DNA of 64,000 bases from Methylocystis sp. Sn-Cys (lineage in GTDB: Bacteria; Pseudomonadota; Alphaproteobacteria; Rhizobiales; Beijerinckiaceae): contig NZ_JAERVJ010000002.1 of assembly GCF_016745395.1 (NCBI RefSeq), positions 434,001 through 498,000 on the forward strand, read 5' to 3'. This document shows, piece by piece, positions 1-64,000 of this stretch. The notes under the pieces are model-generated. The model was not told where the DNA came from and ran no database searches. It was given only the letters and a program-made list of their open reading frames with translations. Both the position numbers and the translations under genes were made by a program. Positions within the stretch are counted from its first letter, which is position 1, and every line of letters starts with the position of its first letter.

Positions 1-68
1 CGGTGATCGTGGTTCGCCGATCGATCGGAAATGCAGAGCAGGACCGACGAAGCTCGCCACCGCCCCAT

Positions 69-167
69 ACCTCCCCTTTACCGGGAGGTCGGCGGCCGAA
101 GGCCACCGGATGCGGACCCCACCCGACGCCGCTTCGCGGCGCCACCCTCCCCGTAAAGGGGAGGGAG
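69..167. repeat. Palindromic intergenic repeat, family A, copy 1
   Basis: The element begins with a CTCCCCTTTA...GGGAGG arm and ends with a CCCTCCCCGTAAAGGGGAGGG arm-like hairpin. Between them lie a GGCGGCCGAAGGCC stem and a CGCCGCTTCGCGGCG stem. The same architecture recurs at 31064-31197. It is REP/BIME-like with no coding potential. It sits upstream of yejB, so the 408 bases before that gene hold only this repeat, a family B repeat and a short leader. Confidence 0.8.
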
Positions 168-251
168 ACGCTCACGCCCAGCCTTCGCGCGATTGCGCCA
201 GGCTTTCGGCCTGCTGGAACGGTTTCGTTTGAACAGCGCGCATTGGGACTT

Positions 252-354
252 GTCATTCCCGGCGGGCTGAAAGCCCGACCGGGAATCCAGAGCCACAAAA
301 GCGCTGTTTCTGCTCTGGAGTCCCGATCGCTCGCTGCGCGAGCGTCGGGAGTGA
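252..354. repeat. Composite palindromic repeat, family B, copy 1
   Basis: One arm is GTCATTCCCGGCGGGCTGAAAG..., the other arm carries TCGCTCGCTGCGCGAGCG. Between the arms is a conserved core reading GAATCCAGAGCCACAAAAGCG. Copies occur at 6003-6109, 27825-27930, 40451-40642 (interrupted) and 54587-54692, in both orientations. Each copy has two different hairpin arms, as in BIME elements. Confidence 0.8.
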
Positions 355-408
355 CACCGATCCAATCATGCGGATGTCGCATGACATCTGAACGGGAAAC
401 ATAGACAA

Positions 409-1521
409 ATGGGCGCCTATATCGCGCGACGCGTGCTGCTGATGATCCCGACCATTCTCGGGATAATGCTCATTTCCTTCGCCATCGTGCAGTTCGCACC
501 GGGCGGGCCGGTCGAGCGCATCATCGCGCAGCTTCAAGGCTTCGACGTCGGCGCAACCTCGCGTTTCTCGGGAGGCGGCGGCGACGTCGGCCATTCGGGC
601 GGCGCACAGGCGACGGGCGGCGCAGCCGACACCTCGTCCAAATATCGCGGCGCGCAGGGCCTCGATCCGAAATTCATCGCGGAATTGGAAAAACAGTTCG
701 GCTTCGACAAGCCGGCCTGGGAGCGCTTTCTGCTGATGGTGAAAAACTACGCCATGTTCGATTTCGGCCGCAGCTATTTCCGCGACGAAAGCGTCATCAA
801 GCTCATTGGCGAGAAACTGCCCGTCTCCATGTCGCTCGGCCTGTGGATGACGCTGCTCTCTTATTCGATCTCCATTCCGCTCGGCATCGCCAAGGCGGTG
901 CGCGACGGAACGCGGTTCGACGCCTGGACCTCCAACGTCATCATTATCGGCTACGCCATTCCGAGCTTCCTCTTCGCCATGCTGCTGATCGTGCTCTTCG
1001 CGGGCGGCTCCTTCTGGCAGATTTTCCCGCTGCGCGGCCTCACGTCCGATGATTTCGGGCAGCTCTCGCTCATCGACAAGGCGAAGGATTATCTCTGGCA
1101 TATCGTGCTGCCGGTGAGCGCCATGACGCTCGGCGCCTTTGCGACGCAGACCTTCCTGACCAAGAATTCCTTCCTGGATGAAATCCGTAAGCAATATGTC
1201 CAGACCGCACGCATGAAGGGCTTGACTGAGAACCGCGTTCTCTACGGCCATGTGTTTCGCAACGCCATGCTGATCGTCATCGCCGGCTTTCCTGGCGCCT
1301 TCGTGCATGCCTTTCTGACTGGCTCCGTGTTGATCGAGACGATCTTCTCGCTCGACGGGCTTGGCTATCTCTCCTTCGAGAGCATCGTGAACCGCGATTA
1401 TCCGGTGGTCTTCGCCAATCTCTATATCTTCGCTTTACTTGGCCTGGTCGTAAATCTGATCTCCGACCTCACCTACACATGGATCGATCCAAGGATCGAT
1501 TTCGAGACGCGCGAGGTTTGA
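409..1521 (+). CDS. yejB: Peptide/microcin C-type ABC transporter permease YejB
   Basis: This is a 370-residue inner-membrane permease of the oligopeptide (DppB/OppB) class. It forms the channel of the YejABEF importer together with YejE. The N-terminus (MGAYIARRVLLMIPTI) is the typical first transmembrane helix, followed by a Gly/Ser/Ala-rich periplasmic segment at about residues 50-80. The binding-protein-dependent permease domain covers about residues 135-360 and contains the EAA-type loop around QYVQTARMKGL. The length matches the family. yejE follows after 4 bases, so the two are surely cotranscribed. The substrate-binding gene yejA is not in the window and may lie just upstream of its left edge. 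Family assignment is strong; the substrate is inferred from homologues. Confidence 0.93.
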   Translation: MGAYIARRVLLMIPTILGIMLISFAIVQFAPGGPVERIIAQLQGFDVGATSRFSGGGGDVGHSGGAQATGGAADTSSKYRGAQGLDPKFIAELEKQFGFDKPAWERFLLMVKNYAMFDFGRSYFRDESVIKLIGEKLPVSMSLGLWMTLLSYSISIPLGIAKAVRDGTRFDAWTSNVIIIGYAIPSFLFAMLLIVLFAGGSFWQIFPLRGLTSDDFGQLSLIDKAKDYLWHIVLPVSAMTLGAFATQTFLTKNSFLDEIRKQYVQTARMKGLTENRVLYGHVFRNAMLIVIAGFPGAFVHAFLTGSVLIETIFSLDGLGYLSFESIVNRDYPVVFANLYIFALLGLVVNLISDLTYTWIDPRIDFETREV

Positions 1522-1525
1522 GCCG

Positions 1526-2689
1526 ATGAGCGTGATCGACACAGACACAAGGCTTGCCCCGCCTATCGCCCGTAACGGGTTGCTGCGGCTGTCGCCGCTC
1601 GACCAACGCCGGCTGGCCAGTTTCAGGGCCAATAAGCGGGGCTATTGGTCCTTCTGGATCTTCATGACGCTCTTCGTCATGTCGCTCCTCTCCAACATCC
1701 TCGCCAACGACCGGCCGATTGTCGCCTGGTACAAGGGCGAGCTTCTATTCCCGGCTTTCGTCTCCTATCCGGAAGAGAAGTTCGGCGGCTTCCTCGCCCG
1801 CACGGATTATCGCGATCCGGTGATCGCCAATGAGATCGAGGCGCATGGCTGGATGCTCTGGCCGCCGATCCACTACTCCTACGACACGCATAATCTCGAG
1901 CTGCCGGTGCCGGCGCCTTCGCCGCCGACCTGGATGCTCACGCAGAAGCAATGCGAAGCCGCCGTCGCCAAGGGCCTGCACCCGGGCGAAGCCAACCGGG
2001 GCTGTGCGGCGCTGGAATATAACTGGCTGGGCACGGACGATCAGGGGCGCGACGTCGTGGCGCGGCTTCTTTACGGCTTCCGTATCTCGGTGCTGTTCGG
2101 GCTCATCCTCGCGACGATCTCTTCGATCATCGGCGTCGCGGCGGGGGCCATACAGGGCTATTTCGGCGGGCGTGTGGATCTCGTTTTCCAGCGCTTCATC
2201 GAGGTCTGGTCGTCGCTGCCGCAGCTCTATCTGCTCATCATCATCTCGTCCTTCCTGACGCCGGGCTTTTTCGTTCTGCTGGGTATCCTGCTGCTGTTTT
2301 CCTGGGTGTCGCTCGTTCATGTGGTGCGCGCCGAGTTTCTGCGGGCGCGAAACTTCGAGTATGTGAACGCCGCTCGGGCGCTGGGGCTGTCGAATTTCCG
2401 CATCATCGTGAAGCATCTCCTGCCCAACGCCACGGTGGCGACGCTGACCTTCCTGCCCTTCATCCTCAATTCGTCGATCACGACGCTGACGGCGCTGGAC
2501 TTCCTGGGCTTCGGCCTGCCGCCCGGCTCACCCTCGCTCGGCGAATTGCTGCTGCAAGGCAAATCCAACCTCCAGGCGCCGTGGCTGGGGCTCACCGGCT
2601 TCGCCATCATCGCGCTCATGCTGTCGCTGCTCGTCTTCATCGGCGAGGCCGTGCGCGACGCCTTCGATCCGAGGAAGAATTTCCAGTGA
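1526..2689 (+). CDS. yejE: Peptide/microcin C-type ABC transporter permease YejE
   Basis: This 387-residue inner-membrane permease is the DppC/OppC-class partner of YejB. An N-terminal cytoplasmic tail with SPLDQRRLASFRANKRGYWS precedes the first helix at about residues 40-60. A long periplasmic segment of about residues 65-165 includes the YNWLGTDDQGRDVVARLLYG motif typical of this class. The permease domain with the EAA-type loop (YVNAARALGLSNFRI) fills the rest. It starts 4 bases after yejB. In E. coli-type operons yejF follows directly; here about 735 bases carrying a toxin-antitoxin pair intervene. Confidence 0.93.
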   Translation: MSVIDTDTRLAPPIARNGLLRLSPLDQRRLASFRANKRGYWSFWIFMTLFVMSLLSNILANDRPIVAWYKGELLFPAFVSYPEEKFGGFLARTDYRDPVIANEIEAHGWMLWPPIHYSYDTHNLELPVPAPSPPTWMLTQKQCEAAVAKGLHPGEANRGCAALEYNWLGTDDQGRDVVARLLYGFRISVLFGLILATISSIIGVAAGAIQGYFGGRVDLVFQRFIEVWSSLPQLYLLIIISSFLTPGFFVLLGILLLFSWVSLVHVVRAEFLRARNFEYVNAARALGLSNFRIIVKHLLPNATVATLTFLPFILNSSITTLTALDFLGFGLPPGSPSLGELLLQGKSNLQAPWLGLTGFAIIALMLSLLVFIGEAVRDAFDPRKNFQ

Positions 2690-2721
2690 CCCGTGGTAGG
2701 ATGCCTCAGGAGGCCAAGGCC

Positions 2722-2949
2722 ATGAACAAGATCGTGCGACGGCACTTCCCGGCGGAGAAACTGCCAGAAGAGCTGAAAGCCGGCCTGGACCCGTGCTCTC
2801 AGGTTACCGTCACGCTGGAAGCCGAGGATCGGCCCGAGAAGGTCATGTCCTTGGAAGAAATGTTCGCATTGCGCCGAGACGTCTATGCGTCTCAGCGCGA
2901 GATAAATGCGGATATGGACGCCATGCGGGACGAATGGGGCGCGCCCTGA
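2722..2949 (+). CDS. Antitoxin-like small protein upstream of a PIN toxin
   Basis: This 75-residue acidic protein begins MNKIVRRHFPAEKLPEEL. The ATG at 2722 is preferred over one at 2701 because a perfect AGGAGG lies 8 bases upstream (2708-2713). The protein has the size and layout of a type II antitoxin: a short basic/hydrophobic N-terminal part and an acidic, helical C-terminal part. The GTG of the PIN-domain toxin comes one base after its stop codon, a typical antitoxin-toxin arrangement. It lies inside the yej operon, between yejE and yejF. The call rests on position and general look, not on a recognised DNA-binding motif. Confidence 0.65.
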   Translation: MNKIVRRHFPAEKLPEELKAGLDPCSQVTVTLEAEDRPEKVMSLEEMFALRRDVYASQREINADMDAMRDEWGAP

Positions 2950-2950
2950 C

Positions 2951-3419
2951 GTGCCCGCGCCTCTGGTCTATATGGACACAAACGCATTTATCGCCGGGTT
3001 CGAATTGCCTCAGATTGAGGCCGAGCCTGTTCAAAATCTCCTGCTTGCTCTGCGGGAAAGGCCGCTTTCAGTTGTAACGAGCGAACTCACGCTTGCAGAG
3101 CTTCTTGCCCCTACCTCACGCGCGGGGACTCTACCCTTGGGGGTAATGGCGTCGCCTGTATCTCGACCTACTTGTCTGGAGCCGCCTCGTAGATTTGCGG
3201 CCCGTAACCCGAGAAATCCTCATCGAGACCGCCGACCTGCGGCAGGCTGCGCCCCATCGCTTGCCAGACGCTATCCATGTCGTTACGGCGATCCACACGC
3301 AATGCGACTTCTTCCTGTCTGGCGACAAGAGGATCAGACCGCCGCACGGCATGACTTTCGTCGAGCCGAACCGGTCGGGAGTCGACCGCATCCTCGACGC
3401 CTGGTCCAACAACTCGTGA
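2951..3419 (+). pseudogene. PIN-domain (VapC-like) toxin, frameshifted
   Basis: The first half, from GTG 2951, reads PAPLVYMDTNAFIAGFELP... and ELTLAELLAP, which are the first two acidic motifs of PIN-domain RNases. The second half lies in another frame from about 3147, reading RRLYLDLLVW..., DAIHVVTAI and CDFFLSGDK, the last two acidic motifs. Moving from the first to the second frame requires skipping one base around 3143-3148 (GGGGGTAATGG). In the second frame an in-frame TAA lies at 3144-3146, so the switch must occur at or after it. All four expected acidic residues are encoded but not in one frame. It is either a recent single-base insertion or a sequence error. If real, the antitoxin remains without a working toxin. 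Confidence 0.75.
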
Positions 3420-3425
3420 GCGCCG

Positions 3426-5075
3426 ATGAACGAATTTAAAGCGACGCCCATGACCGCCTCCCCCCTCCTCGACGTCCGCGACCTCTCGGTGGCCTTCCTG
3501 CAAGGCGGGCGCGAGACCATCGCCGTGGACCACGTCTCCTTCTCGCTCGAACGCGGCAAGACGCTGGCGCTCGTCGGCGAGTCGGGCTCGGGCAAATCCA
3601 TCAGCGCCCTCTCCATCGTGCGGCTCCTGCCACCCGGCGCCATGGCGACCGGCGAGGCGCTTTTCGGCGGCCAGGACATGCTGAAAGTCAGCGACGGCGC
3701 GCTTCGGGCCGTCCGCGGGGCGCGGATCACCATGGTCTTTCAAGAGCCCATGACCTCGCTCAATCCGCTGCAGACCATCGAGCAGCAGATCGCCGAAATT
3801 CTGGAGCTGCACGGCATGCGCGGGGGCGAGGCCTTGCGCAAGCGCGTCGTCGAGCTGCTGACCGAGGTCGGCATCCCGAACCCCGAGGCGCGGCTCGGCG
3901 CCTATCCGCACCAGCTTTCCGGCGGCCAGCGGCAGCGCGTCATGATCGCCATGGCGCTCGCCAATAAGCCGGATCTCCTCATCGCCGACGAGCCGACGAC
4001 GGCGCTCGACGTCACCGTGCAGGCGCAGATCATCGCGCTGCTCGAACGTCTGCAGCAGACCTATGGCATGGCGATCCTGTTCATCACGCACGACCTCAAT
4101 CTCGTGCGGCGGTTCGCCGACACAGTCTGCGTCATGCAGAAGGGCCGGATCGTCGAAAGCGGCGATGTCGCGGAAGTCTTCGAGACGCCGAGCCATCCCT
4201 ATACGAAAGCGCTGCTCACAGCCGAGCCAAAGGGCGATCCCATCGTCGAGGACGAGAAGGCGCCGATCGTGGTCTCGGCCGACAATCTGCGCGTCTGGTT
4301 CCCGATCAAGCGCGGCTTCATGCGCCGCACCGTTGATCACGTAAAGGCCGTCGACGGCGTCAGCGTCACGGTGCGCGAAGGCGGCACGGTCGGCGTCGTG
4401 GGCGAGTCCGGCTCCGGCAAGACCACGCTGGCGCTCGCCATGCTCCGCCTCATCCGCTCGGAGGGGCCGATCGTTTTTCTGGGCGCGCGCATCGACGGCA
4501 AGAGCGTTGCGGAAATGCGCCCACTGCGGCGCGACATGCAGGTGGTCTTCCAGGACCCCTATGGCTCGCTGTCTCCGCGCATGTCGGTCGCCGATATCGT
4601 CGCGGAAGGGCTGACCGTGCAGCGGCCCGAGCTGACGCTCGACGAGCGCCGCGAAATCGTCGCGCGCGCCTTGACGGAAACCGGCCTCGATCCCGCGACC
4701 ATGGATCGCTATCCGCATGAGTTCTCGGGCGGCCAACGTCAGCGCATCGCCATCGCCCGCGCCATCGTTCTGGAGCCGAAATTCGTCGTGCTCGACGAAC
4801 CGACCTCCGCTCTCGACATGACCGTGCAGGCGCAAATCATCGATCTGCTGCGCGATCTGCAAAGACGGCGCGGCCTAGCCTATCTCTTCATCAGCCATGA
4901 CCTGCGGGTGGTGAAGGCGCTCGCCGGCGAGCTGATCGTGATGCGGCACGGAAAGGTCGTCGAATCCGGCCCGGCGGCGAAGCTCTTCGCTGAGCCGGAA
5001 AGCGACTATACGCGCGCGCTCTTTGCGGCGGCCTTCCGCGAAAAACCGGCGCTCTCCGATCGAGAGCTCCCTTGA
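3426..5075 (+). CDS. yejF: Peptide/microcin C-type ABC transporter ATPase YejF
   Basis: This 549-residue protein carries two fused ATPase domains and powers the YejBE channel. Domain 1 has Walker [11 protein letters not shown], signature [15 protein letters not shown] and Walker [13 protein letters not shown]. Domain 2 (about residues 275-540) has Walker [12 protein letters not shown], signature [14 protein letters not shown] and Walker [13 protein letters not shown]. All key residues are present. The gene begins 7 bases after the end of the frameshifted toxin, so its transcription probably still depends on read-through from yejBE across the toxin-antitoxin insert. ATG 3450 is an alternative start. 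Confidence 0.93.
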
Positions 5076-5165
5076 TCTCCGCTGTCGCCATGCTTGATCG
5101 CCGCCGCGGGCGCTGCGACAATCCCAGGCAGAGTTCGAAGCGATTCTTGGACAATAGAGGTTCCT

Positions 5166-5972
5166 ATGAGCGCCCCTGCTGAAGAAGCTGCGGCAATTAT
5201 CAGATCGCGTTGCGACATCGGCGCGGTCGACAGCGCGATCATTTTGAGCCGTTTGTTTTTCAGCTCTGCTGATATTGGCGAGCGCGTCGCCACCTTCGCC
5301 TATGCCGAGCTGCCGGGCTTTCCCGTCGCTCCTGGCCTTGAGGACGGCGAGCTGATCGTCTCCATGGTGGACGGCGCCCCGGCGGTGCTGCTGAAGGGAA
5401 CCTCGACCTTCCACGAAACCGGCGATCCGAGCCTCATGGCCGGACCGATGGAGACCCTCGCGCTTCTGGGCGTGCGCAGCGTGCTCTGCACGGGGCTCGT
5501 TCAATCGGTGCAGGCCGACCTCGTGCCGAGCAGCATCGTGCTCGTGACCGACCATATCAATTTCACCGGCCTCAACCCGCTGATCGGCGCGCCGGCCGAC
5601 GGCAAGGCCGTCATCAATATGAACGACGCCTATGACAAGCGCCTGCTGCGCCGCGTGAAGGCCGCCGCAGGGAGCGCGGGCGTTTCGCTGCACGAAGGTA
5701 TTTTGATGTGGTTCTCCGGCCCGAGCTTCGAGACGCCGGCCGAAGCAAAAGTCGCGCGCCAGCTCGGCGCCGATCTCATCGGGTGGAACATCGTTCCTGA
5801 GGCGATCCTCGCGCGGCGCTACGGGATGCTTTTCTCCGGCGTCACGGTCGTCACGGATTTCGGGGCGGGCTTCTCCAACGGCAACCCCTCGCCCGATCTC
5901 ACGCGCGGCCCGGCGGTCGCCGGCGTCGTCGCCTGCAAAAGGCTGCTGCGCAATTTCTGCAAAATCCGCTGA
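5166..5972 (+). CDS. Purine nucleoside phosphorylase
   Basis: This 268-residue protein belongs to the trimeric purine nucleoside phosphorylase family (PunA/XapA type), which splits purine nucleosides with phosphate into base and (deoxy)ribose-1-phosphate. Family motifs seen are VTDHINFTGLNPLIG, the base-binding stretch GPSFETPAEAK, and the C-terminal VTDFGAGF segment. ATG 5166 was chosen because AGAGG lies 5 bases upstream; an in-frame upstream start would add residues unlike the family. It lies about 90 bases after yejF on the same strand and may be cotranscribed. Phosphorylase family is clear; exact base preference is not. Confidence 0.85.
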   Translation: MSAPAEEAAAIIRSRCDIGAVDSAIILSRLFFSSADIGERVATFAYAELPGFPVAPGLEDGELIVSMVDGAPAVLLKGTSTFHETGDPSLMAGPMETLALLGVRSVLCTGLVQSVQADLVPSSIVLVTDHINFTGLNPLIGAPADGKAVINMNDAYDKRLLRRVKAAAGSAGVSLHEGILMWFSGPSFETPAEAKVARQLGADLIGWNIVPEAILARRYGMLFSGVTVVTDFGAGFSNGNPSPDLTRGPAVAGVVACKRLLRNFCKIR

Positions 5973-6002
5973 GGGGCTACGAAATCTGCTCGATTGGATC
6001 AC

Positions 6003-6109
6003 TGTCATTCCCGACGCTCGCGCAGCGAGCGATCGGGAATCCAGGGCCGAACCAGCGCTCTTGGGGCTCTCGATTCCCGGTCGGGCCTTCAGCCCGCCGG
6101 GAATGACAA
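6003..6109. repeat. Composite palindromic repeat, family B, copy 2
   Basis: This copy opens with the CGACGCTCGCGCAGCGAGCG arm and closes with the GGCCTTCAGCCCGCCGGGAATGAC arm-type end. It therefore has the opposite orientation to the copy at 252-354. It occupies the gap between two convergent genes. Confidence 0.8.
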
Positions 6110-6144
6110 GTCCCCATGCGAGCTATTCAACCGGAAATGCTTCT

Positions 6145-6609
6145 TTACAACGCGCCGCGATCAGGCCTGCGTAAGGCGAGCATCGTCGCCTCGATCGTCT
6201 GCACCGCCACGCCATCCTGATTATAGGTCGAGGCCTCAAAAGTGACGTAGCCCCTGCCCGCTTGCGAGCGTGATGGCCGCAGTTTTGTGATCTCACCTTC
6301 GATATGCAAGCGATCGCCGGGGCGCACCGGCCGCTTCCAGGAAATCCGCGCGTCAGTTCCGATGACGCCGCCGGCGAAAGCCAGTCCGCAGAAGTCGAGC
6401 AATAGACGCAAGGTCAAAGCGCCCGTCTGCCAGCCGCTGGCGATCAGGCCGCCGAAGAGACTCTCTTTGGCCGCCTCCGGATCGACGTGGAAATATTGCG
6501 GATCATTGTCACGCGCGAAGCGGATGATCTGCTCCTGCGTCACCTCGACGGCCTCGGAGCGCAAAGGCTGGCCGACGTAAAGATCGTCGAAGAAAACTAC
6601 TTTCGTCAT
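6145..6609 (-). CDS. MaoC-like hot-dog fold dehydratase
   Basis: This 154-residue cytoplasmic protein belongs to the MaoC dehydratase family (hot-dog fold), which hydrates enoyl-thioesters. The motif FARDNDPQYFHVDPEAAK contains the D-x4-H-type catalytic pair of the hydratase 2 motif (Asp and His in NDPQYFH). ASGWQTGALTLRLL and the C-terminal strand-rich half also match. The upstream NlpC/P60 gene on the same strand ends only 4 bases before this start, so it is probably the last gene of a pepA - nlpC - maoC transcription unit. Substrate unknown. Confidence 0.85.
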   Translation of the reverse strand: MTKVVFFDDLYVGQPLRSEAVEVTQEQIIRFARDNDPQYFHVDPEAAKESLFGGLIASGWQTGALTLRLLLDFCGLAFAGGVIGTDARISWKRPVRPGDRLHIEGEITKLRPSRSQAGRGYVTFEASTYNQDGVAVQTIEATMLALRRPDRGAL

Positions 6610-6613
6610 GCCG

Positions 6614-7465
6614 CTATCTCGCCAAACGCTTCACGCTCGTAATATCGCCGGCCCCGGCTTCGAGATTTCGCGCCCGCACGAGATCGAGGGGCTCGCTGGA
6701 GACGAGCATATGCGCGCCATTGGCGTGCAGCAGCGTCGTCGCGTCGCGCATGATCCCGACATGCCCCTTCCAGAAGATCAGATCGCCGCGCATGAGCGGC
6801 GCGCCAATGTCCACGGGCGCGCCAAGTTGCGCCTCCTGCATGTCGCTGTCGCGCGGCGCCGCCTTGCCCGTGGCCGCGAGCGAAATCTGCACGAGACCGG
6901 AGCAGTCGACGCCAATCGAGGACTTACCGCCCCAAAGATAAGGCGCGCCGATCAGCGTCTCCGCGACCGCGACAAAATCGGGCGCGGTCGCGTCGAGCGG
7001 CGCGAGATGCGGACGCCAGATGAAGCCCAGATCGCGCGTGATGAGAAAATTATCGCGCGCATCGACGATCTCGACTTCGGCGGAGAGCGGCAAAGCGAGA
7101 AGCGGAGGCTGTTTGATGCTCGCCGCCGGATAGACGAAAGTACGCGGCACGCAGACGCTATGGGTGGGCTCACGCAAGGCGCTCCACAGCGTATTGGCGG
7201 CGATCCAGCCGACATAGCCGTCGCGCGCGAGCTGCGCCCAGGCCCAGCCCTCCTCCTCGTCATAGACGGTGACGCGCTCGCCATAGAGCGCCTGCGTGTC
7301 GATCGGGCAATCGGGGCGCGGTTCGCGGCGCAAGTCGACGACGCCCTCTTTCACCTCCATCACCGCGCCTTCGACGAAGCGCTCGGCCGTGACGCGGCCC
7401 TTGAGATGCGCCGCGGCAATGTCGGGACGCGCGGGGGTCAGCCGCCGGTCGAATGTGTCGCTCAC
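6614..7465 (-). CDS. NlpC/P60 family cysteine peptidase (C40), SH3-like N-terminal part
   Basis: This 283-residue protein is likely a cell-wall amidase/endopeptidase. Residues about 45-110 look like a bacterial SH3 domain, and the C-terminal NlpC/P60 domain carries the catalytic Cys in GVDCSGLVQ, His in KGHVGIM and a third polar residue in LLHANGAH. GTG 7465 was chosen because it overlaps the stop of the upstream aminopeptidase gene by GTGA, a classical translational coupling. A start further upstream would overlap that gene by over 100 bases. No signal peptide is visible, which is usual for alphaproteobacterial members of this group. Confidence 0.85.
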   Translation of the reverse strand: MSDTFDRRLTPARPDIAAAHLKGRVTAERFVEGAVMEVKEGVVDLRREPRPDCPIDTQALYGERVTVYDEEEGWAWAQLARDGYVGWIAANTLWSALREPTHSVCVPRTFVYPAASIKQPPLLALPLSAEVEIVDARDNFLITRDLGFIWRPHLAPLDATAPDFVAVAETLIGAPYLWGGKSSIGVDCSGLVQISLAATGKAAPRDSDMQEAQLGAPVDIGAPLMRGDLIFWKGHVGIMRDATTLLHANGAHMLVSSEPLDLVRARNLEAGAGDITSVKRLAR

Positions 7466-8856
7466 GCCGTCGCCTTCGTTTTCGCACGCGTTTCGATGAG
7501 GTCGTAGAGGAGCCGCGCGGCCTGCGCCTCGCCGCCCTCGGGGCGTCCGGGTTTTGTGGAGGGGTTCCAGCAATAGACGTCGAAATGCGCCCAGCGGGTC
7601 GGATCGCTGACGAAGCGCCTCAGGAACAGCGCCGCGACGATGGAGCCCGAGAAACCGCCGCTCGTGACGCTGACGAGATCGGAAATCTTGCCGTCGAGCC
7701 CGCCGTCGTAATTCTCCCAGAGCGGCAAACGCCAGACGGGATCATTGGCGCTGCGCCCGCAAGCGGCGATCTCGTCCGCCAGCGCATCGTCTCCTGTATA
7801 GAAAGGCGGCAACTCCGGCCCCAGCGCAACGCGCGCCGCGCCGGTCAATGTCGCGAAGTCGAACAAAAGATCGGGCTGATCCTCGCTCGCGTAAGCCAGC
7901 GCGTCGGCGAGAATGAGACGCCCCTCCGCATCCGTATTGCCGACTTCGACAGTGAGCCCCTTGCGGCTGCGATAAATATCGCCCGTGCGGAAGGCGTTCG
8001 CAGAAATCGAATTCTCGACGATCGGCAGCAGCACCCGCAGCCGAATCGGAAGGCCGGCGTCCATCAGCATGGCGGCCAGAGCCAGCGCCACGGCGGCGCC
8101 GCCCATGTCCTTCTTCATCAGCGCCATCGCTGAGGAAGGTTTGATGTCGAGGCCGCCAGTGTCATAGCAGACGCCCTTGCCGACGAGCGTCACCTTCAGC
8201 CCGTCTTCGGGCCCATGGGTGAATTCCACGAGGCGCGGCGCCTGGGCGGAAGCGCGGCCTACCGCGTGAATCAGCGGAAAATTCTCGACGAGCAGCGCAT
8301 CGCCGACAATGGCGCGCGACGGTGCGCCAAATTTGGCGGCAAGCGCGAGCGCCGATTCGGCGAGCGCCTCCGGCCCCATGTCATTTGCCGGCGTGTTCAC
8401 GAGGTCGCGGCCAAGCGCGACTGCGCTCGCAATGCGCTCGACCCGGGCGCGATCGATGCCCTGCGGCGCGCAGAGACGCGGCTTTTCGCCTTTCGGCGCG
8501 ACATAGCGCGAGAAGGAATAGCTTGCGAGCAGAAAGGCGAGCGCGGCGGTCTGCGGGTCGGAGACACCTTCGCCAAGGCGATAGAGCCCCGCAGGCAAGG
8601 ACGCAGCGAGCTTGCCGGCGAGGAAGGGGTCGCGCTTTTTGGCGTCCTGCGCCGCCACGCCAAAAAAGACCCGCGCCGGGGCGCCGTCGAGCGCGGGCGC
8701 AATCAGCAGGCTTCCCGGCTTCGCCTCGAATGCATTTGCGGCGGCAAGCGCAGCAACCGTCGCGGGCAAGGCCTCCTTCGCCTGCGGCCACTGGCTCTTA
8801 TCCACGAAGTCGATCGCGATCGCCTCGGCCGACCAATCCTGAAGCTTCATCGTCAT
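7462..8856 (-). CDS. Leucyl aminopeptidase family protein (M17)
   Basis: This 464-residue cytosolic aminopeptidase of family M17 releases N-terminal residues from peptides using two metal ions. The C-terminal catalytic half shows VGKGVCYDTGGLDIKP (catalytic Lys and metal Asp), KKDMGGAAVALA and the family signature NTDAEGRLILADAL. The N-terminal about 160 residues are the more variable domain. The stop overlaps the start of the NlpC/P60 gene. It resembles the PepB/PepA-like M17 proteins found next to NlpC/P60 genes in many alphaproteobacteria, so no firm gene symbol is given. Confidence 0.9.
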   Translation of the reverse strand: MTMKLQDWSAEAIAIDFVDKSQWPQAKEALPATVAALAAANAFEAKPGSLLIAPALDGAPARVFFGVAAQDAKKRDPFLAGKLAASLPAGLYRLGEGVSDPQTAALAFLLASYSFSRYVAPKGEKPRLCAPQGIDRARVERIASAVALGRDLVNTPANDMGPEALAESALALAAKFGAPSRAIVGDALLVENFPLIHAVGRASAQAPRLVEFTHGPEDGLKVTLVGKGVCYDTGGLDIKPSSAMALMKKDMGGAAVALALAAMLMDAGLPIRLRVLLPIVENSISANAFRTGDIYRSRKGLTVEVGNTDAEGRLILADALAYASEDQPDLLFDFATLTGAARVALGPELPPFYTGDDALADEIAACGRSANDPVWRLPLWENYDGGLDGKISDLVSVTSGGFSGSIVAALFLRRFVSDPTRWAHFDVYCWNPSTKPGRPEGGEAQAARLLYDLIETRAKTKATA

Positions 8857-8949
8857 CGGCGCGTTTAGCCTCCGTTAAGCATCCATTAGGGTTAACGCTT
8901 TATTGCTCGCGTCTGAAGCTTTCTCACAAGACAACGGACCAGATTCGCC

Positions 8950-9789
8950 GTGCATAAGGCGCTCTCCCCTACCGCGAAACCGCTCCGTCTCTGCGCCGTC
9001 GCCATTGCCGCGCTCATTGGGCTCTCCGGCTGCAACAAGACCTCTCTCGGCGACATCACCGGCTCCATCGGCCGTCCTTCGACCACGCTGCCGACAGAGG
9101 AAGGACAGCTTCGCCGATTCGCCGAGGATTGGGGACAGCGCTACGACCGGAGCCCGAAAGATAAGGTGACGGCCATGACCTACGCCAGAGCCTTGCACGC
9201 GCTGGACCAGAACGCACAGGCGGTCGCCGTGCTGCGCGGGCTCGCCATCGTCTATCCCGAGGATATGAAGGTGCTCGGCGCCTATGGCAAGGCGCTTGCC
9301 GACGCCGGCAACGTCAAAGAGGCGGCGGAAGTCCTGCAAAAGGCCCATACGCCCGAGCGGCCCGACTGGTCCGTTCTCTCGACGCAGGGCTCGCTCGCCG
9401 ATCAGCTCGGCGACCACGAGGCGGCGCGCGGCTATTACGAGGCGGCGCTGAAGATTCGCCCGAATGAGCCGACGGTTCTCTCCAACCTCGGCCTTTCCTA
9501 TGCGCTGGCGAAAAACCTGCCGCGCGCCGAAGAGACGCTGCGCCTCGCCGCGAATCAGCCCGGAGCCGATATGCGGGTGCGTCAGAACCTCGCCTTGGTG
9601 CTGGCGCTGCAGGGGAAATTCTCCGAGGCCGAAGAATTGTCACGCCGCGATCTGTCGCCGATCGACGCCGCGCAGAACGTCGCCTCCATCCGCCAGATGA
9701 TTTCGCAATCGGACACCTGGCGTGACATCCAAACCGGCGGCGCGGCCAGTCGTGGAGCCGCGGGAACGAAGCGCGCCGCTGCGCGCTGA
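8950..9789 (+). CDS. TPR-repeat lipoprotein, TadD-like
   Basis: This 279-residue protein has an N-terminal lipoprotein signal (hydrophobic stretch ending IGLSGC, with Cys at about residue 28). It is followed by three to four tetratricopeptide repeats at about residues 75-245, for example YARALHALDQNAQAVAVLRG and YYEAALKIRPNEPTVLSNLG. TadD-type pilotins assist Flp/Tad pilus assembly, but no other tad gene is in the window, so it could be a general TPR scaffold. The start is GTG. A strong hairpin terminator follows at 9813-9844. Confidence 0.75.
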   Translation: MHKALSPTAKPLRLCAVAIAALIGLSGCNKTSLGDITGSIGRPSTTLPTEEGQLRRFAEDWGQRYDRSPKDKVTAMTYARALHALDQNAQAVAVLRGLAIVYPEDMKVLGAYGKALADAGNVKEAAEVLQKAHTPERPDWSVLSTQGSLADQLGDHEAARGYYEAALKIRPNEPTVLSNLGLSYALAKNLPRAEETLRLAANQPGADMRVRQNLALVLALQGKFSEAEELSRRDLSPIDAAQNVASIRQMISQSDTWRDIQTGGAASRGAAGTKRAAAR

Positions 9790-9812
9790 AGACACAGCCT
9801 CCAAAAGCGAAA

Positions 9813-9844
9813 AGGCCCGGCTTTTCAAGCCGGGCCTCAGTTTG
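9813..9844 (+). terminator. Rho-independent terminator after the TPR lipoprotein gene
   Basis: A perfect 11-bp stem (AGGCCCGGCTT / AAGCCGGGCCT) with a 3-base loop is followed by CAGTTTGTTG. It begins 24 bases after the stop codon of the upstream gene. Confidence 0.8.
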
Positions 9845-9864
9845 TTGACAAACCTCCGAGGCGG

Positions 9865-9986
9865 CCTCGTCCTTCGAGACGCGAGCTTCGCTCGCTCCTC
9901 AGGATGAGGCCTAAGTGTTTGACCCAGATGCAGAAGCTCCTCATGCTGAGGAGCCTGCGCAGCAGGGCGTCTCGAAGCACGAGGGG
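9865..9986. repeat. Inverted repeat element, family G, copy 1
   Basis: The element starts GCCTCGTCCTTCGAGACGC and ends with the matching inverted GCGTCTCGAAGCACGAGG. Inner arms read CTCCTCAGGATGAGG and CTCCTCATGCTGAGGAG. A shorter form recurs at 40361-40411. Confidence 0.7.
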
Positions 9987-10013
9987 CGTCAATCCATCAC
10001 ACGCCAGAAAGCC

Positions 10014-10043
10014 GAGAGGCCCGGCCTTTCGGCCGGGCCTCTC
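10014..10043. terminator. Strong bidirectional hairpin between convergent genes
   Basis: A perfect 13-bp stem (GAGAGGCCCGGCC) with a TTTC loop is followed by GTTT on the plus strand. It lies 22 bases beyond the stop of the minus-strand outer-membrane protein gene, which it probably terminates. Confidence 0.7.
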
Positions 10044-10064
10044 GTTTCGATCTAACCGATTAGA

Positions 10065-11003
10065 TCAGTATTTCGCGACGATCGGAGCCGGAGCGCCCCA
10101 ATTGAAGTGATAGTTCAGGCCCGCGCGGACGATGTTGCCGTTGAAGCGAGTCGTGACTTGCGGGAAGGCGGAGCTGTAAGTGCCGCCGGGAACGGCCGAC
10201 GCCGGGCCGGCGACATTGACCAGCGGGCTAGCGGCCACAGTGACGCTGCCCAGATCATAGTAGAGATACTCGACCTTGGCGGACCAGTTCGGCCAGAACA
10301 TCCATTCGACGCCGCCGCCAGCCGTCCAGCCAACGCGCGTGTCCGAGAACGCCGCACCGGAGAAATAGCTGTTCGGAAGACCGGCATCCCGGAGTTCCGT
10401 GCCGACGGAGCCGTAGTTCAGGCTGACGCCGCCGTAAGCGAGACCGCCCGTGCCATAGACCAACAGAGTCGGCGTGGCCAGCCAGCCAAGACGACCGCGC
10501 ACCGTTCCGATGTAATCGAGAGAGCGCGACACGGAGGTCGTCTGAACGAGCAGATTGGTGAAGCGCGGGTTCTGGAGCGCGGCCGCGGAGGTCGCGTTGC
10601 TGCGGGACGAGGCGATACCCTGAATGTCCGCCTCGACGCCGACGACGAAGCGGTTGTAGAACTGCCAGTTGTAGCCAATCTGGCCGCCGCCGATGAAACC
10701 GCCCTGGTTTCCATTGCTGATATTGCCGGACGAAACCGCGGCCAGAAGCTGGCTGGAGCTCGGAACAGCGGCGCAGCCAGGGAACGCGGCATTACATCCG
10801 CCCGGGAAAGACGAATAAGTGATATTGTTGCTGTTGGACCACGTTCCGCCAGCGTTCAAGCCGACGTAGAAGCCCGTCCACAGCGGAGCCGGCGGGGGCG
10901 GCGGGGGGAGGACCGGCGGGCCCTTGCGCGACGGAAGGTCGGCCGCGAGCGCGGAGCCGGCGGTCAGCGCCAGAGCGGCGACCGAAAGAGCGACTTTTTT
11001 CAT
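10065..11003 (-). CDS. Outer-membrane beta-barrel protein, Omp25/porin-family type
   Basis: This 312-residue protein has a clear Sec signal (MKKVALSVAALALTAGSALA, cleaved before ADLPSR). A short Pro-rich linker (PPVLPPPPPPAP) follows, then the motif WTGFYVGLNAGG that opens the barrel of Omp25/Omp31-like proteins of Rhizobiales. Alternating hydrophobic strands and Asn/Ser/Gly-rich loops run to the end. The family usually has about 200-300 residues; this one is at the long end because of extended loops. ATG 11003 is chosen over upstream starts because it begins at the signal peptide. Probable structural or surface role; no enzymatic function is suggested. Confidence 0.88.
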   Translation of the reverse strand: MKKVALSVAALALTAGSALAADLPSRKGPPVLPPPPPPAPLWTGFYVGLNAGGTWSNSNNITYSSFPGGCNAAFPGCAAVPSSSQLLAAVSSGNISNGNQGGFIGGGQIGYNWQFYNRFVVGVEADIQGIASSRSNATSAAALQNPRFTNLLVQTTSVSRSLDYIGTVRGRLGWLATPTLLVYGTGGLAYGGVSLNYGSVGTELRDAGLPNSYFSGAAFSDTRVGWTAGGGVEWMFWPNWSAKVEYLYYDLGSVTVAASPLVNVAGPASAVPGGTYSSAFPQVTTRFNGNIVRAGLNYHFNWGAPAPIVAKY

Positions 11004-11424
11004 TCCAGCCTCATATTTCAAAAACAAAGGTCGGAGACGCGCCAAAGGCATGTCCTCGAGGAAGCGCCAGGCTGGGCGGGGGAAGCAATCCCTCCACGCC
11101 AAAGCCTTCGCCACTAATCAGCAGGCGCCCCTGCTCATTGTCAACGAACTCCATGCGTCAAACCGCCCCCGCGCGCCATTTAGTCCCGGACCGTTGCACG
11201 GGAGACACTATGCCGCCTGTCAATGAGGCAGGAAATCGCGGGCGCCGGCATCCAACGGCTCGATCCTCACGAATCGGGCGCTGCGACACGGCGCGCGCGA
11301 GAAATCCACAGGGGGCCCCGGTTTCCTCAAAAACGAGCAGATTGGGACGCCGGGGGCCGCCACTCTGCTTGCCAAGACGGGGCGCTTTGGCATATGTCCC
11401 ATTCACGCGCGACGCAGCGCGAGC
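11004..11424. other. Intergenic stretch upstream of the barrel gene and tRNA-Ser
   Basis: These 421 bases hold no gene I can support. They should contain the promoter of the minus-strand barrel gene and that of the plus-strand tRNA. No repeat family was recognised here. Confidence 0.6.
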
Positions 11425-11514
11425 GGAGACGTGGCCGAGAGGCTGAAGGCGACGGTTTGCTAAATCGTTATAGGGGAAACCCTATCGTGGGTTCGAATCC
11501 CACCGTCTCCGCCA
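11425..11514 (+). tRNA. tRNA-Ser (anticodon GCU)
   Basis: The acceptor GGAGACG pairs with CGTCTCC, followed by G and an encoded CCA. The anticodon arm ACGGT-TTGCTAA-ATCGT carries GCT. A long variable arm and the T-loop GTTCGAATC are present, as expected for a serine (class II) tRNA. It is 90 bases long including CCA. Confidence 0.97.
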
Positions 11515-11558
11515 GTTGCCGCCAACCCTCCCCTCCGACCAGTTATTCTGCGAGATCG

Positions 11559-12395
11559 CTACGCGGACAGCTCGCGGGCATGATCCTGCGCATAGGTTCG
11601 AAGCGAACGCGGCGGGGCGCCGGTCAGCGTCTCTACGTCGGCGGTGACGGCAGCGGTCCATCCCTCGCGCACGGGGTAGAAAATCGACGCCAGGAACGCC
11701 GCGTAATCGGGCGGCGCGCCCGCGCCGGTCAGCATGCCGACAAAGGCTTCGTCGTCCACGGCTTTGTAAGCGATCGGCTTGCCCACGACCTGCGTGAGAA
11801 TCTCCGCGGCTTGCGCATAAGAAAGCGCTTCCGTGCCCGTCAGGTTGAAGGCCCTGCCGTCGAAATCGCCGGATGTCAGCGCGGCGGCGGCGCATGCCGC
11901 AATGTCCCGGGCGTCGATGAAGCTCGATTTGCCGTCGCCGGCAGGGAGCGCGATCTGACCCTGGTCGATTCCCGCCTTCCAAAAAGTGTGGAAGTTGTCG
12001 GCGAACCAATTGGGGCGCAGGATGACGTAGCGCGCGCCCGACTTCTCCAGTGCGATTTCGACCTGGCGGTAGGGGATGGAATCGTCGGCGTCGACGCCGA
12101 AGGCGCTCTGGAAGACGATTTTCACCTTGCGGGCCGCAGCCGCTTCGACGACCGGCAGCAGCAGCTCTGTCGCGTTCACATAGCCGGACGGCAGCAGCAC
12201 AAAAGCGCGGTCGACTCCCTCGAAAGCAGCATCGAAAGTTTCCGGCCTGCCATATTCGAAGACGACGCCTTCCGCGCCTTCCACGGAATGGCCGCCGCGG
12301 GAGGCCGCCTTCACCGCCTCGCCTTTCGCCAATAACGCTTTCACGAGCGGGCGTCCCACTGTGCCGCTGGCGCCCAGAACAAGAACCTTTGCCAT
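11559..12395 (-). CDS. NmrA-like NAD(P)-binding oxidoreductase
   Basis: This 278-residue Rossmann protein of the atypical short-chain dehydrogenase class (NmrA/QorB-like) begins KVLVLGASGTVGRPLVKAL, which holds the GxxGxxG nucleotide-binding loop. It continues with the LLPSGYVN and ILRPNWFADNF segments seen in QOR2-like quinone reductases. It is divergent from an HxlR-type regulator, with an inverted repeat between them, so expression is probably controlled by that regulator, as in the E. coli qorB (ytfG) / ytfH pair. Substrate is inferred to be a quinone or other electrophile. Confidence 0.85.
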   Translation of the reverse strand: MAKVLVLGASGTVGRPLVKALLAKGEAVKAASRGGHSVEGAEGVVFEYGRPETFDAAFEGVDRAFVLLPSGYVNATELLLPVVEAAAARKVKIVFQSAFGVDADDSIPYRQVEIALEKSGARYVILRPNWFADNFHTFWKAGIDQGQIALPAGDGKSSFIDARDIAACAAAALTSGDFDGRAFNLTGTEALSYAQAAEILTQVVGKPIAYKAVDDEAFVGMLTGAGAPPDYAAFLASIFYPVREGWTAAVTADVETLTGAPPRSLRTYAQDHARELSA

Positions 12396-12426
12396 GCTAT
12401 CCTCATGGGTTTCTCATTGAAACTAG

Positions 12427-12441
12427 CTATCGATATGATAG
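12427..12441. promoter_or_regulatory. Candidate HxlR operator
   Basis: CTATC-GATAT-GATAG is a perfect 5-bp inverted repeat with a 5-base spacer. It lies between the divergent oxidoreductase and HxlR genes. HxlR regulators bind such dyads; binding here is inferred. Confidence 0.5.
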
Positions 12442-12530
12442 GTACCATGGGATCAGACACCCAAGAAGAGAGCACTTTCAGCTCACCTGGTTTCCTCCTG
12501 GAAACCAGACGAAAACGCAGCGCCAGATCC

Positions 12531-12908
12531 ATGACCTCGATGCTAAACGCCTACAATGTCTATGAAGACCGTTGTCCGACGCGGCTGTTGCTGGATCGGT
12601 TGGCCGATAAATGGGCGTTGCTGATCCTCGACCGGCTGCAGGAAGGGCCTGTCCGATTCAATCGCCTGCGCCGCGACATCAAGGGCATTTCACAAAAGGT
12701 TCTGTCGCAGACGCTGAAGAAGCTGGAGCGCGATGGTCTCGTCTCTCGCGCGGTTTTCGCGACCGTTCCGGTGACGGTCGAATACAGCCTGACGCCGCTC
12801 GGCCGGACGCTCAACGAGACGGTTTCGGCGTTTGCGCATTGGGCGGAGCGCAATATGGATGCAGTGCTCGCGGCGCAGCGCGCCTATGACGAGGCCGGAG
12901 CCGCCTGA
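12531..12908 (+). CDS. HxlR-family winged-helix transcriptional regulator
   Basis: This 125-residue DNA-binding protein of the HxlR family carries the hallmark CPTRLLLDRLADKWALLILDRL near residues 14-35. The family Cys before the first helix and the RFNRLRRDIKGISQKVLSQTL recognition region follow. ATG 12531 fits the normal family length of 110-130; an upstream in-frame ATG would add a tail with no family resemblance. It is divergent from the NmrA-like oxidoreductase and likely autoregulates through the dyad at 12427-12441. HxlR proteins commonly sense electrophiles or oxidants through the N-terminal Cys. Confidence 0.88.
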   Translation: MTSMLNAYNVYEDRCPTRLLLDRLADKWALLILDRLQEGPVRFNRLRRDIKGISQKVLSQTLKKLERDGLVSRAVFATVPVTVEYSLTPLGRTLNETVSAFAHWAERNMDAVLAAQRAYDEAGAA

Positions 12909-12952
12909 CAGTTTCGTTCGAGAAACCATGCCCCTCGCCCCGCCCTTCTGCG

Positions 12953-13348
12953 TCAGAGCGCCAGCGCCCCGATCTGCTGCAAGACGCCCAGGCGATCGAC
13001 CTGAAGCCACGCACGCGTGAGCTTGCCGTCGCTTGCCTGGTAGATGGCGATCCCCTGCTGAACCGCGACCTTGCCTGTTGGGGCGACGCCGGCCAGCGGC
13101 CCGAGATGCGCCGCTTCGAAGCGCCAGCGCAGGCATACTTTATCGCCTGCCGCGAACAGGTCCTCGAGTTCGAATCGCAGATCAGGAAAGGCCGTCACCA
13201 TCCGTTCGACGGTTTGCCGGAAACCTTGCGGTCCCCGCTCGCCACTCGAGCCGGCGAAATCGTCAGAGAGATAATCCGTCAGCCGATCCAGCCGACGCGG
13301 GTTGAGACAGTCCTCATAGAGACCTTTGACAAGTTCGGACGGGGTCAT
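12953..13348 (-). CDS. SnoaL-like/ester cyclase family protein
   Basis: This 131-residue NTF2-like protein of the SnoaL ester-cyclase group shows LVKGLYEDCLNPRRLDRL, the RMVTAFPDLRFELEDLFAAG core and VQQGIAIYQASDGKLTRAW. It is probably cytoplasmic and the substrate is unknown. The start at 13348 is supported by GAGG 7-8 bases upstream. Two TGACA-N6-TGTCA operators lie 15 to 49 bases upstream of the start, between it and a divergent MarR gene, so the gene is very likely repressed by that regulator. Confidence 0.83.
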   Translation of the reverse strand: MTPSELVKGLYEDCLNPRRLDRLTDYLSDDFAGSSGERGPQGFRQTVERMVTAFPDLRFELEDLFAAGDKVCLRWRFEAAHLGPLAGVAPTGKVAVQQGIAIYQASDGKLTRAWLQVDRLGVLQQIGALAL

Positions 13349-13362
13349 GGTATACCTCTTAA

Positions 13363-13397
13363 TGACAACATGCTGTCAATTTGACAATATGCTGTCA
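13363..13397. promoter_or_regulatory. Tandem MarR operators
   Basis: There are two copies of TGACA-N6-TGTCA, at 13363-13378 and 13382-13397, with starts 19 bases apart (about two helical turns). The spacers ACATGC and ATATGC are nearly the same. They lie between the divergent SnoaL-like and MarR genes. This fits binding of MarR dimers side by side on one face of the DNA. Confidence 0.7.
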
Positions 13398-13426
13398 ATA
13401 CGCCGCTGGCAATTCGGGAAATCATC

Positions 13427-13870
13427 ATGCGCGCGCCCCAGGGCGAAGAAATGAGCCGTCTCGTCTGGGAAATCCTGCAGACCGCCAACCGCCTGACGGA
13501 TTCCGGCAACAGGCTGAGCGCGCCCTTCGGATTGACCGCCGCACGTTGGCAGGTCATGGGCGCGATCGCTCACCAAGCTTTAACCATTGCGGAAGTTGCT
13601 CACCGGCTATCTCAGACGCGACAGGGCGTCCAGCGTTTGGCCGACGAACTGGTGCGTGACGAGCTTGCTGCTTACAGCCCGAATCCGCGCCACCGCCGCG
13701 CCAAACTGCTCGCGCCGACGACTCGGGGCGCTACGTCGTACCGGGAGCTGATGGAGGCGCAAGCAAAGTGGATGAATGCTCTCTGCGCCGACTTGCGGCT
13801 CGACGACATCGCAGCCGCGCGGGGAGTGCTGGCGAAACTCGCTTCCGCCCTGGAGAATAGCCGATCATAG
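13427..13870 (+). CDS. MarR-family transcriptional regulator
   Basis: This 147-residue winged-helix repressor has a helix-turn-helix reading QALTIAEVAHRLSQTRQGVQRLAD and a wing with NPRHRRAKLLAPTTRG, both as in MarR proteins. It is divergent from the SnoaL-like gene, with paired palindromes in between, which implies autoregulation and control of its neighbour. The start may be ATG 13427 or ATG 13451 (MSRLVWEILQ); the two differ by 8 residues. Ligand unknown. Confidence 0.88.
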   Translation: MRAPQGEEMSRLVWEILQTANRLTDSGNRLSAPFGLTAARWQVMGAIAHQALTIAEVAHRLSQTRQGVQRLADELVRDELAAYSPNPRHRRAKLLAPTTRGATSYRELMEAQAKWMNALCADLRLDDIAAARGVLAKLASALENSRS

Positions 13871-13929
13871 ATTGCGACAGAACCGAAGCATCGGCATAGT
13901 TCTGATCTGGGTCTCGCGGAGCTCTGACC

Positions 13930-14022
13930 ATGAACGAATTCGGCAACGGCTTTCTCGTCAACGCGCTGATTGGCTTCGGCCTCGCGCTGCTGATCTCTTT
14001 CGCCTTCGTCTGGTATCGCTGA
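13930..14022 (+). CDS. Small single-pass membrane protein, 30 residues
   Basis: The frame begins MNEFGNGFLVNALIGFG and continues as one hydrophobic helix ending FAFVWYR. GGAG at 13918-13921 lies 8 bases before the ATG. The stop codon directly abuts the stop of the convergent DUF202 gene. The hydrophobic composition and a good ribosome site argue that it is translated, but no family is recognised. Confidence 0.5.
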   Translation: MNEFGNGFLVNALIGFGLALLISFAFVWYR

Positions 14023-14406
14023 TCAGAACACCACCAGATAGGCGCTGAAAATCGCCACCCCCAGCACCAGCGCCGAAAGCGCCCAAAGGGTCCAATGCGT
14101 CGCGCTCGGCCTGTGGGTCTCTTCGTCCTCGAGCAGACGTGCGGTCTGCAGCAGCCTGATTGTGGCGATGACGATCATTGTCACGCCGGAGGCGATCAAG
14201 GCGGCGCCGCCATAGCGCGCGGTGTGACTTGGCAGCCGGTGAACGGCGAGGAGACCGGCGTTGTTGCCCGCCCCTGCCGCCAGCGCGAGCAGGAAGAGAT
14301 TGAAGCGCTCGATGACGAAGCCGAGCGCAATAACCGCAATCCCCGTGCGGACCCAGGCGAGAAACGTCCGCTCATTGGCCGCGATATTGGCGTAATCCCG
14401 TATCAT
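14023..14406 (-). CDS. DUF202 (YidH-like) inner-membrane protein
   Basis: This 127-residue membrane protein of the DUF202/YidH family begins MIRDYANIAANERTFLAWVR, the family's conserved cytoplasmic lead with the NERTFLAWVRT motif. Three transmembrane helices follow, at about residues 22-42, 68-90 and 105-127. ATG 14406 is chosen because it begins this motif and has AGGAGAG upstream. The function of the family is unknown. Confidence 0.87.
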   Translation of the reverse strand: MIRDYANIAANERTFLAWVRTGIAVIALGFVIERFNLFLLALAAGAGNNAGLLAVHRLPSHTARYGGAALIASGVTMIVIATIRLLQTARLLEDEETHRPSATHWTLWALSALVLGVAIFSAYLVVF

Positions 14407-14537
14407 GGGATGCTCTCTCCTGTCTCTGCCGCGCAGGGAATCGTCCGCGATTGCCGCCACGCCGCCAAATGCCTATAACATCCCGGGCGACGCGAAGCCG
14501 CGCCCGAGGCCACTTCCACATTTAATCGCGAGACGAG

Positions 14538-15680
14538 ATGCCCTGGAGCGATCAAGGCGGCCCGCGCAATCAGAACAATAGCCCTTGGGGACAACAGGGC
14601 GGGCCCTGGGGCCAGGGCTCGGGCGGCGGCGCGCAACCGCCGGATCTCGAAGAGCTGTTGCGCCGCAGCCAGGAAGGACTCAAGCAGTTTCTGCCAGCCG
14701 GCTTCGGCGGCGGCGGCATGCTGATCCTCATTCTCCTGACCCTGCTCGCCTGGCTGCTGTCCGGCTTCTACACGGTCGGGCCCAATGAGATCGGCCTCAA
14801 TCTCATCTTCGGCAAATATCGCGGCAAGACGCAGGCGGGCCTCAATTACAACCTCCCCGCCCCTGTCGGCTCGGTGATCAAGCTCGCGGTGACGGACCGC
14901 AACATCACCGACGTGGGCTTTCGCGAGGAGGCGGCGGCGCCAGAGGGGCGCCGGCGCGGCGGGCAGGTCACGCGTCTCGGCCCGGAGGCGCCGGAAGAAA
15001 GCCTGATGCTGACCGGCGACGAAAATATCGCCGACATAAAATTCCGCGTCATCTGGCAGATCGACCCCTCCAAGCCCGAGGATTACGCCTTCAACCTCGC
15101 CAATCCGCACACGACGGTGAAGGCGGTCGCCGAGAGCGCCATGCGCGAGATCGTCGGCCAGTCGCAGATTCAAAAAATCCTCACCGCCGACCGCAAAGTG
15201 ATCGAGCCCGCCTCGCAGGCGCTGATGCAGAAGTTGCTCGACGATTATCACAGCGGGGTCATGGTGCTGCAGGTGCTGCTGCTTTCGGTCGACCCGCCGC
15301 AGCAGGTCATCGCCGCCTTCCGCGACGTGACCGCCGCGCAGCAGGATTTGCAGCGACTCGGCAATGAGGCGGAGGCCTATGCGAATCGCGTCGTGCCCGA
15401 GGCGCGCGGCGCCGCCGCCCGCATTCTGCAGGAGGCCGAGGCCTATCGCGAGCAGACGGTCGCCGAAGCGCGCGGCCAGGCCGGGCGTTTCGAGAAGATT
15501 TACGAGCAATATAAGAACGCTCCGGCGCTCACCCGCCAGCGGCTCTACATCGAGACCATGGAGCGCGTCCTCGGCGGCGCGGAGAAGGTGATTCTCGACG
15601 ATCCCGCCAAGGGCGGCGCCTCGGTCGCGCCCTTCATGCCCCTGCCCTCCTTTGCCCCCTTTCAGGGAGGACAGAAGTGA
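14538..15680 (+). CDS. hflK: FtsH protease modulator subunit HflK
   Basis: This 380-residue SPFH/band-7 membrane protein forms, with HflC, the ring that encloses FtsH hexamers in the inner membrane and tunes their proteolysis. Residues 1-55 are Gly/Gln/Pro-rich, a transmembrane helix lies at about 57-78, then the band-7 domain (FYTVGPNEIGLNLIFGKY onward) and a coiled coil with Ala/Glu repeats. The stop overlaps the GTG start of hflC (GTGA). degP follows hflC, the usual alphaproteobacterial order. Confidence 0.95.
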   Translation: MPWSDQGGPRNQNNSPWGQQGGPWGQGSGGGAQPPDLEELLRRSQEGLKQFLPAGFGGGGMLILILLTLLAWLLSGFYTVGPNEIGLNLIFGKYRGKTQAGLNYNLPAPVGSVIKLAVTDRNITDVGFREEAAAPEGRRRGGQVTRLGPEAPEESLMLTGDENIADIKFRVIWQIDPSKPEDYAFNLANPHTTVKAVAESAMREIVGQSQIQKILTADRKVIEPASQALMQKLLDDYHSGVMVLQVLLLSVDPPQQVIAAFRDVTAAQQDLQRLGNEAEAYANRVVPEARGAAARILQEAEAYREQTVAEARGQAGRFEKIYEQYKNAPALTRQRLYIETMERVLGGAEKVILDDPAKGGASVAPFMPLPSFAPFQGGQK

Positions 15681-16588
15681 AAAACGGCCTCCTCTTCGCC
15701 CTCGCCATTCTGGCCCTGATCGGCGTCGCCGCCGTGGGCGGCGCGCTGTTCACCGTTGAACAAACCGAGCAGGCGCTGGTGCTGCGATTCGGCGAGCCCG
15801 TCGCGGGGCGCGGCCTCATCACCGAGCCGGGACTGCATTTCAAGATTCCGCTCATCGAGAATGTGGTCACCTTCGACAATCGCATCCTCGATGTCGAAAG
15901 CCCCAATCTCGAAGTGCTCGCTGCCGACAATCAGCGTCTCGAAGTCGACAGCTTCATTCGCTACCGCATCGTCGACGCGCTGAAATTCTATCAGTCGGTC
16001 AATAGCGTGCAGGGCGCCAATAACCAGCTCGGCTCGGTGCTGAACTCTGCCGTGCGCCGCGTGCTGTCGGAAGCCAATCAACGGCAGATCGTGCGCGACG
16101 AACGCTCGGCGCTGATGGCGAAAATCAAGCAGCAGGCGGACTTGGAGGCGCGCCGCTTCGGCGTCGAGGTTGTCGACGCCCGCATTCGCCGCGTCGACCT
16201 GCCCCAGCAGATTTCAGAAAAAGTTTACGGCCGCATGCAGACCGAGCGTCAGCGCGAGGCCGCCGAATATCGCGCCCAGGGCGCCGAGCAGGCGCAGAAA
16301 ATTACCGCAAAAGCGGACCGCGACGTCATCGTCCTGAAGGCCGAAGCGCAACAGAAGGCCGACCAGACGAAAGGCGAAGGCGACGCGGAGCGCAACCGTA
16401 TTTTCGCCGAAGCTTTCGGCAAAGATCCGGACTTCTTCGCCTTCTATCGCTCGATGCAGGCGTATGAAGCCGCGTTCAAGCCGGGCGAGACGCGCTTTCT
16501 CGTCAGTCCGCGTTCCGCGTTTTTCCGTTTTTTCTCCGCCCCCGAGGGAAGCGCGAGCGCCCCGCCGGAGCCGGCGCAAAAGCGATAA
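15677..16588 (+). CDS. hflC: FtsH protease modulator subunit HflC
   Basis: This 303-residue partner of HflK has one N-terminal transmembrane helix (about residues 5-25). The SPFH domain opens with FTVEQTEQALVLRFGEPV, and a coiled-coil region (about 165-235) contains YRAQGAEQAQKITAKADR. The C-terminal FYRSMQAYEAAF and FLVSPRSAFFRFF segments match the family. Its GTG start overlaps the hflK stop, showing coupled translation. Confidence 0.95.
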   Translation: MKNGLLFALAILALIGVAAVGGALFTVEQTEQALVLRFGEPVAGRGLITEPGLHFKIPLIENVVTFDNRILDVESPNLEVLAADNQRLEVDSFIRYRIVDALKFYQSVNSVQGANNQLGSVLNSAVRRVLSEANQRQIVRDERSALMAKIKQQADLEARRFGVEVVDARIRRVDLPQQISEKVYGRMQTERQREAAEYRAQGAEQAQKITAKADRDVIVLKAEAQQKADQTKGEGDAERNRIFAEAFGKDPDFFAFYRSMQAYEAAFKPGETRFLVSPRSAFFRFFSAPEGSASAPPEPAQKR

Positions 16589-16647
16589 ACCAAGGGCGCC
16601 GGCGGCGGCGCGCCAACAAGAACAATGTCCCTCGAGGAGCAAAACGC

Positions 16648-18132
16648 ATGATGCCCGCATTTCGTCGCGCCGCTCTGGCGCTCGCGACGGCCTCTTCCCT
16701 TTGGCTCGCCGGCGCGGCCCACGCCAAAGGCCCCGATTCCCTCGCCGACCTCTCCGCGCAGGTTTCCGACGCCGTCGTCAATATTTCGGCGACGCAGACG
16801 CTCGAAACCAAACAGCGCGGCAAGGGCGGCGACGCGCCCGGGCTGCCGCCGGGCATGGGCCCCGGCGCGCCCTTCGACGATCTTTTCGAGGAATTCTTCA
16901 AGCGCCGCGGCCAGGGCATGCCCGACCTGCCGCGCCAGCGCAAATCCTCCTCGCTCGGCTCCGGCTTCGTCATCGACGCCTCCGGCATCGTCATCACCAA
17001 TAATCACGTGATCGCCGACGCCAGCGAAGTGACCGTCATTTTCAACGACGGCCAGAAGCTCAAGGCCGAAATTCTCGGCAAGGACCAGAAGGTCGACGTC
17101 GCGGTGCTGAAGGTGAAGCCGGAGAAGCCGCTGAAGGCGGTGAAATTCGGCGACAGCGACAAGGCGCGCGTCGGCGACTGGGTGCTCGCGGTCGGCAATC
17201 CGTTCGGCCTCGGCGGCTCGGTGACGGCGGGCATCGTCTCGGCCCGCAACCGCAACATCGATAGCGGCCCCTACGACAACTACATTCAGACCGACGCCTC
17301 CATCAACAAGGGCAATTCCGGCGGCCCGCTGTTCAACATGGATGGCGAGGTGATCGGCATCAACACGGCTATCCTCTCGCCCTCGGGCGGCTCGGTCGGC
17401 ATCGGTTTCGCGACCCCTGCCAACACCGTGCAGCCGGTGATCGACCAGCTCCAGCAATATGGCGAGACGCGCCGCGGCTGGCTCGGCGTGCGTATCCAGA
17501 ACGTCGACGACGCCATTGCAGAAACGCTCAGTCTCGGCGCCACGCGCGGCGCGCTGGTCGCGGGCGTCGACGACAAAGGCCCGTCGAAGCCTGCCGGAAT
17601 CAAGGCCGGCGACGTGATCGTGAAGTTCGACGGCAAGCCGATCAAGGAATCGCGCGATCTGCCCAAGCTCGTCGCCGCGACGCCCGTCGGCAAGGACGTC
17701 GATCTTGTCATCGTCCGCTCCGGCAAGGAAGAGACCAAGAAGGTCAGGCTCGGCCGTTTGGAGGACGGCGAGAAGGTCGCCTCGCGCGACGGCGGCGACA
17801 AGGAAAAGCCGGAAACGAATAGCCCGGCCTCCCAGAGCGCGCTGGGGCTGGAGCTTTCACGCCTCACCGACGATCTGCGCGCGCGCTTCCAGATCAAGGA
17901 CACGGTGAAGAACGGCGTGCTGATCACCTCCGTCGACCCGTCGTCCAACGCGGCGGAGAAGCGGCTGCAGCCCGGCGAAATCCTGCTCGAAGTCAATCAG
18001 GAGCCGGTGAACGAGCCCTCCGACGCCGTGAAGAAGATCAAGGCGCTGAAGGAGGCGGGTAAGAAGACGGCGCTGCTGATCGTGGCCAATGGCCAGGGCG
18101 ACGCGCATTTCGTGGCGCTGCCGGTAGACTAA
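16648..18132 (+). CDS. degP: Periplasmic serine protease DegP/HtrA (Do family)
   Basis: This 494-residue periplasmic protease/chaperone has a Sec signal at residues 1-26 (ends AAHA). The trypsin-like domain carries the catalytic triad His120 (TNNHVI), Asp150 (KVDVAVLK) and Ser224 (GNSGGP). Two PDZ domains follow, at about residues 275-365 and 395-490. It lies 60 bases after hflC and is likely cotranscribed, which links two envelope protein-quality systems. A family D repeat starts immediately after the stop. Confidence 0.95.
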   Translation: MMPAFRRAALALATASSLWLAGAAHAKGPDSLADLSAQVSDAVVNISATQTLETKQRGKGGDAPGLPPGMGPGAPFDDLFEEFFKRRGQGMPDLPRQRKSSSLGSGFVIDASGIVITNNHVIADASEVTVIFNDGQKLKAEILGKDQKVDVAVLKVKPEKPLKAVKFGDSDKARVGDWVLAVGNPFGLGGSVTAGIVSARNRNIDSGPYDNYIQTDASINKGNSGGPLFNMDGEVIGINTAILSPSGGSVGIGFATPANTVQPVIDQLQQYGETRRGWLGVRIQNVDDAIAETLSLGATRGALVAGVDDKGPSKPAGIKAGDVIVKFDGKPIKESRDLPKLVAATPVGKDVDLVIVRSGKEETKKVRLGRLEDGEKVASRDGGDKEKPETNSPASQSALGLELSRLTDDLRARFQIKDTVKNGVLITSVDPSSNAAEKRLQPGEILLEVNQEPVNEPSDAVKKIKALKEAGKKTALLIVANGQGDAHFVALPVD

Positions 18133-18133
18133 G

Positions 18134-18272
18134 CCCTCATCCGACCCTCGCTGACGCGAGGGCCACCTTCTCCCGCGAGCGGGAGAAGGAGAGAACCCGG
18201 AGGTTTCGGAACGCAGCTCCTTCTCCCGCTCGCGGGAGAAGGTGGCCCCGCGAAGCGGGGTCGGATGAGGGC
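18134..18272. repeat. Palindromic repeat, family D, copy 1
   Basis: The ends are CCCTCATCCGACCC and GGGGTCGGATGAGGG. The inner arms are CCACCTTCTCCCGC and GCGGGAGAAGGTGG, with a central CTTCTCCC...GGGAGAAGG pair. Other copies lie at 44791-44944 and 45301-45442. It separates degP from the convergent serB. Confidence 0.85.
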
Positions 18273-18278
18273 GATCCC

Positions 18279-19205
18279 TCACTCCCTAAAGTCGTTCTTC
18301 CGATACCCTTGCGCATACAGCAGCGCCGTCAGATCCGCGTGGTCGATCCGCGCCGCCGCGACGTCGGCCACCTTTGGCTTGGCGTGATAAGCGACGCCGA
18401 GCCCCGCTTCCCGCAACATATCGAGATCATTGGCGCCGTCGCCGATTGCGAGCGTCGCCACGGGGGCCAGTCCGAGCCTCTCGCGCAAGCCGACAAGCGC
18501 GGCGCGCTTGCCTTCCCTGCCCTGCACCGGCTCCACGACAACGCCGGTCAAGGCGCGCCCGACAATTTCCAGCCGGTTCGCGAAAGTCTCGTCGAAGCCG
18601 ATGCGCGCGGCGACCGGCGCGGTGAATTGCGTAAAGCCGCCGGTCACGAGCGCCGTATGCGCGCCATGCGCGCGCATGGTCTGCACGAGGACGCGGGCGC
18701 CCGGCGTGATCGTGATGCGCGCCACGATCGTCGCGATCTGGTCGAGCGTCACGCCGGCGAGCAGCGCGACGCGCTCCTTCAACGCGGCCTGGAAGTTCAG
18801 CTCGCCCGCCATTGCGCGCTCGGTGATGGCGGAGATGCGGTCGCGGATGCCGATGAGCCCAGCAAGCTCGTCGATGCATTCCTGCTCGATCATGGTCGAG
18901 TCCATGTCGGCGACGAGGAGACGCTTGCGGCGGCCTTCGGCCGGCTGAACGACAATGTCGATCGCCTCCCCGGCAAGCGCAGCCTGCAATCGCGCGCGCG
19001 CGACGTCCGGGTCTTGCGCGTCGAGGAAAACGTCGGCGGCGATGTCTGGCGCGAGCCAATCCAGCGTCCGATCGCCGAGCCCGGCTTCGCGCAAGGCGCG
19101 CTGGACGACCGCCTCGGTTAGCGCGACGCTATGTCCGGCAACAAAGGTTGCGACGATTCCCGCGCTCGACTCGCCTCCCGCTTGGTGGCCTAGTGTGTCA
19201 CTCAT
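18279..19205 (-). CDS. serB: Phosphoserine phosphatase SerB
   Basis: This 308-residue enzyme of serine biosynthesis belongs to the haloacid dehalogenase superfamily. The nucleophile motif DMDSTMI (DxDST) lies near residue 102, followed by LVTGGFTQF (motif II) and GDGANDLDML (motif IV). The N-terminal about 90 residues form the ACT-like part seen in long SerB proteins. ATG 19205 is preferred, because the in-frame ATG upstream would read through repeat family E. Confidence 0.93.
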   Translation of the reverse strand: MSDTLGHQAGGESSAGIVATFVAGHSVALTEAVVQRALREAGLGDRTLDWLAPDIAADVFLDAQDPDVARARLQAALAGEAIDIVVQPAEGRRKRLLVADMDSTMIEQECIDELAGLIGIRDRISAITERAMAGELNFQAALKERVALLAGVTLDQIATIVARITITPGARVLVQTMRAHGAHTALVTGGFTQFTAPVAARIGFDETFANRLEIVGRALTGVVVEPVQGREGKRAALVGLRERLGLAPVATLAIGDGANDLDMLREAGLGVAYHAKPKVADVAAARIDHADLTALLYAQGYRKNDFRE

Positions 19206-19215
19206 TTCGGAACCG

Positions 19216-19384
19216 TCATGGCCGGGCTTGTCCCGGCCACCCACGGCTCACCGAGGGACAGGGCCGGCTCTGTGCCAGAGACCGGTCCCGACGATGCGGG
19301 TGGTTTTCCGAGGTCGAAGTGGGCCCGCCCCACAAGAGCGACCATTGCGCGGCGTGGATGGCCGGGACGAGCCCGGCCATGACG
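19216..19384. repeat. Palindromic repeat, family E, copy 1
   Basis: The outer arms are GTCATGGCCGGGCTTGTCCC and a matching inverted GGACGAGCCCGGCCATGAC. Inner sequence with CCCACGG and CGTGGATGG also pairs. A related element lies at 38499-38637. It fills the gap between divergent serB and miaA. Confidence 0.75.
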
Positions 19385-19454
19385 ACGCGGCAAAGTGACT
19401 AAGTGTGGGTTGATCGCCTTTGACATCCAGCCCATTTCCGCCGCAATAGCCGCC

Positions 19455-20369
19455 ATGTCCCCGCGCGCCATTCTCATCGCAGGTCCCACAGCCTCGGGCA
19501 AGTCGGCGCTGGCGCTCGCCATCGCCGAGCGCGTCGGCGGCGCAGTGGTCAACGCCGACTCCATGCAGGTCTACCGTGACCTGCGCATCATCACCGCGCG
19601 GCCGACGCTAGAAGAAGAGACGCAGGCGCCGCATCTCCTCTTCGGCCATATCGATGCAGCAGTAAATTACTCCGTCGGCCGCTATCTCGCCGATCTCGCG
19701 CAGACGCTGGCCGACCTCGACACGCGCGGCGTGACGCCCGTCGTCGCCGGCGGCACGGGCATGTATTTCAAAGCCGCGCTTTACGGCCTTTCGGACATTC
19801 CCGCCGTGCCCGAGGAGGTGCGCGCGCAGGTGCGCGCGGCGGCCGAAGGCGCGAGCCCGCAGGAGCTTTACGCCGAGCTTTTGTCGAAAGACCCGGAGAC
19901 CGCGGCGCGGCTGCGCCCGACAGACCCGCAGCGCATTTTGCGCGCCCTCGAGGTTTTCGCCGCGACGGGCAAGCCGCTCGCTTCCTTCCAGGGGCCGCGC
20001 TCGACGCCACTACTCGACGCGGCGCAGTGCCCGGCCTTCTTTCTCGCGCCCGAGCGCGAGACGCTTTACGCGCGCATCGACGCGCGTTTCGACAAAATGA
20101 TGGAGATGGGCGCGCTCGACGAAGTGGCCCGCCTACGCGACCGCGATCTCGATCCCACGCTCCCGGCCATGCGCGCGCATGGCGTTCCGCATCTCATCGC
20201 CTATCTCGACGGCCGCATGTCCCTCGAAGAGGCGATCATGCGCGGCAAGATCGACACGCGCCATTACGCGAAGCGGCAATTCACTTTCGCGCGGCATCAA
20301 TTGCCTCACTTCGCGTGGCTCTCCACAGACGATCCGTGGGTTGCGGTCGAGGCCGCCTGTATCTGGTGA
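19455..20369 (+). CDS. miaA: tRNA dimethylallyltransferase MiaA
   Basis: This 304-residue enzyme adds a dimethylallyl group to A37 of tRNAs that read UNN codons. Motifs seen are the P-loop GPTASGKSALALA, NADSMQVYRDL, VVAGGTGMYFKAAL, and the C-terminal TRHYAKRQFTFARHQ. ATG 19455 is chosen because the family begins right at the P-loop strand; a GTG at 19395 would add 20 unrelated residues. The 3' end overlaps the convergent DUF155 gene by 64 bases. Confidence 0.94.
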   Translation: MSPRAILIAGPTASGKSALALAIAERVGGAVVNADSMQVYRDLRIITARPTLEEETQAPHLLFGHIDAAVNYSVGRYLADLAQTLADLDTRGVTPVVAGGTGMYFKAALYGLSDIPAVPEEVRAQVRAAAEGASPQELYAELLSKDPETAARLRPTDPQRILRALEVFAATGKPLASFQGPRSTPLLDAAQCPAFFLAPERETLYARIDARFDKMMEMGALDEVARLRDRDLDPTLPAMRAHGVPHLIAYLDGRMSLEEAIMRGKIDTRHYAKRQFTFARHQLPHFAWLSTDDPWVAVEAACIW

Positions 20370-21187
20370 AGATAATGCTGTCCGGAGAACATTTGGAACA
20401 GCGACAGGCCGATCTCCATGGCGATCAGCACGATGATGATCCATTCGAGCCGCACGGAGCGGTCCGCGTCGATGAGATCGGTGAGCGCCCGCGCGGTTTC
20501 GCCGATCACGTCGATCTTGGCGTTGAGCGTGCGTCCGCGCGCCTCCAGCTCATATTCGTCTTCGAGACGCGCATAGAGGCGTTCGAGGTCAGGGCGATCC
20601 CATAGAACGTCGGGCTTGTCCTCGACGGCGACGCGGCCCGAGACGCGATGACGCACGAGCAGCGTCTGGCCGATGAGCTCCAGCATGGATTTGCGCCGCC
20701 ATGGCGGGCGGCCCCTGCTGGCAAGCTCCGCCGCGAAAGGCTCGATCGTGTCGAAGACGGCATTGACGCGGCGCTCGTCGCGCGCCAGCGCCACGCTTTT
20801 CGCCAAGGCGTCGGCGATGACGAGCAGCCGCGCCTCGGAAAGATCCTTCACTGCAAGGCGGCCGTTCGGCAGCGGCTTGTCCTCGCCGTCATGCGTGATT
20901 TCGATAACGAGCGTCTCGTCGTCGCCCCGCGAGGCGCCGGCGACCCGCGCGCCGATCTTGGTGACGATCTCGTCCTCTTCGAGCGGCGAGAGTCCGAAGA
21001 GGACCGCGACGCCGAAGCGGTAAAGCACGGCGAAGCCCGCCTGCCCGGCATGGAAGGCGAGCGGCGCGGTCGACACCAGATCCGCCCGCTCCAACCCGAC
21101 GGTGTCGATGCGTTCGCCGAGCAGCAAGGCGCGCGCCGTCATGGTTTGCGCAACGGCGTGTGTCGCTCTGAGTTCAACGTCGGTCAT
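20306..21187 (-). CDS. RMD1/YagE (DUF155) family protein
   Basis: This 293-residue protein of the RMD1/Sif2 (DUF155) family is conserved from bacteria to mitochondria. Family features are the VLYRFGVAVLFGLSPLEEDEI segment near residues 54-74, the helical central part with VALARDERRVNAVFDTIEP, and a single C-terminal transmembrane helix (WIIIVLIAMEIGLSLFQMF). The tail is cytoplasmic or periplasmic and short. The function is not established. The end overlaps miaA by 64 bases in convergent orientation. Confidence 0.87.
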   Translation of the reverse strand: MTDVELRATHAVAQTMTARALLLGERIDTVGLERADLVSTAPLAFHAGQAGFAVLYRFGVAVLFGLSPLEEDEIVTKIGARVAGASRGDDETLVIEITHDGEDKPLPNGRLAVKDLSEARLLVIADALAKSVALARDERRVNAVFDTIEPFAAELASRGRPPWRRKSMLELIGQTLLVRHRVSGRVAVEDKPDVLWDRPDLERLYARLEDEYELEARGRTLNAKIDVIGETARALTDLIDADRSVRLEWIIIVLIAMEIGLSLFQMFSGQHYLHQIQAASTATHGSSVESHAK

Positions 21188-21332
21188 AATCGTCCCGCTT
21201 GAATCCTATTGTAGCCATATCGCGGCGGCGCCAAAATCACCATGGCCATGCCTTGCATGACGGCGGCAAAAACGCTAGCTAGCGCGGCAATCGACGCGAG
21301 ACGCTCACAAATCGTCGAAAGAGACAATTCAC

Positions 21333-21671
21333 ATGACTTATGTCGTCACGGAAAACTGCATCAAGTGCAAGTATATGGATTGCGTGGAAGTTTGCCCCGT
21401 CGACTGCTTCTACGAGGGCGAGAACATGCTCGTCATCCATCCGGACGAATGTATCGACTGCGGCGTCTGCGAGCCTGAATGCCCCGCCGAGGCGATCAAG
21501 CCCGACACCGAGGAAGGCCTTGAGAAGTGGTTGCAGTTGAACGCTGAAATGGCGCAGAATTGGCCGAACATCACCATCAAGCGCGACCCGCCCGCGGACG
21601 CCAAGGAATGGGACGGCAAGCCCGGCAAGTTCGAAGCCCAGTTCTCTTCCGAGCCTGGGCAGGGCGACTGA
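21333..21671 (+). CDS. fdxA: Seven-iron ferredoxin FdxA
   Basis: This 112-residue soluble electron carrier has cluster motifs [18 protein letters not shown] and [12 protein letters not shown], which match the [3Fe-4S]/[4Fe-4S] ferredoxins of the FdxA group. The C-terminal extension of about 55 residues ([19 protein letters not shown]) is typical of alphaproteobacterial FdxA. carD follows downstream, an arrangement common in the class. Confidence 0.95.
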
Positions 21672-22093
21672 GATCGCCTCAAGCCGCCCGTCGCGAGCCG
21701 ATTCGTTTCGGCCGCCAGATGTGCGCCGGGCGGCGGCCCAATCTTTCCACATCCTTAACTTTGCTTGATAGCAGAGCGAATTTCGTAACTTACTGACGAG
21801 TTTCCGACCCTCCCGGCAAAAACCGGGCAAGGGTTGTTTTTGATTTTGGCGCCGCGGCGTGATATAGAGAATGGTAATAAACGCCGCTCGGCCGTCACGG
21901 GCCGACGACGGCTTGCCTCACAGCATGAGAAAGCGCGCGCCTTAGAGCGTCCGAATTCCCTATCTCGCCCGCGCCTCTGGCTTAAGGTGTCAGTTCAGAA
22001 ACTTGCCTGCCAAGACGCTTTGTTCGTCTCGCGGCAAGAGGACAGCAGGATCATCCCGTCTCCACAGCGGGATGCAAAAGGAGTGCCCCGCGT
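21672..22093. other. Intergenic stretch between fdxA and carD
   Basis: These 422 bases contain no supported gene. A hairpin (CCCTCCCGG...CCGGGCAAGGG) followed by TTGTTTTT at 21808-21843 may end fdxA transcription. The remaining about 250 bases are likely the carD promoter and leader. Confidence 0.6.
21808..21843 (+). terminator. Candidate terminator after fdxA
   Basis: CCCGG-CAAAAA-CCGGG with outer CCC/GGG pairing is followed by TTGTTTTTG. It lies about 135 bases after the fdxA stop. Confidence 0.55.
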
Positions 22094-23542
22094 ATGCCGT
22101 CCGCCAAGAAGAACGATATAACAAAGAAAGGGGTCGGCGCTACAGCTACCTCCGCGCGTTCTCAGGGATCGGCGTCGAAAAGCGGTAAAGCCGCACGCCC
22201 CGGCGCCGCGTCGGCAAGCGCCGCCGCGAAATCCGATGGCTCGAAAACGAGCAAATCCGCGACAAAGAACGCCAAGACTGCGACAAAGACGCGCGTTGAC
22301 GCGCCTGTGACGACCGCAGCGAAGGCGACGACAAAGACCAGCGGCAAAAGCGGCGCGGACGCTGCCGCCCGCAGCGCCGCGGCGTCCGGCGCGCGCGCGT
22401 CCACATTGGCAAAGAATGTCGCTGCGCGCGGGACTGTCGCCGCGGCCCCGGGCAAAGCCGGCGCAAAGACTGTCAGGTCCGCGGCGAAGACCGCCGCAAC
22501 CGCCGCCGTGAAGTCGGACGAAAAAATCACGCCCGCCAAGGCGCACAAGTCGGCGGCGTCCATCGAGAAACCGAAACCAGTGGCGAAGCCTGCCGCGGCG
22601 CCGGCCTCGGCCAACGCCGCCGCGCCGTCCAAGGCTGCCTCCGAGAAGGCTGCGCTCGCCACAGCTCCCGCCCGCAAAGCCGAGGCGACGAGAACCTTTG
22701 AACCCGTTACGTCCGCCGCGGCGCACAAGCCCGCACCGGCGGCCGCTGTTGCGCCAGCCCGCGACGCCAAGCCCCCCTTCCCCGCCAAACCGGCCGCCCC
22801 CGCGGCCGCCGCGGCGGCTGGCAAGACTTCATCAACCACGACAGCCGGCGAAGATAAAAAATTGGCAAAAAGAAACGAGCCCCCCGTTGAAACGGCGACG
22901 CCCGTCGCTGCCGAGAAGACCGTAACCGATTCAAAGGCCGTGGTGAAACCCGCGCCCGCGAAAACGAAACCGGCCGCGCAGAAGCACGGTTTCAAGCTCA
23001 ACGAATTCATTGTCTATCCGGCTCACGGCGTCGGCCAAATCATTGGCGTCGAAACACAGGAAGTCGCGGGCTTCAGCCTCGAGCTCTTTGTCGTCAGCTT
23101 CATCAAGGACAAGATGATCCTGAAGGTTCCGACGAGCAAAATCGCCAATGTCGGGATGCGCAAGCTCGCCGAGACCGGCGTGGTCGACAAGGCGCTCACG
23201 ACGCTTTCCGGACGCGCGCGCATCAAGCGGACAATGTGGTCGCGTCGCGCCCAGGAATATGAGGCCAAGATCAACTCCGGCGACCTCGTCACGATCGCCG
23301 AGGTGGTGCGCGACCTCTACCGTTCCGACACGCAGCCGGAGCAGTCCTATTCCGAGCGCCAGCTTTATGAGGCGGCGCTCGACCGCATGGCGCGGGAAGT
23401 CGCGGCCGTGCGCAAGCTGATAGACTCGGAGGCGCTGAAGCTGATCGAGTCCTTCCTGCAGAAGGGCCCGCGGCGCGGCGCGAAGGCCGACGCCGAAGCC
23501 GCCGACGACGGCGACGAAGAGGACGTCGATCGCGCCGCATAA
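22094..23542 (+). CDS. CarD-family transcription regulator with long Lys/Ala-rich N-terminal tail
   Basis: This 482-residue protein is about three times the usual CarD/CdnL length. Residues about 298-465 are a full CarD domain: GFKLNEFIVYPAHGVGQIIG is the RNA-polymerase-binding start, and the helical DNA-binding half holds RRAQEYEAKINSGDL. Residues 1-297 are a low-complexity tail of Ala, Lys, Thr, Ser and Pro (for example KTSKSATKNAKTATKTR), like histone H1 tails. ATG 22094 has AAGGAG 10 bases upstream, supporting the long form. CdnL proteins stabilise open promoter complexes, especially of rRNA genes; the tail probably adds non-specific DNA binding. A short acidic tail ends the protein. Confidence 0.85.
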   Translation: MPSAKKNDITKKGVGATATSARSQGSASKSGKAARPGAASASAAAKSDGSKTSKSATKNAKTATKTRVDAPVTTAAKATTKTSGKSGADAAARSAAASGARASTLAKNVAARGTVAAAPGKAGAKTVRSAAKTAATAAVKSDEKITPAKAHKSAASIEKPKPVAKPAAAPASANAAAPSKAASEKAALATAPARKAEATRTFEPVTSAAAHKPAPAAAVAPARDAKPPFPAKPAAPAAAAAAGKTSSTTTAGEDKKLAKRNEPPVETATPVAAEKTVTDSKAVVKPAPAKTKPAAQKHGFKLNEFIVYPAHGVGQIIGVETQEVAGFSLELFVVSFIKDKMILKVPTSKIANVGMRKLAETGVVDKALTTLSGRARIKRTMWSRRAQEYEAKINSGDLVTIAEVVRDLYRSDTQPEQSYSERQLYEAALDRMAREVAAVRKLIDSEALKLIESFLQKGPRRGAKADAEAADDGDEEDVDRAA

Positions 23543-24049
23543 GGGTCGCGCGCCGATCGACAAAGAAATGCCGAGAGCGGGATTTCCTGCTCTCGGTGCG
23601 GTCGCGTCTAGCCTTCGGGCGGCAGGGAGCCAGTCGCACGCAGCAGAAGCGGCGTGGTTAGCCCCTGCGCGCGAACGCCGCGACAACGATCTCCTCCCGT
23701 ATCGGGACGCGCTGCAACAGCGAGAGAGAGAGAGCGCCAGACCGAGGGCGCCGCGCAAACCACCCCAAACCTCATGCTGCTCGCGCGAAGCCGCTTAGCC
23801 AGCGCGTCGGTCGAAAAGCGCGCTGACACGGTGATGGGTAAGGCGACGAAAACCAAGCCCACCACGGCGAATATGAATGGCGGGGCGTAATCCAAGCAGG
23901 GCGCGTCGAAGCGAAGTCGACGCCGATCATCGAGCGGGGGTACCCCCAAACGAACTCGCGGCCTTTCTCGGCCCGGTCGATTTTGCTCCGATTCACCGCC
24001 CTCGCTCTCTCACGCGACCACAGACCTATTTCCTCCAAAGGCAGCGATC
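23543..24049. other. Intergenic stretch between carD and the orphan permease
   Basis: This stretch is 507 bases long. A 26-base hairpin at 23571-23596 (CCGAGAGC...GCTCTCGG) follows carD and may be a terminator. A minus-strand frame at about 23608-23949 contains a hydrophobic run (FIFAVVGLVFVALPITVS) but no family or ribosome site; it could be a remnant. No gene is called. Confidence 0.5.
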
Positions 24050-24835
24050 TCAGGAGAAAAATTTTCCGCGAAGAAAGCGCTCCCCCAGCAGGCCAAGGGC
24101 GAGAGAGACTGAGGCAAATTCGACGACATAGACTTTATTGACAATATAAGGATCGTAGTTGGTGTAATAGGCGGAGCGTAGCCACTCCACGATTTGAAAG
24201 AGGGGATTGTAGGAATAGTAATCACGCACCTCCTCAGAAAAAGCGTAAGACGGCTCATATACGCCAGAAAGCATATATAAAAGGACGGCAGCCAGAGTAA
24301 ATGCAACAAGAAAATATCCGCCAAATATTGCGCATGCAACAGTATTTATCGCTCCAAACCCTATCCCAAGATAGACAGCAGCAAGAACAGCCTGAGCTGC
24401 AACAATGTAATCAGTCGGGAAAAAGTCTATATCTAATGAATACATAAGCAACAGGTACAGACCCAGCACAATGAAAGCGTTTAGCACCTCCAGTATCCAT
24501 CTCGCGGCGATCAAATGCCCGGGCTTGAGAATCGGCATATTTAGTAGCATCCGCCCTTGGAATACAGCCATACCTAGCATTCTCGCGGGATAGAGACAGA
24601 GAATGTAGGGCACTACGCCTGTCGCCACGAACACGGCCGGACTCTCGCCGACAGGCGCGACATAATTCCTAAGTAGATAGGCGCCTGAAACGATGATGAG
24701 ATGGCTGAGCGGCCATGCGATCGCGATAAGATAGCCGAAATAGCTGGAGCCGAACCGCGTTCTCATATCCATCAGCAGAATGACTGAGATAACCCGGCCG
24801 AATTCCCTGATCTTGGCTAAAAGATTTGCCGACAC
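24050..24835 (-). CDS. ABC-2 type permease, polysaccharide-export-like, orphan
   Basis: This 261-residue protein has about six transmembrane helices in the layout of KpsM/Wzm-type ABC-2 export permeases. It starts with a short cytoplasmic N-terminus, then LLMDMRTRFGSSYFGYLIAIAWPL, whose RTRFG...YLxAxxxP is typical of capsule/O-antigen permeases. FSEEVRDYYSYNPLFQIVEWLR resembles the conserved YNPxxxxxEW motif near the end. No ATPase partner lies nearby. Its base composition is clearly lower in GC than its neighbours, with AT-ending codons, which suggests transfer from elsewhere. Substrate unknown. Confidence 0.8.
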   Translation of the reverse strand: MSANLLAKIREFGRVISVILLMDMRTRFGSSYFGYLIAIAWPLSHLIIVSGAYLLRNYVAPVGESPAVFVATGVVPYILCLYPARMLGMAVFQGRMLLNMPILKPGHLIAARWILEVLNAFIVLGLYLLLMYSLDIDFFPTDYIVAAQAVLAAVYLGIGFGAINTVACAIFGGYFLVAFTLAAVLLYMLSGVYEPSYAFSEEVRDYYSYNPLFQIVEWLRSAYYTNYDPYIVNKVYVVEFASVSLALGLLGERFLRGKFFS

Positions 24836-25071
24836 GATTCCCTCTGACTAAAAATCCGATCAGGCCGCACTATAGCTGAATAGCGGCGGAACGGAGGACA
24901 TGCGCCCCGACCATGCGCCTCTCATGCCCTCACCCCACTGCCCGGCTTGCGTCCCCAAGACAAGCCCGCGAGCGCCTCCCATCACGCGACAGCCCGCCGG
25001 GCGCCTTGCGTCCCGCCTCCCCATCGTCTATGCGGCATGGCTTCCCACGCTCGAGTAATGGATCACTTAAA

Positions 25072-25569
25072 GTGGCGAAGCCGAAGACGCCTGTCGCGAT
25101 CATTATGGGGTCCCAGTCCGACTGGGCGACCATGCGCCACGCCGTGGAGACCCTGAAAATCCTCGACGTCGGCTGCGACGCGCGAATCGTCTCGGCCCAT
25201 CGCACGCCCGAGCGGCTTTTCACTTTCGCCAAGGGGGCCGAGGCGTCTGGCTTCGAGGTGATCATTGCGGGCGCCGGCGGCGCCGCGCATCTGCCGGGCA
25301 TGACGGCCTCCATGACCAATCTCCCGGTTCTCGGCGTGCCGATCGAGTCCCAGGCGCTCAAAGGCATGGACTCCCTGCTCTCCATTGTTCAAATGCCCGG
25401 CGGCGTGCCGGTCGGAACGCTCGCCATCGGCAAGGCGGGCGCGATCAACGCCGCAATTCTCGCCGCCTCAATTCTCGCGCTGAGCGACAAGGCGCTCGCC
25501 GCGCGGCTCGCAGATTTCCGCGCAAAACAGACAGCGAGCGTCGCCGAGACGCCGAAGGAGGAGGCGTAA
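25072..25569 (+). CDS. purE: N5-carboxyaminoimidazole ribonucleotide mutase PurE
   Basis: This 165-residue enzyme of de novo purine synthesis moves the carboxyl of N5-CAIR to C4. The family motif [12 protein letters not shown] is near the start, then [20 protein letters not shown] and the C-terminal [10 protein letters not shown] region. GTG 25072 ([13 protein letters not shown]) gives the normal length; an upstream ATG would add about 53 atypical residues. purK follows after one base. Confidence 0.93.
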
Positions 25570-25570
25570 C

Positions 25571-26644
25571 ATGCTGAAGCCCGGCGCAACCATCGGCATT
25601 CTCGGCGGCGGCCAGCTCGCGCGCATGCTGGCGTCAGCCGGCGCCCGCCTTGGCCTCAAATGCCATATTTTCTCGCCCGTCGCCGATGATCCCGCCTTCG
25701 ACGTCTGCGCCGCGCGCACTTGCGCCGATTTCCTCGATGAAGCGGCACTGGCGGCCTTCGCCGAATCTGTCGATGTCGTCACCTATGAATTCGAAAATGT
25801 TCCGGCGCGAACGGCGGAAGTGCTCGAAGCGCATCGGCCGGTGCGGCCGAACCCGAAGGTCCTCGCGCTGACGCAGGACCGGCTGATCGAAAAGCAGTTC
25901 GTGCGCGGGCTCGGCGTCGCCACGGCCGATTTCGCCGACGTCTCCGATCTCGATGCGCTGACGCGCGCCGTCACGCAACTCGGGCGTCCATCGATCCTGA
26001 AGACTCGCCGTTTCGGCTACGACGGCAAGGGTCAGACCCGAATAGTCGAAGGCGTCGATCTCGACGACGCTTTCAAAGCGGTAGGCGGCGCGCCCTCGAT
26101 ACTCGAAGGTTTTGTGCCCTTCTCCAAAGAGGTTTCCGTTGTCGCGGCGCGCGGGCTCGACGGCGCCTTCCGCGCCTATGACATCTGCGAAAACATACAC
26201 GAACATCATATTCTAGCGACGACGACGGCTCCCGCCGCAATCAGCGACGCAACAGCGCGGGCGGCTGTCGAGATGACCCGGCGCATCGCCGAAGCGGCGG
26301 ATTACGTCGGCGTGATCGCCGTGGAAATGTTCGTCGTTTCGGACGCTGAAGGCGAGCGGCTCCTCGTCAATGAAATTGCGCCGCGCGTGCACAACTCCGG
26401 GCATTGGACGCTCGATGGCGCCGTAACCTCGCAATTCGAGCAGCACATGCGCGCCATTGCGGGCCTGCCGCTCGGCTCGACGCGCCGCCATGGGCGCCAA
26501 GTCGTCATGCGCAATCTCATTGGCGCCGACGCCGACAAATGGGCGCAGATACTGGCTCAAGACGGCGCCTGTCTGCATCTCTACGGTAAAAAGGAAAGCC
26601 GTCCAGGCCGTAAGATGGGGCACGTAACTGAGATTTTAACTTGA
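25571..26644 (+). CDS. purK: N5-carboxyaminoimidazole ribonucleotide synthase PurK
   Basis: This 357-residue ATP-grasp enzyme makes N5-CAIR from AIR, bicarbonate and ATP, feeding PurE. It begins with the N-terminal GILGGGQLARMLA nucleotide-fold motif. Other conserved stretches are TYEFENVP, TRRFGYDGKGQ in the ATP-grasp loop, and NEIAPRVHNSGHWT in the C-terminal half. It is cotranscribed with purE. Confidence 0.95.
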   Translation: MLKPGATIGILGGGQLARMLASAGARLGLKCHIFSPVADDPAFDVCAARTCADFLDEAALAAFAESVDVVTYEFENVPARTAEVLEAHRPVRPNPKVLALTQDRLIEKQFVRGLGVATADFADVSDLDALTRAVTQLGRPSILKTRRFGYDGKGQTRIVEGVDLDDAFKAVGGAPSILEGFVPFSKEVSVVAARGLDGAFRAYDICENIHEHHILATTTAPAAISDATARAAVEMTRRIAEAADYVGVIAVEMFVVSDAEGERLLVNEIAPRVHNSGHWTLDGAVTSQFEQHMRAIAGLPLGSTRRHGRQVVMRNLIGADADKWAQILAQDGACLHLYGKKESRPGRKMGHVTEILT

Positions 26645-26856
26645 GCTGCAAGCCAAGTCGCGTTCAAGAAAGAAAAAATCGAGACTTGGGCGGCTCGACT
26701 CTTCTTTGACCCACAGCAAACAAAGCGCGTCCGGGGCGTTAGAGCTGCTATTCCCGTCAGTCGGATACACTATTTTGGAAAGAATTTGACCGTTAAGCTC
26801 GACGCAACCAGATTGCGGTATTAGTAATATCATCGATTCGCGCGGAGGATACGCCC

Positions 26857-27315
26857 TTGCAGACGCCAGATTCAGAAGACGCCAGTTCAATCGAATTGGC
26901 TGCGAGCATTGTCGCGGCCTTCGTTTCTCATAACTCGCTTCCGGTCGCGGAGCTTCCCGGATTGATCGCGTCCGTGGACGCGACGCTGCGACGCCTGGCG
27001 ACGGGCGCGGCTGCAGCTCCTGCGGTCGAAGAGAAGCCTGAGCCGGCCGTCTCGATCCGCAAGTCGATCACGCCCGACTATCTCGTCTGCCTGGACGATG
27101 GGAAGAAGTTCAAGTCGCTACGGCGGCATTTGGCCACGCTGGGAATGACGCCGGACCAATATCGGGCGAAATGGGGACTGGCCCCCGATTATCCGATGGT
27201 CGCGCCGAACTATGCGGCGCAGCGCTCTAATCTTGCCAAGCAGATGGGCCTCGGCCAGGCGCGCAAGAAGGCGGCTCCGGCTCGCGCGGCGCGCAAAGCG
27301 AAGGCGAGCGCCTGA
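26857..27315 (+). CDS. MucR/Ros-family zinc-finger transcription regulator
   Basis: This 152-residue protein belongs to the Ros/MucR family of Rhizobiales global regulators, which repress exopolysaccharide, motility and other genes by binding AT-rich DNA. The zinc-finger region [20 protein letters not shown] is followed by [20 protein letters not shown], both hallmarks. The C-terminus is rich in Ala/Arg/Lys. The start is TTG 26857, with GGAGGA 7 bases upstream. The AT-rich leader (26640-26850) may include its own target, since MucR proteins usually autoregulate. Confidence 0.9.
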
Positions 27316-27531
27316 TCTCCGCTACGAGACGCACAGGCGGCGGCCGTTTCGCGCCGCGCGCCTGAGCGCTTGCAGATGAATTTGGCAAGGCGCCGAATTT
27401 ATTGGATTAATCGTAACTGCCGTAAGCGGCAGAGTCTTCTTGGCGATCGCGTCGAAACGCCGCCCAAGCGATGAAATCGGCCTTCTGACGGGCGATCCAA
27501 AGCCACAAGAGCGCTGGTTTTGCCCAGAACC

Positions 27532-27612
27532 CGTCATTGCGAGCGAAGCGAAGCAATCCAGGGCAGCGATGCGGCCCTGGATTGCTTCGTCGCTTTGCTC
27601 CTCGCAATGACG
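27532..27612. repeat. Hairpin repeat, family C, copy 1
   Basis: The terminal inverted repeats begin CGTCATTGCGAGC and end GCAATGACG; the inner arms are GAAGCAATCCAG and CTGGATTGCTTC. A second copy is at 40498-40579. The left flank (GATCCAAAGCCACAAGAGCG) matches the core of family B, so this copy appears to sit inside an old family B element. Confidence 0.8.
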
Positions 27613-27710
27613 GCGGTGATTTCCTGTGTGTTCGAACGGCGCTTGCGTCGGGGATGGCGCCGAACCAATCGAGCGGATCCCGTATGATCCAAGCGGAAGA
27701 TTTGGTCGCT

Positions 27711-27771
27711 TGGCGCGCCTGAAGGCGCGCGGTCCGAAGACGCTCATGGACCGCGCGGCTTCAGCCGCGCA
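27711..27771. repeat. Palindromic repeat, family F, single copy
   Basis: GGCGCGCCTGAAGGCGCGCGGTCC is followed by the inverted GGACCGCGCGGCTTCAGCCGCGC. The same unit forms the tandem array at 42716-43016. Confidence 0.75.
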
Positions 27772-27800
27772 AACAAAAACGCGGCCCCGGGAGGCCGCGT
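27771..27800 (-). terminator. Rho-independent terminator for minus-strand transcripts
   Basis: The stem ACGCGGCC / GGCCGCGT has a 6-base loop and, on the minus strand, is followed by a T-rich tract (TTTTGTTT). It lies about 180 bases beyond the carboxylase stop, so it may end the tig-clpP-carboxylase direction transcripts. Confidence 0.7.
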
Positions 27801-27824
27801 GTTAATCGCTTGATCAGTTCGTTG

Positions 27825-27930
27825 TAATTCCCGACGCTCGCGAAGCGAGCGATCGGGAGTCCAAGTCAAAACCGGTGCTCTTGAGGCTCTGGATTCCCGG
27901 TCGGGCTTTCAGCCCGCCGGGAATGACAAG
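27825..27930. repeat. Composite palindromic repeat, family B, copy 3
   Basis: It opens with CGACGCTCGCGAAGCGAGCG and closes with GGGCTTTCAGCCCGCCGGG. The orientation is the same as that of the copy at 6003-6109. Confidence 0.8.
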
Positions 27931-27981
27931 ACCGACGCGAGCCGATCAAACGGAAATGCATCACCGGCCCATCTGAGCCGC

Positions 27982-29991
<2,010 letters not shown>

Positions 29992-30147
29992 GCGCGCCCT
30001 TATAGCCCCGTTTCTCTCACCCAAAGGTCCGCTCTTTTTCCCCGAAGGAACGGCGGACGCAATTTATTTTTTGGCGCCGCCGCTTAGCGCGGCGGGCTCT
30101 CTCCCGCACAAGGCGCCCTATCGGCCCCATGCGGGAGAGAAACCATT

Positions 30148-30783
30148 TCAGCTCTTGGCTTCTGACTCGTCGTCGGGACGCTTCTCTTGCACGCTGTCGA
30201 CGATGCCGAACGCCTTCGCCTCTTCCGCCGACATGAAGTGATCGCGGTCGAGCGTGCGCTCGATCGTGTCGTAATCCTTGCCGGAGTGGCGGACATAAAT
30301 GTCGTTCAGGCGCTTCTTGACCTTCAGTATGTCCTCGGCGTGGCGCTGAATGTCCGACGCCTGGCCCTGGAAGCCGCCCGAGGGCTGATGCAGCATGACG
30401 CGGGCGTTGGGGAGCGCATAGCGCATGCCGGCCTCGCCGGCGCAGAGTAGCAGCGAGCCCATCGAGGCCGCCTGGCCAACGCAGAGCGTCGAGACCTTCG
30501 GCTTGATGAACTGCATCGTGTCGTAGATGGCGAGACCCGCCGTCACCACGCCGCCCGGCGAGTTGATGTAGAGGGAGATTTCCTTCTTCGGATTTTCCGA
30601 TTCGAGGAAAAGGAGCTGGGCGATGATGACCGAGGCCATGTGGTCCTCGACCGGCCCGGTGAGGAAGATGATCCGCTCGCGCAACAGGCGCGAATAGATG
30701 TCGAAGCCGCGTTCGCCGCGCGACGTATTTTCGATCACCTGCGGAATGAGATATTGGCTATAGACCTCGATCGGATCACGCAT
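30148..30783 (-). CDS. clpP: ATP-dependent Clp protease proteolytic subunit ClpP
   Basis: This 211-residue serine protease forms the 14-subunit chamber used by ClpX and ClpA. The catalytic Ser lies in [11 protein letters not shown] and His in [10 protein letters not shown]; the Asp-containing segment is [16 protein letters not shown] 30783 begins the usual [15 protein letters not shown]-terminus. It lies downstream of the trigger factor gene on the same strand, with about 450 bases between them containing a family A repeat, so it may have its own promoter. Confidence 0.95.
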
Positions 30784-31233
30784 CGCATCGCCTTCCCTGC
30801 GCGTCTCCTCGCAGGAGACCGCGCGCATTAGACCAGCCGCGAAGCATTTACCCGAACCTGCCGCACGGCCGTCTCATATGGTCTTGCCGGCGCAGGGGCC
30901 CTCCGCCGGGAATTCTTGTCCCGTCATATGCCGGAGCGCGCCGGGACGCAAACGAAGCTTCCGCTTCTCGGGCGAAGAGCGATCTGGCAAGCGCGGCGCC
31001 AAAGGGATCAACAAAAGACTTAAGGCTCGCGGACAAGCGACCGTCCAGCGTCGTTAGCCCGATACCTCCCCTTTACGGGGAGGTCGGCGGCCGAAGGCCG
31101 CCGCCGGGTGGGGTCCGCGCCGCAATGAGAGCGGTGGGGCCTTACCCCACCCGACCCCGCCTTACGGCGGGGCCACCCTCCCCGTAAAGGGGAGGGATGG
31201 CTCACGCCCGGCGTTGCGATTGCCCGAACGCTT
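30784..31233. other. Intergenic region between tig and clpP
   Basis: These 450 bases have no gene. A family A repeat fills 31064-31197; the remaining about 280 bases next to clpP probably hold its promoter. Confidence 0.6.
31064..31197. repeat. Palindromic intergenic repeat, family A, copy 2
   Basis: It has the same ends as copy 1 (CCTCCCCTTTACGGGGAGG and CCCTCCCCGTAAAGGGGAGGG) but a longer centre with GGGTGGGGTCC and CCCCACCCGACCCC arms, forming nested stems. Confidence 0.85.
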
Positions 31234-32580
31234 TTACGCCTCTTCTTCCTTGAACAGCTCTTCCTTGGTCACGGTCTTGTCCGTGATCTTGATGAGCTTG
31301 GAGATATGGTCGACGACGCGCTCTTCGTAGATCGGCGCGCGCAACTGGGCGAGCGCCTGCTCATTGTTGCGATAGAAGTCCCAGACCTGCTTTTCCTGGC
31401 CCGGGAACATGCGGACGCGCTCGACGAGGGCCTCGGTCAGATCCTTGTCCTCGACCTTCACGCCGGCGTTCTGGCCGATTTCCGCGAGAACCAGCCCGAG
31501 GCGCACGCGGCGCTCGGCGATCTTGCGGAACTCCGCGCGGGTTTCGTCCTCGGTCTTGCCTTCTTCGGCGACCGGCTGATTCGCGCGGCGGCTCTCGGCC
31601 TCGTGCTGACCCCAGATGTTGTTGAATTCCTGTTCGACGAGCGTCTCGGGCAGCTCGAAGGAATAGCGGCTGTCGAGGGCGTCGAGCAGCGCGCGCTTCA
31701 GCTTGTCGCGCGAGACCTTGTGGAAGTCGGCCTCGAGATTGCCCTTCACCGCTTCCTTCATGGCGTCGAAACTCTCGAAGCCATATTTCTTGGCGAGCTC
31801 CTCGCCGATCTCGAGCGACTTCGGCGCGGCGATCGCCTTCACCGTCACGTCGAACTCGGCGTCCTTGCCGGCGAGATGCTGAGCCGAATAATCCTCCGGG
31901 AACTTGACCTTCACCAGGCGCTGCTCACCCACGCCCGCGCCTTCGAGCTGCTCCTCGAAGCCGGGAATGAAGGTGTTGGAGCCCAGCACCAGGTCGATGT
32001 CGCCGCCCGTGCCGCCCTCGAAGGCGACGCCGTCGAGCTTGCCGGTGAAATCGATCGTGAGCTTGTCGCCCTTCTCGGCCTTGGCGCCTTCCGCGCGCGG
32101 CTCGAATTCCTGGGCGCGATCCGCCAGATTCTGCAACGCCGTGTCGATGTCCGCGTCGGCGATCTCGGCGACCGGGCGCTCGATAGAAATGTCGTCGAAC
32201 GAGCCGATCTCGAACTTCGGCAGCGTCTCGAAGGTCACGGTGAAGGCGAGGTCGCCCTCGGCCTCGAGCGCGCGTTCGAGCTCTTCCTGCCCGCCGGGGA
32301 AATCGAGCTTCGGCTCGACGGCGATTCGCAGCTCATGCTCCTCGACGATCTTGCGGTTCGCCTCGTTGACGGACTCCTGCAGGACGTCGCCCATGATGCT
32401 CTTGCCATAGAGCTTCTTGAGATGGGCGATCGGAGCCTTGCCGGGGCGGAAGCCTTTGATCTGGGCCTTGGCCTGCATTTCGGCGAGCTGCGCGCCGAGC
32501 TTGGCGGCGAGATCGGCCGCCGGCAGCACGACCTTGAATTCCTGCTTCAAACCCTGGGAGGAGGTTTGCGTAACTTGCAT
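31234..32580 (-). CDS. tig: Trigger factor
   Basis: This 448-residue ribosome-bound chaperone and prolyl isomerase has the ribosome-binding motif FRPGKAPIAHLKKLYG in the N-terminal domain (about residues 43-58). An FKBP-like domain (about 155-245) with TIDFTGKLDGVAFEGG follows, and the C-terminal helical chaperone domain runs to the end. tRNA-Leu lies just upstream on the same strand and clpP downstream, the usual alphaproteobacterial order. Confidence 0.96.
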   Translation of the reverse strand: MQVTQTSSQGLKQEFKVVLPAADLAAKLGAQLAEMQAKAQIKGFRPGKAPIAHLKKLYGKSIMGDVLQESVNEANRKIVEEHELRIAVEPKLDFPGGQEELERALEAEGDLAFTVTFETLPKFEIGSFDDISIERPVAEIADADIDTALQNLADRAQEFEPRAEGAKAEKGDKLTIDFTGKLDGVAFEGGTGGDIDLVLGSNTFIPGFEEQLEGAGVGEQRLVKVKFPEDYSAQHLAGKDAEFDVTVKAIAAPKSLEIGEELAKKYGFESFDAMKEAVKGNLEADFHKVSRDKLKRALLDALDSRYSFELPETLVEQEFNNIWGQHEAESRRANQPVAEEGKTEDETRAEFRKIAERRVRLGLVLAEIGQNAGVKVEDKDLTEALVERVRMFPGQEKQVWDFYRNNEQALAQLRAPIYEERVVDHISKLIKITDKTVTKEELFKEEEA

Positions 32581-32656
32581 GTCGATCGCCTTCTACAACT
32601 TTAGAGCCGGCCGTGCGCGCGGCGGCTTGGCATAATTTCCGCGAAACTGCGGCATT

Positions 32657-32741
32657 TGGTGCGGGCGGAGGGAGTCGAACCCCCACGACTTTCGTCACCG
32701 GAACCTAAATCCGGCGCGTCTACCAGTTCCGCCACGCCCGC
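32657..32741 (-). tRNA. tRNA-Leu (anticodon UAG)
   Basis: On the minus strand the acceptor GCGGGCG pairs with CGCCCGC, and CCA is encoded. The anticodon arm CCGGA-TTTAGGT-TCCGG carries TAG. The variable arm is long (class II) and the T arm contains GGTTCGACTCC. The length is 85 bases including CCA. Confidence 0.97.
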
Positions 32742-32917
32742 GTGAGCGGCCCCATCCGGACCCGCCGCGAAACCTGAAGCCCGCGAGCGCGGGCGCCGCT
32801 CTATAGCATGGTCGGCGCGGGATGCTTCAAAAAAATACGTATGTCCGGAAGCGACGTTTTGGCTTGCGACCGCTAGAATGTATCGCCTTTCTCGATCCTC
32901 TTTTCGGAGCACGCCTC

Positions 32918-33547
32918 ATGACCCGCGCGGCCGCCATAGCGCTCCTCTCCCTCATCTCGATAGGATTCGCCGCTGCGACGCCGATGGAATGCGCCAAGAC
33001 CTCCAGGGCCCCGGTCAAATTCATTTGCGAGGATGCGACCCTCGAAGGGCTGGATAAAGAAGAGTCCCGTCTTGCCGATTTGGCTACGGCCGCGCCGCTG
33101 ATGGCGGCTCGGAAGAAGGACTTGACCGAGAGCCAGGCGAGCTTTCGCAAGACGCTTTCGGCCTGCAAGGACGCCAAACCCTGCCTGCAGCGCACGCTCA
33201 TCGAGCGCATCTACCGCCTGAGGCAAGGCTACCCCGACGTGCGGTCGAAGGACGCCGAGGGAACGAGCCTTGGCCCCTTCATCGCCTCATGCCCCGGGCT
33301 GGACGGGCTGCTCGACGTCACCTTCGTGAATATTTCGCCCGCCCTCGCCTTCCTCTCCTGGCGCGACAAATCCGTCGTTCTGCAACAGGCGCTGGCGGCG
33401 TCGGGCGCGCGTTACACGGGCGCTTTCGGGGCTGGCGAGGCGCAGTTCTGGAACAAGGGCAATGAGGCGACGCTGGACTTGCCGGGACGACCGCGGCTGA
33501 ACTGCACAATACAGGACGTTGGCGCCCCCGCCTCGGCGCCGCGCTGA
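32918..33547 (+). CDS. Secreted LprI/MliC-like lysozyme-inhibitor-type protein
   Basis: This 209-residue protein has a Sec signal (MTRAAAIALLSLISIGFAAA). The mature N-terminal region (ATPMECAKTSRAPVKFICED...LDKEESRLADL) matches LprI-type domains, with paired Cys residues. The C-terminal part (SWRDKSVVLQQALAASGARY, then FWNKGNEATLDL) resembles the MliC/PliC inhibitor fold. ATG 32918 has GGAG about 8 bases upstream. The likely role is protection of the wall against lysozyme, inferred from family resemblance only. The next gene begins 49 bases downstream. Confidence 0.7.
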   Translation: MTRAAAIALLSLISIGFAAATPMECAKTSRAPVKFICEDATLEGLDKEESRLADLATAAPLMAARKKDLTESQASFRKTLSACKDAKPCLQRTLIERIYRLRQGYPDVRSKDAEGTSLGPFIASCPGLDGLLDVTFVNISPALAFLSWRDKSVVLQQALAASGARYTGAFGAGEAQFWNKGNEATLDLPGRPRLNCTIQDVGAPASAPR

Positions 33548-33595
33548 CGCGAGCGTCGCCGTCAACTCGTTACACTCTCGCAAGGACGCAAGCCT

Positions 33596-34936
33596 ATGCC
33601 CTCGCTCAACCGCCGCGCCTTTCTGACCGGGGTCGCCGCCAGCGTCGTCGCCCTCCCCGCACGAGGGGCGCCGCAAAAGGGCCCGCGCGTCATCGAGGCG
33701 CGCGCCGGCAAAGCAAAGCTCGGCCAGGCTGAAACGGACATCCTCGGCTTCGACGGCGTCGCGCCGGGGCCTGTGCTGCGCTACAAGCAGGGCGAGGACC
33801 TCGACGTCCGCCTCGTCAACAAGCTCGACCTCCCGGCGACGATCCATTGGCATGGCATGCGCGGCGAGAACGCCATGGACGGCGTCGCACCGCTGACGCA
33901 GGCAGCCGTCGCGCCGGGAGGCGCATTCGACTACCGCCGCAAGCTGTCGGAGCCCGGCCTCTTCTGCTACCGGCCGAGCGTCTATGGCAAGACGCCCGAG
34001 CTGATCGGCCGCGGCCTCAAAGGCCTTTTGGTCGTGGACGAGCCCGACCCCCTGCCCACCGACCACGATCTGCTCCTCGTCCTCGACGATTGGCGCCTCG
34101 ACGCGCAGGGCAAGATCGAGGGGGCTTTCGGCGACGCCAGCGAGGCGCGCGCCGCCGGACGTATCGGCCCGACGCTCGCCGTCAACGGCAAGGCGGCGCC
34201 GGCGACCGCCGAGTTTCAGGCAAATTCGCGCGTGCGTCTGCGGCTCGCCAATCTCGCCAACGCCAGGATCATGATCCTGACCTTCGATGGCGTGCAGCCC
34301 TTCGTCGTCGCGATCGACAGCCAGCCTTGCGAGGCTTTTGAGCCGGTGCGGCGCAGCATCCCCGTCGCGCCCGGCGCGCGATTCGAGCTCATCTTCGACA
34401 TGCCGGCGACGGAAGGCGCCAAAGCGCGAGTCCTCCTGCGCGGCCCCAACAATAGCGAAAGCGAGATTCTCGTCGCCACGGCGAAAGGAGCGCGCGCTGA
34501 GAAGCGGGGCCTTATCTACTCTCTGCCCTCAAACCCTGCGCTGCCCGCAGAGATCAAGCTCAACAACGCCAAGAAAGTCGATCTGGTGATCGAGCCCGGC
34601 CCGGCGGGCGGCGCCGGCTGGGTCATCAACGGCGCCGCGACACACGGCTACGACGGCCCGCCACTGTTCAGCGTGAAGCGCGGGACGCCGGTCACGCTCG
34701 GCTATGTGAACAAATCAATGGTTCCGCTCGCGATGCATGTTCACGGTCACGCCATGCGGCTCTTGCATGATCTCGACGACGGCTGGGAGCCCTATTGGCG
34801 AAACGGCGTCATCGTTCCCGCCGCCAAGACGAAGCATGTTTCCTTTATTGCCGACGCGCCCGGCAAATGGGCGATTCATGACGATATTCTGGAACATGAG
34901 GCGGCCGGGCTGGCGACCTGGTTCGCGACTGTGTGA
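33596..34936 (+). CDS. Multicopper-oxidase-fold protein with degenerate copper sites
   Basis: This 446-residue exported protein carries a Tat-like signal (NRRAFLTGVAASVVAL). Three cupredoxin domains follow the laccase/FtsP layout. The first ligand motif is intact (TIHWHGMR). The second reads FCYRPSVYG where active enzymes have a His-x-His. The third, MHVHGH, lacks the preceding type 1 His. The fourth reads IHDDILEH where active enzymes have His-Cys-His. The type 1 Cys is thus replaced by Asp. Like FtsP/SufI, it may work as a structural or division protein rather than an oxidase. Partial copper binding cannot be excluded. Confidence 0.82.
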   Translation: MPSLNRRAFLTGVAASVVALPARGAPQKGPRVIEARAGKAKLGQAETDILGFDGVAPGPVLRYKQGEDLDVRLVNKLDLPATIHWHGMRGENAMDGVAPLTQAAVAPGGAFDYRRKLSEPGLFCYRPSVYGKTPELIGRGLKGLLVVDEPDPLPTDHDLLLVLDDWRLDAQGKIEGAFGDASEARAAGRIGPTLAVNGKAAPATAEFQANSRVRLRLANLANARIMILTFDGVQPFVVAIDSQPCEAFEPVRRSIPVAPGARFELIFDMPATEGAKARVLLRGPNNSESEILVATAKGARAEKRGLIYSLPSNPALPAEIKLNNAKKVDLVIEPGPAGGAGWVINGAATHGYDGPPLFSVKRGTPVTLGYVNKSMVPLAMHVHGHAMRLLHDLDDGWEPYWRNGVIVPAAKTKHVSFIADAPGKWAIHDDILEHEAAGLATWFATV

Positions 34937-35210
34937 CGGTTATATCTGACTGTATTCCAAGGGTAAACACCGCCTGATTGAAATAAATCAAGGATTTTAC
35001 CTTTTCTTTCAGAATTTCACCGGAGACTAGCAGCTATGATAATATACAACTTCAGGCCGTATATCTCTAAAGACTAGCTGGTTTGCATCTCTTCCTCGCG
35101 GGCCAACAGATGCGCGTTAATCTTGGCCGTCAGTCCTGCTGAGCCGAAGGCGGATCGAAACCGGGAGCAAGCCAACCAGTCGCCGCCACAGATGGCGCAG
35201 GAGCATGTCC
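34937..35210. other. AT-rich intergenic leader before the rpfF-like gene
   Basis: The first 150 bases are markedly AT-rich compared with the surroundings (TTGAAATAAATCAAGGATTT and nearby). No gene is seen; the stretch probably contains the promoter of the DSF synthase-type operon. Confidence 0.5.
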
Positions 35211-36140
35211 ATGACGGGAATCGTCTTTCGCGGCCCGAAGGATCCGAGCGAATTTCCCAATTGGCGTTTCGAAACGCTGGAAATCGACTACGACCGTGAA
35301 ACGGCGTCCGTCTGGATGAATTATCGCGTCGACGCGCCGCAATGCTACACGCCGACCATGCTCGCCGAGCTGCTGCAATTGCGCGATTCCCTCAGGGTCT
35401 TGGGCATGTCCGGGCGGATCGAGGAATTTCCTTTCAGATATTTGGTCATGACGGCCAAGCGGCCCGGCGTCTTTTCCCTCGGAGGGGATCTGGCGACATT
35501 TGCCGCGGCGATCCGGCGCCAGGATCTTGCGACCTTGGTTACCTATGCGCACGCCTGCGTCGATCTCGTTTACGGTTACTCCCAGAGCCTCGATTTGCCG
35601 ATCGTCACGCTCTGCGCCGTGCAGGGACAGTGCCTTGGCGGCGCGCTCGAGGCGGCGCTCGCCTTCGATTTCATTCTTGCCGAAGAAAATGCGATGTTTG
35701 GCCTTCCCGAGGTCGCCTTCAATACTTTCCCGGGGATGGGCGCAGTCACCATGTTGACCCGCCGCGTCGGCTCCGCCCTTACTCAGCAAATCATCATGAG
35801 CGGCCAGACCTATACGGGCCGTCAAATGTTCGAGCTGGAAGTCATCGATCAAGTCACCTCGCCCGGAACCATCCGCGCGGCCGCGGTCGAATGGATGCGC
35901 GACGCCGGCGGCAAAAAATGGCGGCGCCGGCGCGCCATCGCCGAAGCCCGGCGTCGCAGCCATCCCGTCACTCACGACGAGCTCATCCGGATCACCGAGC
36001 TTTGGGCGGAATGCTCGGCGCGCATCGAAGAGCGCGACCTGCGCCATATGGAGAGACTGGTGCGCGCTCAGAAGCGGTTGATCGGGTCAAGACAAAACGC
36101 TCCGGAAGGCGAGCAACTTCTGGTATCTAGCTCGTCGTGA
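35211..36140 (+). CDS. RpfF-type DSF (diffusible signal factor) synthase, crotonase family
   Basis: This 309-residue crotonase-fold protein is most like RpfF, which makes cis-2-unsaturated fatty acid signals from acyl-ACP. Shared blocks with Xanthomonas RpfF, recalled from knowledge of the family, are FSLGGDLATF, the GGALEAALAF block, GLPEVAFNTFPGMGA and the C-terminal LRHMERLVRAQKR. Both catalytic Glu residues are present: Glu147 (GGALEAAL) and Glu167 (GLPEVAF), 20 residues apart as in RpfF (141/161). ATG 35211 has AGGAG 7 bases upstream; ATG 35205 is too close to it. A GGDEF-EAL gene follows with a GTGA overlap or an 18-base gap, which links signal synthesis to cyclic di-GMP. Product identity is inferred. 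Confidence 0.85.
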   Translation: MTGIVFRGPKDPSEFPNWRFETLEIDYDRETASVWMNYRVDAPQCYTPTMLAELLQLRDSLRVLGMSGRIEEFPFRYLVMTAKRPGVFSLGGDLATFAAAIRRQDLATLVTYAHACVDLVYGYSQSLDLPIVTLCAVQGQCLGGALEAALAFDFILAEENAMFGLPEVAFNTFPGMGAVTMLTRRVGSALTQQIIMSGQTYTGRQMFELEVIDQVTSPGTIRAAAVEWMRDAGGKKWRRRRAIAEARRRSHPVTHDELIRITELWAECSARIEERDLRHMERLVRAQKRLIGSRQNAPEGEQLLVSSSS

Positions 36141-36157
36141 CGACAAGGGAACGTGGC

Positions 36158-38455
36158 ATGCAGGCCAAAGCCTCGACCAATCCCAGATCCGCCGCCGAAG
36201 CGGAAATTTACGCCGATCTCGTCGAGACGCTGTTCGACACGACGCACTCGCTCGTCACCGGCATTCTGTCGGGCGTGCTCGTCCCCGCCATTGCCTGGAT
36301 TTCAACCAGAGAAACCTCGTATCTCTGGCTCGCGGGCCTGATGTCGCTGATCGGGGTCTATCGCGTTCATGTCCTGCTTTCCCATGATCGCGCGCCGATC
36401 GAGGCGCGTCGCCGGGATGCAGAGATTTGGGAACGGCGCTACGCCGTCGGCGCGATTAGCTTTATGGTCACGCTCGGCGTCGCCACCGCAATATTGTTCA
36501 ATTATCACGAAAACGAAATCGCGGCCTATTACGGCGTGATCATCATGACCGGCGTCACCGGGAATCTCGCGGCCCGCAACGCTGCGCGTCCGAACATCGT
36601 GTTCTGGCAAATGATGGGCACCTGCATGCCCCTCGCCTTCACGATCATTTTCAACTTTTCTCCCTGGTATTGGGGCATCTCGGCGTTTCTCGGGTTTGGC
36701 GCGCTGGCGGTCTTCAAGACCACGAAGTTCCTCAAGAACATTCTCGTCTCCGCGCTGCGTAACGGCCGCGACGCCATGCGCCAGCGCCAGAAGTTCAGCA
36801 TCGCCCTGAACTCCATGACCCATGGCCTCTGCATGGGCGACTCTTCGCTAACCATCTCGGTGATGAATCGGCGCATCGTCGAGTTTTTCGGAATCGTCGC
36901 CGCTGCAACGCCCATCAAGCTCGACGCGCTGGCTCACGCCATTGGCCGCACCGCCAATATGTCGCCGGCGGAAATCGAGGAGTTCAAGGAACTCTGGATG
37001 CGGCACGCCGCTATGCCGCAAGCGACCGTCTTCATGCGGCGGATCGGCGAACGCTACTTCAACTTCCACTGTGAGCGCGCCGAAGGCGGGGCTTTCGTCA
37101 CGGTCATCGAGGACGTGACCACCCAGCAACGAGCGCTACGCGAAATCGAGCGCATCGCTCATTTCGACGAACTGACGGGCCTTCCCAATCGCTATCATTT
37201 CCAGGACGCACTCGGGGCGGACATGCTCCGCCTCGGCGTGACCGAGGGGAACGCCGTCCTGATCACCGTCGATCTCGATCGCTTCAAGGAAGTCAACGAC
37301 ACGCTTGGCCATATGGTCGGCGACAAGCTGCTCGCCCATGTCGGCGCGCGGCTCAGCGCCTGCGCCCCGACGCCGAATCTGGTCGCCCGGCTCGGCGGCG
37401 ACGAATTCTGCATCTTGATGCGCGCGCCGCATGAGGCGTCGCAGATCGACGCGATGAGCGCCGTTATTCTGAAGGAATTGAGCCGCCCCTTCCGGATCGA
37501 CGGGCATCGCATCACGGTCGGCGCGACGATAGGCCTTGCGATCGCGCCGCAAGACGCCGACACTCCCATCGGCCTGCTCAAATGCGCCGATCTGGCGCTT
37601 TACGAAGCCAAATTGGGGGCTCGCGGGACAGCGGTCCGATACAGCCCCAAGATGCAGGACGCCTTGCTCGAAAAGCGCGCCATCGAGGAAGAGCTCCGCG
37701 AAGCGTTGGTCAAAGACGAGCTGGCGCTATTCTACCAGCCGATCGTCGACTCCCGTCGCGGCGCGATCGTCGCGATGGAGGCGCTGGTTCGCTGGCGCCA
37801 TCCCGAGCGCGGCATCATCTCCCCCGGCGTCTTCATTCCGGTCGCCGAACAGACTGGCTTGATCGTCGAAATCGGCGCATGGGTTCTGCGGCGGGCTTGC
37901 GAGGACGCGGTCGCCTGGCCGCGGCATGTCCGGGTCGCCGTCAATCTTGCGCCGAAACAGTTCCATCAGGCGGACCTCATCGACACGATCGCGACGGCGC
38001 TCGACGACAGTGGTCTCGACCCCGACCGGCTGGAGCTCGAAATCACCGAGTCGACCCTGATCAGCAACACCGATGACATCCAGGCAAAGCTCGCGAAAAT
38101 CGACGCTCTGGGCGCGCGGCTGTCTCTCGACGATTTCGGGACCGGCTACAGCAGCCTGAGCTATCTGAACCGCTTCCCCGTGAAGAAGGTGAAGATCGAT
38201 CAAGCCTTCTCGCGACAGGCGATCGAGTCCCCCAAAACGCAGGCGATCATCAGCGCCATTTCGGCGCTGGCGAAAGACCTCAATCTCGACCTTGTCGCCG
38301 AGGGCGTGGAAACCCAAGCCCAGCTCGGCTTCATGGCGAGCAAGAATATTTTCTTGATCCAGGGCTATCTCTACAGCAAGCCGCGTCCGATCGAGGAGCT
38401 TGCGCCGCTCCTCGAATGCTGGAGCGACGCGCCGCGGCTCGAAAGCGCCGCCTGA
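36158..38455 (+). CDS. Membrane PAS-GGDEF-EAL cyclic di-GMP enzyme
   Basis: This 765-residue protein has five or six transmembrane helices (about residues 28-190), a PAS-like domain (about 205-325), a diguanylate cyclase domain with intact GGDEF (413-417) and an EAL domain (EALVRW, 541-546). The EAL domain has the catalytic set ELEITES, LDDFGTGYS, VKIDQAF and AEGVET. The RxxD inhibitory site before GGDEF is absent (PTPN instead). Both activities are therefore plausible, in one direction or switched. ATG 36158 has AAGGGA 7 bases upstream; GTG 36137, overlapping the rpfF stop, is the alternative. The membrane part may sense the signal made by the gene before it. Confidence 0.92.
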   Translation: MQAKASTNPRSAAEAEIYADLVETLFDTTHSLVTGILSGVLVPAIAWISTRETSYLWLAGLMSLIGVYRVHVLLSHDRAPIEARRRDAEIWERRYAVGAISFMVTLGVATAILFNYHENEIAAYYGVIIMTGVTGNLAARNAARPNIVFWQMMGTCMPLAFTIIFNFSPWYWGISAFLGFGALAVFKTTKFLKNILVSALRNGRDAMRQRQKFSIALNSMTHGLCMGDSSLTISVMNRRIVEFFGIVAAATPIKLDALAHAIGRTANMSPAEIEEFKELWMRHAAMPQATVFMRRIGERYFNFHCERAEGGAFVTVIEDVTTQQRALREIERIAHFDELTGLPNRYHFQDALGADMLRLGVTEGNAVLITVDLDRFKEVNDTLGHMVGDKLLAHVGARLSACAPTPNLVARLGGDEFCILMRAPHEASQIDAMSAVILKELSRPFRIDGHRITVGATIGLAIAPQDADTPIGLLKCADLALYEAKLGARGTAVRYSPKMQDALLEKRAIEEELREALVKDELALFYQPIVDSRRGAIVAMEALVRWRHPERGIISPGVFIPVAEQTGLIVEIGAWVLRRACEDAVAWPRHVRVAVNLAPKQFHQADLIDTIATALDDSGLDPDRLELEITESTLISNTDDIQAKLAKIDALGARLSLDDFGTGYSSLSYLNRFPVKKVKIDQAFSRQAIESPKTQAIISAISALAKDLNLDLVAEGVETQAQLGFMASKNIFLIQGYLYSKPRPIEELAPLLECWSDAPRLESAA

Positions 38456-38498
38456 TAACCCAAGGCTCCGGATCCAGGCTACAAACCCCACGCAGTCG

Positions 38499-38637
38499 CG
38501 TCATGCCCGCGCTTGTCGCGGGCATCCACGCCAGGACGTTACGACACGCGGGAAGAAGAAGCGGGCGTTGCTCGCTAATGTTTACCGCTTTCGCATCGGC
38601 GCGGCGTGGATGGCCGCGACAAGCGCGGCCATGACGC
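38499..38637. repeat. Palindromic repeat, family E-like, copy 2
   Basis: The arms GTCATGCCCGCGCTTGTCGC...GGCATCCACG and CGTGGATGGCCGCGACAAGC...ATGAC pair across a central region. It is related to the element at 19216-19384. It lies between convergent genes. Confidence 0.7.
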
Positions 38638-38722
38638 TGGAACACGTCTGCTCGTTAACCCGAATTCTGTCAGCCCACTTGGGAAAGCCCCAATGCGAGC
38701 TGTTCGAGTGGAAACAGCCTGA

Positions 38723-39409
38723 CTATCGATGCACGATGTCGATGACCGGCCGCCGATCGATCGGCGGTTCGGCCATGCGCTGCGCGCGGAAGATTGCGTG
38801 GGACGCGTTATAGTGCCGGTCGAATTGCGTCAGATAGGTCGAGATGCCGGAAAACTCTGGCTGCGCCGGCACAACATCCCTGACCAGCATCAGATCGCGC
38901 GCCTCGGCGGCTGAAAGGGTTTGCTCGCTTTCGATCAACCGCTCCGTTCTGGAAAAGCCGATCCGGCGACCGACCGCGGCATAGAGGCCGAAAAGGTCGA
39001 AGGGTTCGCCGGCAAAGGAAAAACACGCTTCCCTTTCAGCCACGATCGCAGCGCAATTCATGGCAAAATCGAAATCCAGACCGGCAAGAAGCGAACGCGC
39101 CCATGCGATCGTGATGACGGGGGTGTCGATAATCAGCTCCGCAGTGGCCGCCACCATTTCCGCGAAACCGTCCGGCGCGACCGCCGCGCCGGCGCCTTCG
39201 GCGAAGTCGAACACCAGAAATCTCAGTTGCGGCTGCTCGCCGCCGGCGATCTCACGCAGGACGCCGGAGATCTTGTGAGCGCTGGCGCGATCGAACCCCG
39301 GCCGGCTTTTGGAGAGAACCAGCGCTTCGCGCTGCCGGAGCCAATGCGTTCGTACGCCAGTTGAAGTATTTGTAAACGCAGACCAATCTTTACTCGAAAC
39401 AACTCTCAT
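38723..39409 (-). CDS. Divergent crotonase-fold protein, possible RpfF paralogue
   Basis: This 228-residue protein of the enoyl-CoA hydratase/isomerase superfamily is judged from the order of its blocks. A strand-rich part, LRFLVFDFAE, is followed by DTPVITIAWARSLLAGLDFD and ACFSFAGEPFDLFG, where typical crotonases have the GG-x-E oxyanion segment and the GLPE segment. The later RTERLIESEQTLSAAEARDL matches the family helix that includes a substrate-site cap. Compared with the RpfF-like gene of this window, the first catalytic Glu seems replaced by Asp and the second is displaced. It may bind acyl chains without RpfF activity. It faces the RpfF/GGDEF-EAL pair. Confidence 0.6.
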   Translation of the reverse strand: MRVVSSKDWSAFTNTSTGVRTHWLRQREALVLSKSRPGFDRASAHKISGVLREIAGGEQPQLRFLVFDFAEGAGAAVAPDGFAEMVAATAELIIDTPVITIAWARSLLAGLDFDFAMNCAAIVAEREACFSFAGEPFDLFGLYAAVGRRIGFSRTERLIESEQTLSAAEARDLMLVRDVVPAQPEFSGISTYLTQFDRHYNASHAIFRAQRMAEPPIDRRPVIDIVHR

Positions 39410-39771
39410 GACCGCCTCTACGCAAGAGTTAATAAAAGTTTAACGCAAAATTCGAAAAATCGCTAAGGTGAATTAATCCTTGGAGGCGACTCAACTTGGA
39501 CATGGTTAACGGGAAGACGATCGCCGGACTGGCGGAAGCTATCCTGCCTTGCGGCGCGTAAAGCGCCTGGCAGTCTGTGTGGCCGAAGGTCGCAAGACAG
39601 GCGCCTCGAACTTGATATATGCTAACCGCGGGATGCCGGTTGCGCCCTTCGCTCGTTGGCGCAAGGTCGCGGCCGCCTCATCGCCGGGGGCCGCCCCCCG
39701 GTCGACGCGCCGGTGAGATAAAGCCGCTCGGCAAAGAAGCGGCGCAAGGTTTGTTCAAAGGGAGGAACAGA
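39410..39771. other. Intergenic stretch between divergent crotonase-like and periplasmic-protein genes
   Basis: These 362 bases contain an AT-rich segment just before the minus-strand gene (TTAATAAAAGTTTAACG), likely its promoter. A possible 21-codon frame lies at 39496-39561. The rest (39562-39771) is the leader of the plus-strand gene. Confidence 0.5.
39496..39561 (+). CDS. Possible 21-residue peptide
   Basis: A TTG-started frame (or ATG 39502) encodes LDMVNGKTIAGLAEAIL and ends PCGA. GGAGG at 39482-39486 lies 9 bases upstream. No family is recognised. It could be a leader peptide or chance; the only support is the ribosome site. Confidence 0.25.
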   Translation: MDMVNGKTIAGLAEAILPCGA

Positions 39772-40341
39772 ATGAAAATGCGCTTTCTCGTCGCCATGAC
39801 GCTGGCGACGGTCGGTTGGGTCGCCCAGGCGCACGCGCATGGCGACGTCGGCTCCAACCAGGGCCAGTGCCTCATGAAGATCGGCCCCGACACGATGAGC
39901 TTCACGGGCTATCAGCCGCTGAAATCGCGCGAGCAATTTTGCGACGACATTCCCGACGCCGGCCCCACCATCATCACCCTCGACGCTCAGCAGGACGAGC
40001 TGCGCGACATGAACCTCGAGATGCGCGTGCTGCGCGACGTCGGCCAGAAGGACGACAATGAGAATCTCGAGGCGAACACCGAGTATTTCTCGCCGCCGAA
40101 GAAGTACAAGACCGGCACGCTGACCTTCGATCACAACTTCCAGAAGGAAGGCAAATATATCGGCCTCGTGAAGGCCAGGAGCGACGACGGCACGAAGGAA
40201 TATGTCGCCCGCTTCCCCTTCTCGGTCGGCTTGACCGCCACCAAGGACATCACCATCGCCGTCTTCTTCGCGGCTTTGGCCGCGGTCGGCTTCGGCCTCT
40301 GGTACAAGGCCCAGTTCGTGGACAAGAAGAAGGCGTCCTGA
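39772..40341 (+). CDS. Membrane-anchored periplasmic protein with His-starting mature end
   Basis: This 189-residue protein has a Sec signal ending in AQAHA. A periplasmic part of about 130 residues has Cys residues near 36 and 61 (GQCLMKIG, EQFCDDIP) and beta-rich sequence resembling an immunoglobulin-like domain (KEGKYIGLVKARSDDGTKEY). A C-terminal transmembrane helix (IAVFFAALAAVGFGLWY) and a Lys-rich tail follow. GGAGGA lies 5 bases before the ATG. Cleavage after AQA or AHA would leave a His at the mature N-terminus, a feature of many copper proteins. I do not recognise a named family. A good terminator-like hairpin follows at 40656-40680. Confidence 0.8.
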   Translation: MKMRFLVAMTLATVGWVAQAHAHGDVGSNQGQCLMKIGPDTMSFTGYQPLKSREQFCDDIPDAGPTIITLDAQQDELRDMNLEMRVLRDVGQKDDNENLEANTEYFSPPKKYKTGTLTFDHNFQKEGKYIGLVKARSDDGTKEYVARFPFSVGLTATKDITIAVFFAALAAVGFGLWYKAQFVDKKKAS

Positions 40342-40360
40342 TCGGGCGCGGGAGCTGACG

Positions 40361-40411
40361 CCCCTCGTGCTCCGAGACGCCTGCTACGCAGGCTCCTCAG
40401 CATGAGGGGCT
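40361..40411. repeat. Inverted repeat element, family G, copy 2 (short)
   Basis: CCCCTCGTGCTCCGAGACGC and GGCTCCTCAGCATGAGGGGC match the ends of the longer element at 9865-9986, but the centre is missing. Confidence 0.6.
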
Positions 40412-40450
40412 TCTAATATGGTTTCCAGTTGAACAGCTCGCCTTGGTGCT

Positions 40451-40642
40451 TGTCATTCCCGGCGGGCTGAAAGCCCGACCGGGAACCCAGCGCCTCCCGT
40501 CATTGCGAGCGAAGCGAAGCAATCCAGCGCAGCGATGTGGCCCTGGATTGCTTCGTCGCTTACGCTCCTCGCAATGACGGCGGACCAAGGTAGCGCTGGT
40601 TTTGCTCTGGATTCCCGATCGCTCGCGCCGTGAGCGTCGGGA
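40451..40642. repeat. Family B repeat, copy 4, interrupted by a family C element
   Basis: The family B left arm (GTCATTCCCGGCGGGCTGAAAG, about 40451-40490) and right arm (GGATTCCCGATCGCTCGC..., about 40608-40642) are separated. Between them lies the family C hairpin at 40498-40579, with its own complete terminal inverted repeats. Confidence 0.8.
40498..40579. repeat. Hairpin repeat, family C, copy 2
   Basis: It starts CGTCATTGCGAGCGAAGCG and ends CCTCGCAATGACG, with inner GAAGCAATCCAG / CTGGATTGCTTC arms. It matches the copy at 27532-27612 over its whole length with few changes. Confidence 0.8.
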
Positions 40643-40655
40643 ATGGCGCCGACCC

Positions 40656-40680
40656 GAAGGCGGCCCGATCGGCCGCCTTC
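40656..40680. terminator. Hairpin terminator between convergent genes
   Basis: A perfect 10-bp stem, GAAGGCGGCC / GGCCGCCTTC, with a 5-base loop is followed on the plus strand by GCCTTTTAC. It may stop both the plus-strand periplasmic protein gene and the minus-strand lolD, whose stop is 6 bases away. Confidence 0.6.
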
Positions 40681-40685
40681 GCCTT

Positions 40686-41369
40686 TTACGGCAGCTCCTC
40701 GACACGGCCGTCGCGTAGCGTGACGCGGCGGTCCATTTGTTCTGCGAGGTCCAGATTATGCGTCGCGATGAGCGCGGCGAGGCCCGAGTGGCGGGCGAGC
40801 GTCAGCAAGGTCGCGAAGACATGCTCCGCCGTACGTGGGTCGAGATTGCCGGTCGGCTCATCCGCGAGAAGCAAATGCGGCGCATTGGCGACCGCCCGCG
40901 CGATGGCGACGCGCTGCTGCTCGCCCCCCGACAGTTCCGACGGCCGATGCGACGCGCGCGTCCCGAGGCGCAGATACTCCAATAATTGCTGCGCGCGGCC
41001 CTCGGCGTCCTTACGGCCGAGGCCGTTGATCATCTGCGGCAGGACGACATTCTCCAGCGCCGAGAACTCCGGCAGCAGATGATGGAACTGATAAACGAAG
41101 CCAATGGCGGAGCGACGCAGGCTGGTGCGCTCCCGGTCGTTCATCTTCGAGGTCGGCGCCGAATTGATCAGCGTCTCCCCGCCGTCGGCGCGCTCCAGAA
41201 GCCCGGCGATGTGCAGCAGCGTGGATTTGCCGGCGCCAGAGGGGGCGACCAGCGCGACCGTCTCGCCCGGATAGATCGCGAGATCGACGTCGACGAGAAT
41301 ATCGAGGCGCGCATCGCCTTCGCGGTAGTGCCGCGCAATATTGCGCAGTTCGAGAACGGCTTCGCTCAT
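40686..41369 (-). CDS. lolD: Lipoprotein-releasing ABC transporter ATPase LolD
   Basis: This 227-residue ATPase works with LolC/LolE permeases to extract outer-membrane lipoproteins from the inner membrane. Walker A is [15 protein letters not shown] (Pro-Ser-Gly-Ala-Gly-Lys-Ser), the signature is [15 protein letters not shown] and Walker B is [12 protein letters not shown]. It lies 17 bases after lolC on the same strand. The order proS-lolC-lolD is conserved in alphaproteobacteria. Confidence 0.94.
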
Positions 41370-41386
41370 GCCCTCATCTCTCGCGC

Positions 41387-42688
41387 TTATTCATGCCGCA
41401 GCGCTTCGATCGGATCGAGCGAAGCGGCTTTCCAGGCGGGGAAGATCGAGGCGAGAACGGCGAGAACGAGCGTCATGACGACGATCATCGTCACTTCGCG
41501 CGGATCGACGATCGCCGGCAGCCGCGACAGAAAGTAGAATTCCGCCGGGAAAAGATTGGCGTCGAAGGCCTTGTTCAGGAAGGAACGGATCGTCTCCAGA
41601 TTCGACGCGATCAGCAATCCGAGCAGGAAACCGGCGATCGTGCCGACAACGCCGATCGACGCGCCGATGAGCAGAAAGATGCGCAGCACCGAGCCGCGCG
41701 ACGCGCCCATGGTACGCAGGATCGCGATGTCGCGCGTCTTGTCCTTCACCAGCATGGTGAGGCCGGAAATGATGTTGAAGGCCGCGACGATGACGATCAG
41801 CGTCAGGATGATGAAGAGGATGTTCTTCTCCACCTGCAGCGTGTCGAAGAAGGTCTTGTTGCGCTGGCGCCAGTCGGTGATCATCATCGGCCGCCCGACC
41901 GCCTTGTCGAGTTGCGCGCGCAACTGATCCATCTTCTCGGGATCGTCGACGAAGACCTCGACGACCGTCGCCTCTTTGTCGCGATTGAAGAAGACCTGCG
42001 CCTCGGCGAGCGGCATATAGACGAAGACATTGTCGAATTCCGACATGCCGATCGAAAAGATCGCCGCCACCGTATAGGCCTTGATGCGCGGCGCGACGCC
42101 GAAGGGCGTCTGCGCGCCCTTGGCGATCAACAGGCTCACCTTGTCGCCGACGGTGACGCCGAGCGTCTCCGCCAGCCGCTGGCCGATGGCGACGCCTTCG
42201 CCTTTGTCGAAGCCCTCCAGCGCCCCGATTTTTACATTTCCGGCGATGCCCGGCAGACGCACGAGGTCCTTCTCGCGAATACCGCGCACGAGGACGCCCG
42301 ACTGCCCGAATTGCGTGGAAATGCCGGCGGCGCCCTCGACCATCGGAATGGCGAGCTTCACCCCCGGGACGGCCGACGCCTTGGTGGAAACGTCTTCCCA
42401 ATCGGTGAGCGGCGTCTCCACGGCCTGCAGAAAGGCATGGCCGTTGACGCCCATGATCTTGTCCATCAGCTCGCGATGGAAGCCGTTCATGACCGAGGTC
42501 ACGACGATCAGCGTGGCGACGCCGAGCATGATGCCGAGGAAAGAGAAGCCGGCGATGACCGAGACGAAGCCATCGGCGCGGCGCGCGCGCAGATAGCGCA
42601 GCGCCACCATCCATTCGAAGGACGCAAAGGCCCTTGTCCGGGAGACGGGCTGCGCGCCCTCGAAAGCTTCCGCGGTTGCTTCGCTCAT
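41387..42688 (-). CDS. lolC: Lipoprotein-releasing ABC transporter permease LolC/LolE
   Basis: This 433-residue inner-membrane permease of the LolC/E type has four transmembrane helices around a large periplasmic domain. The N-terminal [20 protein letters not shown] leads to helix 1, and the FtsX-like part ends with [23 protein letters not shown] 42688 was chosen because reading further upstream runs into the 83-bp tandem repeat. Single LolC/E homologues are usual in this class and probably form homodimers. Confidence 0.92.
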
Positions 42689-42715
42689 ATAGCCATCCTT
42701 CAATGGCGAGGTGTT

Positions 42716-43016
42716 ACTGGCGCGCCTGAAGGCGCGCGGTCCATATCGCCCCCCGGACCGCGCGCCTTCAGGCGCGCTAACCGATACCGGCCCAATCGTT
42801 TGCGAGCCTGAAGGCTCGCGGTCCACTTCGCCGCCCGGACCGCGCGCCTTCAGGCGCGCTAGCCGATACCGGCGCCGATCGTTTGCGAGCCGGAAGGCTC
42901 GCGGTCCCACATCGCCCCTCGACCGTGCGCCTTCAGGCGCGCTAACCAATACCGGCGTCGATCGTTTGCGAGCCTGAAGGCTCGCGGTCCCACATCGCCT
43001 CCCGGACCGCGCGCCC
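42716..43016. repeat. Tandem array of family F palindromes, period about 82-83 bp
   Basis: There are about three and a half units. Each has GCGAGCCTGAAGGCTCGC and GCGCGCCTTCAGGCGCGC palindromes joined by GGTCC...GGACC, then a short unit-specific linker with GATACCGG. GATACCGG-type markers at 42783, 42865 and 42948 show the period. It fills the gap between lolC and proS. A single unit occurs at 27711-27771. Confidence 0.85.
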
Positions 43017-44360
43017 TCACACACCCGCCTGCTTGATCGCCGCGACGATGCGCGTCACGGCGTCCGCCGGCGCCAGCATTTCACGCTCGCCGGTCTTGCG
43101 GCGCTTCACCTCGACATGGCCCTCGGCGAGCCCCTTCGGACCCACGAGAATCTGCCAAGGCAGGCCGATCAGATCGAGCGTGGCGAATTTCGCGCCCGGA
43201 CGTTCGTCGCGATCGTCGTGCAGCACGTCGAGCCCTGCGTTTTCGAGCTGCTGGACAAGCTCGCCGCAGACCTTGCCGGTGCCCGCGTCGCCGACCTTGA
43301 GATCGGCCACGCCGACATGGAAGGGCGCCACCGTCTCCGGCCACACGATGCCGGCCTCGTCATGGCCGGCCTCGATGATGGCGGCGACGAGACGCGACGG
43401 GCCGATGCCATAGGAACCCATTTGCACGACGACCTCCTTGCCGTCGGGGCCGTTCACCACGGCCTTCATGGGTTCCGAATATTTGGTTCCGAAGTAGAAA
43501 ATATGGCCGACTTCGATTCCGCGCGCGGAAAGTTTCGCGTCGTCCGGCACCGCCGCGAAAGCCTCCGCGTCATGCATCTCGCTGGTCGCGGCGTAGCGGC
43601 TGGTCCAACTGTCCACGATCCCCTGCAGCGCTGCGGCGTCGTCGAAATCGACATTGGCCGACGGCGGCGCATAGGAAAGGAAGTCTTTGTGGCAGAAAAC
43701 CTCGCTCTCTCCCGTCTCCGCGAGGATAATGAATTCATGCGAGAGATTGCCGCCGATCGGGCCGGTCTCGGCCTTCATGGGGATGGCGGTGAGCCCCATG
43801 CGCGCGAAGGTGCGCAGGTACGCCACGAACATTTTGTTGTAGGAGTGGCGCGCACCCTCGGCGGTGAGATCGAAGGAATAGGCGTCCTTCATGAGGAATT
43901 CGCGCGAGCGCATGACGCCAAAGCGCGGGCGCACCTCGTCGCGGAACTTCCACTGGATATGATAGAGATTGAGCGGGAGATCCTTGTAGGAGCGCACATA
44001 GGCGCGGAAGATCTCCGTGACCATCTCCTCATTGGTCGGGCCGAAGAGCATCTCACGATCATGACGATCGTTGATGCGGAGCATCTCCTTGCCATAGGCG
44101 TCGTAGCGGCCGGATTCGCGCCAGAGGTCCGCCGACTGGATCGTCGGCATGAGCAACTCGACAGCGCCGGCGCGGTTCTGCTCCTCGCGGATGATGCGGG
44201 TGATGTTGTTCAGGACTTTGAGGCCCAGCGGCAGCCAGGCGTAGATGCCGGCGGATTCCTGCCGGATCATGCCCGCCCGCAGCATCAGCCGGTGCGAGAC
44301 GATCTCGGCTTCTTTCGGAGTCTCGCGCAGGATGGGCAGGAAATAACGGGACAGGCGCAT
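43017..44360 (-). CDS. proS: Prolyl-tRNA synthetase (short alphaproteobacterial type)
   Basis: This 447-residue class II enzyme starts [19 protein letters not shown], then the motif 1/2 region [17 protein letters not shown] and [25 protein letters not shown], and motif 3 [16 protein letters not shown]. It lacks the long inserted editing domain, as expected for the alphaproteobacterial ProS type. The anticodon-binding domain fills the last about 100 residues. ATG 44360 is chosen for fit to the family N-terminus. lolC follows downstream across the tandem repeat. Confidence 0.95.
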
Positions 44361-44514
44361 GGGGGCTTCCACTGAGACGATTCGAGGAGAGAGAGCATAG
44401 CGACGGCTCCCGGGCGGTTGAAGCGCGGGCGGACGGAAAAGGCAAGCTTTCCCGCGCCGGCCTTTCCTTTCCCGCGCCGCGGCGCCATGTCGGGAGCATG
44501 AACGGGAGGAAGGA

Positions 44515-44811
44515 ATGGGAGAGAGCTTTGCCGTGCGCGATAACTCGGCCCGGAGCCGCTTCGAACTCGATCTCGACGGGTCGATGGCGCTCGCGGAATA
44601 TACGCTCGACGACGGGGTGATGACCTTCACCCACACGGAAACGCCCCCTGCCCTGCAGGGCCGCGGCGCGGCGTCGAAGCTGATCCACGAGGCGCTATTG
44701 GCGGCGCGGGCGCGCGGGCTGAAGGTGCGAGCGACGTGTTCTTTTGTGGTGGCTTATTTGGAGCGGCATCCGGAGTTTGCGGATTTGACGCCCTCATCCG
44801 ACCCTCGCTGA
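44515..44811 (+). CDS. Small GNAT-like N-acetyltransferase (YjdJ type)
   Basis: This 98-residue protein of the small acetyltransferase group has the acetyl-CoA loop [15 protein letters not shown], and later [23 protein letters not shown], as in YjdJ-type proteins. The upstream sequence ACGGGAGGAAGGA provides a strong ribosome site, with GGAGG about 9 bases before ATG 44515. The last residues (TPSSDPR) and the stop are encoded by repeat family D, so the natural C-terminus may have been replaced when the repeat inserted. Confidence 0.8.
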
Positions 44812-44944
44812 CGCGAGGGCCACCTTCTCCCGCTTGCGGGAGAAGGTTAGGATCGTCGGAGATGATCGCGAGTATTGCAACGCGACTCCTTCTCCCGCGT
44901 GCGGGAGAAGGTGGCCCCTGCGTCAGCAGGGGTCGGATGAGGGC
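44791..44944. repeat. Palindromic repeat, family D, copy 2
   Basis: The ends are CCCTCATCCGACCC and GGGTCGGATGAGGG. The left arm supplies the last codons and stop of the upstream acetyltransferase gene. Confidence 0.85.
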
Positions 44945-44952
44945 CCAGCCAC

Positions 44953-45321
44953 ATGCGCAACGACACGCCGAAAGCCCGCGTCACCCAGGCCCGCCGCCTG
45001 CGTCGCAATATGACGGTCGCCGAGGACATGCTCTGGCGCTGCTTACGTGGCCGCGGCTTCGAGGGGCTGAAGTTCCGCCGGCAGGTCCCGATTGGTCCTT
45101 ACATTGCTGACTTCGCCTGCCTCGAACGCCGGCTCATCGTCGAGCTGGACGGCCGGCCGCATGAGGAGCCGGAGCAGCAGGAACATGACCGTCGGCGGGA
45201 TGCTTGGTTTTTCGCGAACGGGTGGCGGGTGCTGCGGCTGGATAATGAGCGGGTGATTGGGGGTGCGGCGCTGAACGATATTGCTTTGTGGATGCGGCCG
45301 CCCTCATCCGACCCTCGCTGA
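44953..45321 (+). CDS. DUF559 endonuclease-like protein
   Basis: This 122-residue protein of the DUF559 family is related to very-short-patch-repair (Vsr) and other PD-(D/E)XK-type nucleases. Family blocks are RLRRNMTVAEDMLWRCLRGR, KFRRQVPIGPYIADFACLER, LIVELDGRPHEEPEQQEHD and NGWRVLRLDNERVI. The conserved Asp (DF), Glu (VELDG) and following residues are present. Its last residues (PSSDPR) and stop are formed by a third family D repeat, so it sits as a cassette between two copies. The role is unknown; it is common as a lone gene in alphaproteobacteria. Confidence 0.85.
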   Translation: MRNDTPKARVTQARRLRRNMTVAEDMLWRCLRGRGFEGLKFRRQVPIGPYIADFACLERRLIVELDGRPHEEPEQQEHDRRRDAWFFANGWRVLRLDNERVIGGAALNDIALWMRPPSSDPR

Positions 45322-45442
45322 CGCGAGGGCCACCTTCTCCCGCAGGCGGGAGAAGGAGAGAACACCGAGGTTTCAGGACACGCGACTCCTTCTCCCGCTT
45401 GCGGGAGAAGGTGGCCCCGCAAAGCGGGGTCGGATGAGGGCC
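45301..45442. repeat. Palindromic repeat, family D, copy 3
   Basis: It is a close match to the copies at 18134-18272 and 44791-44944. The left arm overlaps the end of the DUF559 gene and gives its stop codon. Confidence 0.85.
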
Positions 45443-45446
45443 CGCC

Positions 45447-47297
45447 TCACCCCTCCGCCTCGGCCGCCAGCTCCAGCCACTGCTCCTCCGCCAAAGCCAG
45501 CGCCTTCGCCAGCTCCTCGCGCTGCGCCGCGAGCTTTGCCGCCTCCTGCGGATTGCGCGAAAACGCGTCAGGCGCGGCGAGCATCTCATCGACGCGCCCG
45601 AGAAGCTGGGTGAATTTCTCGACCTTCGCCTCCGCCTCCGCCAGCTTGCGGCGATAGAAACCCGCGTCGCGCCGCTTGGGCGCCGTCTCGGCCGCCGGCG
45701 CCGGAGCCGCCTCGCGCTTGGGCTCCTCCGCCTTGGTCTTGGACAACACCAGCCTGGCGTAGTCGTCCATATCGCCGTCGAAGGGCTTCACCGTCCCATC
45801 CGCCACGAGCCATAGCCGGTCGGCGCAGGCCTCCAGCAGATAGCGGTCGTGCGAGACCAGCACCACCGCCCCCTCATAGTCGTTGATCGCCTCGATCAGC
45901 GCGGCGCGGCTGTCGATGTCGAGATGGTTCGTCGGCTCGTCGAGAATAAGAAGATGCGGCGCGTTGAACGCCGTGACGCCCATGAGCAGCCGCGCCTTCT
46001 CGCCGCCCGAGAGATGCGCCACTTTGGTGTCGGCCCGCGCGCCCGAAAAACCCGTCTGCGCCGCCCGCGCCCGCACCCGCGCCTCGGGGGCGTCCGGCAT
46101 CAGCCGCGAGAAGACGAGATAAGGCGTGTCGTTCTCATTGAGATCGTCGACCTGATGCTGGGCGAAGAAGCCCGCCTCCAGCTTCGCCGCGCGCACCATA
46201 TTGCCGGCCATGGGCGACAGCCGCCCGCCGAGCAGCTTGGCGAAGGTCGATTTGCCGTTGCCATTCGCGCCCAGGAGGCCGATGCGGTCGTCGTTGGAGA
46301 TGGAGAGCGACAGGCGTGACAGCACCACGCGCTCGCCATAGCCGATGGAAACCCTCTCCAGCGCGATGATCGGCGGCGACAAGGGCTTCTCGGGCGACGG
46401 GAGATAGATCGGCAGCACGCTGTCGTCGACGATCGCCGCGACCGGCTCCATCCGCTCCAGCATTTTGAGGCGCGATTGGGCTTGGCGCGCCTTGGTCGCC
46501 TTGGCGCGGAAGCGGTCGACGAATTCCTGCAGATGCTTGCGCTGCTCTTCCTGTTTCTTGGCGCCTTTGGCGGCCAGCAGCGCGGCCTCGCGCCGTTGTT
46601 TCTCGAAGGATGAGTAATTGCCCTTGTAGAGCGTCAGCCTGCCCCGCTCGAGATGCAGAATATGCGTCGCCACGTCGTCGAGCAGGTCGCGGTCGTGGCT
46701 GATGACCAGCACGCTCGCCGGATAGCGGGCGAGATAATCGACAAGCCAGAGCGTGCCTTCGAGGTCGAGATAGTTGGTCGGCTCGTCGAGCAGCAGAAGG
46801 TCGGGCGCGGAGAAGAGCACCGCCGCGAGCGCCACGCGCATGCGCCAGCCGCCGGAGAACTCCGACAGCGGCCGCTGCTGGGCTTCCGCGTCGAAGCCCA
46901 GGCCGTGGAGAATCGCCGCCGCGCGCGCCGGCGCGGAATGGGCGTCGATGTCAGCGAGGCGGGTCTGAATCTCGGCGATGTCATGCCCGTCATGCGCGGT
47001 CTCGGCGCGGGCGAGAAGCTCAGCGCGTTCGACGTCGGCCGCCAGCACGAAGTCGATGAGCCGGGTCGGCCCGCCCGGAGCCTCCTGCTCGACGCGGCCC
47101 AGCCGCGTGCGGGCCGGAAGGGCGATATTGCCCGATTCGGCGGCAATCTCCCCGGCGATGAGGCGAAAAAGCGTCGTCTTGCCGGCGCCGTTGCGCCCCA
47201 CGAAGCCGGCGCGGGCGCGACCGGGCAGAAAGACGCCCGCCTTGTCGAAGAGCAGCCGGTCGCCGAGGCGGTAGGTGAGATCATTGATGGTGAGCAT
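45447..47297 (-). CDS. ABC-F family ATPase (YheS/Uup-like)
   Basis: This 616-residue soluble protein has two ATPase domains and no membrane segment, as in ABC-F proteins that act on the ribosome. Domain 1 has GRNGAGKTTLFRL, FSGGWRMRVALAA and LLLLDEPTNYLD. Domain 2 has GANGNGKSTFAKL, LSGGEKARLLMG and LLILDEPTNHLD. The linker between them (about residues 245-290) is basic and helical. A C-terminal coiled-coil extension (FYRRKLAEAEAKVEKFTQLL) resembles the DNA/RNA-binding tail of Uup/YheS. The exact subgroup is uncertain. Confidence 0.92.
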   Translation of the reverse strand: MLTINDLTYRLGDRLLFDKAGVFLPGRARAGFVGRNGAGKTTLFRLIAGEIAAESGNIALPARTRLGRVEQEAPGGPTRLIDFVLAADVERAELLARAETAHDGHDIAEIQTRLADIDAHSAPARAAAILHGLGFDAEAQQRPLSEFSGGWRMRVALAAVLFSAPDLLLLDEPTNYLDLEGTLWLVDYLARYPASVLVISHDRDLLDDVATHILHLERGRLTLYKGNYSSFEKQRREAALLAAKGAKKQEEQRKHLQEFVDRFRAKATKARQAQSRLKMLERMEPVAAIVDDSVLPIYLPSPEKPLSPPIIALERVSIGYGERVVLSRLSLSISNDDRIGLLGANGNGKSTFAKLLGGRLSPMAGNMVRAAKLEAGFFAQHQVDDLNENDTPYLVFSRLMPDAPEARVRARAAQTGFSGARADTKVAHLSGGEKARLLMGVTAFNAPHLLILDEPTNHLDIDSRAALIEAINDYEGAVVLVSHDRYLLEACADRLWLVADGTVKPFDGDMDDYARLVLSKTKAEEPKREAAPAPAAETAPKRRDAGFYRRKLAEAEAKVEKFTQLLGRVDEMLAAPDAFSRNPQEAAKLAAQREELAKALALAEEQWLELAAEAEG

Positions 47298-47451
47298 GGC
47301 CGTGAGCCCAGTAACAGGCTCGGACGGGCGCGCCTAGAGAATTTAGACGCCGGCGCCGACGCCCTCCGGCACGCTGATTGCTACTCGATTGCCGCAAGAA
47401 GAAGACAAGGGGGCCCAAGGCGCATCAAGCTGAGATGAAAGGCGTTCGCTC

Positions 47452-47574
47452 ATGCACCCGGACATGGAAGCCTATCTTTGGATCACGGTGAAAGCCTTCG
47501 GCTTCGCGCTCGTGGGGATATACGCCTCGCGCATCGCCCTGCACGCCTATGACATTCTGAGATGGGGAATTTGA
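47452..47574 (+). CDS. Small single-pass membrane protein, 40 residues
   Basis: The frame begins MHPDMEAYLWITVKAFG and contains one hydrophobic helix (FGFALVGIYASRIAL), ending HAYDILRWGI. A GAAAGG-type site lies about 9-14 bases upstream. It lies between an ABC-F gene and tRNA-Glu. No family is recognised. The charged ends around a single helix look like a real small membrane protein. Confidence 0.45.
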   Translation: MHPDMEAYLWITVKAFGFALVGIYASRIALHAYDILRWGI

Positions 47575-47679
47575 GCCACTTATCCCCCATCCGGGGCAAA
47601 TCGCGCATCATCGAGGCTTGTCTTGCGCGCCGCGCCCCTCTATACAGCCCTCGCTGCGCCGCCTGAGCGGCGCAAGCCC

Positions 47680-47755
47680 GCGCCCATCGTCTAGAGGCCT
47701 AGGACGTCGCCCTTTCACGGCGAAAACAGGGGTTCGAATCCCCTTGGGCGCGCCA
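47680..47755 (+). tRNA. tRNA-Glu (anticodon UUC)
   Basis: The acceptor GCGCCCA pairs with TGGGCGC and CCA is encoded. The anticodon arm CGCCC-TTTCAC-GGCG carries TTC, and the T arm reads GGGGTTCGAATCCCC. It is 76 bases long. Confidence 0.97.
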
Positions 47756-47808
47756 TTTCACCACCATAAAGAATTCGAACGCCCTTGCGCCAGATGTCGT
47801 CCTGGCAG

Positions 47809-48306
47809 CTAGCGAAGCGATGCTGCAATATCAGCGATCGATCTGAAAAGTACGAGAGGATCGTCTTTCGAGGGAAGGAAGCCGCGACGCGCCCAGAACG
47901 CGGCCGCTTCGCCGTCGACCGCTTTAACAACCAGGGCCCGACCTCCAATGAGGCTCGCAGCCGCGACACACCGCTGCAAAGCGTGCTTGAGCAGGCCCGT
48001 GCCAATTCCCTTGCCGATCCAGCTCCGATCGGTCGCGAGCTGTCCCAGTAGCAGGCATGGAACAGGGTCGAGCGGTTGCCCGGTCCGAATGGACCTGGGC
48101 AGCAGTGCCGGCACGATCGCCGTTGGCGCAAGACCGTAGTAGCCGATGACACGATTCATCTCGTGAACGACCATAACCGCTGTGAAGCCTTTTTCTTGGT
48201 TCGAAAGCGCCCGCGTTTTGAGCCAGCGGTCGAGAGATGACTTTCCGCAGGAGAACTCGTCGAGAATGTGAGTCGCCGTCAGCGGTTCGGGGCGGGAGAT
48301 CGCCAA
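47809..48306 (-). CDS. GNAT toxin of the TacT type
   Basis: This 165-residue GNAT acetyltransferase is paired with a DUF1778 antitoxin. TacT/AtaT-type toxins acetylate aminoacyl-tRNAs and halt translation. Features seen are SCGKSSLDRWLKTRALSNQ (the family N-terminus), the acetyl-CoA loop WIGKGIGTGLLKHAL, and the C-terminal AFWARRGFLPSK. The start at 48306 overlaps the antitoxin gene by 28 bases. The genes follow tRNA-Glu, at 54 bases from it. Confidence 0.9.
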   Translation of the reverse strand: MAISRPEPLTATHILDEFSCGKSSLDRWLKTRALSNQEKGFTAVMVVHEMNRVIGYYGLAPTAIVPALLPRSIRTGQPLDPVPCLLLGQLATDRSWIGKGIGTGLLKHALQRCVAAASLIGGRALVVKAVDGEAAAFWARRGFLPSKDDPLVLFRSIADIAASLR

Positions 48307-48614
48307 GCCTCAGCCCTCTCGGCATCCGAATCACCGGTCTCCCACGGCGCCGCACGTTGGGAAAGCTCGACGATCTCCGGCGCCGAGGTGGCTGGTCCAG
48401 ACAATGCCGCCACGAACGCTTCGAAACCGGCGGCAGTCATCCGAATGGGCGCCGTCTCCATCAGCACGTCTTCGGCCGCGCGTACGGCTGCGTCGCGCAC
48501 GAAGTCGGTGCGCGAGCGACCGCGTAGCGCGGCCGCCCGATCGATGATGGCGAGATCGGCTTCCGGCAACCGCATCGAAAGCGGATGCTCTTTGCGCACG
48601 ACGGCTCGGGACAC
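48279..48614 (-). CDS. DUF1778 antitoxin of the TacA type
   Basis: This 111-residue antitoxin has an N-terminal ribbon-helix-helix domain (RKEHPLSMRLPEADLAIIDRA...GRSRTDFVRDAAVRAAE) that binds operator DNA. A flexible C-terminal part binds and blocks the TacT toxin. GTG 48614 is chosen because GGAGGG lies about 6 bases upstream. The gene overlaps its toxin by 28 bases, implying coupled translation and autoregulation. Confidence 0.9.
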   Translation of the reverse strand: MSRAVVRKEHPLSMRLPEADLAIIDRAAALRGRSRTDFVRDAAVRAAEDVLMETAPIRMTAAGFEAFVAALSGPATSAPEIVELSQRAAPWETGDSDAERAEAWRSPAPNR

Positions 48615-48702
48615 GAGGAACCCTCCATTTGCGCCCATCCATATCCGTTTGTAGCGCATTTTACAATACAAAATTTTGAATGAGCTGCCCCGCGTCATCG
48701 AT

Positions 48703-48894
48703 TCAGTTCAACGTCCGCCAGCTACCGCGGACGACGATAGTCGCCCCCGACCCGCTTTTCTCGGCTTTCTCCGACGCCTCGTCAGCGTCGGCGATCGCCA
48801 TTGCGACGGCGGCGTCGTCGGGCGGGCGGTTGAGATCGGAACTGTTGGGTTCCGCGAGGAAATCGAAACGCGCAATGTAGATGAGTTCGAGCAT
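48703..48894 (-). CDS. Hypothetical small acidic protein
   Basis: This 63-residue frame begins MLELIYIARFDFLAEP, is rich in Asp/Glu/Ala in the middle, and ends GATIVVRGSWRTLN. GGAGGG lies 4 bases upstream of the ATG, a rather short spacing. No family is recognised. It is upstream of the TacA-TacT pair on the same strand and may be part of the same small accessory segment. Confidence 0.4.
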   Translation of the reverse strand: MLELIYIARFDFLAEPNSSDLNRPPDDAAVAMAIADADEASEKAEKSGSGATIVVRGSWRTLN

Positions 48895-49307
48895 TTTTCC
48901 CTCCATCCGGCGAGGGCCTGTTTCAAACCCGAAAATCGTGCGCTCCGAGACTTTCGACATTATTAAGAGGTCGGACCAAGGCGACGCAGTCTTGAAGGGA
49001 ACCGGGACAGAGGCGCCAAAGACCCTGCGCAATCTCACAATTGGCTGCGCATGAGCGGTAGCGTCGCCGCGCGCAGGGCTCCAGATTGCGCCTGTCTCGC
49101 GCTTCTGCCCAGCGTGAGATACAGGCCCGGCGCATCCTCGCTATGACTGCGCCGGGCCAAATCATTTTTGGATACGCCCCGCCGACGTCATCCGCCCGGC
49201 AAACGAAGCCCTCCCCTGCCCGCTTAAAAAGCGATCCAAGATTGCTCCGGCCTTGAATCGACCTTACACACGATTCAATTTCCTTCGCCCAGTCGCTGGA
49301 GCTGCAT
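48895..49307. other. Intergenic stretch without supported genes
   Basis: These 413 bases have open frames on both strands but none with a ribosome site, signal or family. No repeat family was recognised. Confidence 0.5.
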
Positions 49308-49685
49308 ATGGCGTCCCGCTTCGCATTCATAATCCGACTCCTGCTCGGCGGCGCCTTGCTGTTGCCTGGCCCTTCGGCCTCGGGGCAGATCAGCATGAAG
49401 CCCGAGTCGCTCACCCATTACTCTTACTGCGTCAGCAATGCGAAGGATCGCAGCAGCGTCTTCTTGCTGGATCGCGGCACGCTTTATCGCTGCGGCGACG
49501 ATATTGCAGTGTCATATTTCAATTATCTTGGCCGGCAAAAAGCACCGGAGAAGCGCGCCGTCGAGGCTGAGGGCGTCTTCGTCTACCGGATGATCGCCGG
49601 CGTCGGAAAATGCTGGAACAAGATCGAGGACGCTTACGGCAATCCGATGTCGGTATATGGCTGCGACATTTACGTCGAGCTCTGA
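49308..49685 (+). CDS. Hypothetical secreted protein
   Basis: This 125-residue protein has a Sec signal (MASRFAFIIRLLLGGALLL... ending SASG). The mature part of about 100 residues contains four Cys (YSYCVSN, YRCGDD, GKCWNK, YGCDIY), suggesting two disulfides in the periplasm or outside. No family is recognised. It lies 90 bases before gspG on the same strand and could be a secretion-linked protein, but nothing proves this. Confidence 0.65.
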   Translation: MASRFAFIIRLLLGGALLLPGPSASGQISMKPESLTHYSYCVSNAKDRSSVFLLDRGTLYRCGDDIAVSYFNYLGRQKAPEKRAVEAEGVFVYRMIAGVGKCWNKIEDAYGNPMSVYGCDIYVEL

Positions 49686-49774
49686 GCGTTAATAGCGTTC
49701 GACGCTCACGATCGTCATTGGGGCAGGAAGCCGGCTTGCCGTGCAGGCAATCGGCGAAAAACGGGAAATAAGAA

Positions 49775-50254
49775 ATGCAAAAGGGATTTGAACGATCGTC
49801 GAAAGCGCGGACGGCGCGCCGTAATCGCTTCCTGCGCGTTCGCGGCCGTCGAGCCGGCTTCACGCTTGTCGAAATGCTGGTCGTGCTCGCGATCATCGGC
49901 TCGATCGTCGGTCTCGTCGGGCCGCGCGTGCTGAACTATCTGTCGGAATCCAAGGTGAAGACGGCGCAGATTCAAATGGAGAATCTTTCCAGCGCGCTCG
50001 ACCTCTTCTACCTCGACGCGGGTCGTTACCCCTCGACAGAGGAAGGATTGAACGCGCTGGTGCAGCGGCCGGCGGGCGTCTCCTCCTGGAGCGGCCCCTA
50101 TCTGAAAGCGGCCGGCGTTCCCAAAGACCCCTGGGGCCATGCCTATCTCTACCGCGCGCCGGGCCAGAGCGGGCCTTACGACGTCGGCTCGCTCGGGCCG
50201 GAAGGGCGCGAAGGCGGCGCCGGCGCGTTATCCCGCAGCGCCCCGTCGAAATGA
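49775..50254 (+). CDS. gspG: Type II secretion major pseudopilin GspG
   Basis: This 159-residue protein has a prepilin leader with the cleavage motif RRAGFTLVEMLVVLAIIG (cut after Gly; Glu at position 5). The GspG body contains TAQIQMENLSSALDLFYLD and GRYPSTEEGLNALV, then DPWGHAYLYR. It builds the secretion pseudopilus. gspK follows with an ATGA overlap. The leader is longer than usual (about 27 residues). Confidence 0.94.
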   Translation: MQKGFERSSKARTARRNRFLRVRGRRAGFTLVEMLVVLAIIGSIVGLVGPRVLNYLSESKVKTAQIQMENLSSALDLFYLDAGRYPSTEEGLNALVQRPAGVSSWSGPYLKAAGVPKDPWGHAYLYRAPGQSGPYDVGSLGPEGREGGAGALSRSAPSK

Positions 50255-51213
50255 CGCGATTTAAGTTTGCTTCCGCGCGCCGCAAGAGGCGCGCGGGATT
50301 TGCCCTGCTCGCGGTGATTTGGGGCACGGGCCTAATTGCAATGATGGTCGTCGCCTTCATGACGTCCGGGCGTCTGAGGCTGCAGACCGCGCATAATATC
50401 GCCGGCGCCACGCAGGCGAGTTTCATCGCCGAAAGCGCCATCAATCTCGCCACGCTGACCCTGCTCTCGAAACGCGACGCGGCGGTCGGGGGGCCGAGCG
50501 CCGAACCCGCCGTCTACGACGGCGCGCCGAGCTTCTGCGTCCTCGACGGCGCGGCAATCGCGCTGGGGATAGAGGAGGAAGGCGGCAAAATCGACCTCAA
50601 CGCCGCGACGCCGGAATTGCTGCAACTGGCGCTGGCCGGAATCGGGCTCGACCAACGCGCCGCGAAAGCCGTCGCCAATGCGATCGTCTCTTTCCGCACG
50701 GCCGCGGCGCCGGGTCAGATCGCCCCGACGCCGGCGTCTGATAAGCCCATCGAGCCGAAGCATGGATTGTTCGAGACCGTTCTGGAGCTCGATCAGGTTT
50801 CGGGCGTCGATCCGGCGCTGTTTCGCGCGTTGATCCCGCTCGTGACGGTCCATTCCCGCAGCCCGGGAATAGATCCTCAGACGAGCCCTCCAGCGCTGTT
50901 CGCGGCGCTCAGCAATTTTCCTGCGGAGCAGGTCGGGCTGCTCGCGGCGACGCCTTACCCCAACCAGCTCAACCGCAAAGACTCGCGTTTTCCGATGAAT
51001 TTCGTTCAGCTCGCCGACCACGGCGCCTATCTGATTCACGCCGAAGCGCTGCTCGCCTCGGGTCAGACCAGCGCCAAGGACGCAATTGTCGATATGCGGC
51101 CGTCGAGCGGCAAGCCGTTCGCGCTCAAAGAAATGCGCCGCGGCTCCTCCAGATATGCGCAAAGGCTTCGCGAGGTGATCGCGAGCAATGGAGCGGGCGT
51201 TCCCGACTGCTGA
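50251..51213 (+). CDS. gspK: Type II secretion minor pseudopilin GspK
   Basis: This 320-residue minor pseudopilin has a leader ending RRAGFALLAVIWGTGLIAM. The family domain includes EEGGKIDLNAATPELLQLAL and a later FETVLELDQVSGVDPALF, the repeated helix-hairpin-helix-like part of GspK. GspK caps the pseudopilus tip with GspI and GspJ. It overlaps gspG by ATGA and its stop abuts the convergent gspD stop. Confidence 0.9.
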   Translation: MTRFKFASARRKRRAGFALLAVIWGTGLIAMMVVAFMTSGRLRLQTAHNIAGATQASFIAESAINLATLTLLSKRDAAVGGPSAEPAVYDGAPSFCVLDGAAIALGIEEEGGKIDLNAATPELLQLALAGIGLDQRAAKAVANAIVSFRTAAAPGQIAPTPASDKPIEPKHGLFETVLELDQVSGVDPALFRALIPLVTVHSRSPGIDPQTSPPALFAALSNFPAEQVGLLAATPYPNQLNRKDSRFPMNFVQLADHGAYLIHAEALLASGQTSAKDAIVDMRPSSGKPFALKEMRRGSSRYAQRLREVIASNGAGVPDC

Positions 51214-53757
51214 TCAGCGCGTCTCGCGGTCGGTGCGCCAAGGGCTCTTCGACCAGGGGTCGAGGAAGGTGCGCCGCGCCGATTGCTCGATGTCGTGCGG
51301 GCGGCCGATCGCGCGCGTCGAGATGTTGAGCAGCTTGCGCTTATATTCCTCTGTGATCTCGCGGCCTTCGCTGAGCGAGCGCACCACATGCGGCGTGATC
51401 ATGATCACCAGCTCGCTCTTGAGGATCGTGTTGCCCTTGTCCTTGAACAGATTGCCGACCAGCGGCACGTCGCCGGCGACCGGCACCTGGGCGCTGCCGT
51501 TGCCATTTTGATCTTTGACGAGTCCCCCGAGCATCAAGGACTCGCCATCATTGACGACAACCTGCGTCTTCACCCGGCGCTGCTGAATGGTCGGCGTCGT
51601 GCTGCCCGCCGCGGTATTGGGGTCGACATTGGAGACCTCCTGCTCGAGCTCCAGCATCACGCGACCGCTCTCGCTGATATGCGGCGTGATTTTCAAAATG
51701 ACGCCCGTATTGGTGTAGTTGACCGAGTTGAACGTATTGCCGATCGCCGAGACGCTGGTCAGCGTCTGAACGGGAATCTGATCGCCGACCTGCAGCATCG
51801 CCTCGCGATTGTCGAGAACCGTCAGCGACGGCGTCGAGATGATGTTGACGTCGGTAATCGTGTTCAGCGCATTGAAAGTTACCTGCTGATTGAGAGCGCG
51901 GAAGGCGTAAGCAAAACCGGGGAACACGGCGCCAACCGGCGCGCCGAGGAGATTCGATCCGAGCAGATCATTGGGAGCCGGCGCTTTTCCCGCGCCGCTC
52001 GAAAAGCCGAAAAGGTTGGAATGGCTCTGCATGAACCAGCGAACGCCGAAACGCAGCGTGTCGTTGAGGCTGACCTCCGCGATCGTGGCTTCCAGGAAGA
52101 CTTGGTTCGGCAGCACGTCGAGTGTCTCGATCACCTGCCGGATGCGACGATAATCCTCTGGCGTCGCCATGACGATCAGGGCGTTCTTGGCGTCGTCGAC
52201 GCCGATCTTGTAGCGGTCGTTGTCCATGCTGACGGCGGGCGTGGGCCCAGGCGCCGCGCCGTTCTGCGCGCCGCCCGGAACGCTGAAGCCGCTGATGCTG
52301 CTGGGACTGCCGACGCCGCCGCTCAAGCCGCCGCCCCCGCCGAGGCCGCCGCCCATCCCGCCGCCGCCGCCCAGGCCGCCGTTCGAAGCAACGCCGCCGC
52401 CGCTGACGCCCGACGTCGGTCCCGACGCCGATAGCGCGCCGAGCGGGCTCGTCGCCCCCTGCCCGCCGCCCAAGCCGCCGCCAAAGCCATTGCCCGATGA
52501 CAGCGACGATTGGCCGAAACGCGGCGAGACGCTGGAATCCCCCTGGCCCTTGGCGCCGAAGATCGAGGTCAGAACCGTCATCAGCTCTTTGGCGGGACGG
52601 TTCTGGACGCGATAGGTGAAGAACTGTTTCTCGGCGTGCTCGGCGCGGGCGTCGAGCTTCTCGATCCAGGTGCGGGCGCGGGCGAGATATTGCGGCTGCG
52701 ACGAAATGACAAGGATCGACGAGAGCCGCTTATTGCCGATGAAGCGGATCATCCCGCCCATCGGCCCCTCCTTTTCGGAGCCGAAGACATTTTTGAGATC
52801 GTCGGCGAGCAAGTCGGCGTCGCCGCTGCGCACCGGCACCAACGCGAAAGACATGCCTTTCATCGTGTCGATGTCGAACATGTCGATGGCGTCTTGCAGG
52901 GTCGCGAGGTCCTGGGGCGCGCCGGTGAGCGTCAATGTGTTGCGGGCGTCGTCAGCGCGAACAATGGCCCCGCGCGCCGCGATCGGCTCCAGTACGCGCT
53001 TCATCTCGGCGGCGGACACATAGCGCAACTGCACGACGCGCGCGCCCTCGCCGAATTGGGCGGCGTCGAGGGGCGTGGAGTCGCTGGTGATCACTTCGCC
53101 GGAGATGGCGGCCTGATCGCTCGGAACGATCTTGTAGATAGTGCCGGATTTGACGACCGACGCGCCGGAGACCCGCAGCGCGGACTGAAACAGATCGAGC
53201 GCCGCGCTCTTGCGAACCGGATTGGCGGTATGGATCGTCACCTTGCCGTCGAGCTTGGGATCGACGACGAAATCCGCGCCCAATATATCGCCGACGACGA
53301 TCTTGGCCGCCTGCGGGATCGGGAGATTGGCTAGATTGAGGGTTACGCCCTCTTCGTTAACCGGATCGGATGGGCCGGACCGCCCTCTGCTCGAGCCAAT
53401 AAACCTGCCTGTGCCCTCGGCGACAAGGGCCCGCCCATTGGCGGTTCTGGGCCGCAGCAGCCCCTCTGAACGCCTTCCGCCGCCGTCGCTCCGCTCCGAA
53501 CGGGAGATCGGCTCGACGTTCCACTCGGCGATCGGGGGGCCCCCGCCAGCCCCGGTCGTCGACCCGCACCCAGCGACGCTCGCGACAGCCAAAGCCAGAA
53601 GAGAGGCTTTAATTTCAACACGCAAATCCGAAACCCGTGATTTGGCCGCCACGCCTACTCGAACGCGACGAGGCTTAACACGTTTGCGCAAGCGTCGCCA
53701 CGAGAACAGGGCTCGGATAAGCCGCTCGAGCTGAACTATTATGAAACGTCGCTGCAT
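51214..53757 (-). CDS. gspD: Type II secretion outer-membrane secretin GspD
   Basis: This secretin forms the outer-membrane channel. N-domains start near VTLNLANLPIPQAAKIVVGD. A Gly-rich insert of about 80 residues lies at roughly 52270-52510, followed by the secretin domain with VFLEATIAEVSLND, VGDQIPVQTLTS and MLGGLVKDQ. A lipobox (LALAVASVAGC) is encoded at about 53560-53620, so a TTG start at 53625 (803 residues) is a serious alternative. ATG 53757 gives 847 residues; ATG 53862 is a third choice. None has a good ribosome site. The gene stands alone on the minus strand, convergent with gspK. Confidence 0.9.
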   Translation of the reverse strand: MQRRFIIVQLERLIRALFSWRRLRKRVKPRRVRVGVAAKSRVSDLRVEIKASLLALAVASVAGCGSTTGAGGGPPIAEWNVEPISRSERSDGGGRRSEGLLRPRTANGRALVAEGTGRFIGSSRGRSGPSDPVNEEGVTLNLANLPIPQAAKIVVGDILGADFVVDPKLDGKVTIHTANPVRKSAALDLFQSALRVSGASVVKSGTIYKIVPSDQAAISGEVITSDSTPLDAAQFGEGARVVQLRYVSAAEMKRVLEPIAARGAIVRADDARNTLTLTGAPQDLATLQDAIDMFDIDTMKGMSFALVPVRSGDADLLADDLKNVFGSEKEGPMGGMIRFIGNKRLSSILVISSQPQYLARARTWIEKLDARAEHAEKQFFTYRVQNRPAKELMTVLTSIFGAKGQGDSSVSPRFGQSSLSSGNGFGGGLGGGQGATSPLGALSASGPTSGVSGGGVASNGGLGGGGGMGGGLGGGGGLSGGVGSPSSISGFSVPGGAQNGAAPGPTPAVSMDNDRYKIGVDDAKNALIVMATPEDYRRIRQVIETLDVLPNQVFLEATIAEVSLNDTLRFGVRWFMQSHSNLFGFSSGAGKAPAPNDLLGSNLLGAPVGAVFPGFAYAFRALNQQVTFNALNTITDVNIISTPSLTVLDNREAMLQVGDQIPVQTLTSVSAIGNTFNSVNYTNTGVILKITPHISESGRVMLELEQEVSNVDPNTAAGSTTPTIQQRRVKTQVVVNDGESLMLGGLVKDQNGNGSAQVPVAGDVPLVGNLFKDKGNTILKSELVIMITPHVVRSLSEGREITEEYKRKLLNISTRAIGRPHDIEQSARRTFLDPWSKSPWRTDRETR

Positions 53758-53895
53758 GTTAGGGAGATTCTGCGGCGACAGGGCAACCCACGCCTGCCGT
53801 AGGAGAGCCGCGGAGACGGCAAGACCGGGGCGCCCCGCGCGAAGCCTGTGGATGGCCGCCATTTCGTCTCATTTTAGCAGAGCCGTGAGGCGTCC

Positions 53896-54549
53896 TTGAA
53901 CCGCATATTCCTCCCCCGCGTCTCTCTTTCGGCCTCGCTGGCGAGATGCCGACGCCGACGGCGCGCACTGGCGCCGCTTGCGCGCAACATCTTCCTGTGG
54001 CGAGGCGACGGGCGCGCCCTCGCCCCTGCGGCCTGGGCGGCCGCCTGCGCCCTCCTCGCGCTTCTGGGACAATGGGCCGATATGGGGTTCTTTCTGGTCC
54101 CGAGCTTCATGCTCCTGCCCGCCCTCGGCCTGATCGCGCTCTATGACGCCCGGTACTTCGTCATCCCCGACGGGCCGGTTCTGTTTCTGGGGCTCTGCGG
54201 GTTTGGGACTTTCCTCATCGGCGCGCCGCAAGAGGCGGCGACCCGGCTCGTCGCCGGCGCAGCCGGTTATGCGTCCATGCGCCTTGTCGCTTTCGCTTAT
54301 GAAGCCTTACGGGGCGCCCCCGGGGTTGGCGAGGGCGACGCCAAGCTCTATGCGCTCGCCGGAATCTGGCTGGGTTTTGCGGGCCTGCCGTCTTCCCTGA
54401 TTTACGCCGTGTTCTCCGCCCTGATTTCGGCGGTCGTGGCGCTGCGGCAGGGCGCGCTCGAAAATGCGCGCCAGCCTATCCCCTTCGGCCCGCATCTGGC
54501 GCTTGGCCTCTGGCTCGTCTGGGTCTTCGGACCGTTGGAGGCTGGCTAG
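53896..54549 (+). CDS. Prepilin peptidase (A24 family, short form)
   Basis: This 217-residue membrane peptidase cleaves pseudopilin leaders. The two catalytic Asp are in YDARYFVIPD and GVGEGDAKLYAL. It lacks the N-terminal Cys-rich methylation domain of full GspO/PilD, so it resembles the short CpaA/TadV type. About five or six transmembrane helices are visible. The start is TTG 53896. It is divergent from gspD and placed to serve the surrounding type II pseudopilins, which is an inference from position. Confidence 0.88.
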   Translation: MNRIFLPRVSLSASLARCRRRRRALAPLARNIFLWRGDGRALAPAAWAAACALLALLGQWADMGFFLVPSFMLLPALGLIALYDARYFVIPDGPVLFLGLCGFGTFLIGAPQEAATRLVAGAAGYASMRLVAFAYEALRGAPGVGEGDAKLYALAGIWLGFAGLPSSLIYAVFSALISAVVALRQGALENARQPIPFGPHLALGLWLVWVFGPLEAG

Positions 54550-54586
54550 CTACCGTTTCATACGAGATCCGCTTGATCGGTTCGGT

Positions 54587-54692
54587 GTCATTCCCGACGC
54601 TCGCGCAGCGAGCGATCGGGAATCCAGAGCCAAACCAGCGCTTTTGTGGCTCTGGATTCCCGATCGGGCCTTCGGCCCGTCGGGAATGACAA
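54587..54692. repeat. Composite palindromic repeat, family B, copy 5
   Basis: It begins GTCATTCCCGACGCTCGCGC and ends GGCCCGTCGGGAATGAC. It has the same orientation as the copies at 6003 and 27825. It lies between the convergent prepilin peptidase and gspJ. Confidence 0.85.
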
Positions 54693-54725
54693 GCCCCAAT
54701 CCGACCTATTCAAACGGAAACGGTA

Positions 54726-55376
54726 TCACTGCTGGCGGAGCGCGACGGTGGCGTCGGCCGCCAGCGTATGCCCCCTTCTGTTCGCGGCGATCTTTACGGA
54801 AACGAGAATCGGCACGCCTGTCTGGCTTTTCCAACTCTGGCTCCAGGCGGGCGGCGGCCCCTGCTGCGGCAACCCCATCGGCGCCTGCTGCTGGCTGCCG
54901 AAGAAGGAAAATTGCACGTCGGCGAGATTACTCAGGATCACCGTCTTCCGCATCCCGGCGCGCGCTGGCGCGATCCCGTCCGTGGGACGATAAGGCTTGG
55001 TCCAGACAGCGAGCTCCGGCCCATCGGGGCCGTTGTCGACGCCGATTTCCGTAACGATGAGCCCACCCCACTGCCCGCCGCCCTCGCTCAAAGCGATGAA
55101 ACGACAAGCATCCGGCGCGCCGCGAAAGGAGCCCGAGGTTCCGGGCGTCGCTTGCGTCGTCGGTTCGCTCTCGATCAGAAAGCTCCTGGAGATCAGTTCG
55201 GTCGCCGCCCTCACGGCGGACTCGACGTCATCGAGCGCCTCGCCGGCGCGGCTCGCTTCCCAAGTTCGCCGCCCCAAATGGATGCCGCCCAGGATCGAGC
55301 CGGTGATCAGCGAGAGGATGCTGATCGCCAGCAGAAGTTCCAGCAGGGTGAAGCCATCGGGCGCGCGTCGCTTCAT
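54726..55376 (-). CDS. gspJ: Type II secretion minor pseudopilin GspJ
   Basis: This 216-residue minor pseudopilin begins MKRRAPDGFTLLELLLAISIL, with cleavage after Gly and Glu at position 5. A body typical of GspJ follows (GRRTWEASRAGEALDDVESAV, later NLADVQFSFFG). ATG 55376 overlaps the gspI stop by ATGA. Confidence 0.9.
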   Translation of the reverse strand: MKRRAPDGFTLLELLLAISILSLITGSILGGIHLGRRTWEASRAGEALDDVESAVRAATELISRSFLIESEPTTQATPGTSGSFRGAPDACRFIALSEGGGQWGGLIVTEIGVDNGPDGPELAVWTKPYRPTDGIAPARAGMRKTVILSNLADVQFSFFGSQQQAPMGLPQQGPPPAWSQSWKSQTGVPILVSVKIAANRRGHTLAADATVALRQQ

Positions 55377-55792
55377 AGCGGCGACGACGCCTGACGGGGG
55401 TCCACGGCTTTCATCTTCACCGTCGTGAGCGTGAAGGTCTCGCCGAAACCGGAAGGCTTCTTGATCGTCAGACGCGCATGGAAGCTTGTGGCCACGGGAG
55501 CCCCGCCCGGCCCAGCGACGGTCCGGCCCGGCGCGACCGACAGAAACCAATAGAGGCCATCGGGATAGCGCCCGCTCGTTTCGCCAAGAGGAACCGACCC
55601 GTCCGCCCCCAGCGCATCCAGTTGCGACGCCCCCTGGCGCGCCGCGCGCAGCAGGAAATCCGCGCGCGTCTCATTGCGGACGCCGCCGCTGACGCCATTG
55701 AGAAGCTGAGACAAGGTCATGGCGAGGATGGCGAAGGCCGCGAGCGACTCGATGAGAGAAAACCCTCGCCTGGATTTCAGCCGAGCGCGCAT
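55373..55792 (-). CDS. gspI: Type II secretion minor pseudopilin GspI
   Basis: This 139-residue protein has the leader MRARLKSRRGFSLIESLAAF, with cleavage after Gly. The body is short, as in GspI. It overlaps gspH by 16 bases upstream and gspJ by 4 bases downstream. With J and K it forms the pseudopilus tip. Confidence 0.88.
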   Translation of the reverse strand: MRARLKSRRGFSLIESLAAFAILAMTLSQLLNGVSGGVRNETRADFLLRAARQGASQLDALGADGSVPLGETSGRYPDGLYWFLSVAPGRTVAGPGGAPVATSFHARLTIKKPSGFGETFTLTTVKMKAVDPRQASSPL

Positions 55793-56241
55793 TTGGCCTC
55801 GCCTGTCAGCCAATTGATCGAGATCGTCGCGCGCGCCTCGGGCGTCTGCAAGACCATGTCGCCGCCGGTCGAGCCGCCATCGGGAAAGAATGTGATGGCG
55901 CCGGTTCTCTCCGACAGGCGCTGCGTATTGGCGATGTCGAGCGCAATCTGGGCGTCGGCCGGCAGCTTGCCGACGCCGCCGACCGGAGACGCATAGGTCT
56001 TGCTGAAGAGGTCGATAACGACGGCCGCCTCGCCATTAGTGGCGATGGCGCGCGAACGGGTGGCGCGCAGCGTCGCGCAAAAGCCGCGCGTCGCCGCCTC
56101 GAGCCGCATGCGGGCGGAGGGCGGACGCAGCAGTTGCGAGGCCATGCCGGCGAGGAGCGCGATCAGCGCCAGCACGACGAGCGATTCCAGCATCGTGAAA
56201 CCGGCGCGCCGGCGCGGCGGAAAGCGTCGGCGCCGCATCAT
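55777..56241 (-). CDS. gspH: Type II secretion minor pseudopilin GspH
   Basis: This 154-residue protein has the leader PRRRAGFTMLESLVVLALIA. The body resembles GspH/FimT (LRATRSRAIATNGEAAVVID). It overlaps the gspF stop by 4 bases (ATGA). Confidence 0.88.
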   Translation of the reverse strand: MMRRRRFPPRRRAGFTMLESLVVLALIALLAGMASQLLRPPSARMRLEAATRGFCATLRATRSRAIATNGEAAVVIDLFSKTYASPVGGVGKLPADAQIALDIANTQRLSERTGAITFFPDGGSTGGDMVLQTPEARATISINWLTGEAKCALG

Positions 56242-57458
56242 TTCACCGCGAGATCGTTGATGCTGAGCACCGCGTCCATCACCGTCATGATCAGGCCGCC
56301 GACGACTGTGGCGATGAAGATGGTGAGCATCGGCGTCAGCAGGCCCATTGCTCTTTCGATGGAGCGCTGGGTCTCGCGTTCGAACATGGCGGCGACGCGC
56401 AGCAACATGTCGCCGAGCTGCGCCGTCTCTTCGCCGATCGTGACCATCTGCAACGCGACGGGCGGCAAATAAGGCACATTGGCGAGAGACCCGCTGAGAT
56501 GCGCGCCGCCGCGGACCGCCTCGATCACGCCGGCAAGCTCATTATTGAGAAATTGGTTCGAGACCGCCGTGCGCGCGCTTTCCAAGCCCTGAAGTAGCGG
56601 AACGCCCGCTTTCAGCATCGAGCCGAGCGTGCGCGCGAAACGCGCCGTCGCGAATTGGGCGAGCAGCGATCCGATGACGGGAATGCGCAGATAGAAGCGG
56701 TGAAGGGCGATGAGCCAAGGCAGGCGCGACTGGGCCATCTTGTACATGGCCACTATCGCGCCGCCGATGATCGCGAGAACGAGCGCAATGGACCCGAGAT
56801 TGGCCTCGATGTTGATGATGAATTGCAGGCCCGCCGGCATGTCCTTGCCATTGTCGGCGAAGATCGGCGCGATGCTCGGCACCAGCGTGCCGAGAACGAC
56901 GCCGGTCGCCACAATGGCGAGCGTGATGAGCAAAGCCGGATAAATCAGCGCGCTCTGCACGCGCGCCTTCAACTCCAGTCGGCGCTCCAGCATTTCGGCG
57001 AGGTCCGAAAGCGCGGGGCCGACCTTGCCGACCGTCTCGCCCTCTCGCACGACATTCACATATTCCTGGCCGAAAATGTCGGGGCGCCGCGACAAGGCGT
57101 CGGAGAGCGAGGCGCCGTCGACGATGCGCGCCAGAATCTCCTGCGCCAGCTCGCGCAGCGCCAGCGTCGGGCTTTGCGCGGAGAGGATGCGCAGACTCTG
57201 ATCAAGCGGCACGTCCGCCTGCTCCAGCGTCGCGAATTCGCGCGTGAAGGAGGCGATCTGCGCCGCGTTGGGGCCGCGCTTGCCGAAGGAGATTTGCGTC
57301 AGCCGCGCAGCGCCTTCCGCCTTGGCGGCGCGCGTCTCGAAAGGCGTGACGCCGCGCTGGAACAGCGCGTCCTCGGCTTCCGCCACCGTGCGCGCCTCGA
57401 TCTCGCCTTCCAGCAAATCGCCCGAGCCGCTATAGGCGCGATATTTGAACATCGGCAT
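56238..57458 (-). CDS. gspF: Type II secretion inner-membrane platform protein GspF
   Basis: This 406-residue protein has two GspF repeats, each a helical cytoplasmic domain followed by transmembrane helices. It starts MPMFKYRAYSGSGDLLEGEI, typical of the family. FTREFATLEQADVPLDQSL and later FARTLGSMLKAGVPLLQGL mark the two repeats. Three transmembrane segments are seen. It lies 5 bases after gspE. Confidence 0.94.
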   Translation of the reverse strand: MPMFKYRAYSGSGDLLEGEIEARTVAEAEDALFQRGVTPFETRAAKAEGAARLTQISFGKRGPNAAQIASFTREFATLEQADVPLDQSLRILSAQSPTLALRELAQEILARIVDGASLSDALSRRPDIFGQEYVNVVREGETVGKVGPALSDLAEMLERRLELKARVQSALIYPALLITLAIVATGVVLGTLVPSIAPIFADNGKDMPAGLQFIINIEANLGSIALVLAIIGGAIVAMYKMAQSRLPWLIALHRFYLRIPVIGSLLAQFATARFARTLGSMLKAGVPLLQGLESARTAVSNQFLNNELAGVIEAVRGGAHLSGSLANVPYLPPVALQMVTIGEETAQLGDMLLRVAAMFERETQRSIERAMGLLTPMLTIFIATVVGGLIMTVMDAVLSINDLAVK

Positions 57459-57463
57459 GAGCG

Positions 57464-59215
57464 TCAATCCATTCGCGTGACGCGCGCGACTTCCTCGATC
57501 GTCGTCTCGCCGCGCCAGGCTTTGGTCATGCCGCACTGATACATGGTGGTCATGCCGGCTTCGCGCGCCGCCGCTTCGAGCTGCGCGTCGGGCGCGCTCT
57601 CACAAACGAGCCGCTGCATACGGTCATTCATGATGAGAAGCTCCGCGATGGTGGAGCGACCCGTGTAGCCCAGATTGCGGCAATTCGGGCAGCCCCTGGG
57701 CGAAGAGAGCTTATCGGGCCCCTTCGCGAAAGGCTCTCCAGCGAATTGCGCGCGAACCTGCGCGCGAGTCTCCAGCGGCCCCGCGCATTGGCAGAGGCGG
57801 CGCACGAGACGCTGCGCCAATACGGCCTTCACGGTCGAGGCGATGAGGTAATTCTCGACCCCCATGTCGATGAGACGCGTGATCGAGGCCGCCGCGCTGT
57901 TGGTGTGCAGCGTCGAGAAGACGAGATGGCCGGTGAGCGACGCCTGAATGGCGATCTTCGCGGTCTCGGCGTCGCGAATCTCGCCGATCATGATCACGTC
58001 GGGGTCCTGGCGCAGAATGGCGCGCAGCGTATTGGGGAAGTCGAGTCCGATCCCAGGCTGCACCTGCACCTGATTGACGCCGGCAAGCTGATATTCGATC
58101 GGGTCCTCGACGGTGAAGACCTTCACGTCGGGCGTCGTCAGCTCCTTGAGCGCCGTATAGAGCGTCGTCGTCTTGCCGCTGCCGGTCGGGCCGGTGACGA
58201 GCACGATGCCATTGGGATTGCGCATCACCTTGCGCAATTGCTCGGTCGTCTGCTGCTCGAAGCCGAGCTTGTCAAAATCGAGCGCGATTTGGCTGCGGTC
58301 GAGAATACGCAGCACGATGCTCTCGCCATGGGCCGTCGGCAGGGTCGAGACGCGGAAGTCGATGTCGACGCCGCGAATGGCGAGCTTGATGCGCCCGTCC
58401 TGCGGCAGGCGGCGCTCGGCGATGTCGAGCCGCGCCATGATTTTTATGCGCGAGGCGATCGCCGCCTTGAGGCCCGGGGGCAGAGTCTCGGCCGTTCGCA
58501 AGGCGCCGTCGATACGATAGCGCACCTGCACGGCTTCGAGCGACGGCTCGATGTGAATATCCGACGCGCGCGCTTCGATTGCATCGCCGATAATCTGATT
58601 GACGCGCCGCACGACCGGCGCCTCATTGGCGATGTCGCGCAGGCGCTGAAGGTCGAATTCGCTGGCGTCATTGGCGCGCGCGTCATTATCGACGAGCGAG
58701 ACGCCATCCTGCTTTGCGCCATAGAGAGACGACCAGGCTTTGTCGAATTGCGCCGGCGTCGCGAGCCTCAGCTCGATCTCGTAGCCTGTCGAATAGGACA
58801 GCGCTTGAACCGGCTCGAGATCGAGCGGATCGGTCACCGCAAGCCGCAGACGCCGCCCCTCGACTGCGAGCGGCAACAGCCGGTTGGCGTGGATGAATTT
58901 TTCCGGGATCTCCGCGCGCAGCGGCGGCTCCATCGGAATCTCGCTGGGCTCCAGTTGCGGAATGCCGAGGAATTTCCCCAAATGCCCGCACAGATCGACT
59001 TCCGAAACGAGGCCGAGCTTCGTCAGCACATGATCGAACCGCTCGCCGCTTTGCAAAGCCGCGCGCTGCGAGCGCTGCAGAGCGAGTTCGTCGATCGCCT
59101 TTTCACGCAGGATGAAGGCGCCGAAGGCCTCGGCGAATTCGGGGCTGTTCGCGTCCGGCCAGGCATTGGGCCCGGAATGCGCGGCCTGCCCCGGAAATTC
59201 GGTCTGCGCCGCCAT
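57464..59215 (-). CDS. gspE: Type II secretion ATPase GspE
   Basis: This 583-residue hexameric ATPase drives pseudopilus assembly. The N-terminal domain binds GspL. The core shows Walker A GPTGSGKTTTLYTAL, an Asp box with TVEDPIEYQLAGV, and Walker B VIMIGEIRDAETAKIA. A Cys-rich loop follows (LCQCAGPL ... GCPNCRNLGYTGR), as in GspE. It is the first gene of the minus-strand run E-F-H-I-J. Confidence 0.95.
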   Translation of the reverse strand: MAAQTEFPGQAAHSGPNAWPDANSPEFAEAFGAFILREKAIDELALQRSQRAALQSGERFDHVLTKLGLVSEVDLCGHLGKFLGIPQLEPSEIPMEPPLRAEIPEKFIHANRLLPLAVEGRRLRLAVTDPLDLEPVQALSYSTGYEIELRLATPAQFDKAWSSLYGAKQDGVSLVDNDARANDASEFDLQRLRDIANEAPVVRRVNQIIGDAIEARASDIHIEPSLEAVQVRYRIDGALRTAETLPPGLKAAIASRIKIMARLDIAERRLPQDGRIKLAIRGVDIDFRVSTLPTAHGESIVLRILDRSQIALDFDKLGFEQQTTEQLRKVMRNPNGIVLVTGPTGSGKTTTLYTALKELTTPDVKVFTVEDPIEYQLAGVNQVQVQPGIGLDFPNTLRAILRQDPDVIMIGEIRDAETAKIAIQASLTGHLVFSTLHTNSAAASITRLIDMGVENYLIASTVKAVLAQRLVRRLCQCAGPLETRAQVRAQFAGEPFAKGPDKLSSPRGCPNCRNLGYTGRSTIAELLIMNDRMQRLVCESAPDAQLEAAAREAGMTTMYQCGMTKAWRGETTIEEVARVTRMD

Positions 59216-59369
59216 CGACGACCCTTCGCTGGATCAACACCGGACCAAGCACTAGCGATAGATGGCGATCTTCGCAATAAGGACGAATTCGAGAGCTTTC
59301 GACATCGGAATGTCCTATTCTGGGTTAAATTGCGCCTTTAGCCTGAGCCTAGGTCGAACGATCCCACCG

Positions 59370-60074
59370 ATGTCCAGCGCTCGAACGTCGATCGCCGCGA
59401 ATCCCCGCCAGACATGGCGAACATATGGATTCAAAGGCGCTTGCGTCGCGCTTCTGGCGCTTTCTGCGCCGACCGCCGAAGCGGCGACTATTGGCAAGAC
59501 CTACTTTTTCGCCACGCGCGAGGCTTGCGCCGCTTCGGGCGCCTTTACGGATCGGGAATGCGCCGGCGCATTCGCCAATGCGCAATTGCAGCTCCGCGCG
59601 CTCGCGCCGCGCTTCGATTCGAGCGCAGACTGCCGCATGCGTTTCCGCCTGTGCACGGCGAGCCGAACAGGCCCCCAAGCGGGCGACGCGCTCGGCTATG
59701 CGACGCAAGACGAAGCCGTCGTCTTCACGCCGATGGCGCTCGGAGTCGAGATGGTGGCCTCGGCGAAGGGCGCCGGGGCGGCCCCCACTCTTGCCGTCGA
59801 TACGCCCGCCCGGCTTTTCCCCTATGCCCCGGTATCTCGGCCTTACGAGCCTTTGCGGCCGGGCTTCGACCCGCCCGGCGGGCTTCCGGAAAACGCCGCG
59901 ATCCTCGCCGCAGACCATTTCGAGCCTTTCTCGAAACGCAAACCCTTCGGCGGCCCCATGACCTTCACGGCGTCGGCGCTGGGCGCGATCGTCGGGGCGA
60001 CGCATGACGCCGCGTCCGCCGAGACGCGAGAGCAGCGTCGCGCGCGGTTGAAGACCGCGCCTTTTGTGGAGTAG
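59370..60074 (+). CDS. DUF1190-type secreted protein in the type II secretion locus
   Basis: This 234-residue protein has an N-terminal signal-like helix (GACVALLALSAPTAEA). A Cys-patterned domain follows (REACAASGAFTDRECAGAF ... DCRMRFRLC) that matches DUF1190/YgiB-type proteins. The C-terminal half is Pro/Gly-rich and unlike the domain. ATG 59370 is chosen because it gives the best signal; earlier ATGs at 59262 and 59310 exist. It lies between gspE (divergent) and gspL (79 bases downstream, same strand), so it may be cotranscribed with gspLMC. Function unknown. Confidence 0.7.
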   Translation: MSSARTSIAANPRQTWRTYGFKGACVALLALSAPTAEAATIGKTYFFATREACAASGAFTDRECAGAFANAQLQLRALAPRFDSSADCRMRFRLCTASRTGPQAGDALGYATQDEAVVFTPMALGVEMVASAKGAGAAPTLAVDTPARLFPYAPVSRPYEPLRPGFDPPGGLPENAAILAADHFEPFSKRKPFGGPMTFTASALGAIVGATHDAASAETREQRRARLKTAPFVE

Positions 60075-60152
60075 AGCTTTCGTTGCAAGCTCGGACCCAG
60101 GCGGTCATGGCCGCACCGGGTTATCGTCACTCTGCTCCGGAGTCTCCTGTCC

Positions 60153-61280
60153 TTGCCAAGCGAGTTCTGGACGCGAGATGTCGTCGAAGGCGCGCTCAAG
60201 CCGGCGGCCGACCGCTTTTTCGCTTGGTACCGACGCGAGTTTTTCGCCTTCTTTCCGCCCGAGACGCTCGCCTGGCTGACCGACCGGGGCGATCGTCAGC
60301 TCGTTCTCAGGGCTGGAGAGCGAAACCTCTGGCTCCTCGACGCCCGCGGCGCGCCGCTTTGGAGCCTCTCCGCCGACGAAATCGCGGCGTCGTCATTGGA
60401 CGAAGCGCTGGCGCGCCGCGGCGTCGCCCGTCAGGCCGCGCGGATCAGGCTGGAGATCGACGGGTCTGCCTTCTTCGTGCGCCGCTTCGACATCCCTGCC
60501 GTCGCTCAGGCCAATCTCCCGAGGCTGCTGATCGCCGATATAGAGCGGAAGACGCCGTTCCGGCTCGCCGACGTCGTCTACGGCCACACGATCGCCGCGC
60601 ATCCGGCGTCGGCGGACAAGCTGCGGGTGAGCCTGTGGATCTTGCGCCGCGACTTCATCGACGGCGCGATTGCGGCCGCGGGCCTCACGCCAGGCGATAT
60701 TTCCTTCATCAAGCCGGTCGGGTTGCGCGACGCCGCGGCCGAAGCGCCGTCGATCGTCATCGGCGGCAAGACGGAAGTCTCCCACTCCTTTCGCAATATC
60801 GCGATCGGCCTATCCGCGGCGACCGCCCTCCTCCTCGCGGCGGGCTTCGGCGCGACGCTGTGGCGGCAGTCCGCACTCAATAACGAGCTCGACGCAAAGA
60901 TTCAGGAGATGTCGGCGCGCGCGGCGAAAGTGCGACAGGTCGTCGACCGCGCCTCGGCGGAAAGCCGTCTCCTTGCGGTGTTGCGCAAGGCGCGGCGCGA
61001 CGAACCTCTGTTTGCCGATCTCTGGGAAGAAGTGGCGCGCGTAATGCCGGACGGAGCCTACGCCACCGATTTTCGCTTCAGCGAGACGAAGCCGAATGAC
61101 AAAACCATCGACCTTGTCGGCTTCGCCGATTCGGCCGTCGGCCTGCCTGCGCTCTTCAACAAATCGCCCCTCTTCGCGGATGCTGGTTTGACGGCCCCGA
61201 TCACCCCCGATCCGCGCGAAAAGCGCGAGGGCTTTTCGCTTCAGGTGAAGTTCGAAAAGAAGCCGGGGTCCACGAAATGA
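60153..61280 (+). CDS. gspL: Type II secretion protein GspL
   Basis: This 375-residue inner-membrane protein has an N-terminal actin-like cytoplasmic domain (about residues 1-215), one transmembrane helix (ATALLLAAGFGATLW, about 224-240), a coiled coil and a PilN-like periplasmic domain. It links GspE to the platform. The start is TTG 60153, with GGAG about 10 bases upstream. gspM overlaps its stop by ATGA. Confidence 0.85.
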   Translation: MPSEFWTRDVVEGALKPAADRFFAWYRREFFAFFPPETLAWLTDRGDRQLVLRAGERNLWLLDARGAPLWSLSADEIAASSLDEALARRGVARQAARIRLEIDGSAFFVRRFDIPAVAQANLPRLLIADIERKTPFRLADVVYGHTIAAHPASADKLRVSLWILRRDFIDGAIAAAGLTPGDISFIKPVGLRDAAAEAPSIVIGGKTEVSHSFRNIAIGLSAATALLLAAGFGATLWRQSALNNELDAKIQEMSARAAKVRQVVDRASAESRLLAVLRKARRDEPLFADLWEEVARVMPDGAYATDFRFSETKPNDKTIDLVGFADSAVGLPALFNKSPLFADAGLTAPITPDPREKREGFSLQVKFEKKPGSTK

Positions 61281-61864
61281 GCTGGAAGGACTTCCTTCAA
61301 GGCCCCAGAGGAGGACGCGCTTTATTCGTCGGCGTCAATCTGCTGGCCCTTGCGCTCTTCTACCTCCTCTTCATCGAACCGGCGCGCCGCATGATCGCCG
61401 ATGGCGCCGAAGCGATCGCCGAGCGCCGCCAGACGCTCGCGCGTTACGAAGCGGTCGCGCTGCATGAAGGCCAGATTCAGGATTACGCGCGGCAGGTCGC
61501 CGACACCAATGGCCGCGGCGAGCTTTTCGACGGAGAGAGCGAAGGCGTCATCAACGCCAATTTGCAGGCGCGGCTCAAATCGATCGCCGAAAGCGCGCAA
61601 GTCACCGTCAGGTCGATCCAGATGCTGCCCGAGAAACCGTTCCAGGGCGTCACGCTCGTGGGCGCGCGCCTCGACGTCGTCGGCAGCTATGAGAATCTGC
61701 ATGCGCTGGCGCGCGCGCTCGAAGGCGAGCCGCCTTTGATGATCATCGCCGCCGCGACGCTGCGCAACCAGGCGATGATGTGGGGCGCGCCGCAACAGGG
61801 CGAAACGGAGATCGAGGCTCAGTTCGACGTGTTCGGCGGCGCGCCGCAGAAGGGCCGCCAATGA
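61277..61864 (+). CDS. gspM: Type II secretion protein GspM
   Basis: This 195-residue inner-membrane protein has one N-terminal helix (FVGVNLLALALFYLLFIEPA), a coiled coil and a periplasmic ferredoxin-like domain with VTVRSIQMLPEKPFQG. It partners with GspL. It overlaps gspL and the next gene by 4 bases each. Confidence 0.85.
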   Translation: MSWKDFLQGPRGGRALFVGVNLLALALFYLLFIEPARRMIADGAEAIAERRQTLARYEAVALHEGQIQDYARQVADTNGRGELFDGESEGVINANLQARLKSIAESAQVTVRSIQMLPEKPFQGVTLVGARLDVVGSYENLHALARALEGEPPLMIIAAATLRNQAMMWGAPQQGETEIEAQFDVFGGAPQKGRQ

Positions 61865-62481
61865 GACCCGACCAACTCGCGCAAAGCCTTAAGGAGTTCT
61901 TCGGGCGCTCGAGCCTGTTCGTCTCGCCGATTCAGAAAGCGCGCATCTCGCCCTTGTCGGCGATCATGCTGGCGGTCCTCGCGGCGGCTACTCTCCTCGC
62001 GGCGCTGTTTGCCGCATTCGCATTCCTCGGGCCGATCGGTTCGGAGGCAACCGTCTCCGCCCCCGACTGGACGCCGCCGACCCTCTCTGTCGCCGAGCTC
62101 GCGCCGCCCAAGCCGGCAAGCGCCGACACGGAGACACTATCGCGGCCGATTTTCTCGAAGAACCGCAAGCCCGCGCCGAAGAGCGCGAAGACGGCCGCGC
62201 CGATGGCGGCTGAAATGGCCGCGGCGCCGCCCGGATTGGCGGTCAGCGCCATCGTGAAGAATAAGAATGAGACGCAGGCTTTTGTCACCTCGCCCGAGTC
62301 GCCCGACGGCTTCTGGAAGAAGATCGGCGAATCAATCGACTCCTGGACCGTCTCCGCGATCGAGAGCGATGGCGTCGTTCTGACCAACGGAGCCCAGACG
62401 GCGAGGATAAAGCTGTATCCTGACCCGCCCCCATCTGCGGCCGACGGGATGTTCGCTGCGCCGACGCGCGGTCAATTTTAA
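61861..62481 (+). CDS. Type II secretion GspC/GspN-like protein
   Basis: This 206-residue protein has an N-terminal cytoplasmic tail, one transmembrane helix (about residues 33-53), a Pro/Ala linker and a small beta domain. In that domain, LSRPIFSKNRKP and WTVSAIESDGVVLTNGAQ resemble the homology region of GspC/PilP proteins that bind the secretin. No PDZ domain is present, unlike classical GspC. ATG 61861 overlaps gspM by ATGA. It takes the place of gspC, which is otherwise missing. Confidence 0.75.
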   Translation: MRPDQLAQSLKEFFGRSSLFVSPIQKARISPLSAIMLAVLAAATLLAALFAAFAFLGPIGSEATVSAPDWTPPTLSVAELAPPKPASADTETLSRPIFSKNRKPAPKSAKTAAPMAAEMAAAPPGLAVSAIVKNKNETQAFVTSPESPDGFWKKIGESIDSWTVSAIESDGVVLTNGAQTARIKLYPDPPPSAADGMFAAPTRGQF

Positions 62482-62567
62482 ATCCGCCTCGCCATTCACG
62501 CCGCGCAAATGGTAGATCGCTTCAATTGGCGGATGATTTGCGCTGCGTTACCTTGGACGGGCTTCTC

Positions 62568-63350
62568 ATGTTTGGTTTCCTACGCCGGAAGACGCGTGAT
62601 CACGAACGGATGGCGAGGGACATGCGCCGCTCTCTGAAAGACGGCGATTTCCGACTCCTCTATCAGCCGATCATCGACTCGAAGGGCGAAACGATGGTCG
62701 GCGTCGAGGCGCTCTGTCGCTGGCGCCACCCTGTTCGCGGCGAGACGCCGCCATCCGCCTTCATCGCAATCGCGGAGGAAACCGGGCTGATCGATCAGCT
62801 TGGTCTTTTCGTGCTGCGGCAAGCCTGTCTCGACGCCCGCAATTGGCCGGGCGTCATCGTGTCGGTCAATGTTTCGCCACGCCAATTCAAAGAAGAGCGA
62901 TTTCCCGAGGCCGTCCTGAAAATTCTGGCTGAAACGGGCTTGGAGCCGTCACGGCTGGAGCTCGAACTCACGGAGACTTTGGCGGTCGTCGATCTCGATC
63001 TGGCGCGGGCGAAAATGCTCGTTCTCCAAAATCACGGCGTGCGCATCGCGCTCGACGACTTCGGCTCCGGCCACTCCGGTCTCAGTTATTTATTGTCGCT
63101 TCCCTTCGACAAGTTGAAGGTCGACAGGATGTTTGTCTCGCATATCGAATCGGGCTCGGCGAGCGCCGTCATCATCCACGCCATCGTGAACATCGGGCGT
63201 GCGCTTGGCATGCATATCACCGCGGAAGGCGTCGAAACCGCCGAGCAGCAGCAATTTCTCCACGGGGCGGGCGTCCACTTCTTCCAGGGATTCCGTTTTA
63301 GCCGGCCGGTCGACGCGAGCGAGATTCTCTCCCGGCTGCAAGCGCAATAG
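62568..63350 (+). CDS. EAL-domain cyclic di-GMP phosphodiesterase, stand-alone
   Basis: This 260-residue protein consists of one EAL domain with a short basic N-terminus. All expected catalytic motifs are visible: EALCRW, NVSPRQF, ELELTET, LDDFGSGHSG, LKVDRMF, AEGVET and QGFRFS. It has no sensor or GGDEF domain. ATG 62568 is chosen over TTG 62526. It lies 86 bases after the secretion gene on the same strand, so read-through from the secretion operon is possible. Confidence 0.9.
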   Translation: MFGFLRRKTRDHERMARDMRRSLKDGDFRLLYQPIIDSKGETMVGVEALCRWRHPVRGETPPSAFIAIAEETGLIDQLGLFVLRQACLDARNWPGVIVSVNVSPRQFKEERFPEAVLKILAETGLEPSRLELELTETLAVVDLDLARAKMLVLQNHGVRIALDDFGSGHSGLSYLLSLPFDKLKVDRMFVSHIESGSASAVIIHAIVNIGRALGMHITAEGVETAEQQQFLHGAGVHFFQGFRFSRPVDASEILSRLQAQ

Positions 63351-63446
63351 GCGCTGGCCGAGCTCCTCCCCGCGACGCCGCCATCCGTGAAGCCGCCGCT
63401 CGACGCGTTGGGCCTCCCCTAGCCCGCTTTGACTGCGCCGCAGAAT

Positions 63447-63869
63447 CTACAGAACCGCGCCGCGCTCGATTTCTTCCATGTCCGCGTCGGAAAGGCCAAA
63501 GTGGTGGCCAATTTCATGGACCAGTACATGGGTGATGATGTCGCCGAGCGTGTCCTCGCTCTCCGCCCAGAAATCCAGGATCGGCCGACGATACAGCCAG
63601 ACCATGTTGGGCTCGGCCCCGGTCTCGGCGAGATGCGCGCCATCCGGCAGGCCCTTTCCGCGGAAGAGCCCGAGAAGATCGAACTCTGTCTCGCACTCCA
63701 TCTCGTCGAGCGTCTCCTCGTCGGGGAAGTCTTCGACGTGGAACACAACGCCTTCGCAGAGGCGGGTGAATTTCTCGGGCAACGCCGCAAAGGCCGCGTC
63801 AGCGAGCGCTTCGATTTCAGCAAGCGTCGGCGCGCTTAATTGCGCCCATTCAAGTGATGCATCAGCCAT
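63447..63869 (-). CDS. Zincin-type metallopeptidase family protein (DUF1025-like)
   Basis: This 140-residue cytoplasmic protein ends with HVLVHEIGHHFGLSDADMEE, the HExxHxxG-type zinc motif followed by the Asp-containing segment of the small metallopeptidase family found in alphaproteobacteria. The acidic centre (EDFPDEETLDEMECETEF) is also typical. ATG 63869 fits the family length; an earlier start at 63926 lacks support. No signal peptide. Function unknown. Confidence 0.87.
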   Translation of the reverse strand: MADASLEWAQLSAPTLAEIEALADAAFAALPEKFTRLCEGVVFHVEDFPDEETLDEMECETEFDLLGLFRGKGLPDGAHLAETGAEPNMVWLYRRPILDFWAESEDTLGDIITHVLVHEIGHHFGLSDADMEEIERGAVL

Positions 63870-64000
63870 GATTCGAACTATGCCATTTTCTGCCGTGACG
63901 AAACAACTCCTCAGTTTTCGCAACAATTTAATGAAGCACTTTCGAGACGATTAAGGATTCTCTCGCCAGAGTAACGCGCTCTATCCGGGAAAATTTCCCA
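63870..64000. other. Right-edge intergenic stretch
   Basis: These 131 bases are rather AT-rich and hold no gene I can see; they probably contain the promoter of the minus-strand metallopeptidase gene. Confidence 0.5.

Follow-up and report, generated by a model that had tools for sequence, protein, structure and literature searches.

A candidate one-protein membrane receptor for DSF-type signals encoded beside an rpfF-like gene in Methylocystis

In the literature consulted, RpfC/RpfG and RpfR are described as the core receptors of DSF signals, and RpfS, BCAM0227 and DsfR are named as additional ones. In the RpfF/RpfR system of Burkholderia and Cronobacter, the gene of an RpfF-clade synthase adjoins that of one protein that contains both GGDEF and EAL domains, and no phosphorelay is involved; RpfR is soluble, has the domain order FI-PAS-GGDEF-EAL and is reported to bind BDSF through its PAS domain, which raises its phosphodiesterase activity (PMC4504480, PMC8846402). 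In the RpfF/RpfC/RpfG system of xanthomonads and Methylobacillus, the RpfF-clade synthase is accompanied by a multi-helix membrane input, and the output is cyclic di-GMP. Restraint of RpfF is described for the FI domain of RpfR and for the receiver of RpfC (PMC6361424, PMC13220807), and binding to RpfF has been reported for both receptors. FeeM/NasY N-acyl amino acid synthases (PF21926) are not crotonases and belong to another enzyme family; the N-acyltyrosines of FeeM-type enzymes are surfactants whose physiological role was called unclear in 2016, and fusions of such enzymes to PilZ, a domain that binds cyclic di-GMP, have been reported (PMC4897644). Within literature covered at the level of titles and abstracts, with most subscription journals outside its range, neither a membrane GGDEF-EAL receptor for DSF nor a pair of FeeM with a GGDEF-EAL protein was described.

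The DNA analysed here, which we call the window, is a stretch of 64,000 nucleotides from the alphaproteobacterium Methylocystis sp. Sn-Cys, whose genome assembly (G000, 4.02 Mb) contains a pmoA-type gene (PF02461, 365 bits), so that the host is probably a methane oxidiser. On the forward strand of the window lies a gene for a putative DSF-type signal synthase of the crotonase fold (35211..36140, alternative start 35205), an intact open reading frame that retains both catalytic Glu residues, followed on the same strand by a gene for a membrane protein that we propose as a one-protein receptor and effector (36158..38455, alternative GTG start 36137). Depending on the starts chosen, the products are 309–311 and 765–772 amino acids long. 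The GTG at 36137 would overlap the rpfF-like stop by 4 bases, as the earlier note had allowed; because the alignment with the protein of a sister species (L039) begins at the ATG (MQA...), we adopted the start at 36158, which leaves an intergenic gap of 17 bases and not the 18 given in that note. The order of the membrane protein, all on the forward strand, is five to six hydrophobic helices (36194..36766), a PAS_7 domain (36806..37135, 46.2 bits), a GGDEF domain (37157..37621, 133.1 bits) and an EAL domain (37688..38383, 245.5 bits). The motifs GGDEF, EAL, DDFGTGYS and KIDQAF were read in the sequence, and the earlier description of a membrane PAS-GGDEF-EAL protein with both enzyme motifs intact was borne out. 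A second crotonase-like gene, Crot2, faces the pair in convergent orientation on the reverse strand (38723..39409), also as had been noticed.

Neither rpfC nor rpfG is near the window pair, which agrees with the earlier reading, and at the scale of the genome no RpfC-type sensor was found at E<=1e-25 (31 candidates scored), no match to HD_5/HD-GYP (PF13487) at E<=0.001 and no match to FeeM (PF21926) at E<=1e-15. The genome contains 12 EAL-domain matches, 11 of them besides that of the window protein, and 11 ECH_1 matches including both crotonases of the locus; with some 4,000 genes assumed, the chance that one given neighbour is an EAL gene is roughly 1 in 300. Scans for promoters and terminators were uninformative (3 found versus 1.3 expected, and 6 versus 5.3, respectively).

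By sequence comparison, the window enzyme belongs to the RpfF clade and its active site is intact. The protein scored 283 bits against NF006452/PRK08788, above the cut-off of 177, and 176.9 bits against the NCBIfam RpfF equivalog NF053515, under its cut-off of 550, and thus is not RpfF in NCBI's strict sense. Its top four PDB matches were 3m6m and 6dgn, named RpfF by their depositors, and 7zq7 and 5fus, deposited as a crotonase/enoyl-CoA hydratase family protein and a putative enoyl CoA hydratase; a profile built from 16 relatives gave these four chains 266–306 bits, against 89 bits for the highest-scoring crotonase outside this set. The catalytic Glu residues are 149 and 169 (numbered from 35205), and the alignments gave the same 20-residue spacing as in Xanthomonas RpfF, as the earlier note had stated; across 105 RpfF-like sequences, E169 was present in all 105 and E149 in 103. 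In a quick tree with SH-aLRT support only, in which 41 of the 93 inner branches are open, the RpfFs from the PDB fell inside the family, as did one long-branch outgroup row; 12 near-identical sequences were left out of this tree, as was one outgroup row, dropped by the tree program. The grouping with RpfF and not with housekeeping hydratases, on which the earlier claim depended, is thus what the scores and the tree gave. Among the relatives returned, which possibly did not include the window's own species, the nearest named ones were Methylocystis strains at 52% identity. We infer that its product would be a cis-2-unsaturated (DSF-family) fatty acid or a close free-acid relative of one, formed from acyl-ACP.

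The pairing of the two genes is conserved beyond the window, also in distant relatives. In an order sample of 397 genomes, 55 contained an RpfF-like match at E<=1e-20 and 135 contained a match at E<=1e-8 to a profile (A1) of the membrane domain of the second gene. Comparison of coordinates among the A1 matches listed placed the membrane protein beside rpfF in 17 of the 55 RpfF-like genomes, and in an eighteenth case (G181) each gene sits close to the end of a different contig. A survey of named loci, the best 80 of 507 relatives from a wider search, divided into 14 with the membrane GGDEF-EAL protein, 27 with RpfC and a REC-GGDEF-EAL protein, 14 with RpfC without REC-GGDEF-EAL, 4 with another GGDEF-EAL gene in tandem, 18 with no recognised partner and 3 cut off; L060, L075 and L093 were left unclassified owing to contig ends. 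The 14 paired loci came from two Methylocystis, Chelatococcus albus, seven Sphingomonas, one Candidatus Sphingomonas and metagenome-assembled genomes (MAGs) of Pseudolabrys, Hyphomicrobiales and an unplaced proteobacterium. Of the 18 partnerless loci, judged among the neighbourhoods listed and with some fetched stretches short, 12 form one Novosphingobium/Erythrobacter clade; the 18 include L097, set by hand to this class despite a GGDEF-EAL gene some 3 kb away, and L111, which has a GGDEF-only neighbour. The profiles for the membrane domain, for the RpfC sensor and for the named-locus survey were derived from the very loci surveyed here, and their best scores therefore favour those loci.

The genes were convergent in 7 of the 17 paired genomes, with the synthase first in 5 and the receptor first in 5, and the 14 paired named loci comprised 9 convergent, 3 synthase-first and 2 divergent arrangements. 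The pair is therefore not one frozen operon, and the association survived rearrangement. On the RpfF tree, 3 changes are needed between the membrane-receptor and RpfC types, and the membrane-receptor label needs 5 changes against all other groups, which indicates that the pairing was gained or lost several times. Distances between synthases correlated with those between receptors (r 0.88, 20 of 26 pairs), a value confounded by species history. Chance adjacency of rpfF-like and GGDEF-EAL genes was considered separately and rejected, as the pair recurs in Hyphomicrobiales and Sphingomonas.

RpfC is the alternative partner. An RpfC-type sensor (E<=1e-25) was present in 35 of the 55 RpfF-like genomes versus 1 of 25 genomes without RpfF, and it lay within about 4 kb of rpfF in 31 of these 35, about 9 kb off in one and far away in three. 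No genome had both the membrane receptor and RpfC at the rpfF locus (Fisher p 2e-11, uncorrected for the relatedness of the genomes), which indicates that the membrane protein fills the place of RpfC. The other two of the 55 genomes were G117, without a recognised partner at hand, and G224, with a convergent GGDEF-EAL gene that runs off the contig. Many of the surveyed loci keep RpfC but have REC-(PAS)-GGDEF-EAL as the output protein, for example REC-PAS-GGDEF-EAL in L046, whereas Pfam gave the classical REC-HD in Methylobacillus (L078).

The membrane domain was also found away from rpfF. We fetched 20 membrane homologues that are not beside rpfF, and 17 shared one type of neighbour; four of these neighbours were scanned and proved to be FeeM N-acyl amino acid synthases (150–159 bits, cut-off 27). 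An A1 match without any membrane gene paired to rpfF occurred in 117 genomes. FeeM was then sought in 80 of these, chosen for best-scoring, long-frame A1 matches, which left out G082 and weaker, mostly shorter-frame matches. FeeM was present in 75 of the 80 genomes and lay at most 2.3 kb from the membrane domain, and hence as the adjacent gene, at 74 of the 81 homologues examined (73 of the 80 genomes). The remaining seven homologues (G347, G349, G361, G230, G295, G106 and G070) had neither FeeM nor rpfF close by; the same was true of G082, outside the 81, where no FeeM was found in the fetched 13 kb. Conversely, among 32 RpfF-like genomes searched, only G347 contained FeeM, and this genome holds RpfF with RpfC beside it, FeeM, and a lone membrane homologue elsewhere. 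A tree of these membrane proteins united 19 of the 20 homologues not beside rpfF in one clade (SH-aLRT 99), and the 26 RpfF-paired proteins fell into three groups around this FeeM clade, with 3 state changes sufficing; the simplest history would be one exchange of synthase, its direction depending on the root. The FeeM family itself shows a weak match to autoinducer synthases.

That homologues away from rpfF adjoin FeeM would make the receptor family broader than DSF, and the prevalence of rpfF or FeeM as neighbours suggests an undescribed class of bacterial signal receptors. This wider family beside FeeM goes beyond what the earlier note had proposed; the recurrence of the pair in relatives, on which its claim depended, was borne out by both surveys.

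We consider it likely that the window pair is a one-component acyl-signal circuit and that the membrane protein represents a third architecture of DSF-type receptor, a single membrane protein that would control cyclic di-GMP, in a family whose partner synthase has been exchanged. In such a circuit, the fatty acid made by the rpfF-like enzyme would partition into the inner membrane and bind the helical domain, with its carboxylate plausibly near a conserved RNAxRP motif, and binding would shift the output of the GGDEF and EAL domains and change cyclic di-GMP. The analogy with RpfR and RpfC/RpfG leads us to guess at net activation of the phosphodiesterase. The most speculative step is that Crot2 may restrain or tune the synthase, as the FI domain of RpfR and the receiver of RpfC do. 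The receptor domain would be best seen as a reader of membrane-soluble acyl signals, with the partner synthase exchanged. If the proposal is correct, it would add a third DSF route in Alphaproteobacteria, including methane oxidisers and Sphingomonas, and the pairing with FeeM would give the synthases of N-acyl amino acids a concrete function. More tentatively, and with confidence just short of even, we propose that one receptor family with an undescribed helical input and (PAS)-GGDEF-EAL output reads acyl signals directly in the inner membrane, that its synthase was swapped between the unrelated RpfF and FeeM, that the N-acyl amino acids of FeeM-bearing Hyphomicrobiales are quorum-type signals controlling cyclic di-GMP, and that loss of the second Arg of RNAxRP marks a change of ligand from free fatty acid to N-acyl amino acid.

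These distributions also bear on an account without a secreted signal, in which the enzyme would edit membrane acyl groups or free a fatty acid, the membrane protein would read the bilayer or touch the enzyme, and cyclic di-GMP would adjust surface behaviour cell by cell. The RpfF-like genes without a recognised receptor, which indicate that the enzyme can serve outside signalling, fit such an account, as do the surfactant nature and the reportedly unclear role of FeeM-type N-acyltyrosines and the reported binding of RpfF by RpfR and RpfC. We nevertheless regard it as unlikely, because the membrane protein has two unrelated acyl-product synthases as partners and excludes the DSF receptor RpfC at the locus, which together argue that the product is read as a signal.

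Which part of the membrane protein would sense that signal is addressed by the comparison with known receptors and with its own relatives. The protein falls in neither the RpfR nor the RpfC receptor family, as judged from its domains and alignments. RpfR is soluble, whereas the window protein has an N-terminal helical membrane input and no recognised FI domain, and its host is an alphaproteobacterium. The RpfC/RpfG system shares the multi-helix membrane input and the cyclic di-GMP output, but the window system lacks the kinase, the receiver and the HD-GYP protein, and hhalign detected no sequence homology between the window membrane domain and the RpfC sensor (0.6% and 0.4%). Homology of the two domains, tried as a candidate explanation, is thus unsupported; AlphaFold2 models of both have a similar helix order, and Foldseek gave neither model a PDB match at E<=0.001. 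Multi-helix domains that feed GGDEF are also found as the MASE-type membrane input domains of diguanylate cyclases. MASE domains are named in PMC8846402; the window helices likewise feed GGDEF, but no Pfam model passes its cut-off for them, the best being ABC-3 with 14.1 of 20.1 bits.

Relatives in Sphingomonas point to the helices as the input. The frames of the paired proteins are 660–679 amino acids long in eight Sphingomonas loci (one of them Candidatus) versus 765–873 in six other named loci. In the one Sphingomonas partner scanned (L091), Pfam found GGDEF and EAL only and no PAS, and in the alignment of the Sphingomonas partners the last helix passes straight into GGDEF. The membrane domain is therefore the input module common to the RpfF-paired proteins, and the earlier suggestion that the membrane helices could be the sensor gains support from this comparative evidence. 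Near-invariant residues of the RpfF-paired proteins sit in the membrane domain (235 residues compared). They include the RNAxRP motif (36575..36592, forward strand; residues 147–152 in GTG numbering), located where the fourth hydrophobic helix ends in the AlphaFold2 model of the domain (pLDDT 81.7). Of this motif, R147, N148, A149, R151 and P152 are each present in 26 of 26 RpfF-paired proteins, with L156 excluded from the count. In the FeeM clade (19 rows), R147 is again invariant and N148 occurs in 84%, and A149, R151 and P152 are not kept. We infer that RNAxRP may help to bind the acid group of the signal.

These results weigh on the possibility that the pair is a DSF circuit in which the PAS domain binds the signal, as in RpfR, and the helices merely anchor the protein. 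The window protein does have a PAS_7 domain, and binding of BDSF by the PAS domain of RpfR has been reported, as noted above; yet the shorter Sphingomonas partners, the bare GGDEF and EAL domains of L091 and the near-invariant residues of the membrane domain all speak against it. A search of the PDB with the window PAS gave nothing up to E=1, although this domain family is widely divergent. We judge this possibility rather improbable and retain the helical domain as the candidate sensor; PAS may still contribute in the species that have it.

A further possibility, that the membrane protein serves mainly to control signal synthesis by feedback and the true receptor is encoded elsewhere, finds precedent in the reported restraint of RpfF by the FI domain of RpfR and the receiver of RpfC, and the 11 further EAL-domain matches in the window genome would provide room for such a receptor. 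It is made decidedly improbable by the lack of a recognised FI-like domain in the membrane protein and by its occupation of RpfC's place at the locus. There is only a very slight chance that the enzyme is a routine enoyl-CoA hydratase of metabolism and that the GGDEF-EAL gene next to it is unrelated. The name that NCBIfam gives its best-matching family, crotonase/enoyl-CoA hydratase only, speaks for this reading, but it is contradicted by the score gap to housekeeping crotonases and by a pairing kept in several arrangements across Hyphomicrobiales and Sphingomonas.

Separately from the receptor, we observed that Crot2 is a pseudo-enzyme, related to the rpfF-like protein but degenerate and lacking the catalytic residues, a point that the earlier note had not made. 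Its best family was PRK08788 at 48.8 bits, under the cut-off of 177, and it reached 24.3 bits against ECH_1 (cut-off 27). Crot2 occurred in five loci, all of close relatives (the window, the sister species L039, L040, and Methylocystis L059 and L061), and no copy was found in the stretch fetched for L062, a locus that groups with L040. Across the five proteins, four have Asp and one has Glu at the position of Glu149, four have Gly and one has Thr at that of Glu169, and no alignment is obtained over the GGDL loop. A regulatory role for Crot2 would be a guess. Between the window and L039, dN/dS computed with a custom script was 0.25 for Crot2, 0.15 for rpfF and 0.20 for the receptor gene, and the value for Crot2 indicates that the protein is being maintained by purifying selection.

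In the Hyphomicrobiales, genes for membrane PAS-GGDEF-EAL proteins were also found adjoined by genes for FeeM-type N-acyl amino acid synthases. This neighbour lay beside the membrane gene in 17 of the 20 fetched loci in which the homologue does not accompany rpfF (L139–L146, L148–L155 and L157) and, in the larger set examined from this order, adjoined 74 of 81 membrane homologues. An alpha/beta hydrolase gene, assigned by Pfam in L146 (4076–4966), occurred near the membrane gene in six of the 20 non-rpfF loci (L146, L147, L151, L152, L154 and L158), and this recurrent hydrolase is perhaps a candidate signal-degrading enzyme. Shorter, divergent membrane GGDEF-EAL homologues accompanied by neither rpfF nor FeeM were encoded at L156:7161–8213, L168:7320–8363 and L169:3085–4116, each adjoined by an aspartate/ornithine carbamoyltransferase-like gene (Pfam for L156 and L168, by eye for L169).

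Beside the RpfC-type kinase, a REC-GGDEF-EAL protein occupied the position of the HD-GYP protein RpfG in 27 of the 80 named loci, which are the best 80 of 507 relatives from a wider search. Examples of this kinase and output pair are L043, L046, L047, L052, L053 and L056; the L046 output protein also carries a PAS domain by Pfam. The same pair was present in L167, from genome G255, where the RpfF-like gene was absent from the fetched 15 kb and no RpfF-like match at E ≤ 1e-20 was found in the genome.

Other rpfF-like genes had a different partner, no recognised partner or an altered catalytic residue. In the betaproteobacterial locus L126, the rpfF-like gene is followed by a gene encoding a protein with MerR DNA-binding, PAS, GGDEF and EAL domains, and a MerR-PAS-GGDEF-EAL protein was also seen by eye after the betaproteobacterial RpfF-like genes in L104 and L138. 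In Novosphingobium, Erythrobacter and their kin, no recognised receptor was encoded near the rpfF-like gene within the fetched stretch; the receptor-less loci are L079, L081, L095, L103, L109, L113, L117–L119, L127, L131 and L135. In the RpfF-like proteins of L044 and L045, which are partnered by a membrane GGDEF-EAL protein, the first of the two catalytic Glu positions is occupied by Asp.

The window itself also encodes a stand-alone EAL protein (62526–63350), and the genes upstream resemble, by eye, those for type II secretion GspL/GspM.
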